Positions 1-64,000 of a stretch of 64,000 nt of DNA are shown here, piece after piece. Position 1 is the stretch's first letter; every line of letters starts with the position of its first letter. This DNA comes from Lachnospiraceae bacterium (GTDB taxonomy: Bacteria; Bacillota; Clostridia; Lachnospirales; Lachnospiraceae): NCBI GenBank assembly GCA_022510565.1, contig JAFLTE010000002.1, positions 62,001 to 126,000 on the forward strand, read 5' to 3'. A program made the position numbers and the translations under genes. The notes below the pieces were generated by a model. That model did no database searches, was not told the DNA's origin, and worked only from the letters and a program-made list of their open reading frames with translations.

Positions 1-949
1 TATTTTCTTCGCCGTCTATCTTCAAATTACCGTTTTCATCTACATAGGGATTTCTCAGGCGGATATCCCACGGCTTATGCGAATGACGGCAGTTATACCC
101 ATGTAATCCGAGAGGATTGACTACTTTGCCGATTCCGGTACCAGGTTCGATATCATACCCGGTGCTTTCCAGCAGATTAGGATATTCCGGCTCACTTCCC
201 ACGATTCGGTACACCCTGCCCTGCCAGTTGTCATGTCCGGCCAGTGTCGGTTGTCCTTCCGGTTGTGTTCTAGCCCCTAGATGCGCCGACACAAGCACGT
301 ATTCGCTCTTTGCTTCTACTATGTACTGATTAGTCACTTGGGCGGCTGTCTGGTTCATGCTCGTTACGACACAGCAGCGTACAGCTGCTTCCAGTGTCCG
401 CTTCGTTCCTGTCGGGTATAACACCTCAATTCCTTTGCCGGCATACCTGTCCAGAATATCACACACCGCGGCAGAATAACTCTGTACGCCGCTTGCCACT
501 CTCAGATCAGCTTCATCGAGCATATTGATAAGGTCTTGCTGACTCTGCTCCATGGTGGTCCGTGTAAGGTTCGTCAATTCACCCAGGCTTTTCTTATATT
601 CTGCGTCCATAACACGGACAACTGCAGCATTTTCAAGCGGATTGGATAATTCTACACCTAACTGCTTGAGCGTGGATGCATCGTCCTCCCATGAGGTCAG
701 AACGGCATCCTGCAGAATGGCACGGAGTTCCTCACGGGTCAATCCAGTCATCTCACTCAGCTTTTTCTGTATCTCCTCCCTGCTTTCGCCCATCATCTGG
801 AGTTTATAGATTAACTGATCAGCTGTAGAAGTCATCTCACCGGCAGCAAGCAGGCGGCGGGTGATGTCTTTAAGAATAAAATCCTCTAATTGGCGGTAGA
901 GTTCAAGAAGTCTGTCTTCTTTGTTGGTAAAATAATCGGGTGGAAGCAT
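1..949 (-). CDS. Phage minor capsid protein (Phage_min_cap2-like), partial, runs off left edge
   Basis: Reverse-strand reading frame starting ATG at 949 (MLPPDYFTNKEDRLLELYRQLEDFILKDITRRLLAAGEM...) open to the window edge, ending ...NPLGLHGYNCRHSHKPWDIRLRNPYVDENG; GLHGYNCRH is typical of this family. Confidence 0.8.
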   Translation of the reverse strand, partial: MLPPDYFTNKEDRLLELYRQLEDFILKDITRRLLAAGEMTSTADQLIYKLQMMGESREEIQKKLSEMTGLTREELRAILQDAVLTSWEDDASTLKQLGVELSNPLENAAVVRVMDAEYKKSLGELTNLTRTTMEQSQQDLINMLDEADLRVASGVQSYSAAVCDILDRYAGKGIEVLYPTGTKRTLEAAVRCCVVTSMNQTAAQVTNQYIVEAKSEYVLVSAHLGARTQPEGQPTLAGHDNWQGRVYRIVGSEPEYPNLLESTGYDIEPGTGIGKVVNPLGLHGYNCRHSHKPWDIRLRNPYVDENGNLKIDGEEN

Positions 950-952
950 CCT

Positions 953-1384
953 TTAGTCCTTTCCAATCGTTTCTTTAACAAGCTTAACCCAATCGTCCTT
1001 ATACTGTTCCTTGGCTCTCTCAAACCAATGGTCAGTAGTTCCATCTGTATGCTGTTTGAGCGGTCTTCCGGTCGGATTCTTCTTGGGTGGTGAAAAGTAA
1101 CCGGTCAGATTTCCATCTCCGTCATAGATAGGAATGTTCGGCCCGTATATCTCACCTTCGTACTGATAGTGTGCATATGGTGTGTTCCACTCTATTTCGC
1201 CGCCGTATATTCCCTCTGGATAGTTGACACTGTTTCGCAGCGCTCCTTGTTGGAACGGAATGAGCGGGTCGCAGTCTGCTACTATCTGCATATTCAATAA
1301 TTTTTGCCCCTCCCTCAGCCTATCATCGATGCGTTTTGTATCAATTTTGATATCTACTGACCCAACATGAGTGTTTATCTTCAT
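953..1384 (-). CDS. Phage minor capsid / head-tail joining protein
   Basis: ORF 143 aa; FQQGALRNSVNY...WNTPYAHYQYEGEIYGPN resembles minor capsid/HK97 gp10-like proteins; in structural operon. Confidence 0.65.
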   Translation of the reverse strand: MKINTHVGSVDIKIDTKRIDDRLREGQKLLNMQIVADCDPLIPFQQGALRNSVNYPEGIYGGEIEWNTPYAHYQYEGEIYGPNIPIYDGDGNLTGYFSPPKKNPTGRPLKQHTDGTTDHWFERAKEQYKDDWVKLVKETIGKD

Positions 1385-2034
1385 TGATTACCTGCTTTCC
1401 TATGGCTTCTGCAACCGCTTTTTTCTCTCTCAACAGCTTCTTCTAAAGAATATCCTTTACTGAGGTTGCGACTCAAATTCTTGTAATTGACGCCGTAAAA
1501 CCTCGCCCATTCCGCAAGAGTCCTTTCTACCCCCAGATGTGATATAATCTTGTTATTTGTCTTATTATTTGCATTTTCAAACCTATCAACCCATCTGCAA
1601 TTTTCTGGACAATAGCTTCCGTTAGTGTCTATTCGGTCTATCTCTAACCCCTCTTTATATCCGTTTGATAGAGCCCAGTCTATAAAAGTTTTAGAATTAT
1701 GCCACTCATCACAAACGAATATTCCCTTTGCTCCGTAATCACAGTATGATTTATGGCTGGGTCTATCGCATCTATTTATCATTCCTTGCCATACATAATA
1801 TATTTTTGTACGTGTTTTTCCGTGTTTTACCTTGCTTTCGTTTGACAGCTTTAATCCGCAGTCTTTACAGTGCTTTGTATGCCCAGATTGCAAATTGCTT
1901 CCCGAAACTATAATTTTCTTCCCACAATCACATTTACAAAACCATTTCTTTTTCTTTCCCGGAACATCAACCGCTAATTCTATTACAACTAGGCTTCCGT
2001 ATCTTCTCCCAGTTAAATCAATCTTTACTGACAT
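1381..2034 (-). CDS. AP2/HNH-type free-standing homing-endonuclease-like protein
   Basis: ORF 217 aa with N-terminal CxCDCG...CKDCG zinc-binding motif and YYVWQGMINRCDRPSHKSYCDYGAKGIFVCDEW...EIDRIDTNGSYCPENCRWVDRFENANNKTNN, typical of phage HNH/AP2 proteins. Confidence 0.7.
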   Translation of the reverse strand: MSVKIDLTGRRYGSLVVIELAVDVPGKKKKWFCKCDCGKKIIVSGSNLQSGHTKHCKDCGLKLSNESKVKHGKTRTKIYYVWQGMINRCDRPSHKSYCDYGAKGIFVCDEWHNSKTFIDWALSNGYKEGLEIDRIDTNGSYCPENCRWVDRFENANNKTNNKIISHLGVERTLAEWARFYGVNYKNLSRNLSKGYSLEEAVEREKSGCRSHRKAGNQ

Positions 2035-2144
2035 ATTGCGCCCCTTCCTGCAATCTCCCTAAATAATTAAAGCGTGAGGAAATGGCTAGGGATTGCCACG
2101 TTCGCCCCGTCGGGCTATCCTCACACTTTAATCATAAAATACTT

Positions 2145-2327
2145 TTATTTAGTATTTGTACCATTTTTCTGCCGCTTGTTCGCAGCTATTTCTACTGCAA
2201 GCTCCATAAAGTCACGCTCGCCGGGTTGCATTTCGGTCCTTGCTATATAATCAACAACCTCTTTGAAGTCTGTTCTGGACATCAAGACCATAACAACCAC
2301 CATTTCAACAATCTCCTGATCACTCAT
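2145..2327 (-). CDS. Small hypothetical phage protein
   Basis: 60-aa ORF overlapping the next gene by 4 bp in a phage operon. Confidence 0.45.
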   Translation of the reverse strand: MSDQEIVEMVVVMVLMSRTDFKEVVDYIARTEMQPGERDFMELAVEIAANKRQKNGTNTK

Positions 2328-2557
2328 GCAGCACCGCCTTTCTTTAATTCAGAAACAGCCGCCCGATAGCCCTTAGCATAGCCATATTCAAATGTAGTGG
2401 CTATAGTATTTACAACACTTCCGCTGCAGACCGCGTCATCTGCCAGTTGTCTCAATTCTCTAGTATTAATATCATACCGATCATTGACCTCCTTATTTGT
2501 AAAAAACCTTTTTATATACTTCTTGATTCTCTCCATAAATAAAAAATCTCCTTTCAA
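2324..2557 (-). CDS. Small hypothetical phage protein
   Basis: 77-aa ORF, tandem with neighbours. Confidence 0.45.
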   Translation of the reverse strand: MKGDFLFMERIKKYIKRFFTNKEVNDRYDINTRELRQLADDAVCSGSVVNTIATTFEYGYAKGYRAAVSELKKGGAA

Positions 2558-2659
2558 ATTGTTCTTGAAAGAAGCCTCTCATGCGTGTTACAATATTCAC
2601 GCAGGGAAACTTCTCTGTGGTTGATAGAGCGTTTACAACTTTCTCAGGGTGGTAACGCT

Positions 2660-2830
2660 CTATTTTTTGTCCAATTCAGCTTTTACCATTTTGATGCCTT
2701 TATTGATTACTTCTGTTTTGGTAGTTTTGAGTTTTTCGGAGCACTCACTAAGTATTTTGTCCATTTCATTATCAAGTCTTAACTCAAAACGATGGTGTTT
2801 GGACTTATCTGATTTTGGTCTTGGCGACAA
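2660..2830 (-). CDS. Ribbon-helix-helix (CopG/Arc-like) small DNA-binding protein, TTG start
   Basis: Not in the ORF track; TTG at 2830 preceded by AAAGGAGG; product MSPRPKSDKSKHHRFELRLDNEMDKILSECSEKLKTTKTEVINKGIKMVKAELDKK. Confidence 0.7.
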   Translation of the reverse strand: MSPRPKSDKSKHHRFELRLDNEMDKILSECSEKLKTTKTEVINKGIKMVKAELDKK

Positions 2831-2846
2831 TTTTTAGCCTCCTTTC

Positions 2847-2890
2847 TTGTACGTACAATTACATTATACACGTACGTACAACAATGTCAA
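2847..2890 (-). promoter_or_regulatory. Promoter with palindromic operators for the RHH gene
   Basis: Reverse strand: TTGACA-16 bp-TATAAT, with TTGTACGTACGTG in the spacer and the perfect palindrome TTGTACGTACAA just downstream. Confidence 0.7.
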
Positions 2891-2925
2891 TGCCCAAATT
2901 AAAAGAGAGTGCCTAAACACCCTCT

Positions 2926-4347
2926 TTATTCTTCATCAAAAAGACCTTTTTTCTCGTTCTCTCCTTGCGCGTCTGCCGCAACTTCTCGCGCATTCTGCTC
3001 ACTCATTCCCTCATACTCCATAAAATACCGCCATAATGGGTATTTTCCAGCTTGAACATATTGCCAATGCCGTAATCTGTCCTCCTCAAAATTTAGAGTT
3101 ATATCTTGGAACGAATAGCTTACTTCATAAGTACCTACCGGCGCAAGGTTATAAATATCTGCCCATTTGTCAAGCGCATAGATCAGCCCGTCTGTAGCTG
3201 CCTGAAGACTGTCTCTGATCTGCTTGATTAACTGTATCGTTTCCCTGTCATCAGCTTCTACCTGCGTTGCCGTAACATGTCCCGTCCTGCCGTTTAATAC
3301 AAATTGTCCATTACTGTACCCGATTTTTACCCCTACAAGATTGAGGAAATGGTCGATACCACTCAATCTACTGTCAGTCTGCAGCGCCGGGTTTACTTCG
3401 TGGTATTCATCACCGGTATTGCTACCGGGAATAATGTGCACATATCTCGGCAACGCTTTTCCGGCCTTGTCCACTGCCCCGTTAGCCGTGAATTTACTTC
3501 TTACCGGCTTTCCGGGTTCGTCTATCAGCATATCACCTAAGAACACTTTCTTCTGACTGTCGAATATTTCATCTTCCAGCCTTGTCCATGCAATATCAAG
3601 GGTTTTTAACTCTTTGAGCGCATTGGAGAATACAGATACGCCGAGCGGACTTGTCATGTCCATATTATTGGACAGCGGCATCTTGAATACCGAGAATAAC
3701 GGCTGCCCTATGTTCTCATAGGCTGCATCTTCCTCTAGATTCGCCCATACTGTATCACCCATATTGCACTCCGTACCTATTACGCCCTCTTTGTTCGACT
3801 TGTAAGTTTTGTTGGTAATACGGTATATCCGCATATCTTCCGATATATCCTCAAATCGCTGCCATTCAAGGCGTGTATAGTATTTATTACCATCTGCGTA
3901 GTGGTCAAAGAAAATTCCACCATCAATCTTGCCCTCTGCGGCGTGTGTCGGGCAGAAGTCCCAAGGCATAACATAATCAATACCGGTGCCGTTTGGCTTT
4001 AGAATGATATGACCGAATGCGCAGGCTTTCTCACATTCCTCATTCTTCATTCTGGTTATATAGCTGTCCATAAAGCTGTTAATCCAGTCAGCCCTTGCCG
4101 AACCCTCAACGCTGATACCAAGTGCAAGTGTGGTAAGTCTGGCCGTCTCATTGCACAGCTTCTTTGCAAAGTTAAAGGACTCTATATCATCATTTGCCCA
4201 AGGCGGCTTACCCTGGTAGATTTTTACCCATTCATCTAATGCAAGCCGCATGATATCGCTTTCTATGGTTTTAACTTTAAACTTCTCCTGTGCTTCTTTC
4301 TGCCACAATGATTCCCACCACCTTTTGATTGTTTGAATTATTCCCAT
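2926..4347 (-). CDS. Phage portal protein (SPP1 gp6-like)
   Basis: 473 aa, directly downstream of terminase; WWESLWQ..., DLRLSGIDHFLNLVGVKIGYSNGQFV and VTATQVEADDRETIQLIKQIRDSLQ typical of portal proteins. Confidence 0.8.
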   Translation of the reverse strand: MGIIQTIKRWWESLWQKEAQEKFKVKTIESDIMRLALDEWVKIYQGKPPWANDDIESFNFAKKLCNETARLTTLALGISVEGSARADWINSFMDSYITRMKNEECEKACAFGHIILKPNGTGIDYVMPWDFCPTHAAEGKIDGGIFFDHYADGNKYYTRLEWQRFEDISEDMRIYRITNKTYKSNKEGVIGTECNMGDTVWANLEEDAAYENIGQPLFSVFKMPLSNNMDMTSPLGVSVFSNALKELKTLDIAWTRLEDEIFDSQKKVFLGDMLIDEPGKPVRSKFTANGAVDKAGKALPRYVHIIPGSNTGDEYHEVNPALQTDSRLSGIDHFLNLVGVKIGYSNGQFVLNGRTGHVTATQVEADDRETIQLIKQIRDSLQAATDGLIYALDKWADIYNLAPVGTYEVSYSFQDITLNFEEDRLRHWQYVQAGKYPLWRYFMEYEGMSEQNAREVAADAQGENEKKGLFDEE

Positions 4348-5948
4348 TATGCGCTGTTTCCTCTCTTATTGAACAACTGTTCAAATGCGTATCTGGTAGC
4401 TGCTATTGTATGATCGTCTTGCCCCTCAGGATATCCGCTTATGACATTTCCATCCTTGTCACGGTCATATTCATAATTTGTAAACTCGTTATAAGCGTTC
4501 GGAGTTCTCCGCTGGTCTATGACGATTGTTCGGCGCTGCAGCCACTTAAAGCCATATTCTACACTGCCGGGTCCTTTCACTGCTGCCCTCGCCGGGAGTC
4601 CTCTGTCACGGTAATCTACAACGGATTTATTCTCGTTGCTGTCACAAGTAATCGTGTAATCATCATATCCCTTTTGCATTATCCACTCGGCCGTAGTTTC
4701 ATTGCTTGTCTTGTGGACATAATTCTCATCAAGCAAATATATTTTTTCGTGTGTACTATCATAGTAAGCCCGGATAAAAGCATAAGCGTCCGGATACCAT
4801 CCCCAGTCCACGCCTTGATAAATACGGTCAAATGTCGCTATTTCTGAGTCTTCAATCGCTCTAAGTTCCAGATACTCAAATACATTGCCGCCCTCACCGT
4901 TTGGCACGCCATCATACTCATGTTCATATGCTTCAGGGTTGACTTCCTTTAAATGCGCGGCATCACTGATAAATTTTTCTCCCAACCATTCCGGCGGTGC
5001 ATCTTTGTAGTGCGAATGATGTATGATCCGGCGTGGGTTCGGCTGCAATTTAATCTTATTTACCCAGTTGTTTTTACTTTTCGGTGGGTTGTATGAAGAA
5101 AAATCATAGCTTTCATCACCGCCACGAAGTACGGACTGATTAACGGAACGCTCCTGCGCGTCCCCCTTCATCTGGTCTTTTTCCTCTTTCCAGAGAATGC
5201 CAATATATCCAAACGGCGGCTTTATTGATTTCAGCTTAGTTTCATCATCAAGACCTCTAAAATAAATAATCTGTCCGGTTTTTATATATCTGATCTCCAA
5301 AGGGCTGACCTTGCAGTCAAATTCTTCATTCAGACCCAACTCATTGATGGCCCATTTTATTTGCGCATATACGGAATCTTTTAACGTACCTGCTACCTGT
5401 CTGGTAATACAAGCATGCATTATAGGGTGATTCTTTACGAGTTCAAGAATCTTTAACGATATAAAAGACGATTTCAGACCGCCACGTCCACCCTCAAAAA
5501 CATATTCTATATTGGGCTTTATTTGACGATTTATATCAACAAAGCTTTTCCCGATCACTCTTGCCGGAAGTTCGTAAGGTTTGCTATCTACCGCTTTCTG
5601 CTTTTCTTCCTGCTCTTCCTTGATGCGTAATGCCTTTTCAAGAGAATCCATAGCCTTTAATTGCGTTGCCGCATCAGGAGCAAAGCCTAAATCGTCCTTC
5701 TTCTCTCCTCTGGCTATGGCAGTGCGCATTTCCTGTATTTCCTTCAAGGTGGCAATTCTCTGAGAGTCAATTTGCTTTTGGCGTTCTGCTATATATGCAG
5801 AAATGCAACTATTTGCAACTAACTTGTGTGCATTTCCCCTCGCATATCCTCTTGAATATCCTGCGTCTACCGCCGCTTTTTCAGCATTTCCACCATTCTC
5901 TATATAATTGTCTGCAAATGCTTTCTGCTTCGGTGTAAGCCCATTCAT
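4347..5948 (-). CDS. Terminase with small-subunit-like N-terminus fused to large subunit
   Basis: N-term LTPKQKAFADNYIENGGNAEKAAVDAGYSRGYARGNAHKL (Terminase_2/TerS) followed by EGGRGGLKSSFISLKILELV and YQGVDWGWYPDAYAFIRA (TerL ATPase/nuclease). Confidence 0.85.
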   Translation of the reverse strand: MNGLTPKQKAFADNYIENGGNAEKAAVDAGYSRGYARGNAHKLVANSCISAYIAERQKQIDSQRIATLKEIQEMRTAIARGEKKDDLGFAPDAATQLKAMDSLEKALRIKEEQEEKQKAVDSKPYELPARVIGKSFVDINRQIKPNIEYVFEGGRGGLKSSFISLKILELVKNHPIMHACITRQVAGTLKDSVYAQIKWAINELGLNEEFDCKVSPLEIRYIKTGQIIYFRGLDDETKLKSIKPPFGYIGILWKEEKDQMKGDAQERSVNQSVLRGGDESYDFSSYNPPKSKNNWVNKIKLQPNPRRIIHHSHYKDAPPEWLGEKFISDAAHLKEVNPEAYEHEYDGVPNGEGGNVFEYLELRAIEDSEIATFDRIYQGVDWGWYPDAYAFIRAYYDSTHEKIYLLDENYVHKTSNETTAEWIMQKGYDDYTITCDSNENKSVVDYRDRGLPARAAVKGPGSVEYGFKWLQRRTIVIDQRRTPNAYNEFTNYEYDRDKDGNVISGYPEGQDDHTIAATRYAFEQLFNKRGNSA

Positions 5949-5985
5949 GCCTATCCCTTCATTTCATTCGACATACCCCGCCATG

Positions 5986-6324
5986 CTAGGAGTTTTGTAT
6001 ATTCTGTGGATGCACCGGTGCAACCGGAGTATTTTTCACCTTTTCCCATTGCTGCAAAAACCACTTCAGAACCTCAACCTGCGAACACGTATTAAGCAAC
6101 TCCACATCTTTCACGGACATCTCACTGTTTTTCTTCTCATATTCCTGTTTTTCCGTAATACGATAGCCGGTGATAAGGCGGTTCTGCTCTTCGCTGTAAA
6201 ACTGATAAGTATTTATTTTGTATACAATTTTTTTATTGATTAAAGCTCTCTGGAGCTTTTTAATCATCTTCATTATGTTCATACAACTACATTTTGACAT
6301 ACGACAGAAGATAATTTGTACCAT
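5986..6324 (-). CDS. Hypothetical phage protein
   Basis: 112-aa ORF in phage operon; true start may be internal. Confidence 0.45.
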   Translation of the reverse strand: MVQIIFCRMSKCSCMNIMKMIKKLQRALINKKIVYKINTYQFYSEEQNRLITGYRITEKQEYEKKNSEMSVKDVELLNTCSQVEVLKWFLQQWEKVKNTPVAPVHPQNIQNS

Positions 6325-6452
6325 TTTACAGATATTGACGACTGCTGCCGGCAGGGCATAATAAAAGCATCGGTCTCTCTCGCCGATGCTTTATGTCTTC
6401 TATATCATTATATTTATTGAATTATTCTTTCCGGATATTGCTTTATCAAGTT

Positions 6453-7109
6453 TTACGTACCATATATTTGTGTATTAGCTATATTCTCTGCAATCTTTTC
6501 GATAACCTTTATATCATCATATTTGATAAATACTTTCTGAACGTCCTGATAAGCCTGATTATCTATAATGAGTTTTTCCTCATTACATGTTAATTCATAT
6601 TTTTTACAACTCGATAGTATAACAAATTTATCGCTGTTTTCTTCATACTCATAATTCTTTAGATAACCAACATACGCAAATTTCTCATCATTTAGATAAA
6701 TCTTTAAACATGTATAGCTTTCATTTCGATTTTTTAATAATTCGAATGGTACACTTGAAAGGCAAGTTCGTATTCCTAACTTATCGCATACTGTTGCCAC
6801 AATGCTTGAATACTTAAGCTTATTATATAAAAACGGAAAGAAAATTGACATAATGATAATAATAATATTATATAATATCGCATTATTTTCATATGATAAT
6901 ATGCTTCCAAGAACAATATTGTATAGATAACTTATTGAAAAACTCTTAATAACTAAGCTTTGAGTTTCCCTTGAAGTTTTTGCTTCAAGGAAATTATTCC
7001 AGTAGATTGAAATTATACCTGGATATATATATACTACATAACCCGAAATACTCTGCAGTACAATTTGAACTTTTTCAGGATTGGATAATAGCTCAATTAG
7101 CGCTTCCAT
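6453..7109 (-). CDS. DUF6338-like membrane protein
   Basis: 218 aa; N-terminal YVVYIYPGIISIYWNNFLEAK and multiple TM segments followed by soluble domain. Confidence 0.5.
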   Translation of the reverse strand: MEALIELLSNPEKVQIVLQSISGYVVYIYPGIISIYWNNFLEAKTSRETQSLVIKSFSISYLYNIVLGSILSYENNAILYNIIIIIMSIFFPFLYNKLKYSSIVATVCDKLGIRTCLSSVPFELLKNRNESYTCLKIYLNDEKFAYVGYLKNYEYEENSDKFVILSSCKKYELTCNEEKLIIDNQAYQDVQKVFIKYDDIKVIEKIAENIANTQIYGT

Positions 7110-7278
7110 TATTATTGTTTCCCTCGTCTCCCGGTACTGGGTTATTTACTGCTTTTTCATTATTTCGCTTTATTGCAGAATGCTCAAGGTAATAATGTTG
7201 ATAACCTCGCTCTTTTCTTTCTGAGTTATTTACACTTTTAGATTGTCTAGTATCATTTGTATAACGTTTTGTCGGCAT
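7093..7278 (-). CDS. Small hydrophilic partner of DUF6338-like gene
   Basis: MPTKRYTNDTRQSKSVNNSERKERGYQHYYLEHSAIKRNNEK...; overlaps downstream gene start. Confidence 0.5.
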   Translation of the reverse strand: MPTKRYTNDTRQSKSVNNSERKERGYQHYYLEHSAIKRNNEKAVNNPVPGDEGNNNNGSAN

Positions 7279-7390
7279 TTTTACTCCTCCAGAATTTTTG
7301 TCTTTGATACACCACATTGTATTATATTTTACGTTTGAATGTAATTATATTATCTCGAGTATGTATCTGTCAATACATTTAGTTTTCATT

Positions 7391-7705
7391 TCAAAATAAG
7401 CTATTTTCATCCAGTATATGGTAAAACCTTCGCCGATAGCCATAGAAATCTGTTCTCCCACACGGTATTCTGCCCAAATGTTCCGCATATTCTACTTCTT
7501 CGTAAGTCTTGCTTTCCATGACAGACAGTATAATATACTCCGCAATATCCTTATTTGCCATATATGCCGCCTCTTTGACAATGTCTTGATATTGACCGGA
7601 CTGAGCCGCTTGCTTAAGTTCTATGTACCTTTCATGGGTGATATTATAATCCTTCCATGACGCACGATGATTCTGGATATATTGCTTGGATTTTGATTTT
7701 ATCAA
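7391..7705 (-). CDS. Hypothetical phage protein (late-regulator-like position)
   Basis: 104-aa ORF upstream of terminase module. Confidence 0.5.
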   Translation of the reverse strand: MIKSKSKQYIQNHRASWKDYNITHERYIELKQAAQSGQYQDIVKEAAYMANKDIAEYIILSVMESKTYEEVEYAEHLGRIPCGRTDFYGYRRRFYHILDENSLF

Positions 7706-7706
7706 C

Positions 7707-8214
7707 TTATATCATCCTCTCTTCTGAATCAGTGAGCTTACAGTTTGCTTGTTTTCTTAAATCAGTTTCTTTATTGGCCCTGCTCCTCTCCATATGTTCC
7801 AACATAGCCATACATGATGCCATGGTCTGAATAGCCTCCGTGTAGATGTCCTGCTCGGTCTCATGTGTAGGATTGAAGCCAAACTCGTTGACAGCCTTAC
7901 ACATCTCGCCATATTCCTCCCCCTATGATGCTTGCCCATACATAGGCACTGTGGTCCTGTTCTCCCCACTTCTCATCCTGCCTATCTCTTTCAGCAATCA
8001 CATCATCTATGATTTTTTTCTTACTAGATTCTCCCACCTCACACGGCACTTCTTTCAGCGGACACCAATCAGGTCTTTCTGTACATTTAGGATTAATGCT
8101 GTATTTTTCGCACCCTCTGCATATAATTGTGTCTTTTTCCTCCGTTTCAAATGATAAAGGACATTCATCACATGCTTTTGGCGTATCCATAACATAAATC
8201 GATTTTCCGCTCAT
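7707..8214 (-). pseudogene. Phage AERDRQDEKWG-type protein split by a +1 frameshift in a C5/G5 tract
   Basis: ORFs 7897-8214 (...DVIAERDRQDEKWGEQDHSAYVWASIIG|GGIWRDV*) and 7707-7904; removing one base from the run at 7919-7923 gives continuous ...WASIIGEEYGEMCKAVNEFGFNPTHETEQDIYTEAIQTMASCMAMLEHMER... Confidence 0.8.
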
Positions 8215-8216
8215 AC

Positions 8217-8735
8217 CTAAACCTCCTTATATGTCTCCGTTAACGGTTTCCATGCTATAACTTTAGCATCCACAGCTGTAACTTCTTCACCAAAAGAAAC
8301 AAATTCCCACCAGCCTTCCGGAATGATATATGCGTCTTTTTCTTCGTCATACTCCCATAAGTCGCAATCATTCCAACAATAAACACTATCCTCGGTTGTC
8401 ATTATTCCATCCGTATAAAATGCTCTTCCCGTAAAATAAAGCGTTTCGTCTGTTCTGTAATGTTTTCTGATATATGTAATCTCAACTTCTTCCTCATTTT
8501 CAGGCATCCTCTCACTACACGGAATCCACTCTGCGGCATGACTGCTGCCCGCTGCCATACGTTTCACTGCCTCATAAAAGCCATGTGCACCCATTGCCTG
8601 CAGCGCTGCTGATGCATTGAGGGCAACACTGTCATTACGGTTAAGCCAATGCTCCAGGTACTCTACTGTGTACAATTCATGGCTGAGGTCCGTAACTATT
8701 TCCTTTTCTCTTTCTGTCATCTGAATCTTTTCCAT
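8217..8735 (-). CDS. DUF551-domain phage protein
   Basis: AEWIPCSERMPENEEEVEITYI...VIAWKPLTETYKEV. Confidence 0.75.
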   Translation of the reverse strand: MEKIQMTEREKEIVTDLSHELYTVEYLEHWLNRNDSVALNASAALQAMGAHGFYEAVKRMAAGSSHAAEWIPCSERMPENEEEVEITYIRKHYRTDETLYFTGRAFYTDGIMTTEDSVYCWNDCDLWEYDEEKDAYIIPEGWWEFVSFGEEVTAVDAKVIAWKPLTETYKEV

Positions 8736-9236
8736 CTACGCCTTGCCCCCCCCCACTTTTTTCTTGTATGTACTTATAGCAGTCGCTACTGCTCCGTATG
8801 TCATACCCATTTCGTCCGCTATCTTCTGATTGGACCAACCGGCATTATGAAGCGCCATGATCTTACCGTAATCAATTTTCTGTCTGGTCTTTTTAACTTC
8901 CGGCTGCAGCTTTCCGTCTTTAGGTGCTCTGAAGAGCTTTGGCTGTTGGTTCGTTTCGCTTTCCTGTGGTTCTGATGCGGTTTCTGGCTGTTTTGATACA
9001 GTTTCCGGCTGTTTTGATACAGTTTCTTTACTTTTCTCAGGTTTTTTAGGGTTCTCTACCGGAGTCTCCATTCCTCTCAGTGCCGCTTCTGCAACAGTCA
9101 AATCAAATCTTTTTGAAATTTTCTCCAATAATTCTTCTTTGTATCTTTGTAAGGTGTCACAGTTATTAAACCTGCAGATTTCTATAGTTTCATCCAACTC
9201 TACATATACTCTGCCATCGGATATGTAAATTCTCAT
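8736..9236 (-). CDS. Phage HTH-containing protein with internal SKQPETV repeats
   Basis: KETVSKQPETVSKQPETASEPQE repeats and C-terminal IMALHNAGWSNQKIADEMGMTYGAVATAISTYKKK HTH. Confidence 0.6.
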   Translation of the reverse strand: MRIYISDGRVYVELDETIEICRFNNCDTLQRYKEELLEKISKRFDLTVAEAALRGMETPVENPKKPEKSKETVSKQPETVSKQPETASEPQESETNQQPKLFRAPKDGKLQPEVKKTRQKIDYGKIMALHNAGWSNQKIADEMGMTYGAVATAISTYKKKVGGGKA

Positions 9237-9300
9237 TGCGCTCCTTTCTGGCGGCGCATCACCCGGCCGCCGCGGGTTCGTGATATACTAATGTTGATAG

Positions 9301-9675
9301 TTACCTATGGTTAATCATTTCCTTGATTGCTGCGATTTCTTCCCGCCGCAGTGGTCTTGCCTGTATCAGCGCGGAAATTAACTCATCCGCTTTGCCACTG
9401 CACCAGAAGTCCACATAGTCGCTGGTCAACTGCCCCTTATACTCCTCCAACGGAATTAGAATCTTATAGAAGAATACACGGCCTTGGCGGTAGTGTCTCA
9501 AATATCCTTTTCTTACAAGACGAGCTAAGAAGGTAGATACCGTCTGCGGTTTCCAATTCTTATGGTACTTATCGTTGACTCTCTGCATAATCTCCATAAG
9601 ACTGAGCTCATCAGCGGCATCCCATACAGTTTTCATCACCAACTGCTCACAATCTGTTAAGTTTTCAAGTGTCAT
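9301..9675 (-). CDS. BlaI/MecI-type winged-helix repressor
   Basis: LTDCEQLVMKTVWDAADELSLMEIMQRVNDKYHKNWKPQTVSTFLARLVRKGYLRHYRQGRVFFYKILI. Confidence 0.85.
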   Translation of the reverse strand: MTLENLTDCEQLVMKTVWDAADELSLMEIMQRVNDKYHKNWKPQTVSTFLARLVRKGYLRHYRQGRVFFYKILIPLEEYKGQLTSDYVDFWCSGKADELISALIQARPLRREEIAAIKEMINHR

Positions 9676-12287
9676 AATCTGCCTCCATTTCTCGCTGTCT
9701 CTATAAAATCAAACAACGTTGGCATCTCCATCTCATCCTCTGCTGCCTGCAGGTACCCGACACCGTCACGGAAGTAATCTGCGTTCAATTCGACTCCATA
9801 ACCTTGCCTGTTCATCTTTACTGCTGTCATCGGTACCGTCATAAGCCCTCCGAACGGGTCAAACACCACATCATTCTCATTGGAATATCTGTTGATGATC
9901 CGCTCCACAATATCGATCTGCAAAGGACAGACATGCATCTGCTGTCTCCTGCGGCTCTGGTTGGTATTTAGGGTCCGCATACGGTTAATGTCGTCCCATA
10001 CCTCCAGGTCATTCCAACTGCCCGGCGCCACAACCATGAATGTGGCGGGAAGTTTGCCGTTTTCATCCAGCTTCTTTGCAAGTTCTACGTGTTCGCGATA
10101 GTTATAGACATTTTCACGGCTGTACTGTCTGTATACCCGCTGAAGGTTATCCACGGAAATGCTTTCCAATTCATCCTTTGCAATCAGCCTATCTCCGGAG
10201 CTGCGCCAGTATCCATGCGCATCAATCTGCCACTGTGCCCTTGTATAATCTTCTTTACTCTTAACTACCGGTTCATCCGCATATGCCGTTGAACGGTCCG
10301 TTGGTAACTTTCTAAAAAGGAGTATGTATTCCGGGCATCCGACACCCATCTTGGAGCCGTCCTTGCACTGCTCAGTCCATCCTAAACGGTAAGTCTGGTT
10401 GTTTTCCCGCACAACATCCGTTACCACGGTAATCATCCCAAAATACTGGAATCCGTGCTTCATATAGTGACTGATGCACAGCGCGTGAAACGGTTCCACT
10501 GTAGGCATTCCTGTTCCCGTGGTGTTGCCAAATAGCACTCTGTCCTTTACATGAATTGCTGCCACTCTTCCCGGCTTTAAAATACGCAGAAGCTCCGGCG
10601 TAAGGAAATCCATCTGTTCAAAAAACCTCTCTGTATTCTGGTTATGCCCGAAATCATTATAATTGGCCGAGTATTCATAGTGGTTTCCGAATGGTATTGA
10701 TGTATGGATTAAATCAATGCTACTGTCTTTCATTCTCTTCGTTTCTTCCACGCAATCATCGTTTACGGCCGTGTATCTGTTTCCTTCAATCTTCACTGTT
10801 TCCACTCCCATCTTCCTTTGCAGTGCATATTGCTTTCCTGCGCCGGACAAACCGTATTTCTTGACTATCTCAATCATCTTTGCAACCATATGGTTATGTT
10901 TTTTCCATTTTTCCAGCAACACCTCTTTAATCTGCCTTTCATCTTCCCGATAGATGATATCAATGACTACCGGCTTTTCCTGCAAGAACCGATAACACCG
11001 ATGGATCGCCTGAATGAAATCATTAAACTCAAAATCTATCCCAAGGAATATCTCCCTATGGCAGTGCTTTTGAAAGTTACAGCCTGATCCGGATAATGAT
11101 TTCTTGGTGGCAAATAGCCTTGTCCTTCCCTCGGAGAAATCAATCACCCTCTTTTCTCTTATGTCATAATCCATAGAGCCGTATATATCCACAGTCTCAA
11201 GCAGCGCCTTTTTGATGGCGTGGCGTTCTGCTTCAAGGTCATGCCATAAAAGGAAGTGGTCTTCCGGGGAAGCATCTACCAACTCTTTCATCTTCTGCAC
11301 CCGCGCATCGATGCTTTCGCGTTTGACTTCTGCCGCTTCTTTTAATCCTGCTGCCGCATTGGTAAAAAGGGATATCTGGCCGTCTTTATCTTTTGATTCC
11401 CCGTATGATACGGGAAGCTCGTGCCAGCGTACCTCAAGCGGCGGCAACACATACCCATCATCCGAATAATCAGGAGATATGTCAGAGGGCTTTGTGATAA
11501 ACAATGCCCAACTGCTCACCCATAGCCAGAATTCATCTTCCATGTTCGGGTAGAGGGTCAGGTTATTTGCCTTTGTACTGTCCCGCTGGAAGAACCGTGT
11601 CAGTGCCTGCCCCGTGTCCATTACTTCCAAGTATCCGGCATAATGAATCAGCTCTTTGTACTTGTTCGGTGACGGTGTCGCCGTGGCAACCAGCTTATAA
11701 GGAACACCCTTGAACTTATCAAGGAAAGTCTGATAGGTCTTGCTGCCGAATGACCGCAAAACACTGGCCTCGTCAAGGCTTGTTGCGGAAAAGTATGTAG
11801 GGTCAATGTCGCCGTCACGTACACGCTCATAGTTTGTAAGCAATATCGTACCTGCTGCTGCCTCTACTTCCTGCATGTTGCGCACATATGTCGGAGTCTC
11901 ATAGCCTAATATTTCCACTGCATCCCGCGTAAACTCCTGTTTTACGCCTAAGGGAAGCACAATCAGCGCTTTACCGCCGGCATATTTGACTGCCTGATAG
12001 CAGAACTCCAATTCCTGTATTGTCTTCCCAAGTCCGAAAGACTCAAACAGTGCTCTTCTGCCGCCTTTCAGCGCCCATGCCACCGCATCGCGCTGGTGTG
12101 GCTTTAATGCCATATTTAGTTTTGAAGGTTCAATCTCGAAACCGCTGTCTTTAGCAATCTCAATCTTTGTTTTTAAGAAATCTAAGTATTCCATTACCTG
12201 AAAGAAGCTGTATACACTTTCGCCGGCCGGGCTGTTGCTCCTTTCTGATTGATGATAGTATTCAAACGTTATGTGTCCCTTTGTCAC
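9672..12287 (-). CDS. SF2 helicase - DNA N4/N6 methyltransferase fusion
   Basis: 871 aa; N-term LKPHQRDAVAWALKGGRRALFESFGLGKTIQ, SLDEAS, VATATPSPN; C-term DLIHTSIPFGNHYEYS and VFDPFGGLMTVPMTAVKMNRQGYGVELNADYF. Confidence 0.85.
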   Translation of the reverse strand: MTKGHITFEYYHQSERSNSPAGESVYSFFQVMEYLDFLKTKIEIAKDSGFEIEPSKLNMALKPHQRDAVAWALKGGRRALFESFGLGKTIQELEFCYQAVKYAGGKALIVLPLGVKQEFTRDAVEILGYETPTYVRNMQEVEAAAGTILLTNYERVRDGDIDPTYFSATSLDEASVLRSFGSKTYQTFLDKFKGVPYKLVATATPSPNKYKELIHYAGYLEVMDTGQALTRFFQRDSTKANNLTLYPNMEDEFWLWVSSWALFITKPSDISPDYSDDGYVLPPLEVRWHELPVSYGESKDKDGQISLFTNAAAGLKEAAEVKRESIDARVQKMKELVDASPEDHFLLWHDLEAERHAIKKALLETVDIYGSMDYDIREKRVIDFSEGRTRLFATKKSLSGSGCNFQKHCHREIFLGIDFEFNDFIQAIHRCYRFLQEKPVVIDIIYREDERQIKEVLLEKWKKHNHMVAKMIEIVKKYGLSGAGKQYALQRKMGVETVKIEGNRYTAVNDDCVEETKRMKDSSIDLIHTSIPFGNHYEYSANYNDFGHNQNTERFFEQMDFLTPELLRILKPGRVAAIHVKDRVLFGNTTGTGMPTVEPFHALCISHYMKHGFQYFGMITVVTDVVRENNQTYRLGWTEQCKDGSKMGVGCPEYILLFRKLPTDRSTAYADEPVVKSKEDYTRAQWQIDAHGYWRSSGDRLIAKDELESISVDNLQRVYRQYSRENVYNYREHVELAKKLDENGKLPATFMVVAPGSWNDLEVWDDINRMRTLNTNQSRRRQQMHVCPLQIDIVERIINRYSNENDVVFDPFGGLMTVPMTAVKMNRQGYGVELNADYFRDGVGYLQAAEDEMEMPTLFDFIETARNGGRL

Positions 12288-13927
12288 ACAATTTTTACTT
12301 GCGGCTCACTGTAATCAATTATCATACCGGGTGCCCGAACACCTACTTTTAAGTATGGGCAGTTAGCTTCTACCAGTTTCTGAGTTATAATAGGGACTAC
12401 ACTATTACCTATTCTCTTAACCCTTTCGCTGATAGGATATGTACGCCATTTATAATCACGGTCGATGATGTAATCTTTGGGAAATCCCTGTGCCAGTTTC
12501 AACTCCTCTGCCGTCAGCATCCGCAGGAAGATATCCAAAATCACATATTCATTCGCTATGACTGTAATCAAGGCGAATCTGTCCTTAGTAACAATCGTGT
12601 GTAACGGGCCATTTACTGTCTGCCCCGTACCCTGTCCGTAATATTCAATGATGAACTCAGATACCCAGGTACATTTCTTAGCCACTTCCTCAGATACTCC
12701 CGCCTTCAGCAGTTCTTCCAGTTTTATGGTGAGCACTGATACCTGACCAAAGTGTCCGGGGCTTGTTGTAATGGTGTGAATAGGCTCAGACAAACTCTGT
12801 CCGGTACAGGTCGTGTAAAACTTCGTAAGGAACGCCATTACCGCTCCGTAACGATTGCTGGTGTCTATGGTTCTTACCGGCTCCTTAACGGATTGTCCTC
12901 TAACTTCCCTGTCAGACTGTTCGGAATGGTACTGAATCAATATTGGCGCTACAACGCAATGCTCATTCTTTGTGACTATCGTGCTGAGGGGCTCGTCCAT
13001 GCCCCTATTTCTGTCTTTTGTAAACCCTGTCTGTCCTATCTGCATGATGTATGGAGTTGCCAGCCTGTTGTGGTCAACCGTCGTAATCGTATGCAGCGGT
13101 TCATGTATGCTCTGCCCTCTAAAGCAGTCGCCACCATGATTGACCTGCACTATAAAAGGTTCAGGATTCTCAAACACGAACTTCTGCAACCCTCTGGCAA
13201 TTCGCCTCATAGTATTGTCTGCAAGCGGTTTGTTCCTGCCAAATATGGACTTTCCCAAATCAGAGAAATCCAACACCGTACTCACAGGCACCCACTTCTC
13301 AAATCCATCGGTACCACCCTTGTTGTGTGTCTGCTTTGGCCAGACAATCGGCTTTCCGTCTCTCCTGAAGATTGCATACCAGCGTTTTCGCGTAGTCGGT
13401 GCGCCATAATCAGCTGCTACAAGCTCCCTGCTGTCAAAATCATATCCAAGACTCTTCATCGCTGTAATGAATCTCTGATACTCCTCTCCTTTTCGCTCTT
13501 TTATTGGAAAACCCTGCTCATCCAATGGTCCCCACTGCTGAATCTCTTCCACATTTTCCATGATGATGACATCCGGAAGTATTGTCTTGGCGTGCTTATA
13601 AACCGCCCATGGCAGTATTCTTAATCCGGAATTTCTCGGTTTTCCGCCTTTTGCCTTGCTGTGGCTCGTACAATCAGGGCTTGCCCACATCAGTGCTACG
13701 CGTCTGCCGTCAACATATTTCTGCAAATCTACTTCGAAAATGTCCTCTGTCAGATGCAGAGTATTGGGATGATTCGTTTTATGCATCAAGATGGCTGAAT
13801 GGTCGTGATTGATTGCTATATCTACCGGTCTGCCCAGAGCCATTTCGATTCCAACGCTGGCACCACCGCCGCCGGCGAAACAGTCAATTATCAAATCTCT
13901 GTCTTTAAATAGAGCTTCTTTACCCAT
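12284..13927 (-). CDS. DNA (cytosine-5) methyltransferase
   Basis: DLIIDCFAGGGGASVGIEMA, MWASPDCTSHSKAKGG, IIMENVEEI, AADYGAPTTRKRWYAI, LTAEELKLAQGFPKDYI, RIGNSVVPII. Confidence 0.95.
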   Translation of the reverse strand: MGKEALFKDRDLIIDCFAGGGGASVGIEMALGRPVDIAINHDHSAILMHKTNHPNTLHLTEDIFEVDLQKYVDGRRVALMWASPDCTSHSKAKGGKPRNSGLRILPWAVYKHAKTILPDVIIMENVEEIQQWGPLDEQGFPIKERKGEEYQRFITAMKSLGYDFDSRELVAADYGAPTTRKRWYAIFRRDGKPIVWPKQTHNKGGTDGFEKWVPVSTVLDFSDLGKSIFGRNKPLADNTMRRIARGLQKFVFENPEPFIVQVNHGGDCFRGQSIHEPLHTITTVDHNRLATPYIMQIGQTGFTKDRNRGMDEPLSTIVTKNEHCVVAPILIQYHSEQSDREVRGQSVKEPVRTIDTSNRYGAVMAFLTKFYTTCTGQSLSEPIHTITTSPGHFGQVSVLTIKLEELLKAGVSEEVAKKCTWVSEFIIEYYGQGTGQTVNGPLHTIVTKDRFALITVIANEYVILDIFLRMLTAEELKLAQGFPKDYIIDRDYKWRTYPISERVKRIGNSVVPIITQKLVEANCPYLKVGVRAPGMIIDYSEPQVKIV

Positions 13928-14303
13928 TTTCCTTTACCTCTCGACTTCTAAAATCATATTTCGTATACACTAGCTTCTCCTTATCCCAGTCGGAATAAAT
14001 GGATTTCAGGTATGCCTCAAACATCTCAAGCATTTCCTGCCTTAAACCTTTATTCCCGTTATCCAACAGGTCATGGTGGTACCGACATCCCACAGCACCG
14101 TTTTTTTCTATTCCGAGACCCATTTGCGATTTCGGGACGAAATGCATGATATCCTTTATCTCGAGAAGCATTCCCGACGTGCATTCCATGTGATAGCCCC
14201 TTACACAGAAGATGCATTCGCCGTGGTCTCTCGCATATATCCTTTTCTTGGTTTTGGTGTCAAACTGGAGTTTTCTTGTGTATTTATGCGGTTTCTTCGC
14301 CAT
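13920..14303 (-). CDS. HNH-like nuclease-domain phage protein
   Basis: KKRIYARDHGECIFCVRGYHM...DIMHFVPKSQMGLGIEKNGAVGCRYHHDLLDNGNKG. Confidence 0.65.
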   Translation of the reverse strand: MAKKPHKYTRKLQFDTKTKKRIYARDHGECIFCVRGYHMECTSGMLLEIKDIMHFVPKSQMGLGIEKNGAVGCRYHHDLLDNGNKGLRQEMLEMFEAYLKSIYSDWDKEKLVYTKYDFRSREVKENG

Positions 14304-14308
14304 ACCGA

Positions 14309-14710
14309 TTACGCCTCCAGACTGGTCTTTTTGCTGACGCTCTGCTCCACCTTGACATTACCTTTGCCTGTCAATGTCACTTTGCCCTTAATACCATGCC
14401 CAGTATCAATCGTTATGCCCGCAATAAGGCTTCTGACTACCGGACTGACCGCCTGCCTTAAAAGGTCTGCTGTTTCAGGATAATTTTCGCGAAACAGTTT
14501 CTCGATATTATCCTTTGCTTTTTCTTCTGATGTGTGCCGTTTCTTTTCCATCTTTGCTCCGGCGCAACTACACATTCCCGTAGCCCAATCATTTAACTGT
14601 TCTTCCGAACACTGTCCCGTTGTTTCCAGGTGATGAACCTGTCCGCAATACTTGCAGGTGCCATAACTCGTTTCCGTTCCTTCTAACTTCTCCCTAGTTT
14701 CACTCATCAT
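14309..14710 (-). CDS. Zinc-ribbon phage protein
   Basis: TCKYCGQVHHLET...CSCAGAK. Confidence 0.55.
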   Translation of the reverse strand: MMSETREKLEGTETSYGTCKYCGQVHHLETTGQCSEEQLNDWATGMCSCAGAKMEKKRHTSEEKAKDNIEKLFRENYPETADLLRQAVSPVVRSLIAGITIDTGHGIKGKVTLTGKGNVKVEQSVSKKTSLEA

Positions 14711-14903
14711 ATTCTCCTTTCTGTTGTTCAGTCTCCATCACCGGCTCCAGATGCATTGTCTGCGGATTCAAACTCATGTCGACCAATGTCAGATGTTTCA
14801 CTGCTTGTACTGCCGTTGACTGCTGCCACCGCTTGTTTATTCGAATTGCATGACATCCAAATTTATCAAACATATCCTTTCTCCTTCCTGTCATGTGTTC
14901 CAT
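14700..14903 (-). CDS. Small hypothetical phage protein
   Basis: 67-aa ORF overlapping both neighbours. Confidence 0.4.
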   Translation of the reverse strand: MEHMTGRRKDMFDKFGCHAIRINKRWQQSTAVQAVKHLTLVDMSLNPQTMHLEPVMETEQQKGEYDE

Positions 14904-15385
14904 TCCGGTACCGGCACGTCTGTAAAAGTGCCCTCTTCCGGAGGTTCGTGTTCCAGTTCCATTTCTTTCTTAATCCTGCCCTGCATACACTGTCTGTAGG
15001 TATGCTCCGCATCCTTCCATTCGGTCACGTGCTTTTCCAGCAGGTCGGCACACTTATTCCACGCCTCCGCGTCTTTTACCATCCTGCCCTTGGCATTGAC
15101 CCACCCGTCTTTCCGCCACTGCCAGAGCCAGTGATTCTGCATGGTCCTCAAAACGTGTCCGCATTCAGTAAATACTATGACGCAACAGGTTTTCGTCAGT
15201 ATGGAAAAAGCCTTTTCAACCAGCCTCAAAGCCAGCTCATTTTCCGTGGTCCTGTCTGCATACAGGATGCCGCCCCTTGTAACCGGCCTGCCTGCCTTGG
15301 ACAGATATTCCACCATCCATGCACCTGCTGCCTGCTTCTTGGCCGGACCTCTGAATGATGTCTCTATGTATATGTTCACGTTCAT
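14891..15385 (-). CDS. RNase HI-fold-like phage protein
   Basis: VNIYIETSFRGPAKKQAAGAWMVEYL...RTTENELALRLVEKAFSIL...CCVIVFTECGHVLRTMQNHWLWQWRKDGWVNAKGRMVKDAEAWNKCADLL follows RNase HI layout with substituted acidic residues. Confidence 0.55.
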   Translation of the reverse strand: MNVNIYIETSFRGPAKKQAAGAWMVEYLSKAGRPVTRGGILYADRTTENELALRLVEKAFSILTKTCCVIVFTECGHVLRTMQNHWLWQWRKDGWVNAKGRMVKDAEAWNKCADLLEKHVTEWKDAEHTYRQCMQGRIKKEMELEHEPPEEGTFTDVPVPEWNT

Positions 15386-16152
15386 CCGTCGTCACCTTCT
15401 TTCCCTCTCTTCCCGGTATTTATCAGCCTGCGGATGGTATAGTGCTGTACCGGATACCCTGTCACCGGGTTCATGCCGTTCCAGATGCTGTCCTTGACCA
15501 CGTACCATCCCCTTGGTGCCACAGGCGGATTCCGCCACTTCCTGCGCCGGATCAGTTCCCGGTGTGGCTGCGGCACGGCCAGGTTTCGGCTTCTGGAATA
15601 AGTACACCACCCACACTCTTCCTTGGTCTCCGCTTTGACGATGTACTCTGCCAGTTTCTCATACTCCCCGTCCTCATACAGTGAGGAGAAGAACTGTCCA
15701 CCGTGGGCCCACAGCTTTTTTACCAGCTCCACGGTGCAGACTCCGTCCCAGTTGATGTCCTCTATAATCAGGTGGTGATGGAGCACCTGACCTTTTTTGC
15801 CACGCTCCGTCACCGCGATCCACCTAAACGGTATCCCCGCCTTTTTATAAATGTCCCTCAACTTATCAAGGAACTTCCTGCGGTGTATCTTTGCCTCCTC
15901 ATAGGTCTCCGGCCGTTCTCCCTTCCCGTACTTCAGGATCAGGTGCCAGTCTCCTTCGTGGAAATTGGCCAGTATGATCCGCTGCACCTTTCTCCATCGG
16001 TTCGTTTCGTTCTGCCTCTGTATATCCGCCGGCGTTCTCTTCTGCTTTTTAGACCTCTCCTTCCCCGGTGCTCCATAATTACCCGGATAGTACTTCTCTA
16101 TTTGCCGTATGACACCCATGTCATATGTAACTTGCCTGTAAATGAATATCAT
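15382..16152 (-). CDS. HUH-family replication initiator (rolling-circle Rep-like) of the tailed prophage
   Basis: WHLILKYG ... GQVLHHHLIIEDI (HUH motif) ... KLAEYIVKAETKEE. Confidence 0.7.
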   Translation of the reverse strand: MIFIYRQVTYDMGVIRQIEKYYPGNYGAPGKERSKKQKRTPADIQRQNETNRWRKVQRIILANFHEGDWHLILKYGKGERPETYEEAKIHRRKFLDKLRDIYKKAGIPFRWIAVTERGKKGQVLHHHLIIEDINWDGVCTVELVKKLWAHGGQFFSSLYEDGEYEKLAEYIVKAETKEECGWCTYSRSRNLAVPQPHRELIRRRKWRNPPVAPRGWYVVKDSIWNGMNPVTGYPVQHYTIRRLINTGKRGKEGDDG

Positions 16153-16329
16153 CCCCTAACTTTAATATCTTTATTGGCTGTGAAAAACCGCAAAAATCCT
16201 TGATTTTTCTTGACTTTTGCGGTCCCGGATGATATCATATTTATAGTTGAATATGTCTCATCCGAGATGTTGGAACTGCCCCGTTGCCGCGGGGCTTTTT
16301 CATGCCCTTCTTTTTCACTGTCTGCCCTC

Positions 16330-16692
16330 CTAATATGTCCTGACGTTCCGCACTTCGCCGTCACTATCAATAAATTCATCAACGCCGCCCGGTGCTGCAG
16401 GTCTCAGGTGAAGCTCATCGTAGGTCATATTTTGCCGGATGCACTCATAAGATGCCTTTTCCACCATTGCCTCTGGGAAAAGCCCGTCTTTCAATTCTTC
16501 CCTGTCGTCCTTGTATGTCCTGTTTCCAAAAAGCTCTATCATATCCGCATCCGGAAGTTCCATGAACACTGCTACCGTCCGTGCCCGGAAGTATGTAAAC
16601 TTCGCCGCCGCCCAGTCCTGCTTCCTGCAAAGCTGCGTAAACCGCTCTGCATACTCGTACAGTTTATTTCTTGCCTGCCTTTCGTTCAGCAC
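16330..16692 (-). CDS. Hypothetical phage protein
   Basis: 120-aa ORF in early operon. Confidence 0.5.
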   Translation of the reverse strand: MLNERQARNKLYEYAERFTQLCRKQDWAAAKFTYFRARTVAVFMELPDADMIELFGNRTYKDDREELKDGLFPEAMVEKASYECIRQNMTYDELHLRPAAPGGVDEFIDSDGEVRNVRTY

Positions 16693-16725
16693 CGCTATCC
16701 CTCCGCATCTTCCCGGACGTGTACC

Positions 16726-16947
16726 TCAGGGCTTGTCCACAGAACTGCTGCCGCCAGAATCAGTGCCGTCGTCCTCTTCATCTTCATCCGTCTCATCTCC
16801 TTCTTTTCGTTTGGCTATGTCCATGCCCACTATGCCGCCTATATGTATGACCGCTGCGGCTATGGTACCCACCATGCTTCCTGTCTCTATCCCGCCGGCG
16901 ACTCCTGCTGCCCCGATCAGAATTGCTATAAATGATGTGTATGCCAT
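16726..16947 (-). CDS. Small membrane protein with acidic tail
   Basis: FIAILIGAAGVAGGIETGSMVGTIAAAVIHIGGIVGMDIAKRKEGDETDEDEEDDG. Confidence 0.5.
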   Translation of the reverse strand: MAYTSFIAILIGAAGVAGGIETGSMVGTIAAAVIHIGGIVGMDIAKRKEGDETDEDEEDDGTDSGGSSSVDKP

Positions 16948-16970
16948 ATGCTTGTCCTCTCCGGAACCGC

Positions 16971-17117
16971 CTAAGCGGTTTCCTCCTTTACTTTAGGCGT
17001 GACAGTGACACTGACTACCTCCATGCCAAGCTGGTCAGCATACAGCCTGAGTAACTGTCTCTTCATGTAATCTACTCTTTCCGGAGTAACTTCCATATCA
17101 AATTCTTTATTATCCAT
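16971..17117 (-). CDS. Small phage protein (48 aa)
   Basis: MDNKEFDMEVTPERVDYMKRQLLRLYADQLGMEVVSVTVTPKVKEETA, RBS GGAGGTGAG upstream; below ORF-track cutoff. Confidence 0.55.
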   Translation of the reverse strand: MDNKEFDMEVTPERVDYMKRQLLRLYADQLGMEVVSVTVTPKVKEETA

Positions 17118-17239
17118 ATGCTCACCTCCGTTAAATCTTATGAATTACTGGTTGTACATCTTGCTTTTTAATTCTCCTATCCTTATAATTCAGTTACAGG
17201 CTCCCGCCAGAGCCGAGTACGAAAGAAAGGAGCTGAATA

Positions 17240-17593
17240 ATGGAAACTTTAAAAAAATATCTATCATTTTGCTATAGTTACATACCTTTAATTGACGACC
17301 TTAAGGATTATAAACTTTGTATAGTCACTCCAGCTGGTGTCATTACTGGTAGCCCTATTGCAAAAGATGATTCCGATGAATCAGTTAAATCTCTTGTCAC
17401 TTTATCTTCTGAATATGTAGAAGAATACAGAAAAGAAAATTCATTGGATCCATCAAAGCCACTTGATGGAAATGACGGATTCTTCATGTTAAAAAACGCT
17501 ACTCTTCGTTCCGGTGGAGCGACCTATAACTTCAATTTCTTGAACGTGTTCTTTGACCAAATTATTGCAATCACTGTTGGAAAAATGGATTGA
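17240..17593 (+). CDS. Hypothetical protein
   Basis: 117-aa ORF with RBS GAAAGGAGC. Confidence 0.5.
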   Translation: METLKKYLSFCYSYIPLIDDLKDYKLCIVTPAGVITGSPIAKDDSDESVKSLVTLSSEYVEEYRKENSLDPSKPLDGNDGFFMLKNATLRSGGATYNFNFLNVFFDQIIAITVGKMD

Positions 17594-17709
17594 TTGCGTG
17601 TGCTCCGAGCTATTCCTTATGGCTTGGAGCTCTTTATGTATTTCTGATAACTTTCCATAAATCTTCTTGAGCATTTCGTTCATCTCCTTTCCGAATCATG
17701 TAATCAAAT

Positions 17710-17919
17710 TTAATTTGATTTTTGTGGTAAAAAAATATTATCTAAAGGAATTCTATATAATTCGCTTAGTTCCCTGCTTTGCGACATTTTGGGTTCTGAT
17801 TTACCTTTCTCCCAACTAACAATCGTCTGCTTTCCTACTTTCAAAGCTTTAGCTACATCTTCTTGTGTTAATCCAGCGTTGACTCTTGCTGCCGCTAAGC
17901 TGATTTGTAATGTTCCCAA
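17710..17919 (-). CDS. XRE-family (Cro-like) transcriptional regulator
   Basis: ARVNAGLTQEDVAKALKVGKQTIVSWEKGKSEPKMSQSRELSELYRIPLDNIF. Confidence 0.9.
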   Translation of the reverse strand: MGTLQISLAAARVNAGLTQEDVAKALKVGKQTIVSWEKGKSEPKMSQSRELSELYRIPLDNIFLPQKSN

Positions 17920-18059
17920 ACCACATCACCTCCGTTTCTAAAACCGATAATAAATCAAATTAAATTTGATGTCAATACTAAAATCAAATTTTTTTTGACT
18001 TTTTGATTGAAATTTGTAAAATAATATTGTATTATACTTACACAATCACTTGAAGGGCG

Positions 18060-18707
18060 GTGAATACTGTGACCGAAGATGAACAAAAAAAAGTTTTTGC
18101 ACGTAATTTAAATCGATACGTAGATATGTCACATAAAACTCAAAGAGAAATAGCCCAAGCTATAGATGTTTCTCCCCAGACATTTAATACCTGGTGTCAA
18201 GGAATAGCTATTCCCCGTATGGGAAAAGTTCAGCGTCTTGCAGACTACTTTAATATTGGCAAGTCAGATTTAATTGATGATAAACCAATAAATCATTCAG
18301 GGAACGCTGCTAAGGGTATTAAAATCAATGTCCTCGGCCGTGTAGCTGCCGGAATACCTATTGAGGCTATTGAAAATATTATTGATACAGAAGAAATATC
18401 AGAAGAATTGGCACGAACCGGCAAATTTTTCGGTTTACGCATTCAGGGTGATAGTATGGAGCCGGATATCCATAATGGGGATATTGTAATTGTACGTCAG
18501 CAGGATGATGCGGAATCTGACGAAATCGTAATTGCTCTAGTGAACGGCAATGATGGGGTATGCAAGCGACTGAAGAAATACGAAAGCAGCATTGCCCTTG
18601 TATCTACCAATGCAAATTATGAACCAATGTATTTTACCAATAAGGAAATTTCAGAAAAACCTGTTAGAATTATTGGGAAGGTTGTTGAACTTAGGAGAAA
18701 ATTCTAA
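18060..18707 (+). CDS. CI/LexA-like phage repressor with S24 peptidase domain
   Basis: HTH (QREIAQAIDVSPQTFNTWCQGIAIPRMGKVQRLADYFNI) plus GLRIQGDSMEPDIHNGDIVIVRQQDDAESDEIVIALVNG. Confidence 0.92.
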   Translation: MNTVTEDEQKKVFARNLNRYVDMSHKTQREIAQAIDVSPQTFNTWCQGIAIPRMGKVQRLADYFNIGKSDLIDDKPINHSGNAAKGIKINVLGRVAAGIPIEAIENIIDTEEISEELARTGKFFGLRIQGDSMEPDIHNGDIVIVRQQDDAESDEIVIALVNGNDGVCKRLKKYESSIALVSTNANYEPMYFTNKEISEKPVRIIGKVVELRRKF

Positions 18708-18783
18708 AATCCGTATACAACTACACATTTCATATGTTATGCTAATTTCATAAAGTTGAAATATTTGTTGAAGGGATGATAGT

Positions 18784-20385
18784 ATGCCAAAATCTATACT
18801 GGACAAAATTGTTGAAAAGAGAAAAATGCCTGTGCTATTTATTGGTTCAGGGATTTCCAAGCGTTATTTATATGGTTTTCCTGATTGGGAAGGCTTATTA
18901 AGAGATTCTTTTAAATCTGTAAATCCTGATCCATACTATTACAATCGTTATGTAGAACAATTTAAACGTGAGGGAAATTCTCCCTTTGAGATAAATACTA
19001 AATTGGCTACTATAATCGAAAATGATTTTAATGCTGCCTTCTATGCTAGAAAAATAAAAATAAAAATAGGAAACACTAAAAATCCAAAATGGGTTGACCA
19101 GGGGGTTTCTCCTTATAAAATGTTTCTTGTAAGTTACTTTAAAAAACTTAAGGTCAATTCAGACCCATTATTATTACAAGAAATAGAATCTTTCCGTTTG
19201 TTAAAAAACAAGATATTAGCTGTAATAACAACAAATTATGATACATTTATAGAATCAGAAATTTTAAGAGATGATTATCAGGTATTTTGTCACCAAAATG
19301 AACTTTTTTCTGCTGATAGTTATAATATAGCTGAAATATATAAAATTCACGGAAGTGTATTAGATGCTAAATCGCTTGTTATAACAGAAAAGGATTATGC
19401 TGATTTCAACTCATCCAGAAAACTGATCATAGCCAAAATGCTGACCCTTTTCGCGGAATCTCCCATTATATTTATGGGTTATTCATTTACGGATGAAAAC
19501 ATTCAACATATCATAGAAGATTTTTTGAATTGCTTGACAGTAAAAGAACTGTCAATAATAGGCAATCATTTTGTTTTTATTAGCTATAAGAAGGGCGAAA
19601 AACGTCTGCTAGAGACCAAGCGTACTATATTTACCTCAAACAAAATAGAAATTCCTATTACAGAAATAACGACGGATAATTATGGTGCTATATACGAGAA
19701 GCTCAACAATATCATTCCGGGCATTGCTGCATCGCGTGTTCGTGAAACCCGGAAAATCATAAAACAAATTGTAGATCAGAATATTACTAATGAATCCGCA
19801 GAGTCAGTTATCGTAGATATTGATGATTTGGATAATATTGATCTTTCAACAAAGCCGTTAGCTATTGCAATCGGCTATCGTGACTCAATTTTAAACAAAG
19901 TCGGATATGGCATATTAGATGTGGATTCAATAATAGAAGATATACTTTTTGACAACAAAAAACTTAATGCGGATAATATGTGCTTTGATAGGTTTAAGTC
20001 AATATCTTCAACTCATTTGATACCTGTTTTTAAGTATGCAAAAGGGTGTACTGTACCTATTCCTTCCTCAAGTAAATTGAACGACTATATAAATGCTCGT
20101 AACTCCATAGATAAAATTATTTCAAAATCGCAGTTAAAATCTATAAATGCATTACCAACTGCATCTACTATTGATGAGCTACATACCGCGATGAACAGTC
20201 AAAACTCGTTCGACAAAAAGGCCGGCGTTCTTTTAAAAAGTATCGGTAATTTTACAATTGATGAAATCAGAACAGAGTGCCAGTCACTTTTCCGTGAAAT
20301 CAGCGGTACGAAAATTACATCTACTTGTTTCAAACGATGTGTTATGTATATCGATTTCAAGGAAAACTACACAAAAAAAAGTTAA
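18784..20385 (+). CDS. SIR2-domain protein, candidate anti-phage defence effector
   Basis: FIGSGISKRY, ITTNYDTFIES, YKIHGSV, IIFMGYSFTDENIQHIIEDFL = SIR2-like NAD-binding motifs; 533 aa with C-terminal extension. Confidence 0.85.
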   Translation: MPKSILDKIVEKRKMPVLFIGSGISKRYLYGFPDWEGLLRDSFKSVNPDPYYYNRYVEQFKREGNSPFEINTKLATIIENDFNAAFYARKIKIKIGNTKNPKWVDQGVSPYKMFLVSYFKKLKVNSDPLLLQEIESFRLLKNKILAVITTNYDTFIESEILRDDYQVFCHQNELFSADSYNIAEIYKIHGSVLDAKSLVITEKDYADFNSSRKLIIAKMLTLFAESPIIFMGYSFTDENIQHIIEDFLNCLTVKELSIIGNHFVFISYKKGEKRLLETKRTIFTSNKIEIPITEITTDNYGAIYEKLNNIIPGIAASRVRETRKIIKQIVDQNITNESAESVIVDIDDLDNIDLSTKPLAIAIGYRDSILNKVGYGILDVDSIIEDILFDNKKLNADNMCFDRFKSISSTHLIPVFKYAKGCTVPIPSSSKLNDYINARNSIDKIISKSQLKSINALPTASTIDELHTAMNSQNSFDKKAGVLLKSIGNFTIDEIRTECQSLFREISGTKITSTCFKRCVMYIDFKENYTKKS

Positions 20386-20716
20386 TGAACATTTTTCAGT
20401 AAACACTGGAAACATCACTAACTTTCTTTTTTAGAAAACCTAGCATTTCAATATGCTTTTAGTTCTTTTTATACAGTCATTTAATGACTTATTGGTTTAT
20501 ATAGTACTATCATATTTATAATTTGTCAATATGATAATTTTTATTTATTCAAATTCCGCCCCGGTGCTACCAACACCGGAGCGGATCGGAACTATACCGG
20601 GAAACCCGATATAATACATATGAAAACATTTGCATTATATCATTTTCCTGGCTGAATTACAAGTGCCGGGCATTTTTATGTCCTGCCACCAGTAAGATGT
20701 ACAGGAGGACAATACT

Positions 20717-22087
20717 ATGGATAAGGTCAAACGATGTGCAATCTACATCCGCGTCAGCACAGAGGAGCAGCATTTAAACGGTCTCTCTCTGCCGGCGCAA
20801 CGTAAAGCTCTCACAGACTTCGCGGAGCATAACGGCTATACCATTATAGATTACTATGCGGATGAAGGTATCTCTGCACGTAAGCCCATGAAGTACCGCA
20901 AGGGACTCCTCCGTCTGCTCGATGATGTAAAGAAGAACAAAATCGACATGATTCTGGTCACGAAGCTGGACCGATGGTTCCGTAATATCAAGGACTACAA
21001 TATAACCGAGGAGATTCTTCAGGCACATAACTGCTATTGGAAGACCATCTTTGAGAATTATGACTCTTCCACCGCCAACGGCCAGATGGTCATTAATATC
21101 ATGCTGTCGGTAAATCAGGCGGAATGTGACCGTACTTCCGAGCGTATCAAGGCTGTTATGGACTATAAGCGCTCCATCGGCGAAGTCACCAGCGGTAAAT
21201 GTGCCTGCTATGGCTATAAGGTTGTAAACAATCGACTCGTAAAGGATGAATCTGTGTCTGACATCGTCGATGATGCCTACGACCACTATCGCTCATGTTA
21301 CTCTATCCGGAACACCTTTTATTACCTTCAGAAAAAATACGGTGACAGAGCGCCCTCATGCAACAAGGTGGATCGTCTCTTTAAGAATGAGACCTACGCC
21401 GGCAAAGACAAGGATAACTACAACTACTGCGAACCGTATATTACATACAGCGAATTTCAGAAGTTCCGGCAGATATCCTCCGCCAAAACCAGCACTGTCG
21501 GCAAATATGATCCATATATCTTTTCTTCCCTTATCAAGTGTCCCTGGTGCGGCAATAACTATACCGGATACAGGAAGAAGCAGAAGCTGAAGAGCGGCGG
21601 CGAGAGCATCTACATTAAGTACCGCTGCGGCAACAAGTTCGGGCGGCATAGCTGTGCACACTTTACCGAACACAAAATCGAGGAATATATGCTCACCCAC
21701 GTCTCCTCCAGACTGCAGGAGGAGATTACCAGCGTACAGATGAAGGCCAAACAACAGCATAAAGGCTATGATGCCGAAACACTGCATAAGGAAATGGAGC
21801 GGCTGAATATTTTGTTCCAAAAGGGAAGAATCACTGAGAGCTACTATGATGAACAGTATGAATTACTTGAAAATAAGTTAAGGGAATGTGAGGGTGCAGA
21901 GAAACCTACCCCTCTGAGTGCCTACAACAATCTTCTGGCGACTTTTAGCGGCGACTGGCATGAAATGTATGTCAACCTTGATAAAGCCCATAAGCAGACC
22001 TTCTGGAAGAGCACGATTAGTAGCATTGAGATAGACCGTGAGACGCATCAAATAAGCGGTTTTAATTTTCTCAAAGAATTGGAGTAG
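20717..22087 (+). CDS. Large serine recombinase (prophage integrase)
   Basis: AIYIRVSTEEQHLNGLSLPAQRKAL...VTKLDRWFRNIKDYN...; C-terminal zinc-ribbon CPWCGNNYTGYRKK...RCGNKFGRHSC. Confidence 0.95.
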   Translation: MDKVKRCAIYIRVSTEEQHLNGLSLPAQRKALTDFAEHNGYTIIDYYADEGISARKPMKYRKGLLRLLDDVKKNKIDMILVTKLDRWFRNIKDYNITEEILQAHNCYWKTIFENYDSSTANGQMVINIMLSVNQAECDRTSERIKAVMDYKRSIGEVTSGKCACYGYKVVNNRLVKDESVSDIVDDAYDHYRSCYSIRNTFYYLQKKYGDRAPSCNKVDRLFKNETYAGKDKDNYNYCEPYITYSEFQKFRQISSAKTSTVGKYDPYIFSSLIKCPWCGNNYTGYRKKQKLKSGGESIYIKYRCGNKFGRHSCAHFTEHKIEEYMLTHVSSRLQEEITSVQMKAKQQHKGYDAETLHKEMERLNILFQKGRITESYYDEQYELLENKLRECEGAEKPTPLSAYNNLLATFSGDWHEMYVNLDKAHKQTFWKSTISSIEIDRETHQISGFNFLKELE

Positions 22088-22534
22088 TAAAAAGCGTACA
22101 CAGTTGAGTTCGAGCCGCATGCCACATCTCTGGAATCCAAGGGCGACGGTTACGTGGTAGCATCTCTCGGCGAGGACTCCGGCTATGTGCCTTACACTGC
22201 TTTCTCTGCCAAGAAAAGTTATATTGCTGAGAATCCGGGAGTGATTCAGTCCTTCACCAACGCTTTACAGAAGGGCATGGTCTATGTACAAAGCCACTCT
22301 CCTGCCGAAATCGCGCAGGTCATTGCACCGCAGTTCGACGGAACGGACATTGACACCATAACCACCATCGTGGAGCGCTACGCATCGCAGGACACATGGA
22401 AAGGCGACTTGATTTTTACAGAGGACAGTTTCAATCTATTACAGAATATTCTGGAAGAGGCCGGCGAACTGGACGGACGGGTACCTTATGCAGACCTGGT
22501 GGATACTTCCTATGCAGAAAAGGCGGCACACTGA
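22088..22534 (+). pseudogene. 3' fragment of NitT/TauT (NMT1-like) ABC transporter substrate-binding protein, separated from its 5' end by the prophage
   Basis: Open frame after stop at 22088-22090: ...VEFEPHATSLESKGDGYVVASLGEDSGYVPYTAFSAKKSYIAENPGVIQSFTNALQKGMVYVQSHSPAEIAQVIAPQF...; no signal peptide, starts at integrase 3' end. Confidence 0.8.
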
Positions 22535-22632
22535 TCTTAAACAAGGGTTGACTGCCGAGCGATTTCCTATCACATGAAAAAGGGTGTCCCCAAACCACGC
22601 GGGAACACCCTTTTCTTTTCTGTTCTATCTAT

Positions 22633-23010
22633 TTACGAAAGATTAGCCATCAGCTCTTCCAATGTATCTATGACACTGCTATACTGCGCCAACACATCCT
22701 CCACACGTTCATCCACAAGTTGCAAATTATTTTCCTTAACCGCAAATTCCTGTTCCTTGGCAGCCTCGGACAACTTATTTGCACCGATAGACTTCATGGC
22801 ATTCTTCAAACCATGCATCTCTATCCCGTACCGTTCAAAATCTTTCCGTTCATAACACTCCCTGAGAAGCGGCAGTTTCTCCTTACCCTCTTCTAAGGCT
22901 GCATCCAAAACTTCTAAATAGATTTCTTCGTCCCCGGCACACATCGCAATTCCTTCTTCAACGTCGAATCCCCTATTTTCTAAATCGTCAATCGTACGAA
23001 CCGGTTCCAT
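22633..23010 (-). CDS. HPt-domain protein
   Basis: GDEEIYLEVLDAALEEGKEKLPLLRECYERKDFERYGIEMHGLKNAMKSIGANKLSEAAKEQE. Confidence 0.85.
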   Translation of the reverse strand: MEPVRTIDDLENRGFDVEEGIAMCAGDEEIYLEVLDAALEEGKEKLPLLRECYERKDFERYGIEMHGLKNAMKSIGANKLSEAAKEQEFAVKENNLQLVDERVEDVLAQYSSVIDTLEELMANLS

Positions 23011-23078
23011 GCCAAACCTCCATTCTGTCCAATCCCAAAAGATTATCTAATTAAACTTATTGTGAATATCATAGCACA

Positions 23079-23732
23079 TTACTCTTCTGTTTGACTACTG
23101 CCATCTTGTTTTTTCGTCTTTTTTCGTTCTGATTTCTCTTTGTCGACCGTGATATTGTCTATCATTTTCTCTATCAGAAGCTTCTTCATATAGACATCAA
23201 AACCCAGCATACAGATAAAGGAAAACATCTGCAGAAACTTCCTGCTCTCCTCCGGTGCCTCCTCAAAAGTCTGTTCCGCTGTCCTGAACTTTGTGGTAAT
23301 ATCGCTTTTGAGTACGTCTACCTGTGCCATTTCCAGCCCGAACACTTCCTCGTATACGGTCTCCAGATTAAATGCGTCATCTGTATGAAAAAACCGCTCG
23401 GTAATAGGCGAAAGCAACTGCTGGATATCGTTGATTGACAAAATCCCCTTATAATAATAGATAAAAATCAGCAAAAGCACGTGCTCTTTACTGTACTTCT
23501 TCTTAAGCGGCGGTGGAAGCAAATCATTCTTGGCATAGTTGTTAATCATCGTCTTCGTCAGGATTTTATCCTCCGAAGGATTGCGCGTCGAACTTTTCAG
23601 GTGTGATTCCATAAAAGTAGTCACCTGGTCCATATACAAATCGATGTCCGGTATGTCTTCCGCCTTGATACATGCAATTCTGTCCAGACTTGCCAATATG
23701 CTTCCAAGCAAATCTTCCGTATTGATTGTCAT
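23079..23732 (-). CDS. DUF1836 family protein
   Basis: KILTKTMINNYAKNDLLPPPLKKKYSKEHVLLLIFIYYYKGILSINDIQQLL. Confidence 0.75.
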   Translation of the reverse strand: MTINTEDLLGSILASLDRIACIKAEDIPDIDLYMDQVTTFMESHLKSSTRNPSEDKILTKTMINNYAKNDLLPPPLKKKYSKEHVLLLIFIYYYKGILSINDIQQLLSPITERFFHTDDAFNLETVYEEVFGLEMAQVDVLKSDITTKFRTAEQTFEEAPEESRKFLQMFSFICMLGFDVYMKKLLIEKMIDNITVDKEKSERKKTKKQDGSSQTEE

Positions 23733-23990
23733 TTTTTCCTCCATCTCAAAGTGTTTCTGATAAGAAACTCCTTTGCGAGCAACCAAATCAATATATACAT
23801 GCTTTATTATATAGTTTTTATAACTACATGACAAGTGTTTTATCTGTTTTCTATCATTTTAGCCGCCATATATTTACAAACAATTATATCTGTGTTATAT
23901 TTATGCTTAACAGCGTTAAAGTTTTAACGCGTGAAAGCGTCGTGTTTACTCCGGCGCTTCATGTAATTTACTATAATTAAAGGAGCTGCT

Positions 23991-24278
23991 ATGAATAAAA
24001 AATTGAAAACGGATGCCGTAGACCATTTGTTTGACGCAATACTTTGCCTGAATACCAGAGAAGAATGTTACAATTTCTTTGAAGACCTGTGCACAATCAA
24101 CGAGCTGTTGTCTCTGTCTCAACGCTTTGAGGTGGCTGCCATGTTAAAGGACGGCAACACTTATCTGGAGATTGCCGACAAAACCGGTGCCTCCACCGCT
24201 ACAATCAGCCGAGTCAATCGCTCCCTTAACTACGGAAACGACGGCTATGAAATGGTGTTGGCACGTTTAGAGAAATGA
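23991..24278 (+). CDS. TrpR-related YerC/YecD family regulator
   Basis: HLFDAILCLNTREECYNFFEDLCTINELLSLSQRFEVAAMLKDGNTYLEIADKTGASTATISRVNRSLNYGNDGYEMVLARL. Confidence 0.9.
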   Translation: MNKKLKTDAVDHLFDAILCLNTREECYNFFEDLCTINELLSLSQRFEVAAMLKDGNTYLEIADKTGASTATISRVNRSLNYGNDGYEMVLARLEK

Positions 24279-24289
24279 GAATTTGTTGT

Positions 24290-24319
24290 GGAAGAGCAGA
24301 CCGCGGGGGTCTGCTCTTA
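24290..24319. terminator. Bidirectional intrinsic terminator
   Basis: GAAGAGCAGACCgcgggGGTCTGCTCTT between convergent genes. Confidence 0.75.
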
Positions 24320-25069
24320 GCCGTCAATATTAATCAATTCCATGGGGTCAATATATTTCTCGTCATAGGTAATCTGGTATCCCAGTTCTGTATTATCCTC
24401 TCCGATTACGTAGAGGATCGCTCCCTTGACCACATCATCGCCTTCTTTAATCATTACATCACCGTCATTGCGATAAATGCTGTTATAACCGTTTCCGTGG
24501 TCTATCCTGATACAGTGCAGATATCCTGTGTCCGTGGCGACAGAAACCACCGTACCGTCCGCAGCGGCGATAATACTGCTGCCCACAGTGCCGTTTAACT
24601 TAACCATGGGATTTTCCCCATCGCTCATTTCCAAAGAGGCTGACGAAGACAAAGGAAAACCTACCGGCATATGCGCCTGTGCCCTCTCCTGCTCCTGTGC
24701 CTCCTCCTGCTCTACCTTCTGGTTAATCGTATCGCTGAGTATGGTTACTTTATCCATCAATTCTTCCCTAAGTTCAATCAGGTCAGCGTTCTCTTCCTGA
24801 AGTGTCAATATGGCTGTCTCCTGAGCGCTAAGTGCATCTGCGCTGGCTGCCACCTCTGCCTCCAGGGTATCTATCCGATTCCCGCGTCTAAAGCACACAA
24901 GCACCAGAAGGATGATAATCGCCAGCAGGATTACCGCAACCGACTCAACCACTGTCGCTCCGATTCCCATCTGACGGACGTTGCCTTCCTTAGAATCCAC
25001 GAAAAGCATCAGCATATAGTTGATTTTTCTTTTTTTCTTACCGTTTTCTGTTTGCTGCAATAAAATCAC
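24317..25069 (-). CDS. Membrane-anchored M23-like (LytM/duplicated hybrid motif) protein
   Basis: TM + coiled coil + GSSIIAAADGTVVSVATDTGYLHCIRIDHGNGYNSIYRNDGDVMIKEGDDVVKGAILYVIGEDN. Confidence 0.75.
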   Translation of the reverse strand: MILLQQTENGKKKRKINYMLMLFVDSKEGNVRQMGIGATVVESVAVILLAIIILLVLVCFRRGNRIDTLEAEVAASADALSAQETAILTLQEENADLIELREELMDKVTILSDTINQKVEQEEAQEQERAQAHMPVGFPLSSSASLEMSDGENPMVKLNGTVGSSIIAAADGTVVSVATDTGYLHCIRIDHGNGYNSIYRNDGDVMIKEGDDVVKGAILYVIGEDNTELGYQITYDEKYIDPMELINIDG

Positions 25070-25269
25070 CTCCAGTGCACGTTATTACTGGAAATTACAA
25101 ACTATCATGCATAGTATATCACAATTGACCGACAAAGACAATGTTTGTTTACATAATGTGCGTACAAATTGTGAAAAAACGTAAAACAATGCTTTACATT
25201 TCTATGGACATATGCTATTCTATCAATGTTGACACAAGCAACAGATTCATAATTTTGGAGGTATGTACG

Positions 25270-25470
25270 ATGAACAAAGGTACAGTTAAATGGTTTAACA
25301 ACCAAAAAGGCTATGGCTTCATCTCTGATGAGCAGGGTAACGATGTTTTCGTTCATTACTCAGGACTGAACATGGAAGGCTTCAAATCTCTTGAAGAGGG
25401 CGCTTCCGTTGAGTACGAAGTAGTTAATGGCGAAAAAGGACCTCAGGCCGTAAACGTAACAAAGTTATAA
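25270..25470 (+). CDS. cspA: Cold shock protein
   Basis: [66 protein letters not shown]. Confidence 0.95.
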
Positions 25471-25574
25471 GAGACATCGAACTTATAACACCATAATCAG
25501 TATCACGATGTGCCTGTTCTTAAATATAAATATTCATTTTTATTTAGAATTTGCAGTATTGTTATGACGGATTA

Positions 25575-25609
25575 GAAAAAACCTGCCTCTAACGGCAGGT
25601 TTTTTTTAT
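25575..25609. terminator. Intrinsic terminator
   Basis: AAAAAACCTGCCtctaacGGCAGGTTTTTTT. Confidence 0.85.
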
Positions 25610-25618
25610 ATAAATATC

Positions 25619-26395
25619 TCAACGCCGACATTCCCTTAACACTTCCTCAAACTTCATCGAGCCGCCGAATAAATCCAGCGCACTGCCGACAGTCACATGC
25701 ACTTTGTCCTTACCTAATTTCTTTAAAAGTCGCAAATCCTCGAAACTGTGTACGCCGCCTGCATAGGTAATCGGCATTTGTCCCCAATCTCCCAAAAGTC
25801 CGGCAAGTTCTTCTTCTATACCATTCGCTTTGCCTTCTACGTCAACCGCATGAACAAGAAATTCATCACAGTAAGACGACAACTCGTCAAGCGTACTCTT
25901 GGTCAGCTCCACGTCGGTATATTTCTGCCATCTGTCGGTCACAATAAGGTAGCGGCCGTCTTTTTTTCTCGCACTGAGATCGAGAACTAAGTTTTTTTTG
26001 CCAATTTTACGCATAAGCTCATTCAATCTGTCATACTGTATCAGGCCATCCTTGAAAACATAGGAAGTGACGATTACATGACTTGCTCCTGCATCCAGAT
26101 ACGCTTCCGCGTTCTCCGGCGTGATGCCGCCGCCCACCTGAAGTCCGCCGGGATATGCTCTAAGTGCCGCAAGCGCCTGATTTTTCGTCTCCTCATAATA
26201 TGGCGATGTCACAGAATTCAACAATATGATATGTCCGTTTGTAACTTCATATTCACAGTACAATCGGGCATAAAATGCCGCATCCTGTTTTGAAACAAAA
26301 TTTTCCAGCGCCGTATCGTCATGGTCCTTCAAACTGCCGCCCACAATCTGTTTAACGCTGCCGTTATGGATATCAATACAAGGTCGAAATTCCAT
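25619..26395 (-). CDS. hisA: HisA/HIS6-type ProFAR isomerase, eukaryote-like form
   Basis: MEFRPCIDIHNGSVKQIVGGSL...YPGGLQVGGGITPENAEAYLDAGASHVIVTSYVF...LVLDLSARKKDGRYLIVTDRWQKYTD...ITYAGGV. Confidence 0.85.
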   Translation of the reverse strand: MEFRPCIDIHNGSVKQIVGGSLKDHDDTALENFVSKQDAAFYARLYCEYEVTNGHIILLNSVTSPYYEETKNQALAALRAYPGGLQVGGGITPENAEAYLDAGASHVIVTSYVFKDGLIQYDRLNELMRKIGKKNLVLDLSARKKDGRYLIVTDRWQKYTDVELTKSTLDELSSYCDEFLVHAVDVEGKANGIEEELAGLLGDWGQMPITYAGGVHSFEDLRLLKKLGKDKVHVTVGSALDLFGGSMKFEEVLRECRR

Positions 26396-26596
26396 CTGTT
26401 TCCTCCATATCGAAGCAGTTTACTGCCAAGATATTCTCCCTTTTCTGCCGTGCATATTTTATTTTCTATCAGACATAATAACATAGGAGCAGGTGTTTTT
26501 ACACAAAAACATTCTGTGTTGCGGAATTTGTGCTAAGAATCCACAAATTTCTTAATTATAGAAAAAGAGCGTATATGCTTCGGAATGGAGGAGAAT

Positions 26597-27112
26597 ATGA
26601 AAAAAGTAAGAGCATTATTACTTGTCAGTGTCATGGTACTGTCTATGACAATGCTGACCGCCTGCGGCGGAATGAACGGTGCTGCAAACAACGGTAACAA
26701 CAATACAAACGCAGCCGGTTCCGGTACAGGCAACGACAATAACACAACAGGCGGAACAGGTACTTCTCAGAACGTCACAGACAATAACACAACTGCAAAC
26801 GGTACAACAAACAATAATACCAACGGCACAACAAACGGCTCCACGGACATTACCGACAACCACGAGAATGTCAATGACGTGACTGCCGGAGACAATGACA
26901 CCAACAATTCCGTATTGGACAATGTAGGTGATGCCATCGGTGATGTCGGCAATGCCGCTTCCGATGTAATTGACGGCGCTGCAAATGGCGTTGAGAACAT
27001 GGTTGACAACGTGACAGGCACAGGTAACGGTACAGGTACTACTACCGGTACAGGCAACGGTACGGGTACAACTGCCGGTACAGGTGCTGCAGGCACAGGT
27101 GGCAATATGTAA
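26597..27112 (+). CDS. Low-complexity (Asn/Thr/Gly-rich) lipoprotein
   Basis: Lipobox MTMLTACGG followed by N/G/T-rich repeats ending TGTGNGTGTTTGTGNGTGTTAGTGAAGTGGNM. Confidence 0.8.
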   Translation: MKKVRALLLVSVMVLSMTMLTACGGMNGAANNGNNNTNAAGSGTGNDNNTTGGTGTSQNVTDNNTTANGTTNNNTNGTTNGSTDITDNHENVNDVTAGDNDTNNSVLDNVGDAIGDVGNAASDVIDGAANGVENMVDNVTGTGNGTGTTTGTGNGTGTTAGTGAAGTGGNM

Positions 27113-27205
27113 CAAAGCAAGCAGACTCGGTAATGAGTAGGCACAAAAGAAATCCGTCCCTATGAAATCACAGGGACGGATTTTTTATCGGGTTTGCCCA
27201 CTTTA

Positions 27206-29164
27206 TTATTTTTCGATAATCAGACCGTTTCGGTATGCCTGCAGAAGCTCCTCCAACTGGTGAATACTCTCACGCAGTTCCGTACCGACATCCGTATCCG
27301 CGATTTTCTGGCGCATACTGCTGGTCTCCAAAATAATGGAATCCGAAAAGATATCCGACTCATGCAGGATGGCAGCCTCAGTGGATTCAAAAGGTTCATG
27401 TGCGACAAGCCTCATACCGTGGGAATTAACTACCAGCGTATAGCCCGCAATTCCCGTCTTGTCCTGATATGCCTTGGAAAATCCGCCGTCGATGATAAGA
27501 AGTTTCCCGCCACACTTGATAGGCGATTCACCTTTCTTACGTTCCACCGGCACATGACCGTTGACAATATGGGAGTTCGTTTCATCCAGGCCGAACTCAC
27601 GAAGAATATTCTCAATCACCGACTCATTGTCAAGCAACTTATAGTAACTGTTCTTAGTCTCCGCATGCAGCTGTTTGTCTTCCAGAAAATACCTCTCAAA
27701 GGTAGCCATCTTATCTTTACCGAACACCGGTGAATAAGGACCCGCCCAAATATACCAGATAATATCCTGTCCTTTCAACTTCTCTTTCAGGTTGTTATCG
27801 GCGTAGTAGCCCTTACGCGCATAGTGCTCCAATACGTCATAGAGTGCCTTGCCACTGTACTCTTCCCCATATACATTGACCTTGCTGAAATTCCCTTTGT
27901 CGTCCATAGGCACACACCCGTGGTAGAGCAGGTTGGAGTTATGAACCTTATACAGACCGCCCTTGGAAAAGAGGAATCTGACGTGTTTTTGCAGCTTCTC
28001 ACATTTCACAAATCCTTGCCTTAAGCGCTCCATGACCTGTTCCTCCTGCGGAGTCAGCTCATAAGGTCTCTCCCTGTTGATTGTCGGGAAATCCACATCT
28101 TTCATGGCATAAGATACGCCATCTATCACGAGCGATTTATTCTCGTAATCAATCTTGTCAAGCAGCAGCCGGTCCTCCATTCCAAACTCAGGTCTGCGCA
28201 TGATAAGCTGCCCTTCTAACTTGAATTGAATTATGGCAATGGCTTTGTGCATTTTCATATCAAGGCTCAAATCCTTGGTGTCATAATCGGTATTGTATTT
28301 GATTGCGAAAGCGCTGCAGTCGGTGTCCTTGTATGCATCCAGCGCAAATGTCGCCAAAGGAATCAGGTTAATACCGTAGCCTTCCTCAAGTGTATCCAGA
28401 TTGCCGTAACGTGCCGCCATCCGAATTACGTTGGCAATACATGCCAAATGCCCACTGGCTGCGCCCATCCATACGATGTCGTGATTGCCCCACTGAACAT
28501 CCACGGAGTGATAGCTGCACAGAGTATCCATAATAATGTGCGGCCCCGGTCCTCTGTCATAAATATCACCCACAATATGCAGATGATCGATGACAAGACG
28601 CTGAATAAGATACCCTAAAGCAACAATAAATTCCTGTGCTCTGCCGATTCGGATGATGGTATGGATAATTTCATTATAATATGCTTCCTTATCCTGAATC
28701 TCCGCCTTCTCCGTAATCAATTCCTCTATAATATAGGAAAAGTCCGGCGGCAGAGCCTTGCGCACCTTAGAACGGGTGTACTTGGAAGAGACACGCTTCG
28801 TAATCTGCACAAGTCGATGTAACGTAATCTTATACCAATCCTCAATAGAGTCCTCATCCTCCTCCCGCAGGATTAAATCAAGTTTTTCCCTCGGGTAGTA
28901 AATCAGGGTTGCCAGACTCTTTTTATCCTTAATGCTGAGTGTATTGCCAAATTCCTCATCAATCTTACGCCGTACGGAGCCTGATCCGTTCTTTAAGATA
29001 TGGTTGAACTGCTCATATTCACCGTGAATGTCCGTCATGAAATGCTCCGTACCCTTCGGCAGGTTTAAAATCGACTGCAGATTGATAATCTCTGTGGAAG
29101 CCGCTGCAATCGTCGGATACTGTTTGGATAAACTTTTCAGATATTTTAGCTCTAAATCGTCCAT
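27206..29164 (-). CDS. fbp: Class III fructose-1,6-bisphosphatase
   Basis: GTEHFMTDIHGEYEQFNHILKNGSGSVRRKI...VGDIYDRGPGPHIIMDTL...WGNHDIVWMGAASG. Confidence 0.95.
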   Translation of the reverse strand: MDDLELKYLKSLSKQYPTIAAASTEIINLQSILNLPKGTEHFMTDIHGEYEQFNHILKNGSGSVRRKIDEEFGNTLSIKDKKSLATLIYYPREKLDLILREEDEDSIEDWYKITLHRLVQITKRVSSKYTRSKVRKALPPDFSYIIEELITEKAEIQDKEAYYNEIIHTIIRIGRAQEFIVALGYLIQRLVIDHLHIVGDIYDRGPGPHIIMDTLCSYHSVDVQWGNHDIVWMGAASGHLACIANVIRMAARYGNLDTLEEGYGINLIPLATFALDAYKDTDCSAFAIKYNTDYDTKDLSLDMKMHKAIAIIQFKLEGQLIMRRPEFGMEDRLLLDKIDYENKSLVIDGVSYAMKDVDFPTINRERPYELTPQEEQVMERLRQGFVKCEKLQKHVRFLFSKGGLYKVHNSNLLYHGCVPMDDKGNFSKVNVYGEEYSGKALYDVLEHYARKGYYADNNLKEKLKGQDIIWYIWAGPYSPVFGKDKMATFERYFLEDKQLHAETKNSYYKLLDNESVIENILREFGLDETNSHIVNGHVPVERKKGESPIKCGGKLLIIDGGFSKAYQDKTGIAGYTLVVNSHGMRLVAHEPFESTEAAILHESDIFSDSIILETSSMRQKIADTDVGTELRESIHQLEELLQAYRNGLIIEK

Positions 29165-29224
29165 GAATGCCTCCGTGTTACTATTGTTACGTAAAAACTC
29201 TGCCACGATGGCAGAGTTTCGCTC

Positions 29225-29986
29225 TTATGAGTCTCCAATCACATCACTCATATCATACATTCCCGCAGGTTTTCCCGCAAGGAATTTCGCTGCCTGAACA
29301 GCCCCTTTGCCGAACACCGCCTTAGAATATGCTCTGTGGGAGAACGTCACTACCTCGTCGGCGCCCGCGAAGATTACGTCATGGTCGCCCACTATCGTTC
29401 CGCCCCGAACTGCGCTGATGCCGATTTCCTGTCTCGTTCTCTTTTCACGTACCTGACTTCTGTCATAGACATACTTATATGTATTGTCCAATTCTTCATT
29501 GATAGAGTCCGCCAGAGCAAGCGCTGTTCCGCTAGGAGCATCCACCTTCAGATTATGATGTTTCTCGACAATTTCGATATCGAAGCCTGCGGGTGCCAGG
29601 ATGCCTGTCGCCTCTTTTAACAGTTTTAACAGCATATTGATGCCCAGAGACATGTTCGCCGATTTTAAAATAGCTACTTTCTTAGATGCCTCCTGCACTT
29701 TCGCAAGCTGTTCCTCCGTCAATCCCGTAGTGCACAATACGCATGGTATCTGTTTCTGCACACAGTATTCGAGCAGCGCATCCACCGCCGGCGCAGCACT
29801 GAAATCAATAATGGCATCCGCCGCCACATCACACGCGCCAATCTCATGAAATACGGGATAGGGATTTTTACCTTCGTCATAGGCATCCACACCCGCCACA
29901 ATTTCCACTTCTTCATCCGCCGCAATCAGGCCGGATATGGTCTGTCCCATCTTGCCGTTGCAGCCATGCATAATAACTCTTACCAT
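29225..29986 (-). CDS. dapB: 4-hydroxy-tetrahydrodipicolinate reductase
   Basis: VRVIMHGCNGKMGQTISG...EIVEKHHNLKVDAPSGTALALA...GISAVRGGTIVGDHDVIFAG. Confidence 0.95.
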   Translation of the reverse strand: MVRVIMHGCNGKMGQTISGLIAADEEVEIVAGVDAYDEGKNPYPVFHEIGACDVAADAIIDFSAAPAVDALLEYCVQKQIPCVLCTTGLTEEQLAKVQEASKKVAILKSANMSLGINMLLKLLKEATGILAPAGFDIEIVEKHHNLKVDAPSGTALALADSINEELDNTYKYVYDRSQVREKRTRQEIGISAVRGGTIVGDHDVIFAGADEVVTFSHRAYSKAVFGKGAVQAAKFLAGKPAGMYDMSDVIGDS

Positions 29987-30005
29987 TTTTCTCCCTCTTC
30001 TTTTC

Positions 30006-30890
30006 TTATAGAAGACCGTAGTTTTGCAATGCAGTCTTTAAGGTCTCTACATTCTTCGGCTCCATCTCCGACAGCGGCATATGTAACGGTCCTACATTCT
30101 TGCCCATCAGATTCATGGCAGTCTTGACAGGAATCGGGTTGACCTCGCAGAACAGCGCATCGTATAGCTCAATTGCGCGAAGCTGCTCTTTCATACTTCC
30201 CTCCACGTCACCATCGAAAAACTTCTGACATATATCGTGCATCTGTTTCGGTGCCACGTTAGATACTACGGAAATCACACCTATGCCGCCTAAAGACATA
30301 AGCGGCACTACCTGATCGTCGTTGCCGGAATACAAATCAATTTTACCGCCCGCCAATGACATCAACTTAACCACCTGCGAAATATTGCCGCTGGCTTCCT
30401 TGATTCCCACAATGTTGCTCACTTCCGTGCATAACTTAACAACCGTCTGAGGCAGAATGTTGCATCCGGTCCTGCTGGGCACATTGTACAGAATAATCGG
30501 AAGTTTTACGGAATTCGCAATCTGTTTATAATGTTCAAACAACCCCTTCTGAGTCGCCTTATTATAATAAGGAGTTACAAGAAGCAGTCCGTCTACACCG
30601 TATTTCTCCGCCTCTTGAGAAAGATATATCGCCGTCTTGGTACAGTTGGAACCCGTACCCGCGATGACCGGTACCCGGCCGTTCACCTTCTCGGCACAAA
30701 ATCTGATTAAATCCAGATGTTCCTCATGGGTCAGCGTGGACGCTTCGCCTGTGGTTCCGCACACAATGATCGCGTCTGTGCTGCCCGCAATCTGCTCCTC
30801 CACTAGTTCTTCGAATTTTTCGTAATTGACACTTCCGTCCTCGTGAAACGGCGTGACGATTGCCACACCTGCTCCTTTAAAAATTGCCAT
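30006..30890 (-). CDS. dapA: 4-hydroxy-tetrahydrodipicolinate synthase
   Basis: MAIFKGAGVAIVTPFHEDGSVNYEKFEELVEEQI...VCGTTGEASTLTHEEH...LPIILYNVPSRTGCN. Confidence 0.95.
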   Translation of the reverse strand: MAIFKGAGVAIVTPFHEDGSVNYEKFEELVEEQIAGSTDAIIVCGTTGEASTLTHEEHLDLIRFCAEKVNGRVPVIAGTGSNCTKTAIYLSQEAEKYGVDGLLLVTPYYNKATQKGLFEHYKQIANSVKLPIILYNVPSRTGCNILPQTVVKLCTEVSNIVGIKEASGNISQVVKLMSLAGGKIDLYSGNDDQVVPLMSLGGIGVISVVSNVAPKQMHDICQKFFDGDVEGSMKEQLRAIELYDALFCEVNPIPVKTAMNLMGKNVGPLHMPLSEMEPKNVETLKTALQNYGLL

Positions 30891-30962
30891 ATTGCACCCT
30901 GCCTTTCTTTGTGCGCTACTGAATAACGCAAATAAGCAGACTCGAAATGCTCCGCCTATTCG

Positions 30963-31180
30963 AAAAAAAGCTGACCGCATAGGGTCAGCTTTAACTCCAA
31001 GTTACCTGATAGCGCCCCATCGATTCGATGACAGTCATACAGCTCTTAACTGTATGCCCAAGGTGAGAATCTGCAGACAACTCTCCCTTTCGGCGTTTTC
31101 CCCTTTCAAAATCCATCGTCTGTGCCTGCCACATCAAAACCTCTACTGATGAAAAACGCAACCTCTATCTGTCCATATTG
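30963..31180 (-). ncRNA. Lysine riboswitch (L box) with intrinsic terminator upstream of dapA
   Basis: Reverse strand GATAGAGGTTGCG...AGTAGAGG...GAAAGGGGAAAACGCCGAAAGGGAG...TTGGGCATACAG..CTGTATGACTGTCATCGAATCGATGGGGCGCTATC..., then AAAGCTGACCctatgcGGTCAGCTTTTTTT; same element order as Bacillus lysC L box. Confidence 0.88.
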
Positions 31181-31267
31181 TTTCGTGTTTCTGAGTTTGC
31201 GAAGCAAATCTCACAAACAAGCTTGCTTGTTTTATCATAGCACCATACCGTATGGTATGTCAACCGC

Positions 31268-31768
31268 CTATTCCCATATTTTAAACTGCATAGTCTCTAT
31301 CTTAGTAACTTCATCCGCCAGAACGCACACCGCATCGTTCAGTGCGATGCCGGTCATAATAATATCCATCTCCTCCGGTTTTGCCGACAACAGAGTTTTC
31401 AATTCATCTACTGTGATAATACCGTTATCGATAATCCCCAACACCTCGTCCAAGATTAGCAGGGAACACTCTCCCGTATTCATCACCTTCTTGGCAAAGT
31501 TCAGTCCGTTCCTGATATTCTGACACTCCTCCGCCTGACGCTCCTGCGGCAGATTGATGAAATTCTCATCCGACTTTTCGAAGCGAAAAATCTTAATTTC
31601 CGGTTCAAGACGCTTGACAAATTCCGATTCCGCCAATCCGCGTCCCTTTAAAAACTGTATTATTACTACAGAGCCGCCGTTGCACACAGTTTGTATTGCT
31701 CTCCCCAACGCTGCCGGGGATTTTCCATGACCTTCACCGCTATAGATCTGAATCATGCCGTTTCTCAT
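31268..31768 (-). CDS. Corrinoid adenosyltransferase (CobO/BtuR-like)
   Basis: MIQIYSGEGHGKSPAALGRAIQTVCNGGSVVIIQFLKG...LLILDEVLGIIDNGII. Confidence 0.88.
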   Translation of the reverse strand: MRNGMIQIYSGEGHGKSPAALGRAIQTVCNGGSVVIIQFLKGRGLAESEFVKRLEPEIKIFRFEKSDENFINLPQERQAEECQNIRNGLNFAKKVMNTGECSLLILDEVLGIIDNGIITVDELKTLLSAKPEEMDIIMTGIALNDAVCVLADEVTKIETMQFKIWE

Positions 31769-31885
31769 ATTAAACCCTCACTGTTTCCCTACACATACTC
31801 TGTGTTTTATGTACTTTGCCTGCCTATCATAGCACAATTGGGATTTTAGTGCAACTTTTATATGAAATTGCGCAATGTCCGCGCC

Positions 31886-32521
31886 TCACGATTCCTCTTC
31901 CACCATCTCCAGCTTGCTGACGGACACTTCATAAGCTACCCTTCTCTCCAGCTGGTCTTCCGATATCTTCTTCATATATTCCCTGCTCTGGATTCTACCC
32001 CATATGGCACATCTGCTGCCCACCTCAAAATTGCTGGCAAATCTGGCATTTCTTCCCCAACAGATGCAGGGAATGTAATCGGATTTGCCGTAGGGTCTGT
32101 TCACCGCCAAAAGCAGGTCCGCAATTTCCCGTCCCAAGGGTGTCTTGCGGTATACGGGTGCCTTACAGATATAGCCGTCCAAGAAAATCTGATTAGTCTT
32201 GGCGCTCTCCGCAATATCATCCACAAACTCAATTTCCCTCGCAAACACAGACAATACCAGTCTGTTTTTTCTCTCCTCATGTCTGTTATAGGAGCGGAAC
32301 TGTCCCGTAATACAAATCTTCATGCCCTTGTAGTCTTCATTGACATCAAGAAGCCTCTCAGACACCATCACCGGAATGACATCTGTTGACTCGCTGAGTC
32401 GATCCACGCTGATGTCCACCATGTAAAATCCCTCTCCGAAAATCTCGTGGCTGAAGGTAAAATCACTCACAATTTCCCCCATAATCGCCGCTTGGTTGTT
32501 TTCAATCACCTTATCTGTCAT
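31886..32521 (-). CDS. SSB/OB-fold single-stranded DNA-binding protein (tandem OB)
   Basis: Two OB-like halves; IFLDGYICKAPVYRKTPLGREIADLLLAVNRPYGKSDYIPCICWGRNARFA. Confidence 0.8.
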   Translation of the reverse strand: MTDKVIENNQAAIMGEIVSDFTFSHEIFGEGFYMVDISVDRLSESTDVIPVMVSERLLDVNEDYKGMKICITGQFRSYNRHEERKNRLVLSVFAREIEFVDDIAESAKTNQIFLDGYICKAPVYRKTPLGREIADLLLAVNRPYGKSDYIPCICWGRNARFASNFEVGSRCAIWGRIQSREYMKKISEDQLERRVAYEVSVSKLEMVEEES

Positions 32522-32736
32522 GTTTTTCTCCCTTCTGCACTCCGGAATTTGCCATACAAATTCCTTTTAGTATTGTACTATCAATATATATGAGTTTTGA
32601 GTGAAATAGAACTGTAAAGGGTCGCGGAATTGTGCATATGATGTCGAAAAACCGTGGAGTTTGTACCTACACTTGCAAGTTATAAGGGTTAGTGATATAT
32701 TATGATATTATGCACAGCGAGAAAGGCACGATAAAC

Positions 32737-34578
32737 ATGAAACAGACAAGGGAAGATATAAGAAATATAGCGATTATTGCCCACGTAGACCACGGTAAAA
32801 CCACACTGGTGGACGAGTTGTTGAAACAGAGCGGTGTTTTCAGGGAAAATCAGGAGGTTGCAGAGCGGATCATGGACTCCAATGATCTGGAGAAGGAGCG
32901 TGGCATCACGATTCTTTCCAAGAATACTGCCGTAACCTATAAGGATGTAAAAATCAATATCATAGATACGCCCGGCCATGCGGATTTCGGCGGCGAGGTA
33001 GAACGAGTCCTCAAGATGGTCAACGGCGTAGTCTTGGTAGTGGACGCTTTCGAAGGTCCCATGCCCCAGACTAAGTTCGTGCTTAAGAAGGCCCTGGAAC
33101 TTGACCTATCTGTCATCGTATGTATCAACAAATGCGACCGCCCGGAGGCAAGACCCGTTCAGGTGGTGGATGAGGTGTTGGAGCTTCTGATGGATTTGGA
33201 CGCAAGTGACGAACAGTTGGACTGCCCTTTTGTCTATGCCTCCGCCAAAGCAGGCACGGCAAGCACACAACTCACTGTCAAAGGCAAGAATATGACGCCC
33301 TTGTTTGATACCATCTTGGAGCATATTCCCGCACCCGAGGGTGACCCCGACGAGGGCACACAGATTCTCATAAGCACGATTGATTACAACGAATACGTAG
33401 GGCGAATCGGAGTCGGCAAGGTTGATAACGGTCGGGTCAAAGTCAATCAGGAAGTAGTTATTGTCAATCACCACGAGCCTGATAAGATGCAAAAGGTGAA
33501 AGTCAGCAAACTATATGAATTCGACGGACTGAATAAAGTGGAAGTGAAGGAAGCAGGCATCGGCTCTATCGTGGCGATCTCCGGCATCACGGATATCCAT
33601 ATCGGAGATACTCTCTGCTCACCGGAAAACCCGAAACCCATTCCCTTCCAGAAAATCTCCGAGCCCACCATAGCCATGCATTTTATCGTCAACGACTCAC
33701 CTCTGGCGGGCCAGGAGGGCAAATATGTGACAAGCCGGCATCTGCGCGACAGATTGTTCCGCGAGTTAAACACCGACGTGTCCCTGCGTGTGGAGGAGAC
33801 GGATACGACAGAGGCATTTAAAGTATCGGGACGAGGCGAACTGCATCTGTCCGTCCTGATTGAAAATATGCGGCGCGAAGGCTATGAATTTGCTGTCAGC
33901 AAGGCTGAGGTACTCTATAAGACAGACGAAAACGGCAAGAAACTGGAGCCGATGGAACTGTGCTACGTGGATGTGCCTGAAGAATTCTCCGGAACGGTAA
34001 TCGAGAAATTAAGCCAGAGAAAGGGCGAGTTGAGAAACATGGGACTTTCCTCCGGCGGCTACAGTCGTCTGGAATTCTCCATCCCTTCCCGCGGACTGAT
34101 CGGATATCGCGGCGAATTTCTGACAGACACGAAGGGCAACGGCATTATGAACAGTATCTTTGACGGTTACGGTCCCTACAAAGGCGATATCCAGTACCGC
34201 AAACAGGGCTCACTGATTGCGTTTGAAGCGGGCGAGGCCATCACCTACGGACTGTTCAACGCACAGGAGAGGGGCACCCTCTTTATCGGACCGGGCACCA
34301 AAGTTTACTCCGGTATGGTAGTGGGACAAAACGGACGTGGTGAAGACATTGAGTTGAATGTGTGCAAGAAAAAGCAGTTGACCAACACCCGTTCCTCCAG
34401 CGCGGACGAGGCTCTGCGACTGACGCCTCCGAAAGTCTTGAGCTTAGAACAGGCATTGGAATTTATCGATACGGACGAACTTCTGGAAGTAACTCCTGAA
34501 ACCATCCGCATCCGCAAAAAGATTCTGGATCCTACTTTACGAAAGCGGGCGGCAATCTCTGCGGCTGCGAAAAAATAA
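32737..34578 (+). CDS. typA: Translational GTPase TypA/BipA
   Basis: [33 protein letters not shown]...[13 protein letters not shown]. Confidence 0.97.
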
Positions 34579-34589
34579 CGCTCTGTGAC

Positions 34590-34626
34590 AACAGCCACCA
34601 CTTCAAGTGATGGCTGTGTTTTTGTT
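34590..34626. terminator. Intrinsic terminator
   Basis: ACAGCCACCACTTcaagtgatGGCTGTgtttttg. Confidence 0.7.
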
Positions 34627-34639
34627 TATGCTCATTATA

Positions 34640-36061
34640 TTATATCCCCAACACGATGGTTGCTACCCTGAAATAGATTAACAGTGAAATAGCATCCACG
34701 ATTGTGGTAATGAATGGACTCGCCATAACTGCCGGGTCCATTCCTATTCTCTTGGCAAGCATGGGAAGCGTGGAGCCTACGATCTTTGCCACAATAACCG
34801 CCATCACCAGCGTGATGCAGACCACGAAAGCCACAGACACGCTTACTTTATCAAATAAAAGAAGTCTCGCAAAATTACAAATTGCCAGCGTCACACCACA
34901 CAAAACCGCCGTCCTGATTTCCTTCCACACCACGGTAAACCAGTCCCGGAACGCTATCTCATCCAAAGAAAGTCCTCGGATGATAATCGCGCTAGCCTGA
35001 CCGCCCGCGTTTCCTCCGGTGTCCATCAACATCGGAATAAATGAATTCAACACTATATATCTGCTCAATGCATTTTCGAAAGAAGTGATGATTCCACCCG
35101 TAAAAGTAGCTGAAATCATCAACAATAAGAGCCACGGTATCCTCTTCTTATAGGCATCAAAAACAGAAGTCCTCAGATAGGGCTTATCCGACGGCACCAC
35201 AGCCGCCATCTTCTCGATATCCTCCGTAGTCTCCTCTTCCAGAATATCCACAACGTCGTCCACGGTAATGATACCCACCAGTCTTTCTTCGTTGTCAACT
35301 ACCGGCATCGCCGTAAATCCATATTTCTTGAACATTCTGGCAACTTCTTCCTGATCCATCAGGGTATGCAGGGAAACAACATTCTTATGCATCATATCCC
35401 CGATGACAGCATTGGTATCACTTAGTAAGAGATATCTGAGCGCCACGGTGCCCACAAGTGTCCTCTGATTGTCCAATACATAGCAGATGTTGATCGTCTC
35501 GCTGTCCAGTCCCATCTTGCGGATACGATCAATCGCCTCCGTCACTGTCTGATTTTCTTTTAAATCAATGTACTCCACGGTCATAATACTTCCGGCGGAG
35601 TCCTCCGGATAACGCATCAAATGATTGATTGCCTTGCGAGTATCGGGACTTGTGTTGGCAATCAGCCTTTTCACCACGTTAGCGGGCATTTCTTCCATCA
35701 GTTCCTTAGCATCATCGGACATCATGTTATCGATAATTGTTCCCGCATCCTTGTCGGACAGGGATGTGATTACATGCTGCTGCAGTTCAATCTCAAGGTA
35801 TGAAAAAACACTTGCCGCCATGTCCTTAGGCAGGATTCGGAATATCTTCACGATTTCCTCCTCGCCCATATCCTCAATATAGTCCGCGATATCCGCATCA
35901 TTTAGCTCCTGAACGACCTGTCTGAGTTTCGTGTACTGTCCTTTGTGCAGAAGCCCCAGTATCTCCTCTTTGCCAAAATCGCTGTAGTTTTCGTAAGACT
36001 CTCTCTCTCGATTTGTCTCCTGCCCTACTTCTTCTCTCAACTCTTCTCTGATTTCGCCCAT
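34640..36061 (-). CDS. mgtE: Magnesium transporter MgtE
   Basis: CBS domains plus TM domain NSFIPMLMDTGGNAGGQASAIIIRGLSLDEI. Confidence 0.95.
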   Translation of the reverse strand: MGEIREELREEVGQETNRERESYENYSDFGKEEILGLLHKGQYTKLRQVVQELNDADIADYIEDMGEEEIVKIFRILPKDMAASVFSYLEIELQQHVITSLSDKDAGTIIDNMMSDDAKELMEEMPANVVKRLIANTSPDTRKAINHLMRYPEDSAGSIMTVEYIDLKENQTVTEAIDRIRKMGLDSETINICYVLDNQRTLVGTVALRYLLLSDTNAVIGDMMHKNVVSLHTLMDQEEVARMFKKYGFTAMPVVDNEERLVGIITVDDVVDILEEETTEDIEKMAAVVPSDKPYLRTSVFDAYKKRIPWLLLLMISATFTGGIITSFENALSRYIVLNSFIPMLMDTGGNAGGQASAIIIRGLSLDEIAFRDWFTVVWKEIRTAVLCGVTLAICNFARLLLFDKVSVSVAFVVCITLVMAVIVAKIVGSTLPMLAKRIGMDPAVMASPFITTIVDAISLLIYFRVATIVLGI

Positions 36062-36165
36062 AACAGTCCATCCTTTCCCAAAACGAACAAGTTCGTTTGC
36101 GAGATTCGCATGAGTAAACCTATCGGTTAACATGAGTATGTCTAACGACAAACTCCGCGAACTCG

Positions 36166-36807
36166 TTATCTCTTGAACCACATAATATCCGAAACAGTAA
36201 TCATCGCTTTGCCGGCGGTTGCATCCGTGATTTGCTTAATCACACCGTCTTTATCTTCATATGGAATATTGACACGTACAGTCACCTGCTCACCGTAGTC
36301 TGCATCTTCTGTGGAAATACCTCTTACACCAAGCAGATACTGCACCTTACCGATTCCGTTATAATCCGTTACAATACTCATCTCAAAACCACAGCACATA
36401 GTGCGCACAACGCTGGCTGCAATTCCTGCCTGTGCAGCCTTGGTGTAAGCGCGCACAAGCCCTCCCGTTCCCAGTAATGTGCCGCCGAAATACCTGGTCA
36501 CAACCACGATAATATTCCGTATACCCGAGCCCACAAGAACCTCCAGAATCGGTCTGCCCGCTGTTCCTGTAGGCTCTCCGTCATCGGAAAATCGCATCGT
36601 CTGCGCCTGTTCTCCCAACACATAGGCATAGCAGTTGTGTCTCGCATCCCAGAACTGCTTTTTCTTGGCCTCAATAAAAGCAAGCGCCTCCTCCTCGGTA
36701 CTGACAGCCGCAACATGGGCGATAAAGCGGGATTTCTTCTCCTCAATCTCTCCCATGCCCCCGTATTCAATAATTTTATATGGTTCAAAATAATTATCAG
36801 GCTCCAT
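36166..36807 (-). CDS. YigZ/IMPACT family protein
   Basis: EIEEKKSRFIAHVAAVSTEEEALAFIEAKKKQFWDARHNCYAYVLG...RFSDDGEPTGTAGRPILEVL. Confidence 0.93.
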   Translation of the reverse strand: MEPDNYFEPYKIIEYGGMGEIEEKKSRFIAHVAAVSTEEEALAFIEAKKKQFWDARHNCYAYVLGEQAQTMRFSDDGEPTGTAGRPILEVLVGSGIRNIIVVVTRYFGGTLLGTGGLVRAYTKAAQAGIAASVVRTMCCGFEMSIVTDYNGIGKVQYLLGVRGISTEDADYGEQVTVRVNIPYEDKDGVIKQITDATAGKAMITVSDIMWFKR

Positions 36808-37026
36808 GTTCTCTAGTCTACTACCTGCAAAGGTGGTGAGTCAAGCGTAATCGGCTTGTATAAAAGTGCCATGATTTGTGAACAATTCTTAATATGGAAG
36901 AAAAACCCTTTATTTACATTTTAAATTTTGTTATAATGCAGGGTAGGTTAATAGGTCCTTTTTAAGATAACATAAGGACTTTGATGAAGGAATGTATAAG
37001 AACCGCATTCCGGAATGGAGATTGTT

Positions 37027-39735
37027 ATGAACTATGGAAAAAGAGGTGTCCGCAGAAGACAGCAAACACTTCACGCCACATCTAAGAAATGGGCAAGAAA
37101 AATCGGTTTTACTTTTGTACAACTGTGTTTGATTGCCGTCATCGGTATCGGCATCATCGGTTTATGCGCAGGTATCGGTATTTTTAACGGTGTACTTGCC
37201 ACCGCTCCCGACATCGGCAATATCGACGTAACCCCTACCGGATTCTCAACATTCGTGTATGACATAGAAGGCAATCAGACGGCGAAACTGGTGTCCACCG
37301 ACTCCAACCGTATTCCGGTTACCATGGATATGATTCCGGAGGATTTAAAGAACGCATTCGTGGCGATTGAAGATAACCGTTTCTATGAGCATAACGGCAT
37401 CGACATCAAGGGTATCATCCGTGCCGGTGTGGTAGGTTTGCAGCAGAGACATTTCTCAGAGGGTGCCAGCACAATCACGCAGCAGCTTCTTAAGAATAAT
37501 GTCTTCACGGACTGGACCAGCGAGGACTCCATGGCGGATAAATTCAAACGTAAGATTCAGGAACAATATCTTGCGCTGGAGCTTGAAAAAGTCATGGACA
37601 AAGACAGCATTCTGATTAACTATATGAACACGATTAATCTGGGGCAGAACACTCTAGGTGTTCAGGCGGCTTCCCTGCGCTATTTCAACAAGTCGGTAAG
37701 CGATTTGACTTTGTCGGAGTGCGCGGTTATCGCCGGAATCACACAGAACCCCTCCAAATATAACCCGATTACTCATCCCGATAAAAACGCGGAACGCCGC
37801 GAGAAAGTACTTGGCGACATGAAGAAGTATGGTTTTATTACGCAGGAGGAGTATGACATCGCCATGGCGGACGACGTGTATTCCCGCATCCAGATTGCTG
37901 ATTTAGAAAACGAGGATACTTCCGTCAATACATATTTCATAGATGCACTGACGGATGATATATTAGAGGATTTAATTGCCGCGGGCTATAATGAGACACA
38001 GGCATATACGCTTCTCTACAGCGGCGGTCTGAAGATATACTCCACACAGGACCCTAAGATTCAACAAATCTGTGACGAGGTCTTTGCGGACGAAAGTAAC
38101 TTCCCCGAGAATGTCAAGTGGTATCTGAATTACGAACTTACGATAGAGAAAAGCAACGGCGACAGAGAAAATCACAGCACGGAGATGTTTCAAACCTACT
38201 GGAAAGAGAACCGTTCCCCTTCCTTTAACCTGATTTATACATCCCAGGAAGCTGCCTACGAGGATATTGAGGCGTACAAAGAGGTTGTTATGGGAGCCGG
38301 AGACGAGGTATACGGTGAGACTGTCAGCCTGATAGCACAACCGCAAGTGTCTCTCATAGTGGAGGACCAGAGCACCGGTCACATTGTTGCCATGGAGGGC
38401 GGTCGAGGCGCCAAGTCCGCAAGCCGTACTCTAAACCGTGCGACGGACACTGTCAGACAGCCCGGCTCTACCTTCAAAGTGGTATCCACCTATGCCCCGG
38501 CCTTCGACAGTGCGGGGCTGACGCTCGCCACCGTCATGAACGACGCGCCTTTTAACTATTCGGACGGTCGTCCCGTATCCAACTGGTACAGTAATCCTCC
38601 CTACAGAGGTCTGAGTTCTCTCAGGGAAGGAATTGCACAGTCTATGAATGTCGTGACTGTCAAGACACTGACCCAGATTTCGCCGCAGCTTGGCTATGAT
38701 TATCTGCTCAACTTCGGCTTCACCACGCTGGTAGAGCGGAAGGAAATCAACGGGAAAATATACTCCGATATCCAGCAGCCGCTTGCGCTTGGCGGTATCA
38801 CTGACGGAGTAACCAATGAAGAATTGAACGCTGCCTATGCCTGCATCGCAAACGGTGGCACCTATATCAAACCAAAACTGTATACCAAGGTATTGGACCA
38901 CGACGGCAACATCATTCTGGACAACACGATGCCGCAATCCAAGCAGGTCATCAAGGAGTCCACAGCATTTCTTCTGACCAATGCCATGGTGGATGTGGTT
39001 ACAGTGGGAACCGGCGGTGCAGTTAATTTCGGCGGCATGGCGATTGCCGGTAAGACCGGAACCACCACTGCCAGCAATGATGTGTGGTTCACAGGATACA
39101 CTCCCTACTACACTGCCACCACATGGGCGGGATATGACAACAATGTAAAACTCACCACCAGCGCGGAACAAAATCTTGCCAAAAAACTGTGGCGCGGAGT
39201 AATGTCCAGAATTCACGAGGAACTGCCCAATGAATCCTTCAGTGTTCCTTCCTCCGGTATCGTGACCGCGACGGTATGCTCCCGCTCCGGCAAACTTCCG
39301 ATTGAGGGATTGTGCAGCAGCACACTGCGTACAGAATACTTCGCCGAGGGAACGGTACCTACGGAAACATGTGATGTGCATTACGCCGGTCAGATATGCG
39401 CATACAGTAACCTGCCGGCATATGAGGGCTGTCCGTTTAAGGTGGAAGGTGTACTGGAACTGACACCGATTGAGGATATCTCCCTGCAGAGCGGCTCCGG
39501 ATTGGCACAACCCACGGAAGAAATCGTAAACGAGGATGGCACCGTCGGCACTGCCACGCCTACACCGCAAACGAATATGTGCCCGCATACCGCAGAGTTT
39601 TTTGCAAATCCCGACTGGGAGGCAATCGTCAACGGACAGCGCGCAGAATTGGAGCAGCGTAATGCTGCGGCCGCAGCGGCGGCACAAGCTGCAGCCCAAG
39701 CAGCGGCTGAACAGGCGGCCCAGCCTCAAGAATAA
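37027..39735 (+). CDS. Class A penicillin-binding protein (PBP1A-like)
   Basis: EDNRFYEHNGIDIKGIIRA...GASTITQQLLKNN (GT51) and RQPGSTFKVVSTYAPAF, GKTGTTTASNDVWFTGYTPYYTATTWAGYD (transpeptidase). Confidence 0.95.
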   Translation: MNYGKRGVRRRQQTLHATSKKWARKIGFTFVQLCLIAVIGIGIIGLCAGIGIFNGVLATAPDIGNIDVTPTGFSTFVYDIEGNQTAKLVSTDSNRIPVTMDMIPEDLKNAFVAIEDNRFYEHNGIDIKGIIRAGVVGLQQRHFSEGASTITQQLLKNNVFTDWTSEDSMADKFKRKIQEQYLALELEKVMDKDSILINYMNTINLGQNTLGVQAASLRYFNKSVSDLTLSECAVIAGITQNPSKYNPITHPDKNAERREKVLGDMKKYGFITQEEYDIAMADDVYSRIQIADLENEDTSVNTYFIDALTDDILEDLIAAGYNETQAYTLLYSGGLKIYSTQDPKIQQICDEVFADESNFPENVKWYLNYELTIEKSNGDRENHSTEMFQTYWKENRSPSFNLIYTSQEAAYEDIEAYKEVVMGAGDEVYGETVSLIAQPQVSLIVEDQSTGHIVAMEGGRGAKSASRTLNRATDTVRQPGSTFKVVSTYAPAFDSAGLTLATVMNDAPFNYSDGRPVSNWYSNPPYRGLSSLREGIAQSMNVVTVKTLTQISPQLGYDYLLNFGFTTLVERKEINGKIYSDIQQPLALGGITDGVTNEELNAAYACIANGGTYIKPKLYTKVLDHDGNIILDNTMPQSKQVIKESTAFLLTNAMVDVVTVGTGGAVNFGGMAIAGKTGTTTASNDVWFTGYTPYYTATTWAGYDNNVKLTTSAEQNLAKKLWRGVMSRIHEELPNESFSVPSSGIVTATVCSRSGKLPIEGLCSSTLRTEYFAEGTVPTETCDVHYAGQICAYSNLPAYEGCPFKVEGVLELTPIEDISLQSGSGLAQPTEEIVNEDGTVGTATPTPQTNMCPHTAEFFANPDWEAIVNGQRAELEQRNAAAAAAAQAAAQAAAEQAAQPQE

Positions 39736-39747
39736 GATTGGATAATT

Positions 39748-39790
39748 TAAGGGGTATCAAAATCATTTTCTGACTTTGATACCCCTTTTT
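39748..39790. terminator. Intrinsic terminator
   Basis: GGGGTATCAAAatcattttctgacTTTGATACCCCTTTTT. Confidence 0.85.
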
Positions 39791-39821
39791 ATGTACCATA
39801 CAATACGGTTATGTAATTAAC

Positions 39822-40100
39822 CTAAACTCCTTTGATTTCTTTGATTCGCGCCTCTAAATCAACGATTGTATTCTGTGCATTCTCAATGTCTTTGCACGCA
39901 TCTATGTATTCATCTTCCGGTGTAGACCCATGCTTCTCATAATAGATTTTGCCAATCTCAATGTAACGCTTCTTAATAAGTTCCTCACAGGTATGAATCT
40001 GTCCTTTCAGATTCGCCAATTCAGCCATGTCCTTCGCCTTATCCGATACTTCCCTTCCCTTGGCGGTGAGAGTTTCACCAAGTTTATCAAAAAAATCCAT
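39822..40100 (-). CDS. Small coiled-coil/zinc-ribbon-less hypothetical protein
   Basis: MDFFDKLGETLTAKGREVSDKAKDMAELANLKGQIHTCEELIKKRYIEIGKIYYEKHG. Confidence 0.7.
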   Translation of the reverse strand: MDFFDKLGETLTAKGREVSDKAKDMAELANLKGQIHTCEELIKKRYIEIGKIYYEKHGSTPEDEYIDACKDIENAQNTIVDLEARIKEIKGV

Positions 40101-40180
40101 CGTAAACCTCCGTTTCCTCATACAGGCACTGTAAAACTGCGCCTTCTGTTACTTTTCTGTCACATATTATTGTACACCAA

Positions 40181-40942
40181 TCACCGCTGTGTGGCAAGCA
40201 GCCTGTCCTTTAACACACGCAAATTCATTTTTTCCATCATATAATCGGCACGGACATGCGTGCTCGACTGTTCCCGAGGCGATATAGCAGAACGGATGTA
40301 GAAGCTGTCCATGCCCGCCTGCACCGCACCCTCGATGTCGGTTGCCATATCATTACCAATCATCAGACACTCCGCTGCCGCAAGATCATATCGGTTAAGC
40401 AGAATCTCAAAAAACCGCTTGTCCGGCTTCTTGCACCCCTCCTCAGAGGAAATCAGAATGCCGTCGAACAAATCGTATATTCCCAGATAATGCAGCTCAT
40501 ATTCCGTGAAAATGCGCTGCGCATTGGAGAGAAGATAAACTCCTCTGCCCGATTCCTTTAATGCCCCAAGCAGCTCCTTCGCATGGGCGTACAGTCTGAT
40601 ATATTTCGTGGAAAGCGCACGGAACATCTGTCCTGCATGGAGCACCAACGACGAATCAGGCGCCACACCCTTTATCTCATACAGCTCCCTGAAAACTTCC
40701 TCGAGCGGTATCTCCGGATAGGCTTCATGGGCATACTGAACACTTTCTTCCTGCTTTAGTGCCTTCTCCTTATCATGAACAAGCTTAAGGTACGTCTGAT
40801 GCAATTCACCCGCCTCATAGCGCGCTCCGTAGTAGCCGTAGAACAGACTTATATGCTCCCACAGGCTATGTGCCGTCTCGTCGGTGCGAATATCCACCAG
40901 CGTCCCGTATAAGTCGAAAATATAGTTGCGGTATTGTTTCAT
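40181..40942 (-). CDS. HAD-family hydrolase (YjjG-like)
   Basis: YIFDLYGTLVDIRTDE...LLSNAQRIFTEYEL...GILISSEEGCKKPDKRFFEILL...MIGNDMATDIEGAVQAGM. Confidence 0.92.
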   Translation of the reverse strand: MKQYRNYIFDLYGTLVDIRTDETAHSLWEHISLFYGYYGARYEAGELHQTYLKLVHDKEKALKQEESVQYAHEAYPEIPLEEVFRELYEIKGVAPDSSLVLHAGQMFRALSTKYIRLYAHAKELLGALKESGRGVYLLSNAQRIFTEYELHYLGIYDLFDGILISSEEGCKKPDKRFFEILLNRYDLAAAECLMIGNDMATDIEGAVQAGMDSFYIRSAISPREQSSTHVRADYMMEKMNLRVLKDRLLATQR

Positions 40943-40984
40943 GGAGACTTCACCTATTATAGTAAGATTTTTATGACAAAATCA

Positions 40985-41125
40985 TCACCGCCCGTCTAAC
41001 GGGCGGTTTGTTCTGAGGCTGTAAGCCTCTGTTATCGGCCAGCGCCTAACGGTACCGACTTTTCCTTTGTTCAAGCCTTAACGCCCTTGACTCGCCGATG
41101 CCCTTGAAAGGGCGCTCTAACTCAA
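40985..41125. repeat. Hairpin-rich segment, possible MITE/IS605-type end or structured RNA
   Basis: ACCGCCCGTctaACGGGCGGT, GAGGCTgtaAGCCTC, CGGTACCG, GCCCTTgaAAGGGC in ~130 bp; overlaps the 3' end of the 41046 ORF. Confidence 0.45.
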
Positions 41126-41618
41126 TCTTGTGCATTTTCATCATCGTTACTTTTTTCTTTATTGCTTTTTTATTTCTTATTTTTTCCCAAATCTCATTGA
41201 TAGATTCAAACATGCTAGTTTCTAATACACCACTAATTTCGAAAAGACCTTTATTATAAAAATCGAATATAATAGGCATTTGCAAAAAAGCAAAACAAAA
41301 TGATATCCCAGATAACATTAATAATAAAACAAATAATACTGATGCTACTCCATTACCATCACTCACTGTTTGTGGTTCTTTAAAGTAAATTAATAATGTA
41401 CATATAATACTGAATGCACCAATACATGCAGACAGTATAGTCATGAAACTATTTGAATATTTTTCGTTGCTTTTTTCAATATCTTCATCTTGATCCTTAT
41501 CAAATGAAAACATATTACATATATGATCGATTAGTTCTTTCTTACCTTCCTCTGTAGAAAATCTAGTCTTTGTTATATCATAAATAAGCATATTCATTAA
41601 CTCTCGATCGGAATACAA
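41046..41618 (-). CDS. Accessory membrane protein with two TM segments
   Basis: 190 aa, FMTILSACIGAFSIICTLLIYF and GVASVLFVLLLMLSGISFCFAFL. Confidence 0.6.
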   Translation of the reverse strand: MYSDRELMNMLIYDITKTRFSTEEGKKELIDHICNMFSFDKDQDEDIEKSNEKYSNSFMTILSACIGAFSIICTLLIYFKEPQTVSDGNGVASVLFVLLLMLSGISFCFAFLQMPIIFDFYNKGLFEISGVLETSMFESINEIWEKIRNKKAIKKKVTMMKMHKIELERPFKGIGESRALRLEQRKSRYR

Positions 41619-41872
41619 GTGTTTTTTGGTATTCCAGTTTCCTTGGAAATAGCATCTCTTATCGCATGTAACACTGGCTCTTCTAAATTTATTTTTTGCA
41701 ATATATATGGTAATATAGCATTTTTATACTCTAAATTGGCTCTTTTAATTTCCTTCTTTGATTTATTAATAGACAAAAACTTAAGAATGATAGCAACAAT
41801 AAGTCCTGTTACTATTGGAGCAACCCATATTATAATTATATTATTAGTCAAAAAAGAAACTACTTTTTCCAT
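41597..41872 (-). CDS. Accessory single-TM protein, overlapping the next ORF
   Basis: MEKVVSFLTNNIIIIWVAPIVTGLIVAIILKFLSINKSKKEIKRAN. Confidence 0.55.
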   Translation of the reverse strand: MEKVVSFLTNNIIIIWVAPIVTGLIVAIILKFLSINKSKKEIKRANLEYKNAILPYILQKINLEEPVLHAIRDAISKETGIPKNTCIPIES

Positions 41873-41942
41873 CTATGGCCTCTCTTAAATACATTTTATT
41901 ACAGCATACACTAAAATATGGCAAATTGCTACACTGATATTT

Positions 41943-41958
41943 TATGTAATATAAACAC
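41943..41958 (+). repeat. Left copy of 16-bp direct repeat (putative att)
   Basis: TATGTAATATAAACAC. Confidence 0.75.
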
Positions 41959-42023
41959 TGTCACCTGTAAAATTTATTTTGAAAGATGTGTATTCGCTCA
42001 ATACATATCCGTAACTCATAGTT

Positions 42024-42045
42024 AGGGGAAGAGAAAATCTTCCCC
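42024..42045. other. Perfect hairpin upstream of the element's first gene
   Basis: GGGGAAGAgaaaaTCTTCCCC. Confidence 0.55.
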
Positions 42046-42092
42046 CTCTCCGTAAGGAGACACCTAGAAAAAGAGAAAGAGAGGAAAAGAGA

Positions 42093-42395
42093 ATGATAGT
42101 ACAAATCGTAGGTGTAAAGAAATCAGAGTATAAGGGAAATAACGGTGAACAGAAGGTCGGTTATAACATCATGGGACTTAAGGACTTCACTTCTTATGAA
42201 CAGGGGAACGCCGAGTGTCAGGGACATGATGTTGTAAGAGAATTTACTCGTCAGGACTTCGGAGTACAGCCGGGTGATGTTGTTGACTTCGAGTATGAGC
42301 CGGGTTTTGAGAACCGTGCGACATTGGTAGGCGTTAGAAAGCTTTCTGTAACGGACAACCCTCACGAGAAAGACAGTAAGAAAGAAGGTAAGTAA
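42093..42395 (+). CDS. Putative ssDNA-binding (gV-like) protein
   Basis: 100 aa, first gene of element; size and position match inovirus pV; OB-like VQPGDVVDFEYEPGFENRATLVGVRKL. Confidence 0.5.
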   Translation: MIVQIVGVKKSEYKGNNGEQKVGYNIMGLKDFTSYEQGNAECQGHDVVREFTRQDFGVQPGDVVDFEYEPGFENRATLVGVRKLSVTDNPHEKDSKKEGK

Positions 42396-42397
42396 TT

Positions 42398-42577
42398 ATG
42401 AACGTATTAATGATGGCAGGACTTGCGTTAATTGCCGGTATTGTCTGTGGTATTGTAGCTGCTTTTATAATTTATTTTGCTTTTTGTGAGGATGTACAGA
42501 ATATCGTACGTTACCTTGACTCAATCCGGCACGAGGTAGATGTCGTACTTGACCAACTGTCAGGAGCGGATAAGTAA
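42398..42577 (+). CDS. Small membrane protein (59 aa)
   Basis: MNVLMMAGLALIAGIVCGIVAAFIIYFAFCEDVQNIVRYLDSIRHEVDVVLDQLSGADK; overlooked by ORF cutoff. Confidence 0.6.
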   Translation: MNVLMMAGLALIAGIVCGIVAAFIIYFAFCEDVQNIVRYLDSIRHEVDVVLDQLSGADK

Positions 42578-42646
42578 ATAAGCATTATTCAACGTTGATA
42601 ATGAATACATGATTACGTATGGTATGCATACGGGAAAGGAGAAAAT

Positions 42647-42805
42647 ATGGAGAATTTAACAGCCAATATTGAAACAGTGATTTCACTTGTCAAGTCTATG
42701 ATGGGCTTGTTTGGGGAATTCCCCCTCAACCTCGTCTTGGTTGCCATGTTGGGTGGTGTAGCGTTTAAGCTTTTCAGAAAGGGACGTAAAGCTGCGGGCT
42801 CGTAA
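42647..42805 (+). CDS. Putative major coat protein (52 aa)
   Basis: MENLTANIETVISLVKSMMGLFGEFPLNLVLVAMLGGVAFKLFRKGRKAAGS: acidic/amphipathic N-term, one TM, basic C-term; strong RBS GGGAAAGGAG. Confidence 0.65.
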   Translation: MENLTANIETVISLVKSMMGLFGEFPLNLVLVAMLGGVAFKLFRKGRKAAGS

Positions 42806-42882
42806 GTATGTAACGGCGTAGGCGGACATGATGTGAAAACGTCGTGTCCGCTTTATTTTATCAAAATGAAGGGAGATTATAC

Positions 42883-44262
42883 ATGAGAATATCAAGGAAA
42901 GTGAATTTAATGCTAATACTCACACTTTGCGCTGTATGTATATCCATGCTCCACCCTATGACAGTATGTGCGGCAGGTGGTTCTGTAGGCGGTCCCAATA
43001 ATCAGGCTACAGTATCAGCAACGATATACTATGATTTCAAAGGCAATTATGTACAAAATGAATCATGGACATATGTAGCAAAAGATGATTATGAGATTGT
43101 CGGTGTCCTGTATGAAGACCATATAGCTATATGGTGGGTCAAAAGCGGTAAAAGCGGCAGTTTATCTGATAAACACCTATCTGATTATGTTGGATATAAA
43201 TCTGTATATGATATAGATTCCAGTAAATATGATAGTCTCGAATCTTTTCAATATGGTGACGGTCGTACATTTGCAAACAACATTTACTTCAAAGTAGCCG
43301 GACAATATGGTTCGTATTCTGTCAAAGGTATGAAGCTGTTTGCAGACGTACAATCAGCTGTTAATTACGCTGAAAATGGCAGTCTGGATGGAATGATAAA
43401 TGAGGATGATGTAGACAGCGGCACTTATGACAGTGAAATTGGCTATCTTCACGATTTAAAACGTCAAGGTATGATGTATGGTGAACAGGATGAAAATGGT
43501 TTTTATGAATCATTTGAAGACCGTTACATATGGTCGGACTATTATCCTGAATATGATGACAGTTATCTTGTAGAAGTACGTGCATCCTGTGAAGTGGAAG
43601 TCAAAAAATGGTTCGGTCTTGGCAGCTCCATTGAGTATAAGAGTGATGTACGGCTGTTAGATACAGGAGTGCCGTATAAAGACTTGGAATATATTCTTAG
43701 TCTGGAGCATGAAAAGCAAGTGTTTAGTGATTTCATTAATGAATATATGCCGGATACTGGAGTGACGGTCGGCTCTTGGTGGCTTGATACTCTATATTTC
43801 CGTATATATAGATGGGATGCGGAAACAGATTCCTTTAAATATGGTAAATGGGTACGTTTACAAAGGCAGGGTTCTGCTTTAAGTCCTACTCAAGATTTTG
43901 TCACTGATTATGGTGAAATTAACAAGGATGGTAACTGGAAACAAGATTCCGATTCTGATTATGGAAAAGGTAAAAAAGGACAATCGGTTGTCGGTTCAGG
44001 AGCTGACCAAGAAAGTGCAAAAAATGAAGTAAATAAGAAGCAGGAAGAACAAGACAACGGCGGCAAGCAGATCGACTTATCTAATACCAACTTTGCAGAA
44101 CTTTGGGAATGGTTCACGGGTGTACTTCTTTCGTTTTGGAATGGTCTGGGCGTTATTCCTGATTTCTTTGCTCGTCTGTTTTCATTCCTTCCTTCTCCCG
44201 TGATTGGATTTATTGGTCTTGGCATAGTTGTTGCTATTATCCTACGTGTACTCGGGAGGTGA
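42883..44262 (+). CDS. Putative adsorption/tip (pIII-like) protein
   Basis: 472 aa with signal peptide (MRISRKVNLMLILTLCAVCISMLHPMTVCAAG), C-terminal TM followed by short basic tail. Confidence 0.6.
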   Translation: MRISRKVNLMLILTLCAVCISMLHPMTVCAAGGSVGGPNNQATVSATIYYDFKGNYVQNESWTYVAKDDYEIVGVLYEDHIAIWWVKSGKSGSLSDKHLSDYVGYKSVYDIDSSKYDSLESFQYGDGRTFANNIYFKVAGQYGSYSVKGMKLFADVQSAVNYAENGSLDGMINEDDVDSGTYDSEIGYLHDLKRQGMMYGEQDENGFYESFEDRYIWSDYYPEYDDSYLVEVRASCEVEVKKWFGLGSSIEYKSDVRLLDTGVPYKDLEYILSLEHEKQVFSDFINEYMPDTGVTVGSWWLDTLYFRIYRWDAETDSFKYGKWVRLQRQGSALSPTQDFVTDYGEINKDGNWKQDSDSDYGKGKKGQSVVGSGADQESAKNEVNKKQEEQDNGGKQIDLSNTNFAELWEWFTGVLLSFWNGLGVIPDFFARLFSFLPSPVIGFIGLGIVVAIILRVLGR

Positions 44263-44266
44263 TTAG

Positions 44267-44419
44267 ATGGATAGTTTTGCACTGTTGATTGATTTTTGTT
44301 ACCGCATCATGAATATACCCATTAATCTGTTAGGTTACAGTATCTCCATGTGGCAGCTCTTTATATTCTGTGGGTTGGTCTATATAGTAGTATGGTTATT
44401 TTTTGGAATCATGAAATGA
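44267..44419 (+). CDS. Small TM protein (50 aa), pVI/minor-coat candidate
   Basis: MDSFALLIDFCYRIMNIPINLLGYSISMWQLFIFCGLVYIVVWLFFGIMK. Confidence 0.5.
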   Translation: MDSFALLIDFCYRIMNIPINLLGYSISMWQLFIFCGLVYIVVWLFFGIMK

Positions 44420-44620
44420 TTAATAATCTTCTATGTGAATCACTTCAGCCCTATTTACTTTACCGCTCTGGATGTCAATCTGGTCTTTTATCATGAAGTA
44501 TGTATTGATTGAAAACCAGAGAGACACCAGAGTAAGTAGGAAACATATAGTCAATAAGATGTGTGTTATCGAGTGATTGTCGTTGTTCAGATTCGTGTTG
44601 TTATTGTTATCTTTAGCCAT
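44420..44620 (-). CDS. Small antisense-oriented TM protein
   Basis: 66 aa on minus strand; MAKDNNNNTNLNNDNHSITHILLTICFLLTLVSLWFSINTYFMI; RBS GGAGATAATTTC. Confidence 0.55.
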   Translation of the reverse strand: MAKDNNNNTNLNNDNHSITHILLTICFLLTLVSLWFSINTYFMIKDQIDIQSGKVNRAEVIHIEDY

Positions 44621-44693
44621 GAAATTATCTCCTTAGGTTGTTTTGGTAAATGATAACACAGATTAAAAATATAGTCAAAAGGTGGTGTTAATA

Positions 44694-44807
44694 ATGAAGA
44701 TATTGGACTATCTGCTGTACGCATCAGGCAGACCGTGCAGCCATTACATACCAAGTCATAAGCGGAAACGGAAACCTAAAAGAAAGGAAGGTGTAAAGAA
44801 TGGATGA
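44694..44807 (+). CDS. Small basic peptide (37 aa)
   Basis: MKILDYLLYASGRPCSHYIPSHKRKRKPKRKEGVKNG, overlaps next start. Confidence 0.35.
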   Translation: MKILDYLLYASGRPCSHYIPSHKRKRKPKRKEGVKNG

Positions 44808-45348
44808 ATATGCTGATTTATATAATGATAGCGATATCGCAGAAGATACCGCTGCCGATGAGTCAGGCGGAGACATGGAAGATTCTTCCGTGGATAATGG
44901 CGGTACTTTTGGCATTGAAGATGTCCTGCGTGATGTCCTCAATGATTATTTCTCTACTGATGAAGATGCTCCGAAAGATGGAGAGGAAACTGAATCGGAT
45001 GCTGTCGGGGATTCTGCAGAGCTGGATGAGGAATCTGCTGACTATACTGAAATACTTGTGGAGATAAGGGACACGCTCCGGCAGCATACGGATGAAGTCT
45101 CAGGCTTTATGTCCGAAGTCACGGTGTCAGGCAATGCGGTCATGGTGTCTCTGGATGGAAACTCCACCTCCCTGCTTGAAGAGAACATAGCCGGACAGGA
45201 ACTCATATTAGAGGGTATGGACTATATAAGCGGTCTTATGGTTATGACACTGTTTGTCCTTGTGTTTGATATCCTGCACCGCTTCGCAAAACGTATCATA
45301 AAAAATGTGACGAGAGGAGATGATGAAAAGAATGCAGCAGATTCTTGA
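44800..45348 (+). CDS. Acidic protein with C-terminal TM, putative minor virion protein
   Basis: 182 aa; Asp/Glu-rich N-term, ISGLMVMTLFVLVFDILHRFAKRIIKN. Confidence 0.5.
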   Translation: MDEYADLYNDSDIAEDTAADESGGDMEDSSVDNGGTFGIEDVLRDVLNDYFSTDEDAPKDGEETESDAVGDSAELDEESADYTEILVEIRDTLRQHTDEVSGFMSEVTVSGNAVMVSLDGNSTSLLEENIAGQELILEGMDYISGLMVMTLFVLVFDILHRFAKRIIKNVTRGDDEKNAADS

Positions 45349-45478
45349 ATTTATATTTGTTAACGGAGACTATAACGAGCTTACTGTTGGCGGGCTGTTC
45401 TGTCTTTTTATCTGCCTGTCCGCTCTTGAGTGTATCTCATCAATCATACGTGAGATGTTGAAAGTAGGTGGTATGTGA
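45320..45478 (+). CDS. Small TM protein (52 aa) overlapping Zot-like gene
   Basis: MMKRMQQILEFIFVNGDYNELTVGGLFCLFICLSALECISSIIREMLKVGGM. Confidence 0.5.
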   Translation: MMKRMQQILEFIFVNGDYNELTVGGLFCLFICLSALECISSIIREMLKVGGM

Positions 45479-46383
45479 TGCAGTTCAAGCACATATTGGT
45501 GATTATCGCGTTCCTGTTCTGCTACTATATGTTCATACCGTTCCGTCTGGTTGTGAAACATCCTATCGCAACCGTATTCTATGCGGTAAAGGATTTGTTT
45601 GAGTATGTCGTGCATCACAAATACAGGGAATGCCCTACCGGAAAGATTATCGCATATACTGCCCTGTTCGGCGGTGGAAAGACGCTGTCTGTGGTGCATT
45701 ATGTCGCGTCCCTCTTCTACCGCTATGACGGTCTGAAGGTCTGGGACAGAGAGCGTAAGAAATTTGTGACACAGCGTATACACGTCATATCTAACGTGAA
45801 TTTAAAGATACCTTATGAGTACTTTGTTTCGTTGGAACAGATTGTGCGTGTTGCGGAAAAGTTCCATGATATTGACTTGGAGAATGACACACTCACTGTC
45901 ACCGTTGTATTGGGTGATGAGTTCAGTGTGCAGCTTAACAGTCGCGAGTTTAAGAAAAACATTGACCCGCTGTTCCTGAACACGCTCCTTACGTGTCGGC
46001 ATCATCACATCCTGATGGTGTATGATGCACAGCGTTTCAACCATGTGGATGCATTGTTGAGACAGGTGACGCTTGCGGTCATTGAATGTAAAAAGGTGTG
46101 GCGGTTCATGCTCCAGTATGAGTATGATGCTTTTGAGATGGAAAATGCAGTGAATCCTCTCCTGCTCACGCCTAAGCTGCGCTATGGGTGGTTCATACGT
46201 GACAGGGACTATAACGCATATGATACACTGGCCTGCGTGGGCAACCTTAAGAAATCCTTTGAGAAAGGGGATATGCTCACCGAGGAACAGATATTGGCAC
46301 TGCAATGCAATCAGGGCGTAAACATGGATGCCGTATCCGCACCGCACAGAAAATATGTGCGGCAGCGCAAAAAGATGAAGTAG
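45478..46383 (+). CDS. Zot/pI-like morphogenesis ATPase
   Basis: N-terminal membrane segment, Walker A TALFGGGKTLS, HVISNVNLKIPYEYF, VVLGDEFSVQLNSREF (Walker-B-like), TCRHHHILMVYDAQRFNHVDALLRQ. Confidence 0.75.
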   Translation: MQFKHILVIIAFLFCYYMFIPFRLVVKHPIATVFYAVKDLFEYVVHHKYRECPTGKIIAYTALFGGGKTLSVVHYVASLFYRYDGLKVWDRERKKFVTQRIHVISNVNLKIPYEYFVSLEQIVRVAEKFHDIDLENDTLTVTVVLGDEFSVQLNSREFKKNIDPLFLNTLLTCRHHHILMVYDAQRFNHVDALLRQVTLAVIECKKVWRFMLQYEYDAFEMENAVNPLLLTPKLRYGWFIRDRDYNAYDTLACVGNLKKSFEKGDMLTEEQILALQCNQGVNMDAVSAPHRKYVRQRKKMK

Positions 46384-46386
46384 CCC

Positions 46387-46463
46387 GCGCCCTCTTTACG
46401 CAAGGGGTGCGCGTGACAGCCTGAGCCAAGTGGCAGGTGTCCGGCAAGCGTAGCGCGGACACC
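46387..46463. other. GC-rich tandem hairpins downstream of Zot-like gene
   Basis: GCGC(c)CTCtttacgcaaGGGGtGCGC (46387-46412) and GGTGTCCGgcaagcgtagcgCGGACACC (46436-46463). Confidence 0.6.
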
Positions 46464-46515
46464 GCCCGCCGGCACAGAGCCACGTGCACGGGTGCCTTGG
46501 GTCAAGAGGGTTGCG

Positions 46516-46551
46516 GAAGTTCCTAAGGCTAGTATTACCCTTAGGAACTTC
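46516..46551 (+). other. CRESS-type replication origin stem-loop with TAGTATTAC nonanucleotide
   Basis: GAAGTTCCTAAGG-cTAGTATTAC-CCTTAGGAACTTC: 13-bp perfect stem, 10-nt loop. Confidence 0.88.
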
Positions 46552-46558
46552 TGTAACT

Positions 46559-46651
46559 TGTAACATTTTCAAGTTTTTGGCTTAAATATCAGAAAAATGA
46601 GTTGTAACATTTTTGTAACATTGGTTGTAACATTGCAACTTCTGTAACATT
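46559..46651 (+). repeat. Iteron array: five TGTAACATT copies between origin and rep
   Basis: TGTAACATT at 46559, 46603, 46614, 46626, 46643. Confidence 0.85.
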
Positions 46652-46670
46652 ATGCGGAGAGTATTGATAA

Positions 46671-47681
46671 ATGGATGACAAAACACAGTCTAGGAAGTGG
46701 CTACTCACTTTCAACAATCCTGAAAAGTATGATTTCGGTCATGATAACATAAAGGCTGCATTATCCATGATAAAGAACATCACATATTGGTGTATGTGTG
46801 ATGAGGTTGGAAAAGAGGGTACATACCATACGCACTTGTTTATCTTCCGTGAAAATCAGATGCGGTTTGCTCAGATAAAAAAGAAGTTCCCGATTGCTCA
46901 TATAGACTATTGCCGGGGGACGACTCAGGAGAACCGTGATTATGTCCGTAAAGAGGGTAAATATAAAGATACGGATAAGGCAGAGACTAATCTGATAAAT
47001 ACCTTTGAGGAATACGGGGAATGCCCTACAGAGGAACAGGGAAAGCGGAATGATTTGAATGAATTATATGGACTCATCAAGGATGGTCTGAGTAATTATG
47101 AGATTTTGGAACTCAATCCAAAGTACATGATGCAGTTCCAGAAGATAGACTATTGCAGGCAGGTTGTCAGGAATGAGCAGTTCAAGAACACGTTCAGGAA
47201 GCTGACGGTTGAATACTGGTATGGAGAAACGGGCGCAGGTAAGACAAGGGAAGTCATGGAGAGATACGGATATGAGAATGTATATAGGGTGACAAATTAT
47301 AAATACCCGTTTGACGGATATCAGGGTCAGGACGTGATTGTGTTTGAAGAGTTCTTCTCCAGTATCAGGATACAGGAAATGCTTACATACTTGGACGGCT
47401 ACCCTCTGGAACTGCCATGTAGATATAATAACAAGATAGCCTGTTATACAAAGGTGTTTATCCTGAGTAATGTTGATTTTAATGAACAGTATCGGGATGT
47501 ATTCAGAGAACATCCTGAAACGTTCAAAGCATTCCGTCGTCGGATCGGCTGTATTAAACAGTTTGGCAAGGATGGACTTAAGGAATATCAGAACATAGAT
47601 GAGTATGAAAAGAGTTATGATAGATTTGTGACTTTGGAAGATTATGAACAAGTAGAAATACCGTTTGATTTGGATGAGTGA
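46671..47681 (+). CDS. rep: CRESS-DNA-type Rep (HUH endonuclease + SF3 helicase)
   Basis: RKWLLTFNNPE (RCR I), YHTHLFIF (RCR II/HUH), DYVRKEG (RCR III Tyr), GETGAGKT (Walker A), DVIVFEEFF (Walker B), KVFILSN (motif C). Confidence 0.9.
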   Translation: MDDKTQSRKWLLTFNNPEKYDFGHDNIKAALSMIKNITYWCMCDEVGKEGTYHTHLFIFRENQMRFAQIKKKFPIAHIDYCRGTTQENRDYVRKEGKYKDTDKAETNLINTFEEYGECPTEEQGKRNDLNELYGLIKDGLSNYEILELNPKYMMQFQKIDYCRQVVRNEQFKNTFRKLTVEYWYGETGAGKTREVMERYGYENVYRVTNYKYPFDGYQGQDVIVFEEFFSSIRIQEMLTYLDGYPLELPCRYNNKIACYTKVFILSNVDFNEQYRDVFREHPETFKAFRRRIGCIKQFGKDGLKEYQNIDEYEKSYDRFVTLEDYEQVEIPFDLDE

Positions 47682-47689
47682 GGTAAAAA

Positions 47690-47895
47690 TGAAAATTGGT
47701 AAAGCTATTAGGTGGGGACATCTTAATAAAAGCTCACAGAAAACATTGCGTGAGAATTTTCCTTGTATATATTGTAAATATATTGAGGATGAGGAAAAAG
47801 ATAATTGTGAATGTAATGATGTATATCGTTATGTGCAACATTTATCAATTTATCAATCTTCTGATTTTGACGTTTATATACCACCGTTTGATTGA
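47690..47895 (+). CDS. Small cysteine-containing hypothetical protein
   Basis: MKIGKAIRWGHLNKSSQKTLRENFPCIYCKYIEDEEKDNCECNDVYRYVQH... Confidence 0.5.
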
Positions 47896-47974
47896 ATGAT
47901 AATATGTAGCGGCTTAGACTCCTGCTTCTTCCCTGACTATGTTCTTAAAAATTAAGTGGTCGTCTTTAGACGAT

Positions 47975-48014
47975 GGCATGAAACGGGAACCCATGGGCGC
48001 AGGGGTTTCATGCC
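47975..48014. other. Hairpin in intergenic region downstream of rep
   Basis: GGCATGAAAC...20 nt...GTTTCATGCC perfect 10-bp stem. Confidence 0.55.
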
Positions 48015-48055
48015 AAACGCAAGTTGAGAATGTTATACTTGTAGCCATATAAAAA

Positions 48056-48113
48056 AATCCATTTGTAAAGGGTGCGCAGCATTCATTTTACCCTTTATGA
48101 ATGGATTCTTTTT
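48056..48113 (+). terminator. Long hairpin terminator upstream of transposase
   Basis: AATCCATTtgTAAAGGGT...ACCCTTTAtgAATGGATT followed by CTTTTT. Confidence 0.65.
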
Positions 48114-48142
48114 ATGACATCCTCGGTTTAAGGGGGTGTTTT

Positions 48143-49171
48143 ATGTACAAATACATTACAGAAGCGGAAAGATATCAGATAGAAATACTTCTGCAGCAAC
48201 ATTACAGCATACGGCAGATTGCGGATGTTCTCGGTCATAAATATCAGACTATCTGGTATGAGGTAAAAAAGGGAACGGTCAAGCAGCTTGACACGCATCT
48301 CGCGGAACACTATGTCTATAAAGCGGACTATGCGCATATGGTAAGTGTCAGAAATAAGTCAAACCGTGGACGCAACTTAAAGATTGGCTCTGATTATGAA
48401 CTTGTGGAATACATAGAGGATATGGTAAAGAATAAGAAGTACTCTCCTGCGGCTCTTTTGGCTCATGCACGGAATGAGGGACTTCATTTTGCCACAAGTA
48501 TTTGTGAAAAGACCATCTACAACTATTTTGATATGGGTCTATTCCTGAATGTTTCTTATGAGAATTTGCCTTATAAGAAACAGAAACGGAAAAAGAAAGA
48601 AACGGAATCCAAAGTGTCATTGAATAACCGTTCAGGACGCAGTATTGAAAAGCGTATGCAGGATGTAAAGGAACGTAAAATATACGGTCATTGGGAAATG
48701 GACACGGTTGTCGGCGGTCAGGGAAAAGGAAAATCATGTCTTCTGGTACTGTCTGAACGCATGACAAGGGAAGAGATTATTGTGAAGTTGAAAGATAAGA
48801 AAGCCGCTTCCGTTGTTCATGCCTTGAACATGATGGAGCGCAGGCTCGGAAGTAAGGCATTCCGTGAGAAGTTTAAAACAATTACCTGTGACAACGGGGT
48901 TGAGTTCTTAAACGGTGAAGGTATTGAAAAGAGTCGCTATACTAAAGGCAACCGCACTATGCTCTATTACTGCCATCCATACAGTAGTTGGGAACGCGGC
49001 ACTAATGAAAATATCAACCGCATGATTAGGCGGTTCTTTCCTAAAGGTATCAACTTTGATGAAGTAACAAAGCGTCAGGTACAGCTTGTAGAGGATTGGA
49101 TAAATGATTATCCCCGTAAGATTTTAGGCGGTCTTAGCAGTAACCAATATCGTGCTAGATTGATACAGTGA
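48143..49171 (+). CDS. IS30-family transposase
   Basis: YKYITEAERYQIEILLQQHYSIRQIADVLGHKYQTIWYEVKKG; GHWEMDTVVGGQGKGKSCLLVLSERMTR; TCDNGVEF; YCHPYSSWERGTNENINRMIRRFFPKG. Confidence 0.95.
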   Translation: MYKYITEAERYQIEILLQQHYSIRQIADVLGHKYQTIWYEVKKGTVKQLDTHLAEHYVYKADYAHMVSVRNKSNRGRNLKIGSDYELVEYIEDMVKNKKYSPAALLAHARNEGLHFATSICEKTIYNYFDMGLFLNVSYENLPYKKQKRKKKETESKVSLNNRSGRSIEKRMQDVKERKIYGHWEMDTVVGGQGKGKSCLLVLSERMTREEIIVKLKDKKAASVVHALNMMERRLGSKAFREKFKTITCDNGVEFLNGEGIEKSRYTKGNRTMLYYCHPYSSWERGTNENINRMIRRFFPKGINFDEVTKRQVQLVEDWINDYPRKILGGLSSNQYRARLIQ

Positions 49172-49219
49172 ACATTTGTTCAATCTGCAGCGAGAACATT
49201 TGTTTTGCAATTCAAGATT

Positions 49220-49245
49220 AAGCCCCTCTTATGTAAGAGGGGTTT
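49220..49245. terminator. Intrinsic terminator after transposase
   Basis: AAGCCCCTCTTatgtAAGAGGGGTTT. Confidence 0.8.
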
Positions 49246-49358
49246 GGGGAGATAGTTATAATCATCACCGCTGTATCGAGCGCTGTGCTTTCTTCGACAA
49301 GTTAGATAACAGAAGGATGGGGTTTAATTAACTTGAATGTCCAAGGTAGAATGATATT

Positions 49359-49490
49359 CTTGGGGAATGGGGAACTCTTTCCCTTCCCCAAGTCTCAGTC
49401 AGGGTTAAGGAAATTTATGCCCCTCAGGAGATGGGGAAAGGGGCTGCCAGAATATACTTATGGCTTGTGTTTTAAGTCATTAGTATATTC
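49359..49490. other. Intergenic hairpin cluster, packaging-signal/IG-region candidate
   Basis: TTGGGGAATGGGGAa-ctc-TTTCCCTTCCCCAA and GAATATACTTATGGCTT-gtgtttt-AAGTCATTAGTATATTC imperfect hairpins. Confidence 0.5.
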
Positions 49491-49681
49491 GGCTGGGGAT
49501 TAGGAATGGTACACAAAGTACTATTATTTTTGATGCAGAAAAATAACATATAGAAATGAGTATGATAAATATATACAAACAAAAGCCCACTTTCGGAGTT
49601 TCATCACATCCAAAAACGGGCTTTTTATTGTGCATTTTGTACAAAGATTAAGATTTTTCAAAATAATTGTTGCAATTCAGC

Positions 49682-49697
49682 TATGTAATATAAACAC
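49682..49697 (+). repeat. Right copy of 16-bp direct repeat (putative att)
   Basis: TATGTAATATAAACAC. Confidence 0.75.
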
Positions 49698-49817
49698 ACC
49701 CAACCACTACAATATTCAAATGCTTTTAAAAATTCATCTATTATCACCCTTCTTTAACTTTTAAATCAAACTCATATGACGAAATAGATTGACAAAAAAT
49801 ATAATTTGGTTCGCCAC

Positions 49818-50001
49818 CTATTCCAATAAAGTCTCAGGCGGGACCCCAAAGTAATTAGCCAGAACTTTTGTTTGTCTACCTTTGGCTTACTGCGACCGCT
49901 CTTCCATTCGGAGAATGTAGACTTATGAATCCTGTATCAACCGAAACACGATAATCAGTTAGTCCCTTTTCGTCTCTTAACTCCGTATATTTTACATACA
50001 T
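49818..50001 (-). pseudogene. Frameshifted XRE-family repressor
   Basis: Pieces in three frames: MYVKYTELRDEKGLTDYRVSVDTGF / KSTFSEWKSGRSKPKVDK / KVLANYFGVPPETLLE*. Confidence 0.8.
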
Positions 50002-50198
50002 TTGCAAAACCGACCTCCTTTCTGAACTTTATGCTTGCTATTAGTTCGGAAACCAGTTATGCTATTGTTGTAGGTAAAGTATAGAAAAATAATTCGGTAC
50101 GGATTTCTAAACTTTATGGATTAATATCAGTGCGGATATCTGTATTTATCAACATCATTTTTTCGTATTTCTGAATTATTTTTCAGAAAGGTGTTCTA

Positions 50199-50573
50199 AT
50201 GAAAGACGAATCATATGAAAGATATTGTGCTATTAGAGATAAACTAGGGTACAAAGATAGCGTTGTTGCAACAAACACTGGCATTACGAAATCTACATTC
50301 TCTGATTGGAAAGCCGGCAGATACATACCTAAAAAGGAGAAAATGGATAAGATATCGAAATTTTTAGGAATATCGACAGAATACATTACGGATGGTAAGG
50401 AAAAGCAAGGCTACTATCTTAATGAGGAAACTGCCAAACTGGCACAAGAAATGTATGAAGATGAGGATATGCGCTCTCTATTCGATATGAAGCGCAATAT
50501 GCCGCCTGAACGCTTTAAGGCGCATATGGAATTTATGAAGAATCTCTATGAGCAGGAAAAGGGTTCTATGTAA
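50199..50573 (+). CDS. XRE-family transcriptional regulator
   Basis: YCAIRDKLGYKDSVVATNTGITKSTFSDWKAGRYIPKKEKMDKISKFLGISTEYITDG. Confidence 0.9.
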   Translation: MKDESYERYCAIRDKLGYKDSVVATNTGITKSTFSDWKAGRYIPKKEKMDKISKFLGISTEYITDGKEKQGYYLNEETAKLAQEMYEDEDMRSLFDMKRNMPPERFKAHMEFMKNLYEQEKGSM

Positions 50574-50642
50574 CTGATAGGATACCATATATATGCGCTG
50601 TCCATTTTATCGGACGTGATTTTTAGTATACTACACAAAGGT

Positions 50643-50786
50643 GATGATTCTTATACGGTATTCCTCAATGCTAGGTTATCGCAGGAAAGCCGAGCCAGCT
50701 CTTATTATCATGCTCTGCAACATATAAGGGATAATGATTTTGAGTGCGGGGACGTACAATCTATAGAAACAAGGGCACATGAATAG
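50643..50786 (+). pseudogene. C-terminal remnant of an ImmA/IrrE-like phage protein
   Basis: Open frame DDSYTVFLNARLSQESRASSYYHALQHIRDNDFECGDVQSIETRAHE* without plausible start. Confidence 0.5.
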
Positions 50787-50803
50787 GTGGAGGATTAAAA
50801 AGC

Positions 50804-51526
50804 ATGGATTTATTGAACAGTATCGCAAACGGTATCAAAAAGGGCTATGAAAATGGCAAAAAGGCCGAGCAGAACAGAAAAGAACGATTGAAAGATTTAG
50901 CAATCCCTTTAGACATTACATTCGGATATCGCGAAATCGGCATACCTGCAAATTCAATCATGAAGCAGCAACCAGATGGAATCGTATACTTTAATTTTGC
51001 TTTTGGTAGACAATTTCGGTTAATAGGGTATGAATGGAATGGCACAAATTATGAACAGCACACACTTGCCGAAACAAACGGCGATATGCAGTCTACTACA
51101 GTAAAAAAGGGAAAATCAGGGAGAATGGCTGCTGGTGCTATCATTGGAACCATGCTTATGCCCGGAGTAGGTACTGCTGTGGGCGCAGCAATAGGTGCAG
51201 GCGGAAAAAGTAAAACCACGACGAAAGCTAGTAACCACACACAGACCCAACAAGTCACAAGAAATGTTGAAACGGACAGCCAAGCCATCATAAGGTTGCA
51301 GAGTACAGCAGATAACTCTATACATGCCATTACGTTTAAATGTAATTCAGATATAGATGCTAAGATTAGGTGCTTTAATATAGACTTGGAAAAGAATATT
51401 TCTGATATTTCAGAGGACATCAACAATTCTCTGAGCGGAGTAAAAGCATTGAAAGAATTGTTGGATATGGGCGCAATAACACAAGAAGAATATGATCGAA
51501 AAAAAGAACAAATATTAAAATTATAA
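50804..51526 (+). CDS. SHOCT-domain protein
   Basis: C-term VKALKELLDMGAITQEEYDRKKEQILKL; glycine-zipper-like GAIIGTMLMPGVGTAVGAAIGAGG. Confidence 0.7.
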   Translation: MDLLNSIANGIKKGYENGKKAEQNRKERLKDLAIPLDITFGYREIGIPANSIMKQQPDGIVYFNFAFGRQFRLIGYEWNGTNYEQHTLAETNGDMQSTTVKKGKSGRMAAGAIIGTMLMPGVGTAVGAAIGAGGKSKTTTKASNHTQTQQVTRNVETDSQAIIRLQSTADNSIHAITFKCNSDIDAKIRCFNIDLEKNISDISEDINNSLSGVKALKELLDMGAITQEEYDRKKEQILKL

Positions 51527-51646
51527 CGAAATCCGCCCCAGTGCACCAACACCGGAGCATCTACTTTGACAATATAATATACTTATCAAGGGAGCCAATG
51601 GGGCGATTACGTCAGCTGCCGGACATTTTGAAAGGAGCTGGTGCCA

Positions 51647-51733
51647 ATGGTTACATATTCGGATTTAATTCAATTTGTAATTATGCTTTGCGCAGTAGTA
51701 ACTCTTGTCATTTATTCACAACGCAAAAAGTAG
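51647..51733 (+). CDS. Holin-like type I toxin peptide (28 aa)
   Basis: RBS AAAGGAGC; MVTYSDLIQFVIMLCAVVTLVIYSQRKK, matches Hol_Tox pattern (MVTY.DL.QF..FL.AL..L......). Confidence 0.75.
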   Translation: MVTYSDLIQFVIMLCAVVTLVIYSQRKK

Positions 51734-51765
51734 CGCCCTCGACTTGGTAGGTTAAGGCGCTACTC
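51724..51765. terminator. Hairpin at toxin 3' end / antisense RNA candidate region
   Basis: AGTAGCGCCctcgacttggtaggttaaGGCGCTACT. Confidence 0.6.
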
Positions 51766-51983
51766 TTTTGTAATGCTTTACTTTGCCGTCGGCTAGGTGT
51801 ACTCTAGCCATTGGTTCTCTTGTTAAGTATATTATATCTTAAATATGCAGTTTTGCAATAGAAATTATCGATTTTTACTTTCTAAACATCGGTTTTTACC
51901 TTTGAAACCCCATAATTTGAGGATAAATATACAGAGTTACTCGTGTATTTTTATGCCCTGCGGCCGGCAAGGAGGAAGATACC

Positions 51984-52578
51984 ATGGCAAAAACAAAGAA
52001 ACTACCGAGCGGCTCATTCCGCTGAAGTCCTACTAACATATTTCAGTAGTAAAGATAAGGATATGGAACTTGCCGTCTATCTTGCTGCCTTTGGAACGTT
52101 ACGGTGTTCGGAAATATGCGCATTGACTGCTGACGATGTGAAGGGAAATGTAATCTCCATAAACAAGGCCATGGTCAATAAAGGGAAAAGCGAATGGGTT
52201 GTCAAAACCACCAAAACGATATCAAGTACAAGATTTATAGAGATGCCTGCGTTTGTTATAGAGAAACTGCCAACTTGCGGACGAATAGTAACCATCAGTC
52301 CCGACCAAATCACAAGCCGCTTTGAACGTGCGTTTCTAAAGCTGAATATCCCAGGTTTCCGATTTCATGACCTACGGCATTATGCAGCAAGTATCATGCA
52401 CGCAATCGGTGTGCCGGATCAGTATATCATGCAGCGCGGCGGGTGGGGATCCGACAGAACCCTTAAGGCTATATACAGAGGGACGATTGCAGAGTATACG
52501 CAGAAATATACGGACATGACTTTATCCCATTTTGACAGTATGCAACACGAAATGCAACACGAAATCAAAAACCCCTAG
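51984..52578 (+). pseudogene. Tyrosine recombinase (integrase), internal deletion
   Basis: MAKTKKLPSGSFR* then, in another frame, AEVLLTYFSSKDKDMELAVYLAAFGTLRCSEICALTADD...FRFHDLRHYAASIMHAIGVPDQYIMQRGGWGS; N-terminal/core-binding domains missing. Confidence 0.88.
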
Positions 52579-52595
52579 ATTTTTCTAGGGGTTTA
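52568..52595. terminator. Intrinsic terminator
   Basis: AACCCCTAGattttTCTAGGGGTTT. Confidence 0.8.
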
Positions 52596-52598
52596 ATA

Positions 52599-52671
52599 AG
52601 CTGCTGACGGGAATCGGACCCGTGACCTCCGCACTACCAATGCGACGCTCTACCGACTGAGCCACAGCAGC
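52599..52671 (-). tRNA. tRNA-Thr (anticodon GGT)
   Basis: GCTGCTGTGGCTCAGTCGGTAGAGCGTCGCATTGGTAGTGCGGAGGTCACGGGTCCGATTCCCGTCAGCAGC; cloverleaf with anticodon loop TTGGTAG. Confidence 0.95.
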
Positions 52672-52733
52672 ATTATGATGATAGGACTTATCCAACCACC
52701 GATGTGTAGTATAGCATAGGCATTTTAGCTTTG

Positions 52734-53360
52734 TCAAGTGTGCTGTCTGCTCAATCGCTTCTTAAGTTTTGTCTTAATTCTGTGCAGGGCATTGTCCGTC
52801 GATTTATCGTCCCTGCCCAACACTTTGGCAATCTGCTGATATCCCATGCCGGTCAGATACAAGTCGAGTACTTGTTTTTCAAAATTGCTCAGTTCCTGCT
52901 CAATCGCTTTCTCCAGCCAGACCACGTTCTCCCTGTCGATCACGACCTCCTCGGGACTTTGACTCTCACGTGCCGCCAACACGTTAACCAGCTCCTCCTG
53001 CTCCCCTTCATAATTGGTGCTCACACTGCCGTACAGCGATATGTAAGTATTGAGCGGAATATGCTTCTGTCTTCTGGATGCCTGCACCGCGGTATACATC
53101 TGCCTGGACACACACAGATCGGCAAAGGTCAGAAAACTGGCATCCCTGCCGCTGTCATAATCCCGCAGCGCTTTAAACAGACCAATCATCCCCTCCTGGA
53201 TTAAATCATCATTGTCCGCACCCAGTATATACATAGATTTGGCCTTGCTGCGCACCAGATTCTTATATTTGTTCATCAAATACTCCGTGATGCCGCTCTC
53301 ACCGTCCCTAAGCCGGACAATCAGCTCTTCATCACTGTACTGTCTGTAATCCTTGTCCAT
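52734..53360 (-). CDS. sigH: RNA polymerase sigma factor, SigH-like
   Basis: YSDEELIVRLRDGESGITEYLMNKYKNLVRSKAKSMYILGADNDDLIQEGMIGLFKALRDYD...LYLTGMGYQQIAKVLGRDDKSTDNALHRIKTKL. Confidence 0.85.
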   Translation of the reverse strand: MDKDYRQYSDEELIVRLRDGESGITEYLMNKYKNLVRSKAKSMYILGADNDDLIQEGMIGLFKALRDYDSGRDASFLTFADLCVSRQMYTAVQASRRQKHIPLNTYISLYGSVSTNYEGEQEELVNVLAARESQSPEEVVIDRENVVWLEKAIEQELSNFEKQVLDLYLTGMGYQQIAKVLGRDDKSTDNALHRIKTKLKKRLSRQHT

Positions 53361-54711
53361 CTTCATCCTCATAATATCGTATCAATTCCGCCGCAAAGTG
53401 CTCCGCCATAATACGGTAGCCCTCTTTGTTCGCATGCACACCATCCGGCACATAGTCTTCCACAATGTCAACGTCGTGCGAGTCTAAAATATTGGAATTG
53501 TATAAATCAATGACTCCGTAATCATACTCTTGCGACAACGTCAGAATGACATCCACGAACCGCTGCTGCGGCAGAAGATAATCACGCTCTCTCATCAGAT
53601 AGTCATGCAGGATATTAGGCAGCGGCGTTGCAAAAAAGATATCCGCATCCGGATAGTTCTCGCGCAGCCCACGCATCAGCTCATCCAAGTCTCCGCAAAA
53701 GGTACGATAAGCACGCTCATCCAGACTACCGAATTCTTTATCCGAAACACAGAACCCGTCATTGGTGCCGCCCATTACAATAATGATATCCACATCTTCG
53801 GGTATATCCCGATAACGCTCCACATAGGCATCCGACCAATATCTGCCGATAGAAGAACCACCAATTCCCAGATTGTAGACTTCCTCTGCCCCAAGCAAAT
53901 CTTTAAGTATTGCAGGATATGCGTATTGCTGATAACCTTCTTCCTTTTCCAGATTAGCTGCCGCCGTGATACTGTCGCCCAGACAGGCAATCTTTAATCC
54001 GGAAAAATCAGTCGTGCTGTCGGCAATTATCTCGCGATCCGCCTGATTCACCTCGATTGTCTCCTCTAAGGACGTGCGGAGCAGACGACGCTTAGCCAAT
54101 GTCATGTAATCGGGTCCATACACGAAATCATTGCCCGATACTGTAGTATTCCCCGACAAAGAGACATTGTCTGACACAAGACTGTTGCCTGACAGAGAAG
54201 CATTGTCTGACACGAGGCCATTGCCTGACAGAGAAGCATTCCCCGAAACAAGTCCGTTGCCCGAAACAAAAGCATTCCCCGACACTAATGCATTGTCCGA
54301 TACATAGGCATTCCCTGATACGAAAACATCACCCGGCGTTGCTGCATTCTCCGACACAGATACATTATCCGATACGGTGAAATCATCCGATGCAGATGCA
54401 CTCTCTGCCTCGGCGAAATCATCCGGCATCGTATCGTAGCCCGCCGACTCCTCATTCTGAATCTGTGCAATAAATCTTTCCAGCTCCTCCCTGTTTTCCG
54501 CAAGCTGTTGAATCTCCGTCTGCATCTCCTGCACACGATTCTGGGCTTCCTGATTTCTGGCAAGCACCTGCGCCAGTTCTGCCTCTTCCTGTTCTTCGGC
54601 AAACAACTTGTCCTCTTCATAAATCTGATATGCCCTAAACCCCACCGTTGCCGCCAAAACAGCCGTCAATATAAAAATTAAAACGATTAAAATTTCATTT
54701 ACCTTTTTCAT
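53332..54711 (-). CDS. Membrane-anchored SGNH/GDSL hydrolase with hexapeptide repeat linker
   Basis: TM + coiled coil, ~17 [VL]S[GD]Nxx repeats, then IACLGDSITAAANLEKEEGYQQYAYPAILKDLLG...VMGGTNDGF...VPDGVHANKEGYRIMAEHF. Confidence 0.88.
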   Translation of the reverse strand: MKKVNEILIVLIFILTAVLAATVGFRAYQIYEEDKLFAEEQEEAELAQVLARNQEAQNRVQEMQTEIQQLAENREELERFIAQIQNEESAGYDTMPDDFAEAESASASDDFTVSDNVSVSENAATPGDVFVSGNAYVSDNALVSGNAFVSGNGLVSGNASLSGNGLVSDNASLSGNSLVSDNVSLSGNTTVSGNDFVYGPDYMTLAKRRLLRTSLEETIEVNQADREIIADSTTDFSGLKIACLGDSITAAANLEKEEGYQQYAYPAILKDLLGAEEVYNLGIGGSSIGRYWSDAYVERYRDIPEDVDIIIVMGGTNDGFCVSDKEFGSLDERAYRTFCGDLDELMRGLRENYPDADIFFATPLPNILHDYLMRERDYLLPQQRFVDVILTLSQEYDYGVIDLYNSNILDSHDVDIVEDYVPDGVHANKEGYRIMAEHFAAELIRYYEDEDGQGLQTVQ

Positions 54712-54755
54712 AGTTATATTAGCTTATTAAACAACTTAAAACCACTTTTCTGCAG

Positions 54756-55499
54756 CTACTGTATACTGCGTTGTCTGACAATCTCATAGGCAAGCACTCC
54801 CGCTGCCACGGAAGCATTGAGCGAGTCTATGTCGCCATGCATCGGAATTGCCGCTGTAAAGTCACATTTCTCTTTCACAAGTCGTCCCACTCCGCTTCCC
54901 TCATTGCCAATCACCAGCCCGATGGGACCTTTTAAGTCCAAATCATACATCCGCGTACCGCCCATGTCCGCGCACACAAACCACAATCCTTCTTTTTTCA
55001 GTTCTTCAATGGTCTGTCCCAAATTCGTCACTTTAGCTACAGGCGTATAGTTGAGTGCACCCGCGGAAGCCTTCGCCACTGTCGCCGTCAGCCCCACCGC
55101 CCGATTTTTCGGAATGATGACACCATGAGCACCTGCCAGATTTGCAGTACGGATAATTGCGCCCAAATTGTGCGGGTCTTCGATATTGTCCAGCAGAAAG
55201 ACAAAGGGTGGCTCTCCCTTCTCTCTTGCCTTCCCCAGAATATCCTCCACCTCAGCGTATGCATAAGCCGCCGCATACGCGATAACACCCTGGTGTTTTC
55301 CGGTCTCGGACATCTGGTCCAGACGCTCTTTCGTCACATACTTAATCAGACTGCCGTGTTTTGCCGCTTCTCTCTTGATGGTAGTGATCGGACCGTCCTG
55401 ACAGCCATCCAGCACAAACAGCTTGTCTATCGTTTTCCCTGCACGAAACGCTTCAATCACGGCATTTCTGCCCTCTATCGTAAATTCGTTGTGTTCCAT
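54756..55499 (-). CDS. rlmB: 23S rRNA 2'-O-methyltransferase RlmB (TrmH family)
   Basis: IEGRNAVIEAFRAGKTIDKLFV...LLDNIEDPHNLGAIIRTANLAGAHGVIIPKNRA...IGLVIGNEGSGVGRLVKEKCD. Confidence 0.95.
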   Translation of the reverse strand: MEHNEFTIEGRNAVIEAFRAGKTIDKLFVLDGCQDGPITTIKREAAKHGSLIKYVTKERLDQMSETGKHQGVIAYAAAYAYAEVEDILGKAREKGEPPFVFLLDNIEDPHNLGAIIRTANLAGAHGVIIPKNRAVGLTATVAKASAGALNYTPVAKVTNLGQTIEELKKEGLWFVCADMGGTRMYDLDLKGPIGLVIGNEGSGVGRLVKEKCDFTAAIPMHGDIDSLNASVAAGVLAYEIVRQRSIQ

Positions 55500-55515
55500 A
55501 TGTTATTCCTCGTAC

Positions 55516-55956
55516 TTATATCTTCATGTCAATTTTCTCAATCGCCTCATGAATCAGGCATAAGAGTCTTTCCTGCTGTCCGGTCAGATACAGATATCCG
55601 CACAGCGCCTCCAGTCCCGTCGCCTTGCGGTATTCAATAATCGAAGCATTCTTTGCGGAAGTATAGGATTTGGCATTGCGTCCCCGATGGTATACCGCCA
55701 TCTCTTCCTCTGTCAGTTCGCTCTCCAACGCTTCAATCATCTTCGCTTGGACGCGGGCATTCACATAACGCACAGTCTTCTTATGAAGATTGTTGGCGGA
55801 CTGATTCGCCCGCTCCACTACCACGGTGCGAATCACCAGGTCATAGATTGCATCCCCGATATAGGCAAGCGTAAGCGGAGAATAGGTTCTTATATCTGTC
55901 TCTTTGCAGTCAAATTCTTTCTTGACTGCATCCAGAATCGTTATGCTCTCTTCCAT
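55516..55956 (-). CDS. mrnC: Mini-ribonuclease III
   Basis: YSPLTLAYIGDAIYDLVIRTVVVERANQSANNLHKKTVRYVNARVQAKMIEAL...RGRNAKSYTSAKNASIIEYRKATGLEALCGYLYL. Confidence 0.95.
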   Translation of the reverse strand: MEESITILDAVKKEFDCKETDIRTYSPLTLAYIGDAIYDLVIRTVVVERANQSANNLHKKTVRYVNARVQAKMIEALESELTEEEMAVYHRGRNAKSYTSAKNASIIEYRKATGLEALCGYLYLTGQQERLLCLIHEAIEKIDMKI

Positions 55957-57350
55957 TTAACGCCCTCTCGTGTATCCTCCAGAACAATGCCCTGAGCCGC
56001 CAGCATATCCCTGATTTCATCCGCTCTCGCAAAGTTCTTTGCCTTCCTCGCATCCTGCCTCTCCTGAATGAGCGCTTCGATGTCCGCATCCAGAATCTCC
56101 TCTTTCTTATCCACAATCAGACCGCAGATATCGGACAGCATAACAATCTCATCCTTGAGCGCCTGGACAAACGCCTTGCCGGATTGCTCGGAAACATTGG
56201 TATTCGTAAACTTTACCAATTCAAAAATGGCAGAAATCGCATCGGCAGTATTAATATCGTCATCCATCGCCTCATCAAACTTGACAGTATACTTCTCAGC
56301 TTCTTTGATAAGCCCTTTCTCTTCTTCCGTCATCTCAGCGTCCGCCGCACTCTCCAGCAGAAAATTCAGATTTCCCACACAGCTTACAATACGCTCTAAT
56401 CCGTTCTTAGCTGCTTCCATCAGCTCAGCACTGAAGTTCAGCGGACTTCTGTAATGAGCGGAAAGCATAAAGAAACGGAGTACCTGTAAATCGTACTTCT
56501 CACTGATGTCCCTGACGGTGAAGAAATTTCCGGCAGATTTGGACATTTTCTTATTATCAATATTTAAGAAGGCATTGTGCATCCAATATTTCGCGAACTC
56601 TTTGTCATTGGCCGCTTCGGACTGAGCAATCTCATTCTCGTGGTGAGGGAAAATCAAATCTTCTCCGCCCGCATGAATGTCAATCTCCTCTCCCAAGTAT
56701 TTTCTGCTCATAACGGAGCACTCGATATGCCAGCCCGGACGTCCCTGACACCACGGAGACTCCCAGTAAGGCTCCCCTTCTTTCTTCGGCTTCCACAACA
56801 CGAAATCAAGCGGATCCTGTTTCTGGTCCTCTCCGGACACGAGAAGGGAACGTTCGCCACTTCTCAAATCATCCAGATTCTTATGAGAAAGCTTACCGTA
56901 ATCTTTAAAGCTTCTTGTCTTAAAATACACCGTACCGTCCTGCGCCACATAGGCATGACCTTTGTCAATCAGCGTCTGAATCATCTCGATCATGCCGTCA
57001 ATCTCCTCAGTTGCCTTAGGATGAACTGTTGCAGTTTTGACATTAAGCCCTTCCATATCCTTTTTGCACTCCGCAATATAGCGTTCGGAGATGACGGAAG
57101 GCTCTACGCCCTCCTCATTCGCCTTCTTAATGATTTTATCATCCACGTCCGTAAAATTGGAGACATAATTTACCGCATAACCCTTATGTTCCATATAGCG
57201 TCTGGCAGTGTCAAACACAATCATCGGCCTTGCGTTGCCGATATGAATCAGATTGTACACGGTGGGTCCGCATACATACATGTTGACCTCACCTTCCTTA
57301 AGCGGTACGAACTCTTCCTTTTTTCTGGATAACGTATTAAAAATTTTCAT
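55941..57350 (-). CDS. cysS: Cysteinyl-tRNA synthetase
   Basis: MYVCGPTVYNLIHIGNARPMIVFD...GWHIECSVMS...IHAGGEDLIFPHHENEIAQSEA...KMSKSAGNF. Confidence 0.98.
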   Translation of the reverse strand: MKIFNTLSRKKEEFVPLKEGEVNMYVCGPTVYNLIHIGNARPMIVFDTARRYMEHKGYAVNYVSNFTDVDDKIIKKANEEGVEPSVISERYIAECKKDMEGLNVKTATVHPKATEEIDGMIEMIQTLIDKGHAYVAQDGTVYFKTRSFKDYGKLSHKNLDDLRSGERSLLVSGEDQKQDPLDFVLWKPKKEGEPYWESPWCQGRPGWHIECSVMSRKYLGEEIDIHAGGEDLIFPHHENEIAQSEAANDKEFAKYWMHNAFLNIDNKKMSKSAGNFFTVRDISEKYDLQVLRFFMLSAHYRSPLNFSAELMEAAKNGLERIVSCVGNLNFLLESAADAEMTEEEKGLIKEAEKYTVKFDEAMDDDINTADAISAIFELVKFTNTNVSEQSGKAFVQALKDEIVMLSDICGLIVDKKEEILDADIEALIQERQDARKAKNFARADEIRDMLAAQGIVLEDTREGVKWKRA

Positions 57351-57407
57351 AATTTTCTCCATTCCGATGTATTTTGTACGACAATAATGTATCTTGTCAC
57401 TTCCCTG

Positions 57408-58079
57408 TTATTCTTTACCTGCTTTGAGCAGTCTTAGCTCTTGCTCCAAATCTAACAACCGATTGGTCAATTCTGAGTTGGCATGCTGCAGACCGGCGAT
57501 ATCCTCCCGCACGGGATCCGGCAGATTGACCTGATCCAATTCTTCCTGCGGCAGCACCTGATTATTGCGCTTCACCACCCTGCCCGGTACGCCCACCACG
57601 GTGGAATTGGGCGGAACTTCTTCCAACACTACACTGCCCGCTCCGATTTTGCTGTTATCACCTATTGTAAACGAGCCCAGCACTTTCGCGCCCGTACTGA
57701 TCATCACATTATTTCCGATAGTTGGGTGCCTCTTGCCCTGCTCCTTGCCGGTTCCGCCAAGCGTCACTCCCTGATACAATGTTACGTTGTCACCGATAAC
57801 CGTGGTCTCTCCTATAATTACGCCGTTGCCATGGTCGATAAAGAACCCCTTGCCTATCTGCGCTCCGGGATGAATCTCTATACCGGTTTTGCGCACTGCT
57901 CTCTGGGAAATCCATCTGGCAAGAAAATAGTGTTTCTTAAGGTACATCTTATGTGCCAGTCTGTAGTAAAGCATCACCTTAAAGCTGGGGTACAGAAAGA
58001 CTTCCATGTTAGAGTGAATTGCCGGGTCGCGCTCACGAATCAGCTTGATTTCTTCTTTAATGGTTTTGATAAAACTCAT
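57408..58079 (-). CDS. cysE: Serine O-acetyltransferase
   Basis: IHPGAQIGKGFFIDHGNGVIIGETTVIGDNVTLYQGVTLGGTGKEQGKRHPTIGNNVMISTGAKVLG. Confidence 0.97.
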   Translation of the reverse strand: MSFIKTIKEEIKLIRERDPAIHSNMEVFLYPSFKVMLYYRLAHKMYLKKHYFLARWISQRAVRKTGIEIHPGAQIGKGFFIDHGNGVIIGETTVIGDNVTLYQGVTLGGTGKEQGKRHPTIGNNVMISTGAKVLGSFTIGDNSKIGAGSVVLEEVPPNSTVVGVPGRVVKRNNQVLPQEELDQVNLPDPVREDIAGLQHANSELTNRLLDLEQELRLLKAGKE

Positions 58080-58159
58080 GCTACATTCCTTCTTTAACTA
58101 TTTAAACTCCCAAGAAAAACAAATGCCGCTTCGCGTCGCTTGTTTTCTTTTGCGCCTAA

Positions 58160-58405
58160 TAAATAAATAACCGCGGTATTCTCACTACTCCCTTCAGGAA
58201 ATAGAGACGAAATAATCCGCGGTTCCACTCTACTTAAAGGATACTCCCATAAACATATCCTTTCACTCTAAGACCTATAACGGGGTCAACCGGGCATATG
58301 CCTGACTCCGGGGCGCACTTCCCATTCTCTCCACGAGAACCGCTTACAGCCGACGGCGGTTCCTCTCTGTCGCTTCTAAAAAAGGTACTCTTCCCTTTCA
58401 TTGTC
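58160..58405 (-). promoter_or_regulatory. T-box leader upstream of cysE-cysS
   Basis: Reverse strand AGAGTGGAACCGCGG antiterminator bulge (58221-58236 region) followed by CCGCGG...CCGCGGTTATTTATTT terminator; GGGAAGTGCGCC gives a candidate TGC (Cys) specifier. Confidence 0.88.
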
Positions 58406-58494
58406 AGTTATCTATATCCTTTTATGCTATTAGAATATGCAAAAAAGGTGATTTTGTCAATCAAATTTTATATGACGATTACGGTACTTATCTA

Positions 58495-59622
58495 TTATGA
58501 AAAATACTCTGCAATGACCTGCATCCGCTCGGATTGCTTTACCTTAAACGGGCAGCGATTATCGCAGTGACCACACTTTACACAGTCAGCGGCGTGCTTC
58601 GTCAACTTCTCATAATGATTGGCGGCCATCGTATCTCCTGCCACAGCCAAATCATAATACTTGTTCATCAATCCCACGTTCAGTCCTGCGGGGCAAGGCT
58701 GACAATGATTGCAGTACACACAGGCACCGAGTGCTTCCTTGGGAGTGAATGTACCGAGAACAGAGTAATCTTTCTCCTCCGGAGAGCTCTCAAAAAATCC
58801 CAGCAGCCTTTTCACATCTTCCACATTCCGAATACCGGGCAGTACCGTCAGCACTCCGGGCTTGTCCAGTGCGTATTGAATGCACTGGTATTCGGTCAGA
58901 GCCTTGCCAAAAGGCGATGTCTTATCATCCAGAAGCTGTCCTCCGGAAAAAGGCTTCATCACAGTAATACCGATCCCTTCCGCCTCACATCTCTGATACA
59001 GTTTCACGCGCTCATCCGTGCTGCCCTTAGCATATTCACCGTGACGATAGTCATAACCCGGATTGATGGAGAACATCATCTGCTCTATCAGTCCACTGTT
59101 AAGTACCAGATTGGCAACCTCCGGCGTATGAGTAGACAGTCCGATATGGCGGACAACGCCTTGCCTTTTCATCTCCAAGAGATAGTCGAGCACACCGTTT
59201 CCCTGATATTCCTGCCAGTCGGATTCGCTGTCCAGACAATGGATAAACCCGTAATCCACGTAATCGGTCTTCAGTTCACCAAGCATCCAGTCAACCTGGC
59301 TTTTAACTTTATCAAGATTCGTTGTCCACCCATATTCACCGGTCTCGTAATTGGCACCGAAATGTACCTGATAATACATATCCTGCCTGCATCCGGCGAA
59401 AGCTTTTCCGTAATAACCGAAAGTATTTGCTCCGGCAGTCGCCAAGTCTGCGTAATTGATGCCGTTTTCATGAGCAAACAAAAGCGCCTCCACAGCATCC
59501 TTTTCGGAGGCCTCCGATATGTAACTCGTGCCCATACCAAGCACGCTGATTTTGTCGCCTGTTTTTCTGTTGATTCTATACTCCATCGTTACCTCCTCTC
59601 GGACACCCGCTGCATCCTTCAC
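58495..59622 (-). CDS. Aldo/keto reductase with C-terminal 4Fe-4S ferredoxin domain
   Basis: [17 protein letters not shown]...[12 protein letters not shown]...[11 protein letters not shown]...[14 protein letters not shown]...[13 protein letters not shown]. Confidence 0.92.
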
Positions 59623-60130
59623 ACCCTCTTACAGCGACATCCTCGCTGTACAATTCTCTGGGGCTTGTGAGCATACAGATTGCCTGAGCCGAAATTCCCT
59701 CGCCAGTGCCCGTAAAGCCCAGTCCTTCCTCTGTTGTCGCCTTGACATTGACCTGCTCTGCCTCAATCTGTAGTGCTGCAGCAATATTTTCCCTCATCTG
59801 ATCGATGTAGGGGCGCATCTTAGGTGCCTGTGCGATAATTGTTGCATCAATATTCTCAATCAGGAATCTGTTTTCTTCAAGAAGACTGCCTACATGCTGC
59901 AGAAGTTTCAGAGAAGATATACCCTTATATGCCGGATCGGTGTCGGGAAAATGCTTGCCGATATCCCCAAGCGCCGCAGCACCGAGAAGTGCATCCATAA
60001 TGGCGTGCAGAAGTACGTCTGCATCCGAATGTCCGAGAAGTCCTTTTTCATACGGTATCTCCACACCACCCATAATCAGTTTTCTGTCCTCAACCAAACG
60101 GTGAACATCATATCCCATACCGATTCGCAT
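59576..60130 (-). CDS. ispF: 2-C-methyl-D-erythritol 2,4-cyclodiphosphate synthase
   Basis: [70 protein letters not shown]. Confidence 0.97.
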
Positions 60131-60163
60131 CGTTTATCCGCCTTTCTTATTTACTGTTTTCAT

Positions 60164-61528
60164 TTACGCCCGGTTCTCTATTCGTCCAACCACCTTACGG
60201 TAAAAGCATAAAGAGAGTATTGTTGCCACGCTCCAGCCTACCGGCCAGGACATCCAGATGCCCGTGGACGCAAACCGATAGGATAGAAAATATGCTAAAA
60301 TCACTCGCAGGATCAAATCCGTAAATGTAGATATCATAAAATATCTCATGGCTTCCACACCCCGCAGTACACCGTCTGCAACCAGCTTCAACGAAACTAC
60401 CACATAAAACGGTGCAACTATCCTTAAAAACAGAAAACCCGCCTGCATTGCAGTACCTTCCGTATTCTTTAAGAAAAGCTGCATCATCATTCTGCCCGGG
60501 AAAAAATACAGAGCAGAAAAACAAACCGCCACACCCACTGCAAGTTTGATTCCTGCGTAAAAGCCTTCCCGAATTCGCTGTATCTGTCCCGCGCCTAAAT
60601 TCTGGGCCGTGAATCCGGACACACCGTTACCCAACGTGGTAAATCCGGTAATCACGAAAGTGTTAAGCTTTATCGCCGCGGAGTATCCTGCGATGACATC
60701 CGAACCATACGAATTCACCAGACTCTGAATAAAAATATTCCCTACAGATACAAAGCTTTGCTGCAAAATACTGGGCACCGCCACCAGAGCAATCTTACAA
60801 AACATTGCAGCCGAAAACCGTACCGGTCTTTGTTCTTTGTCCCAATCTAAAACCGCTTCCGCGGCCGTATCAATCTCCTTAAGTCTGATCCGAAAGATTA
60901 TAAGTACTAATATACAAGCCACACCTTGTGCTATAAAAGTAGCCCAAGCCACGCCCGCAACGCCCCATTCAAACACAGCTACGAACAGCAGATCAAGCAG
61001 TATATTGCCGAGGGAAGAACCAATCAAAAAATACAGTGACGTCCTGGAATCTCCCAGAGAATTGAACATACCCGTCACTACATTATACAGAAACAGGAAT
61101 ACAAAGCCGCCTATATAGATTCTCAAATAGAGTACCCCATCTCTGAAAATATTATCCGGTGTTTGAATCACCCTCATCATAGAGGGCGTTGTAAGCAGCC
61201 CCACAAGGGTCAACAGTACAGACAACATAGAACCCACAATCAACACGGTAGACACCGCAGTCTTTAACTGTCTGTATTGCTTTGCTCCAAATAACTGGGA
61301 AATCACAACAGAGCATCCAATGTTACAGCCTATCGCTACTGCCATGAAAATCATGGTAACCGGATAGGATGCACCTACTGCCGCCAGTGCATCTTCTCCT
61401 GCGAAACGTCCTGCAATCATACTGTCTGCTATGTTGTAAACCTGCTGAAAGGCCACACTGATAAACATCGGTATGGTGTAACGAAACAAAACCTTTCCGG
61501 AATCTCCCGTTGTCAAATCCTGTATCAA
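60164..61528 (-). CDS. MATE-family efflux transporter
   Basis: FRYTIPMFISVAFQQVYNIADSMIAGRFAGEDALAAVGASYPVT. Confidence 0.95.
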   Translation of the reverse strand: MIQDLTTGDSGKVLFRYTIPMFISVAFQQVYNIADSMIAGRFAGEDALAAVGASYPVTMIFMAVAIGCNIGCSVVISQLFGAKQYRQLKTAVSTVLIVGSMLSVLLTLVGLLTTPSMMRVIQTPDNIFRDGVLYLRIYIGGFVFLFLYNVVTGMFNSLGDSRTSLYFLIGSSLGNILLDLLFVAVFEWGVAGVAWATFIAQGVACILVLIIFRIRLKEIDTAAEAVLDWDKEQRPVRFSAAMFCKIALVAVPSILQQSFVSVGNIFIQSLVNSYGSDVIAGYSAAIKLNTFVITGFTTLGNGVSGFTAQNLGAGQIQRIREGFYAGIKLAVGVAVCFSALYFFPGRMMMQLFLKNTEGTAMQAGFLFLRIVAPFYVVVSLKLVADGVLRGVEAMRYFMISTFTDLILRVILAYFLSYRFASTGIWMSWPVGWSVATILSLCFYRKVVGRIENRA

Positions 61529-61533
61529 AATAA

Positions 61534-62772
61534 TTAGCCTCTTTTCGCCTTTTGTACCATAATGTAATCAAGCAGTCTGTCCGCCACTTCCTCTTTACTC
61601 ATCATAGGTAATTCCACTGTCTCATCCTTCGTCAGAAGTGTCACTACATTGGTGTCGGTTCCGAATCCCGCACCCTCCTGCTTTAAGTTATTGGCAACTA
61701 TCATATCAATATTTTTCTTTTCCAGCTTGGCACGGGAGTTTTCCACCATATGCTCCGTCTCCATGGAAAAACCGCACAGGAACTGACCATCTCTTCGGTG
61801 TGCCCCCAGATAAGCGAGAATATCCTCCGTGCGCTCCAGCGCAATGGATAACTCATCATCTTTCTTCTTAATCTTCTCATCCGCTGTCACAGCCGGACGA
61901 TAGTCTGCCACCGCTGCAGCCTTGATGATGATATCCTGGTTGGGGGCTGCTCCCTTTACAGCCTGTGCCATATCCGCCGCCGATACGACGGGCACAATAT
62001 GTACGCCTGCAGGAGCTGTCAAGTCGGTCTTTCCGGACACAAGTGTCACTTCTGCGCCGCGCATCATGGCCGCCCTTGCGATAGCATATCCCATCTTGCC
62101 GGTGGAATGGTTGCTGATATAACGCACCGGATCAATCTTTTCCTGTGTAGGTCCCGCGGTGACAAGCACTTTCTTCCCCACCATATCCTTAGGGGTCAGT
62201 GCTTTTACAATATATTCGTAGAGTATCTCCGGCTCCGGCATCTTGCCCTCGCCCGTATCTCCGCACGCCAGATAACCGCTGGCAGGATTAATCACTTCCA
62301 TGCCGTAACGTTCAAGTATCTTTATATTGTCCTGCACGATAGGATTCCGGTACATGGCGGTGTTCATCGCCGGCGCGAAAACCTTCAGACAGGTACATGC
62401 AAGCAGTGTGGTCGTCAGCATATCGTCCGCAATGCCGTGGGCCGCCTTGGCAATCACATTGGCAGAGGCAGGAGCAACGAGAAATACATCAGTCTGCTTC
62501 GCCAGCGACACATGCTCTACCTGAAATTCAAAATTTCTGTCAAAAGTGTCTACCAGACATTTATTGCCGGTGAGTGTTTCAAAAGTAATCGGATTGATAA
62601 AATTAGTGGCATTCTTCGTCATAATGACAGTCACATCTGCCTTCTGCTTTACCAGCATACTGGCCAGAGATGCAATTTTATACGCCGCTATACTGCCTGT
62701 AACACCAAGAACAATATGTTTTCCCGCTACCATTTTATCTCCTCCGTTCCCTAATTCCAAAAACTCTCCCAT
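61534..62772 (-). CDS. coaBC: Bifunctional PPC decarboxylase / PPC synthetase
   Basis: IVLGVTGSIAAYKIASLASMLVKQKADVTVIMTKNATNFINPITFETLTGN...VLVTAGPTQEKIDPVRYISNHSTGKMGYAIA. Confidence 0.97.
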   Translation of the reverse strand: MGEFLELGNGGDKMVAGKHIVLGVTGSIAAYKIASLASMLVKQKADVTVIMTKNATNFINPITFETLTGNKCLVDTFDRNFEFQVEHVSLAKQTDVFLVAPASANVIAKAAHGIADDMLTTTLLACTCLKVFAPAMNTAMYRNPIVQDNIKILERYGMEVINPASGYLACGDTGEGKMPEPEILYEYIVKALTPKDMVGKKVLVTAGPTQEKIDPVRYISNHSTGKMGYAIARAAMMRGAEVTLVSGKTDLTAPAGVHIVPVVSAADMAQAVKGAAPNQDIIIKAAAVADYRPAVTADEKIKKKDDELSIALERTEDILAYLGAHRRDGQFLCGFSMETEHMVENSRAKLEKKNIDMIVANNLKQEGAGFGTDTNVVTLLTKDETVELPMMSKEEVADRLLDYIMVQKAKRG

Positions 62773-62842
62773 AATGTCATAGTTTTAAAATGGTGTAATA
62801 ACCCTTTATTATCTACTTACATTGGGATATCATACCGCTTTC

Positions 62843-63610
62843 TTATTCCACATTCTTGTGATATATAATCCCCAATCCTTTTAAGGTCAATTCGTTGTCA
62901 TAGATAATCTCTCTCTTACAATACGGCACAATGCTGCCGGATAAGCCGCCCGTTGCCACCACAGGTGCCTCGTAACCGAGTTCATCGAAAATGCGCTCAA
63001 TCATTCCATCCAGACAAGCCGCCTGCCCCATCACAATGCCGCTCTTCATGCACTCGATGGTGTTTTTGCCTATCACCTTCTTCGGTGCTTCCAGACTGAT
63101 GCGCGGAAGCTGAGACGTACGGTTGACGAGGGAATCCAGAGAAACTTTGACCCCGGGCAGAATCATACCTCCGATATAATTCTTCTTATCGTCCACAACG
63201 CTGATGGTGGTGGCGGTTCCCATATCAATCATAATGATAGGCGCACCGTAATAATGCAGTCCGGCCACGGCATTAACCACCAAGTCGGCACCGAGCTGTC
63301 CCGGATTGTCCATCAGAATATTAAGTCCCGTCTTCAGTCCCGGTCCCACTACAAGCGGAGCCTTATGGAAAAGCTTAAGAAGTGCCGCATTCACAATATT
63401 ATTCAGAGGCGGAACTACCGAGGAAATAATGCTGCCGGTTATATCCTCCAACCCAATATGATACAACTCAAACAACGTTCTAAATTCTACCACGTATTCC
63501 AGCTCCGTCTTGGACAGGTTTGTGGACACACGTTCCACGAATCTCACCTGTTCTCCCTCGATACAGCCGATTACAATATTCGTATTTCCGATATCAATTG
63601 CTAAAATCAT
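62843..63610 (-). CDS. coaX: Type III pantothenate kinase
   Basis: MILAIDIGNTNIVIGCIEGEQ...IMIDMGTATTISVVDDKKNYIGGMILPGV. Confidence 0.97.
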   Translation of the reverse strand: MILAIDIGNTNIVIGCIEGEQVRFVERVSTNLSKTELEYVVEFRTLFELYHIGLEDITGSIISSVVPPLNNIVNAALLKLFHKAPLVVGPGLKTGLNILMDNPGQLGADLVVNAVAGLHYYGAPIIMIDMGTATTISVVDDKKNYIGGMILPGVKVSLDSLVNRTSQLPRISLEAPKKVIGKNTIECMKSGIVMGQAACLDGMIERIFDELGYEAPVVATGGLSGSIVPYCKREIIYDNELTLKGLGIIYHKNVE

Positions 63611-64000
63611 ATTTTCACACTTTCTTTCTTAGTATAGATAGGTTTCACTCTCGTCAGCGCAAATCCGACACCTGCCACGATAATCGCCGCAACGACCGCC
63701 TCCACAATGCCGTTAAATGTCACCACACCCATAATGACACCAAGCACTGCCTCTCCTGCTACACCTACCGCCTGCGCGTAAGCGTCTCTATACAGGATAT
63801 ATATACCACTCATAACAAACAACGTGTTGGTAAATGCGCCCGACAACCCCGCATAGGCAAGGGCAATATTGGTGCTTCCTTTTTTACTGCTGCTGATCGT
63901 AAGCACCACCATAAGCACAATACCTGCTGCCAGTCCGATAACCGTGCACACGACCGCGCTGAGCGCTTCCGGAAATAAATGTATTAAAAATGCTCTGACG
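63607..64000 (-). CDS. ECF transporter S component-like membrane protein, partial at right edge
   Basis: Frame continues past listed start to window edge: ...FLIHLFPEALSAVVCTVIGLAAGIVLMVVLTI...; multi-TM, adjacent to coaX. Confidence 0.65.
   Translation of the reverse strand, partial: VRAFLIHLFPEALSAVVCTVIGLAAGIVLMVVLTISSSKKGSTNIALAYAGLSGAFTNTLFVMSGIYILYRDAYAQAVGVAGEAVLGVIMGVVTFNGIVEAVVAAIIVAGVGFALTRVKPIYTKKESVKI

Follow-up and report, generated by a model that had tools for sequence, protein, structure and literature searches.

A leader shared by unrelated phage integrases in Lachnospirales: a putative antisense-RNA attenuator

A leader of 160 nt, ending at the start of a serine recombinase gene in a 64,000-nt stretch of DNA from a Lachnospiraceae bacterium (contig JAFLTE010000002.1, positions 62,001 to 126,000, hereafter the window), belongs to a module found before both serine and tyrosine recombinases. 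The opposite strand of this module appears to encode a short antisense RNA with its own terminator, and the reading which we favour, with moderate confidence, is that the leader works like the antisense-RNA attenuators of plasmids pT181 and pIP501, acting here on read-through from repressor and cargo genes into the integrase. Sequence and computation support the antisense promoter and terminator, the sense terminator, the strand-specific structure, the association with recombinases and the swapping between them. How repressor and cargo genes are kept on with the integrase silent, and the integrase nevertheless on upon entry, is poorly known in gut Clostridia; the module offers a concrete RNA-based answer to prophage integrase control in these bacteria, which is directly testable, since it occurs in dozens of genomes and in cultured Ruminococcus gnavus phages.

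The gene order in the window is an S24 repressor, a SIR2 gene, the leader and the serine integrase, with prophage genes (terminase, minor capsid) adjoining. The repressor gene (18060..18707, + strand; Pfam Peptidase_S24, 3.7e-30, and HTH_3) is the first in a presumed lysogeny operon. Directly 5' of the leader lies a SIR2-like cargo gene (18784..20385, +; Pfam SIR2_2, 2e-23; PADLOC candidate PDC-S25, 5e-92), probably with a role in anti-phage defence. The controlled gene, at 20717..22087 (+), encodes a serine recombinase of 456 aa (Pfam Resolvase, 5.6e-33, and Zn_ribbon_recom), its sequence being preceded by the ribosome-binding site AGGAGGA (20703..20709, +). The hairpin from 20555, the element on which a sequence-only reading of this DNA had centred, is one part of this leader.

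Among viral and genome contigs, pattern scans yielded full relatives of the leader, one ahead of a serine recombinase (L012) and others ahead of tyrosine integrases (L037, L053, L022); a second viral pattern (GGAACYRTACCGGRANNACC) gave, apart from L012, chance matches only. Covariance models were built from nine sequences (R1) and from 39 (R2). R1 had matches in 33/299 genomes at family level, and R2 in 63/392 genomes in the order, 21/391 in the class and 8/349 in the phylum, the samples overlapping and including metagenome assemblies, and the E-values being rough. The module is widespread in the family and order and rare elsewhere in the phylum, where two matches from other classes, read by eye, show the order HTH repressor, leader, tyrosine integrase.

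A total of 144 matches were oriented, and 139 of them are followed, within 450 nt, by the start of an ORF of 70 aa or more. Profile search assigned 123 of these 139 ORFs to the recombinases, 80 of them tyrosine and 43 serine; Pfam agrees, with 74 Phage_integrase and 43 Resolvase. Several of the other 16 resemble integrase fragments (L077, L144, L147). This search and table of downstream genes, which the sequence-only reading had called for, upholds its proposal of one portable regulatory leader common to serine and tyrosine recombinases. It also contradicts the idea of a generic dispersed repeat, or terminator, without enrichment upstream of recombinases, to which we give hardly any credence: in viral contigs (L011, L017, L020, L025) the bare hairpin does occur as an ordinary terminator, and it also stands before a toxin cassette in the window, but the full element stands before recombinases in the proportion just given, and does so also in phages found by plain blastn.

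These phages were matched with a leader of another subtype, which recovered R. gnavus and Roseburia phages; the window leader had no blastn match among phage and plasmid records, nor had two further leaders among plasmids. In isolated R. gnavus phages, described in PMC10072058, the leader is flanked by the integrase and, on its other side, by a cargo gene that varies (hypothetical, superinfection exclusion, beta-sandwich or zinc-finger); neither antisense nor non-coding RNA came up in a term search of that paper. The leader is also present in Ruminococcus phage RG-TP1 and Dulem virus 35, and a weaker match (28 bits) precedes the integrase of Roseburia phage Jekyll. The genome of the window itself has 11 Phage_integrase and 2 Resolvase matches, and the leader was found with one intact recombinase only. 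Its closest second copy (C48:143867-143971, outside the window) is 79% identical over 90 nt by blast with the 162-nt window leader, scores 94.5 bits with R1, and precedes an apparent integrase remnant next to tRNA genes. Some leader-bearing integrases adjoin tmRNA, tRNA or large SRP RNA genes (L090, 1-253; L143, 1900-2286; L037, 3028-3109), which are likely integration sites.

The idea of a swapped module, also put forward from the sequence alone, holds as well, since near-identical leaders precede serine and tyrosine integrases which share nothing else. Full-length leaders (about 130-145 nt) that are 87-92% identical stand before unrelated recombinases: 92% over 127 nt between L022 (tyrosine) and L068 (serine), 89% over 130 nt between L187 (serine) and L198 (tyrosine), and 89% over 145 nt between L089 (tyrosine) and L141 (serine). 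These three pairs have no similarity in the upstream kilobase, the coding sequence or the protein. In a further pair, L097 and L098, upstream DNA (93%) and leader (88%) are alike and the integrases unrelated. For 34 of the 123 leaders, the nearest relative stands before a recombinase of the other class, fewer than the mean of 57 for random labels, so leaders partly follow the gene and partly move. The regulatory cassette can thus be regarded as mobile in its own right, passing from one recombinase superfamily to the other without its target gene.

On the strand opposite the integrase, the layout is TTGnnn, 17 nt, TGnTATAAT, about 70 nt, hairpin 1 and a U-rich tail. An antisense promoter was recognized by consensus in 116 of 123 leaders (mean score 10.6, against 6.5 for shuffles); among 120 scored antisense promoters, the spacing is 17 in 96 and the TG extension is present in 109. 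Since the training of the search models included the -10 box and hairpin 1, the frequencies of both owe something to selection; the -35 TT, which the search model does not cover, still occurs in 72 of 123. In the window, this promoter (20634..20662, -) has the same layout, with TTGTAA at 20662-20657, a spacing of 17 nt, TG at 20642-20641 and TATAAT at 20639-20634. From promoter and terminator consensus, an antisense RNA of about 75 nt (20550..20627, -) is predicted, the ends being estimates placed 6-7 nt past the -10 box (5') and past hairpin 1 (3').

Hairpin 1 (20555..20585, -) is the predicted terminator hairpin of this RNA. Across the relatives, the antisense strand gives the better hairpin in 122 of 123 leaders, with 24.5% G.U pairs as against 1.6% on the sense strand and a composition-controlled folding z of -5.0 as against -3.2, and an A-rich tract upstream of it, equivalent to the antisense U-tract, is found in 102 of 123. 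The window copy has 12 pairs, with a G.U on the - strand where the + strand has a C.A mismatch; its loop contains UUGG and the U-tract that follows in the antisense terminator is weak. The 'hairpin leader' of the sequence-only reading is real as a leader, but the conserved hairpin is mainly the terminator of the predicted opposite-strand RNA. Hairpin 1 was rejected as a sense-strand terminator, no T-run being present 3' of it on the + strand and the + strand pairing being weaker. The TATAAT block was likewise rejected as an integrase promoter: there is no conserved + strand -35 box, and the conserved extended -10 is on the - strand. This strandedness of the structure signals also speaks against a DNA-level role for the dyad, as an operator or as a recombinase binding or attachment site. 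Although the dyad adjoins the recombinase gene and overlaps a promoter, the same leader serves serine and tyrosine recombinases, whose sites are unrelated, and we regard such a role as very improbable.

On the integrase strand, hairpin 1, weakened by its C.A mismatches, is followed by hairpin 2, which encloses the antisense -10 box, and by an intrinsic terminator. Hairpin 2 (20597..20651, +), a candidate antiterminator, is formed by two helices (20597-20604 with 20644-20651, and 20608-20615 with 20634-20641), in each of which one pair is changed on both sides within the subfamily of the window, a small sample. Its composition-controlled z is -4.4 on the sense strand and -3.75 on the antisense strand; the raw G.U content (13.4% antisense, 4.3% sense) points in the opposite direction to the z-score, a conflict of which composition may be the cause. 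The sense terminator (20647..20679, +) pairs 20647-20652 with 20665-20670 and ends in CATTTTTAT. A terminator before the start codon is found in 89 of 126 leaders, compared with 4.5% of shuffles, and is missing, by the criteria applied, in 37; its z is -3.3 on the sense strand as against -2.4, and its G.U content 10.4% as against 4.4%. A leader peptide from TTTTTATG was considered and discarded, inspection by eye showing that it is not conserved.

The 3' arm of hairpin 2 and the 5' arm of the terminator have bases in common in the window copy (20644-20651 and 20647-20652), and folding gives the terminator a probability of 0.057 in the free leader and of 0.989 when the antisense target is blocked. 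For the 89 leaders with a terminator, the median rises from 0.38 to 0.94 on the same comparison. The mean terminator probability is 0.39 with the native 5' half and 0.73 with a shuffled one (Wilcoxon p=1e-9). Pre-emption of the terminator until antisense pairing is predicted in the window copy and in 55 of the 89.

The other 34 leaders are predicted to terminate even without the antisense RNA; they include the R. gnavus phage leaders (CAGCC...GGCTG subtype), whose free probability of 0.94-0.98 is left unchanged in the prediction by antisense pairing. Such default termination, predicted in about a third of leaders, would be expected of an insulator, in which two terminators, one per strand, isolate the integrase and the short - strand transcript is a by-product or serves polymerase collision; that upstream genes run straight into the element also fits. 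This explanation, which we hold to be a real if minor contender, leaves unexplained the strong internal promoter, hairpin 2 and the suppression of the terminator by native 5' halves, and gives no account of how the integrase is ever expressed.

As regards the source of the sense transcript, no conserved integrase promoter was found within 120 nt upstream, the best sites scoring hardly above shuffles (7.39 against 6.95), and in 109 of 123 cases the gene on the 5' side runs in the same direction, with a median of 16 nt between its end and the element. Read-through from the repressor/cargo operon is therefore the probable source of integrase transcripts.

For the favoured attenuator, we infer that the antisense RNA is produced, that it acts by attenuation and that the sense RNA arises by read-through. 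The leader would sit between the last gene of the lysogeny operon (repressor, then cargo) and the phage integrase, its sense strand being made by RNA polymerase reading through from the upstream gene. When hairpin 2 forms, the terminator would be deprived of its 5' arm, masked by the 3' arm of that hairpin, and transcription would proceed into the integrase. The promoter inside the leader would give rise to the antisense RNA of about 75 nt, ending at hairpin 1 and spanning this hairpin together with the 5' arm of hairpin 2; by pairing with the nascent sense leader, it would prevent hairpin 2, leaving the terminator free to form and to end transcription ahead of the integrase. In a lysogen, repressor and cargo could then be expressed while the integrase is off, and a newly arrived element, without antisense RNA as yet, might have an early burst of integrase.

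Extended to biological timing, the same scheme would make the leader an entry timer: in a naive cell, still free of antisense RNA, read-through from the lysogeny operon would yield integrase, and as the antisense RNA builds up that operon would go on to give repressor and defence cargo only, with a cassette interchangeable between unrelated recombinases. We infer this extension tentatively and consider it less probable than its converse; under it, the interchangeability of the cassette would allow the type of integrase to be replaced without rebuilding its control.

The antisense RNA might, in turn, act post-transcriptionally. In IS10/Tn10, an outward promoter yields RNA-OUT, a short antisense RNA directed against the 5' end of the mRNA of the mobility gene, whose translation it blocks. 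The integrase leader, too, has an outward promoter and a predicted short antisense RNA whose target would be the 5' part of the mRNA of a mobility gene, and in some subtypes (L022, L069) the ribosome-binding site lies within the 3' arm of the terminator, so a block of translation, or RNase III cleavage of the integrase mRNA, could be envisaged. Unlike RNA-OUT, however, the predicted antisense RNA covers the far 5' leader, away from the ribosome-binding site; its 5' end in the window, at about 20627, is 90 nt 5' of the start codon, and the translation start is not overlapped. Moreover, the integrase leader keeps its sense terminator, with the T-tract, in the 89 of 126 leaders already mentioned. 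A post-transcriptional mode of action is in our judgement improbable.

The attenuator as proposed shares its principle with plasmid systems, the recombinase target and the distribution being new. In pT181 (RNAI/repC) and pIP501 (RNAIII/repR), the antisense promoter lies within the leader, the antisense RNA measures 87 nt (pT181) or 136 nt (pIP501), and an intrinsic terminator just 5' of the start codon is pre-empted by competing upstream pairing (PMC5703833, PMC4981023). The integrase leader likewise combines a predicted antisense promoter, a predicted short antisense RNA and a sense terminator, with competing upstream pairing predicted in the window copy and in 55 of the 89 leaders that have a terminator. 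It differs in being directed at integrases of phages and related elements instead of plasmid replication proteins, in that no sense promoter of its own was found (read-through being likely), and in being swapped between unrelated target genes. To our knowledge, the described attenuators of this type all target plasmid replication initiators; with a recombinase as target in 123 of 139 cases, the module is a variant outside the plasmid attenuator family.

Another conserved leader before phage integrases is known to affect their expression, but there an alternative sigma factor is involved, and RNA structure and antisense RNA are proposed here. The structured RNAs int-alpA (RF02996) and skipping-rope (RF02924) are found in or near phage regions, and neither matches the integrase leader. 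With Rfam release 15 at gathering cut-offs, the leader was unmatched in the window and in 18 relatives, and an antisense attenuator before integrases was not found described in the open-access literature, so that the module is apparently undescribed so far. An int-alpA RNA does occur at 2057-2125 (-) of the window, in the prophage region near the minor capsid and terminase genes, and two tandem skipping-rope RNAs lie immediately 5' of the integrase leader in L067 (1284-1485).

The genes upstream of the leader are diverse and include HTH repressors and IrrE-like proteases, as well as likely defence genes (Abi_2, ThsB-like TIR, restriction endonuclease-like, SIR2). Further defence-like hits just 5' of the leader are PD-Lambda-1 and PemK. 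Since the gene in this position is often defence-like, unknown defence genes may occupy a cargo slot that the leader marks, and the leader can serve as a search model both for integrases and for the often defence-like cargo just upstream.

The sequence-only reading had drawn its idea of a shared leader from a second hairpin at 51532..51558, and this part of its evidence is weaker than it looked, the second example being a toxin cassette. The two sequences quoted are present (20555-20582 and 51532-51558) and are 93% identical over 27 bases (own-genome blast, E=8e-4); the 20555 sequence has no further match in the window at up to 3 mismatches, 0.00 being expected by chance. The likeness between the two genes in TTTTTATGYCCTGC...GGAGGA...ATG was also confirmed (20673-20719 and 51950-51986). 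The 51532 copy, which lies a few bases 3' of a SHOCT-domain gene, had however been misassigned as an integrase leader: it is followed by a holin-like toxin cassette, and some 450 bp separate it from the start of the integrase relic. Nor do the hairpins share a 'TATAAT-like block', the two AT-rich blocks being different things, because the one after 51532 is the 5' region of the toxin cassette (GACAATATAATATACTTA), which recurs in the same form before the same toxin in other genomes.

The cassette contains a 28-aa holin-like ORF (51647..51733, +), a probable type I toxin, whose Pfam Hol_Tox match (E=0.016) is below the family cut-off; a relative in L095 reaches E=6e-5. Beyond it, at 51950..52578 (+), lie the decayed end of an integrase leader (TATTTTTATGCCCTGC, AAGGAGGA) and a tyrosine integrase relic. 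The terminator/ribosome-binding site end alone is left of this leader; the first frame of the relic, from the ATG at 51984, stops after 13 codons, and the C-terminal half is in another frame. In L069, L070, L071, L073 and L083, a toxin cassette stands directly before an integrase leader, so the arrangement in the window is probably a decayed form of that order.

Hol_Tox cassettes are often found directly 5' of the integrase leader and carry facing TATAATATACTTA blocks at both ends, as would be expected for a type I toxin whose antisense antitoxin is transcribed convergently. In addition to the window (51570-51850) and the five loci just named, such cassettes occur in L059, L095, L142, L144-L147, L152, L186, L189 and L194. 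Finally, the window holds a prophage gene pair at 9672-13927 (-), encoding a SNF2/helicase and N6/N4 methylase protein and a C5 cytosine methylase, an ssNA-helicase RNA (RF03070) just 5' of a Rep-like protein that carries Viral_Rep and RNA_helicase domains (46519-47681) and, both of an ordinary kind, a lysine riboswitch (31002-31175, -) and a T-box leader (58200-58410, -).
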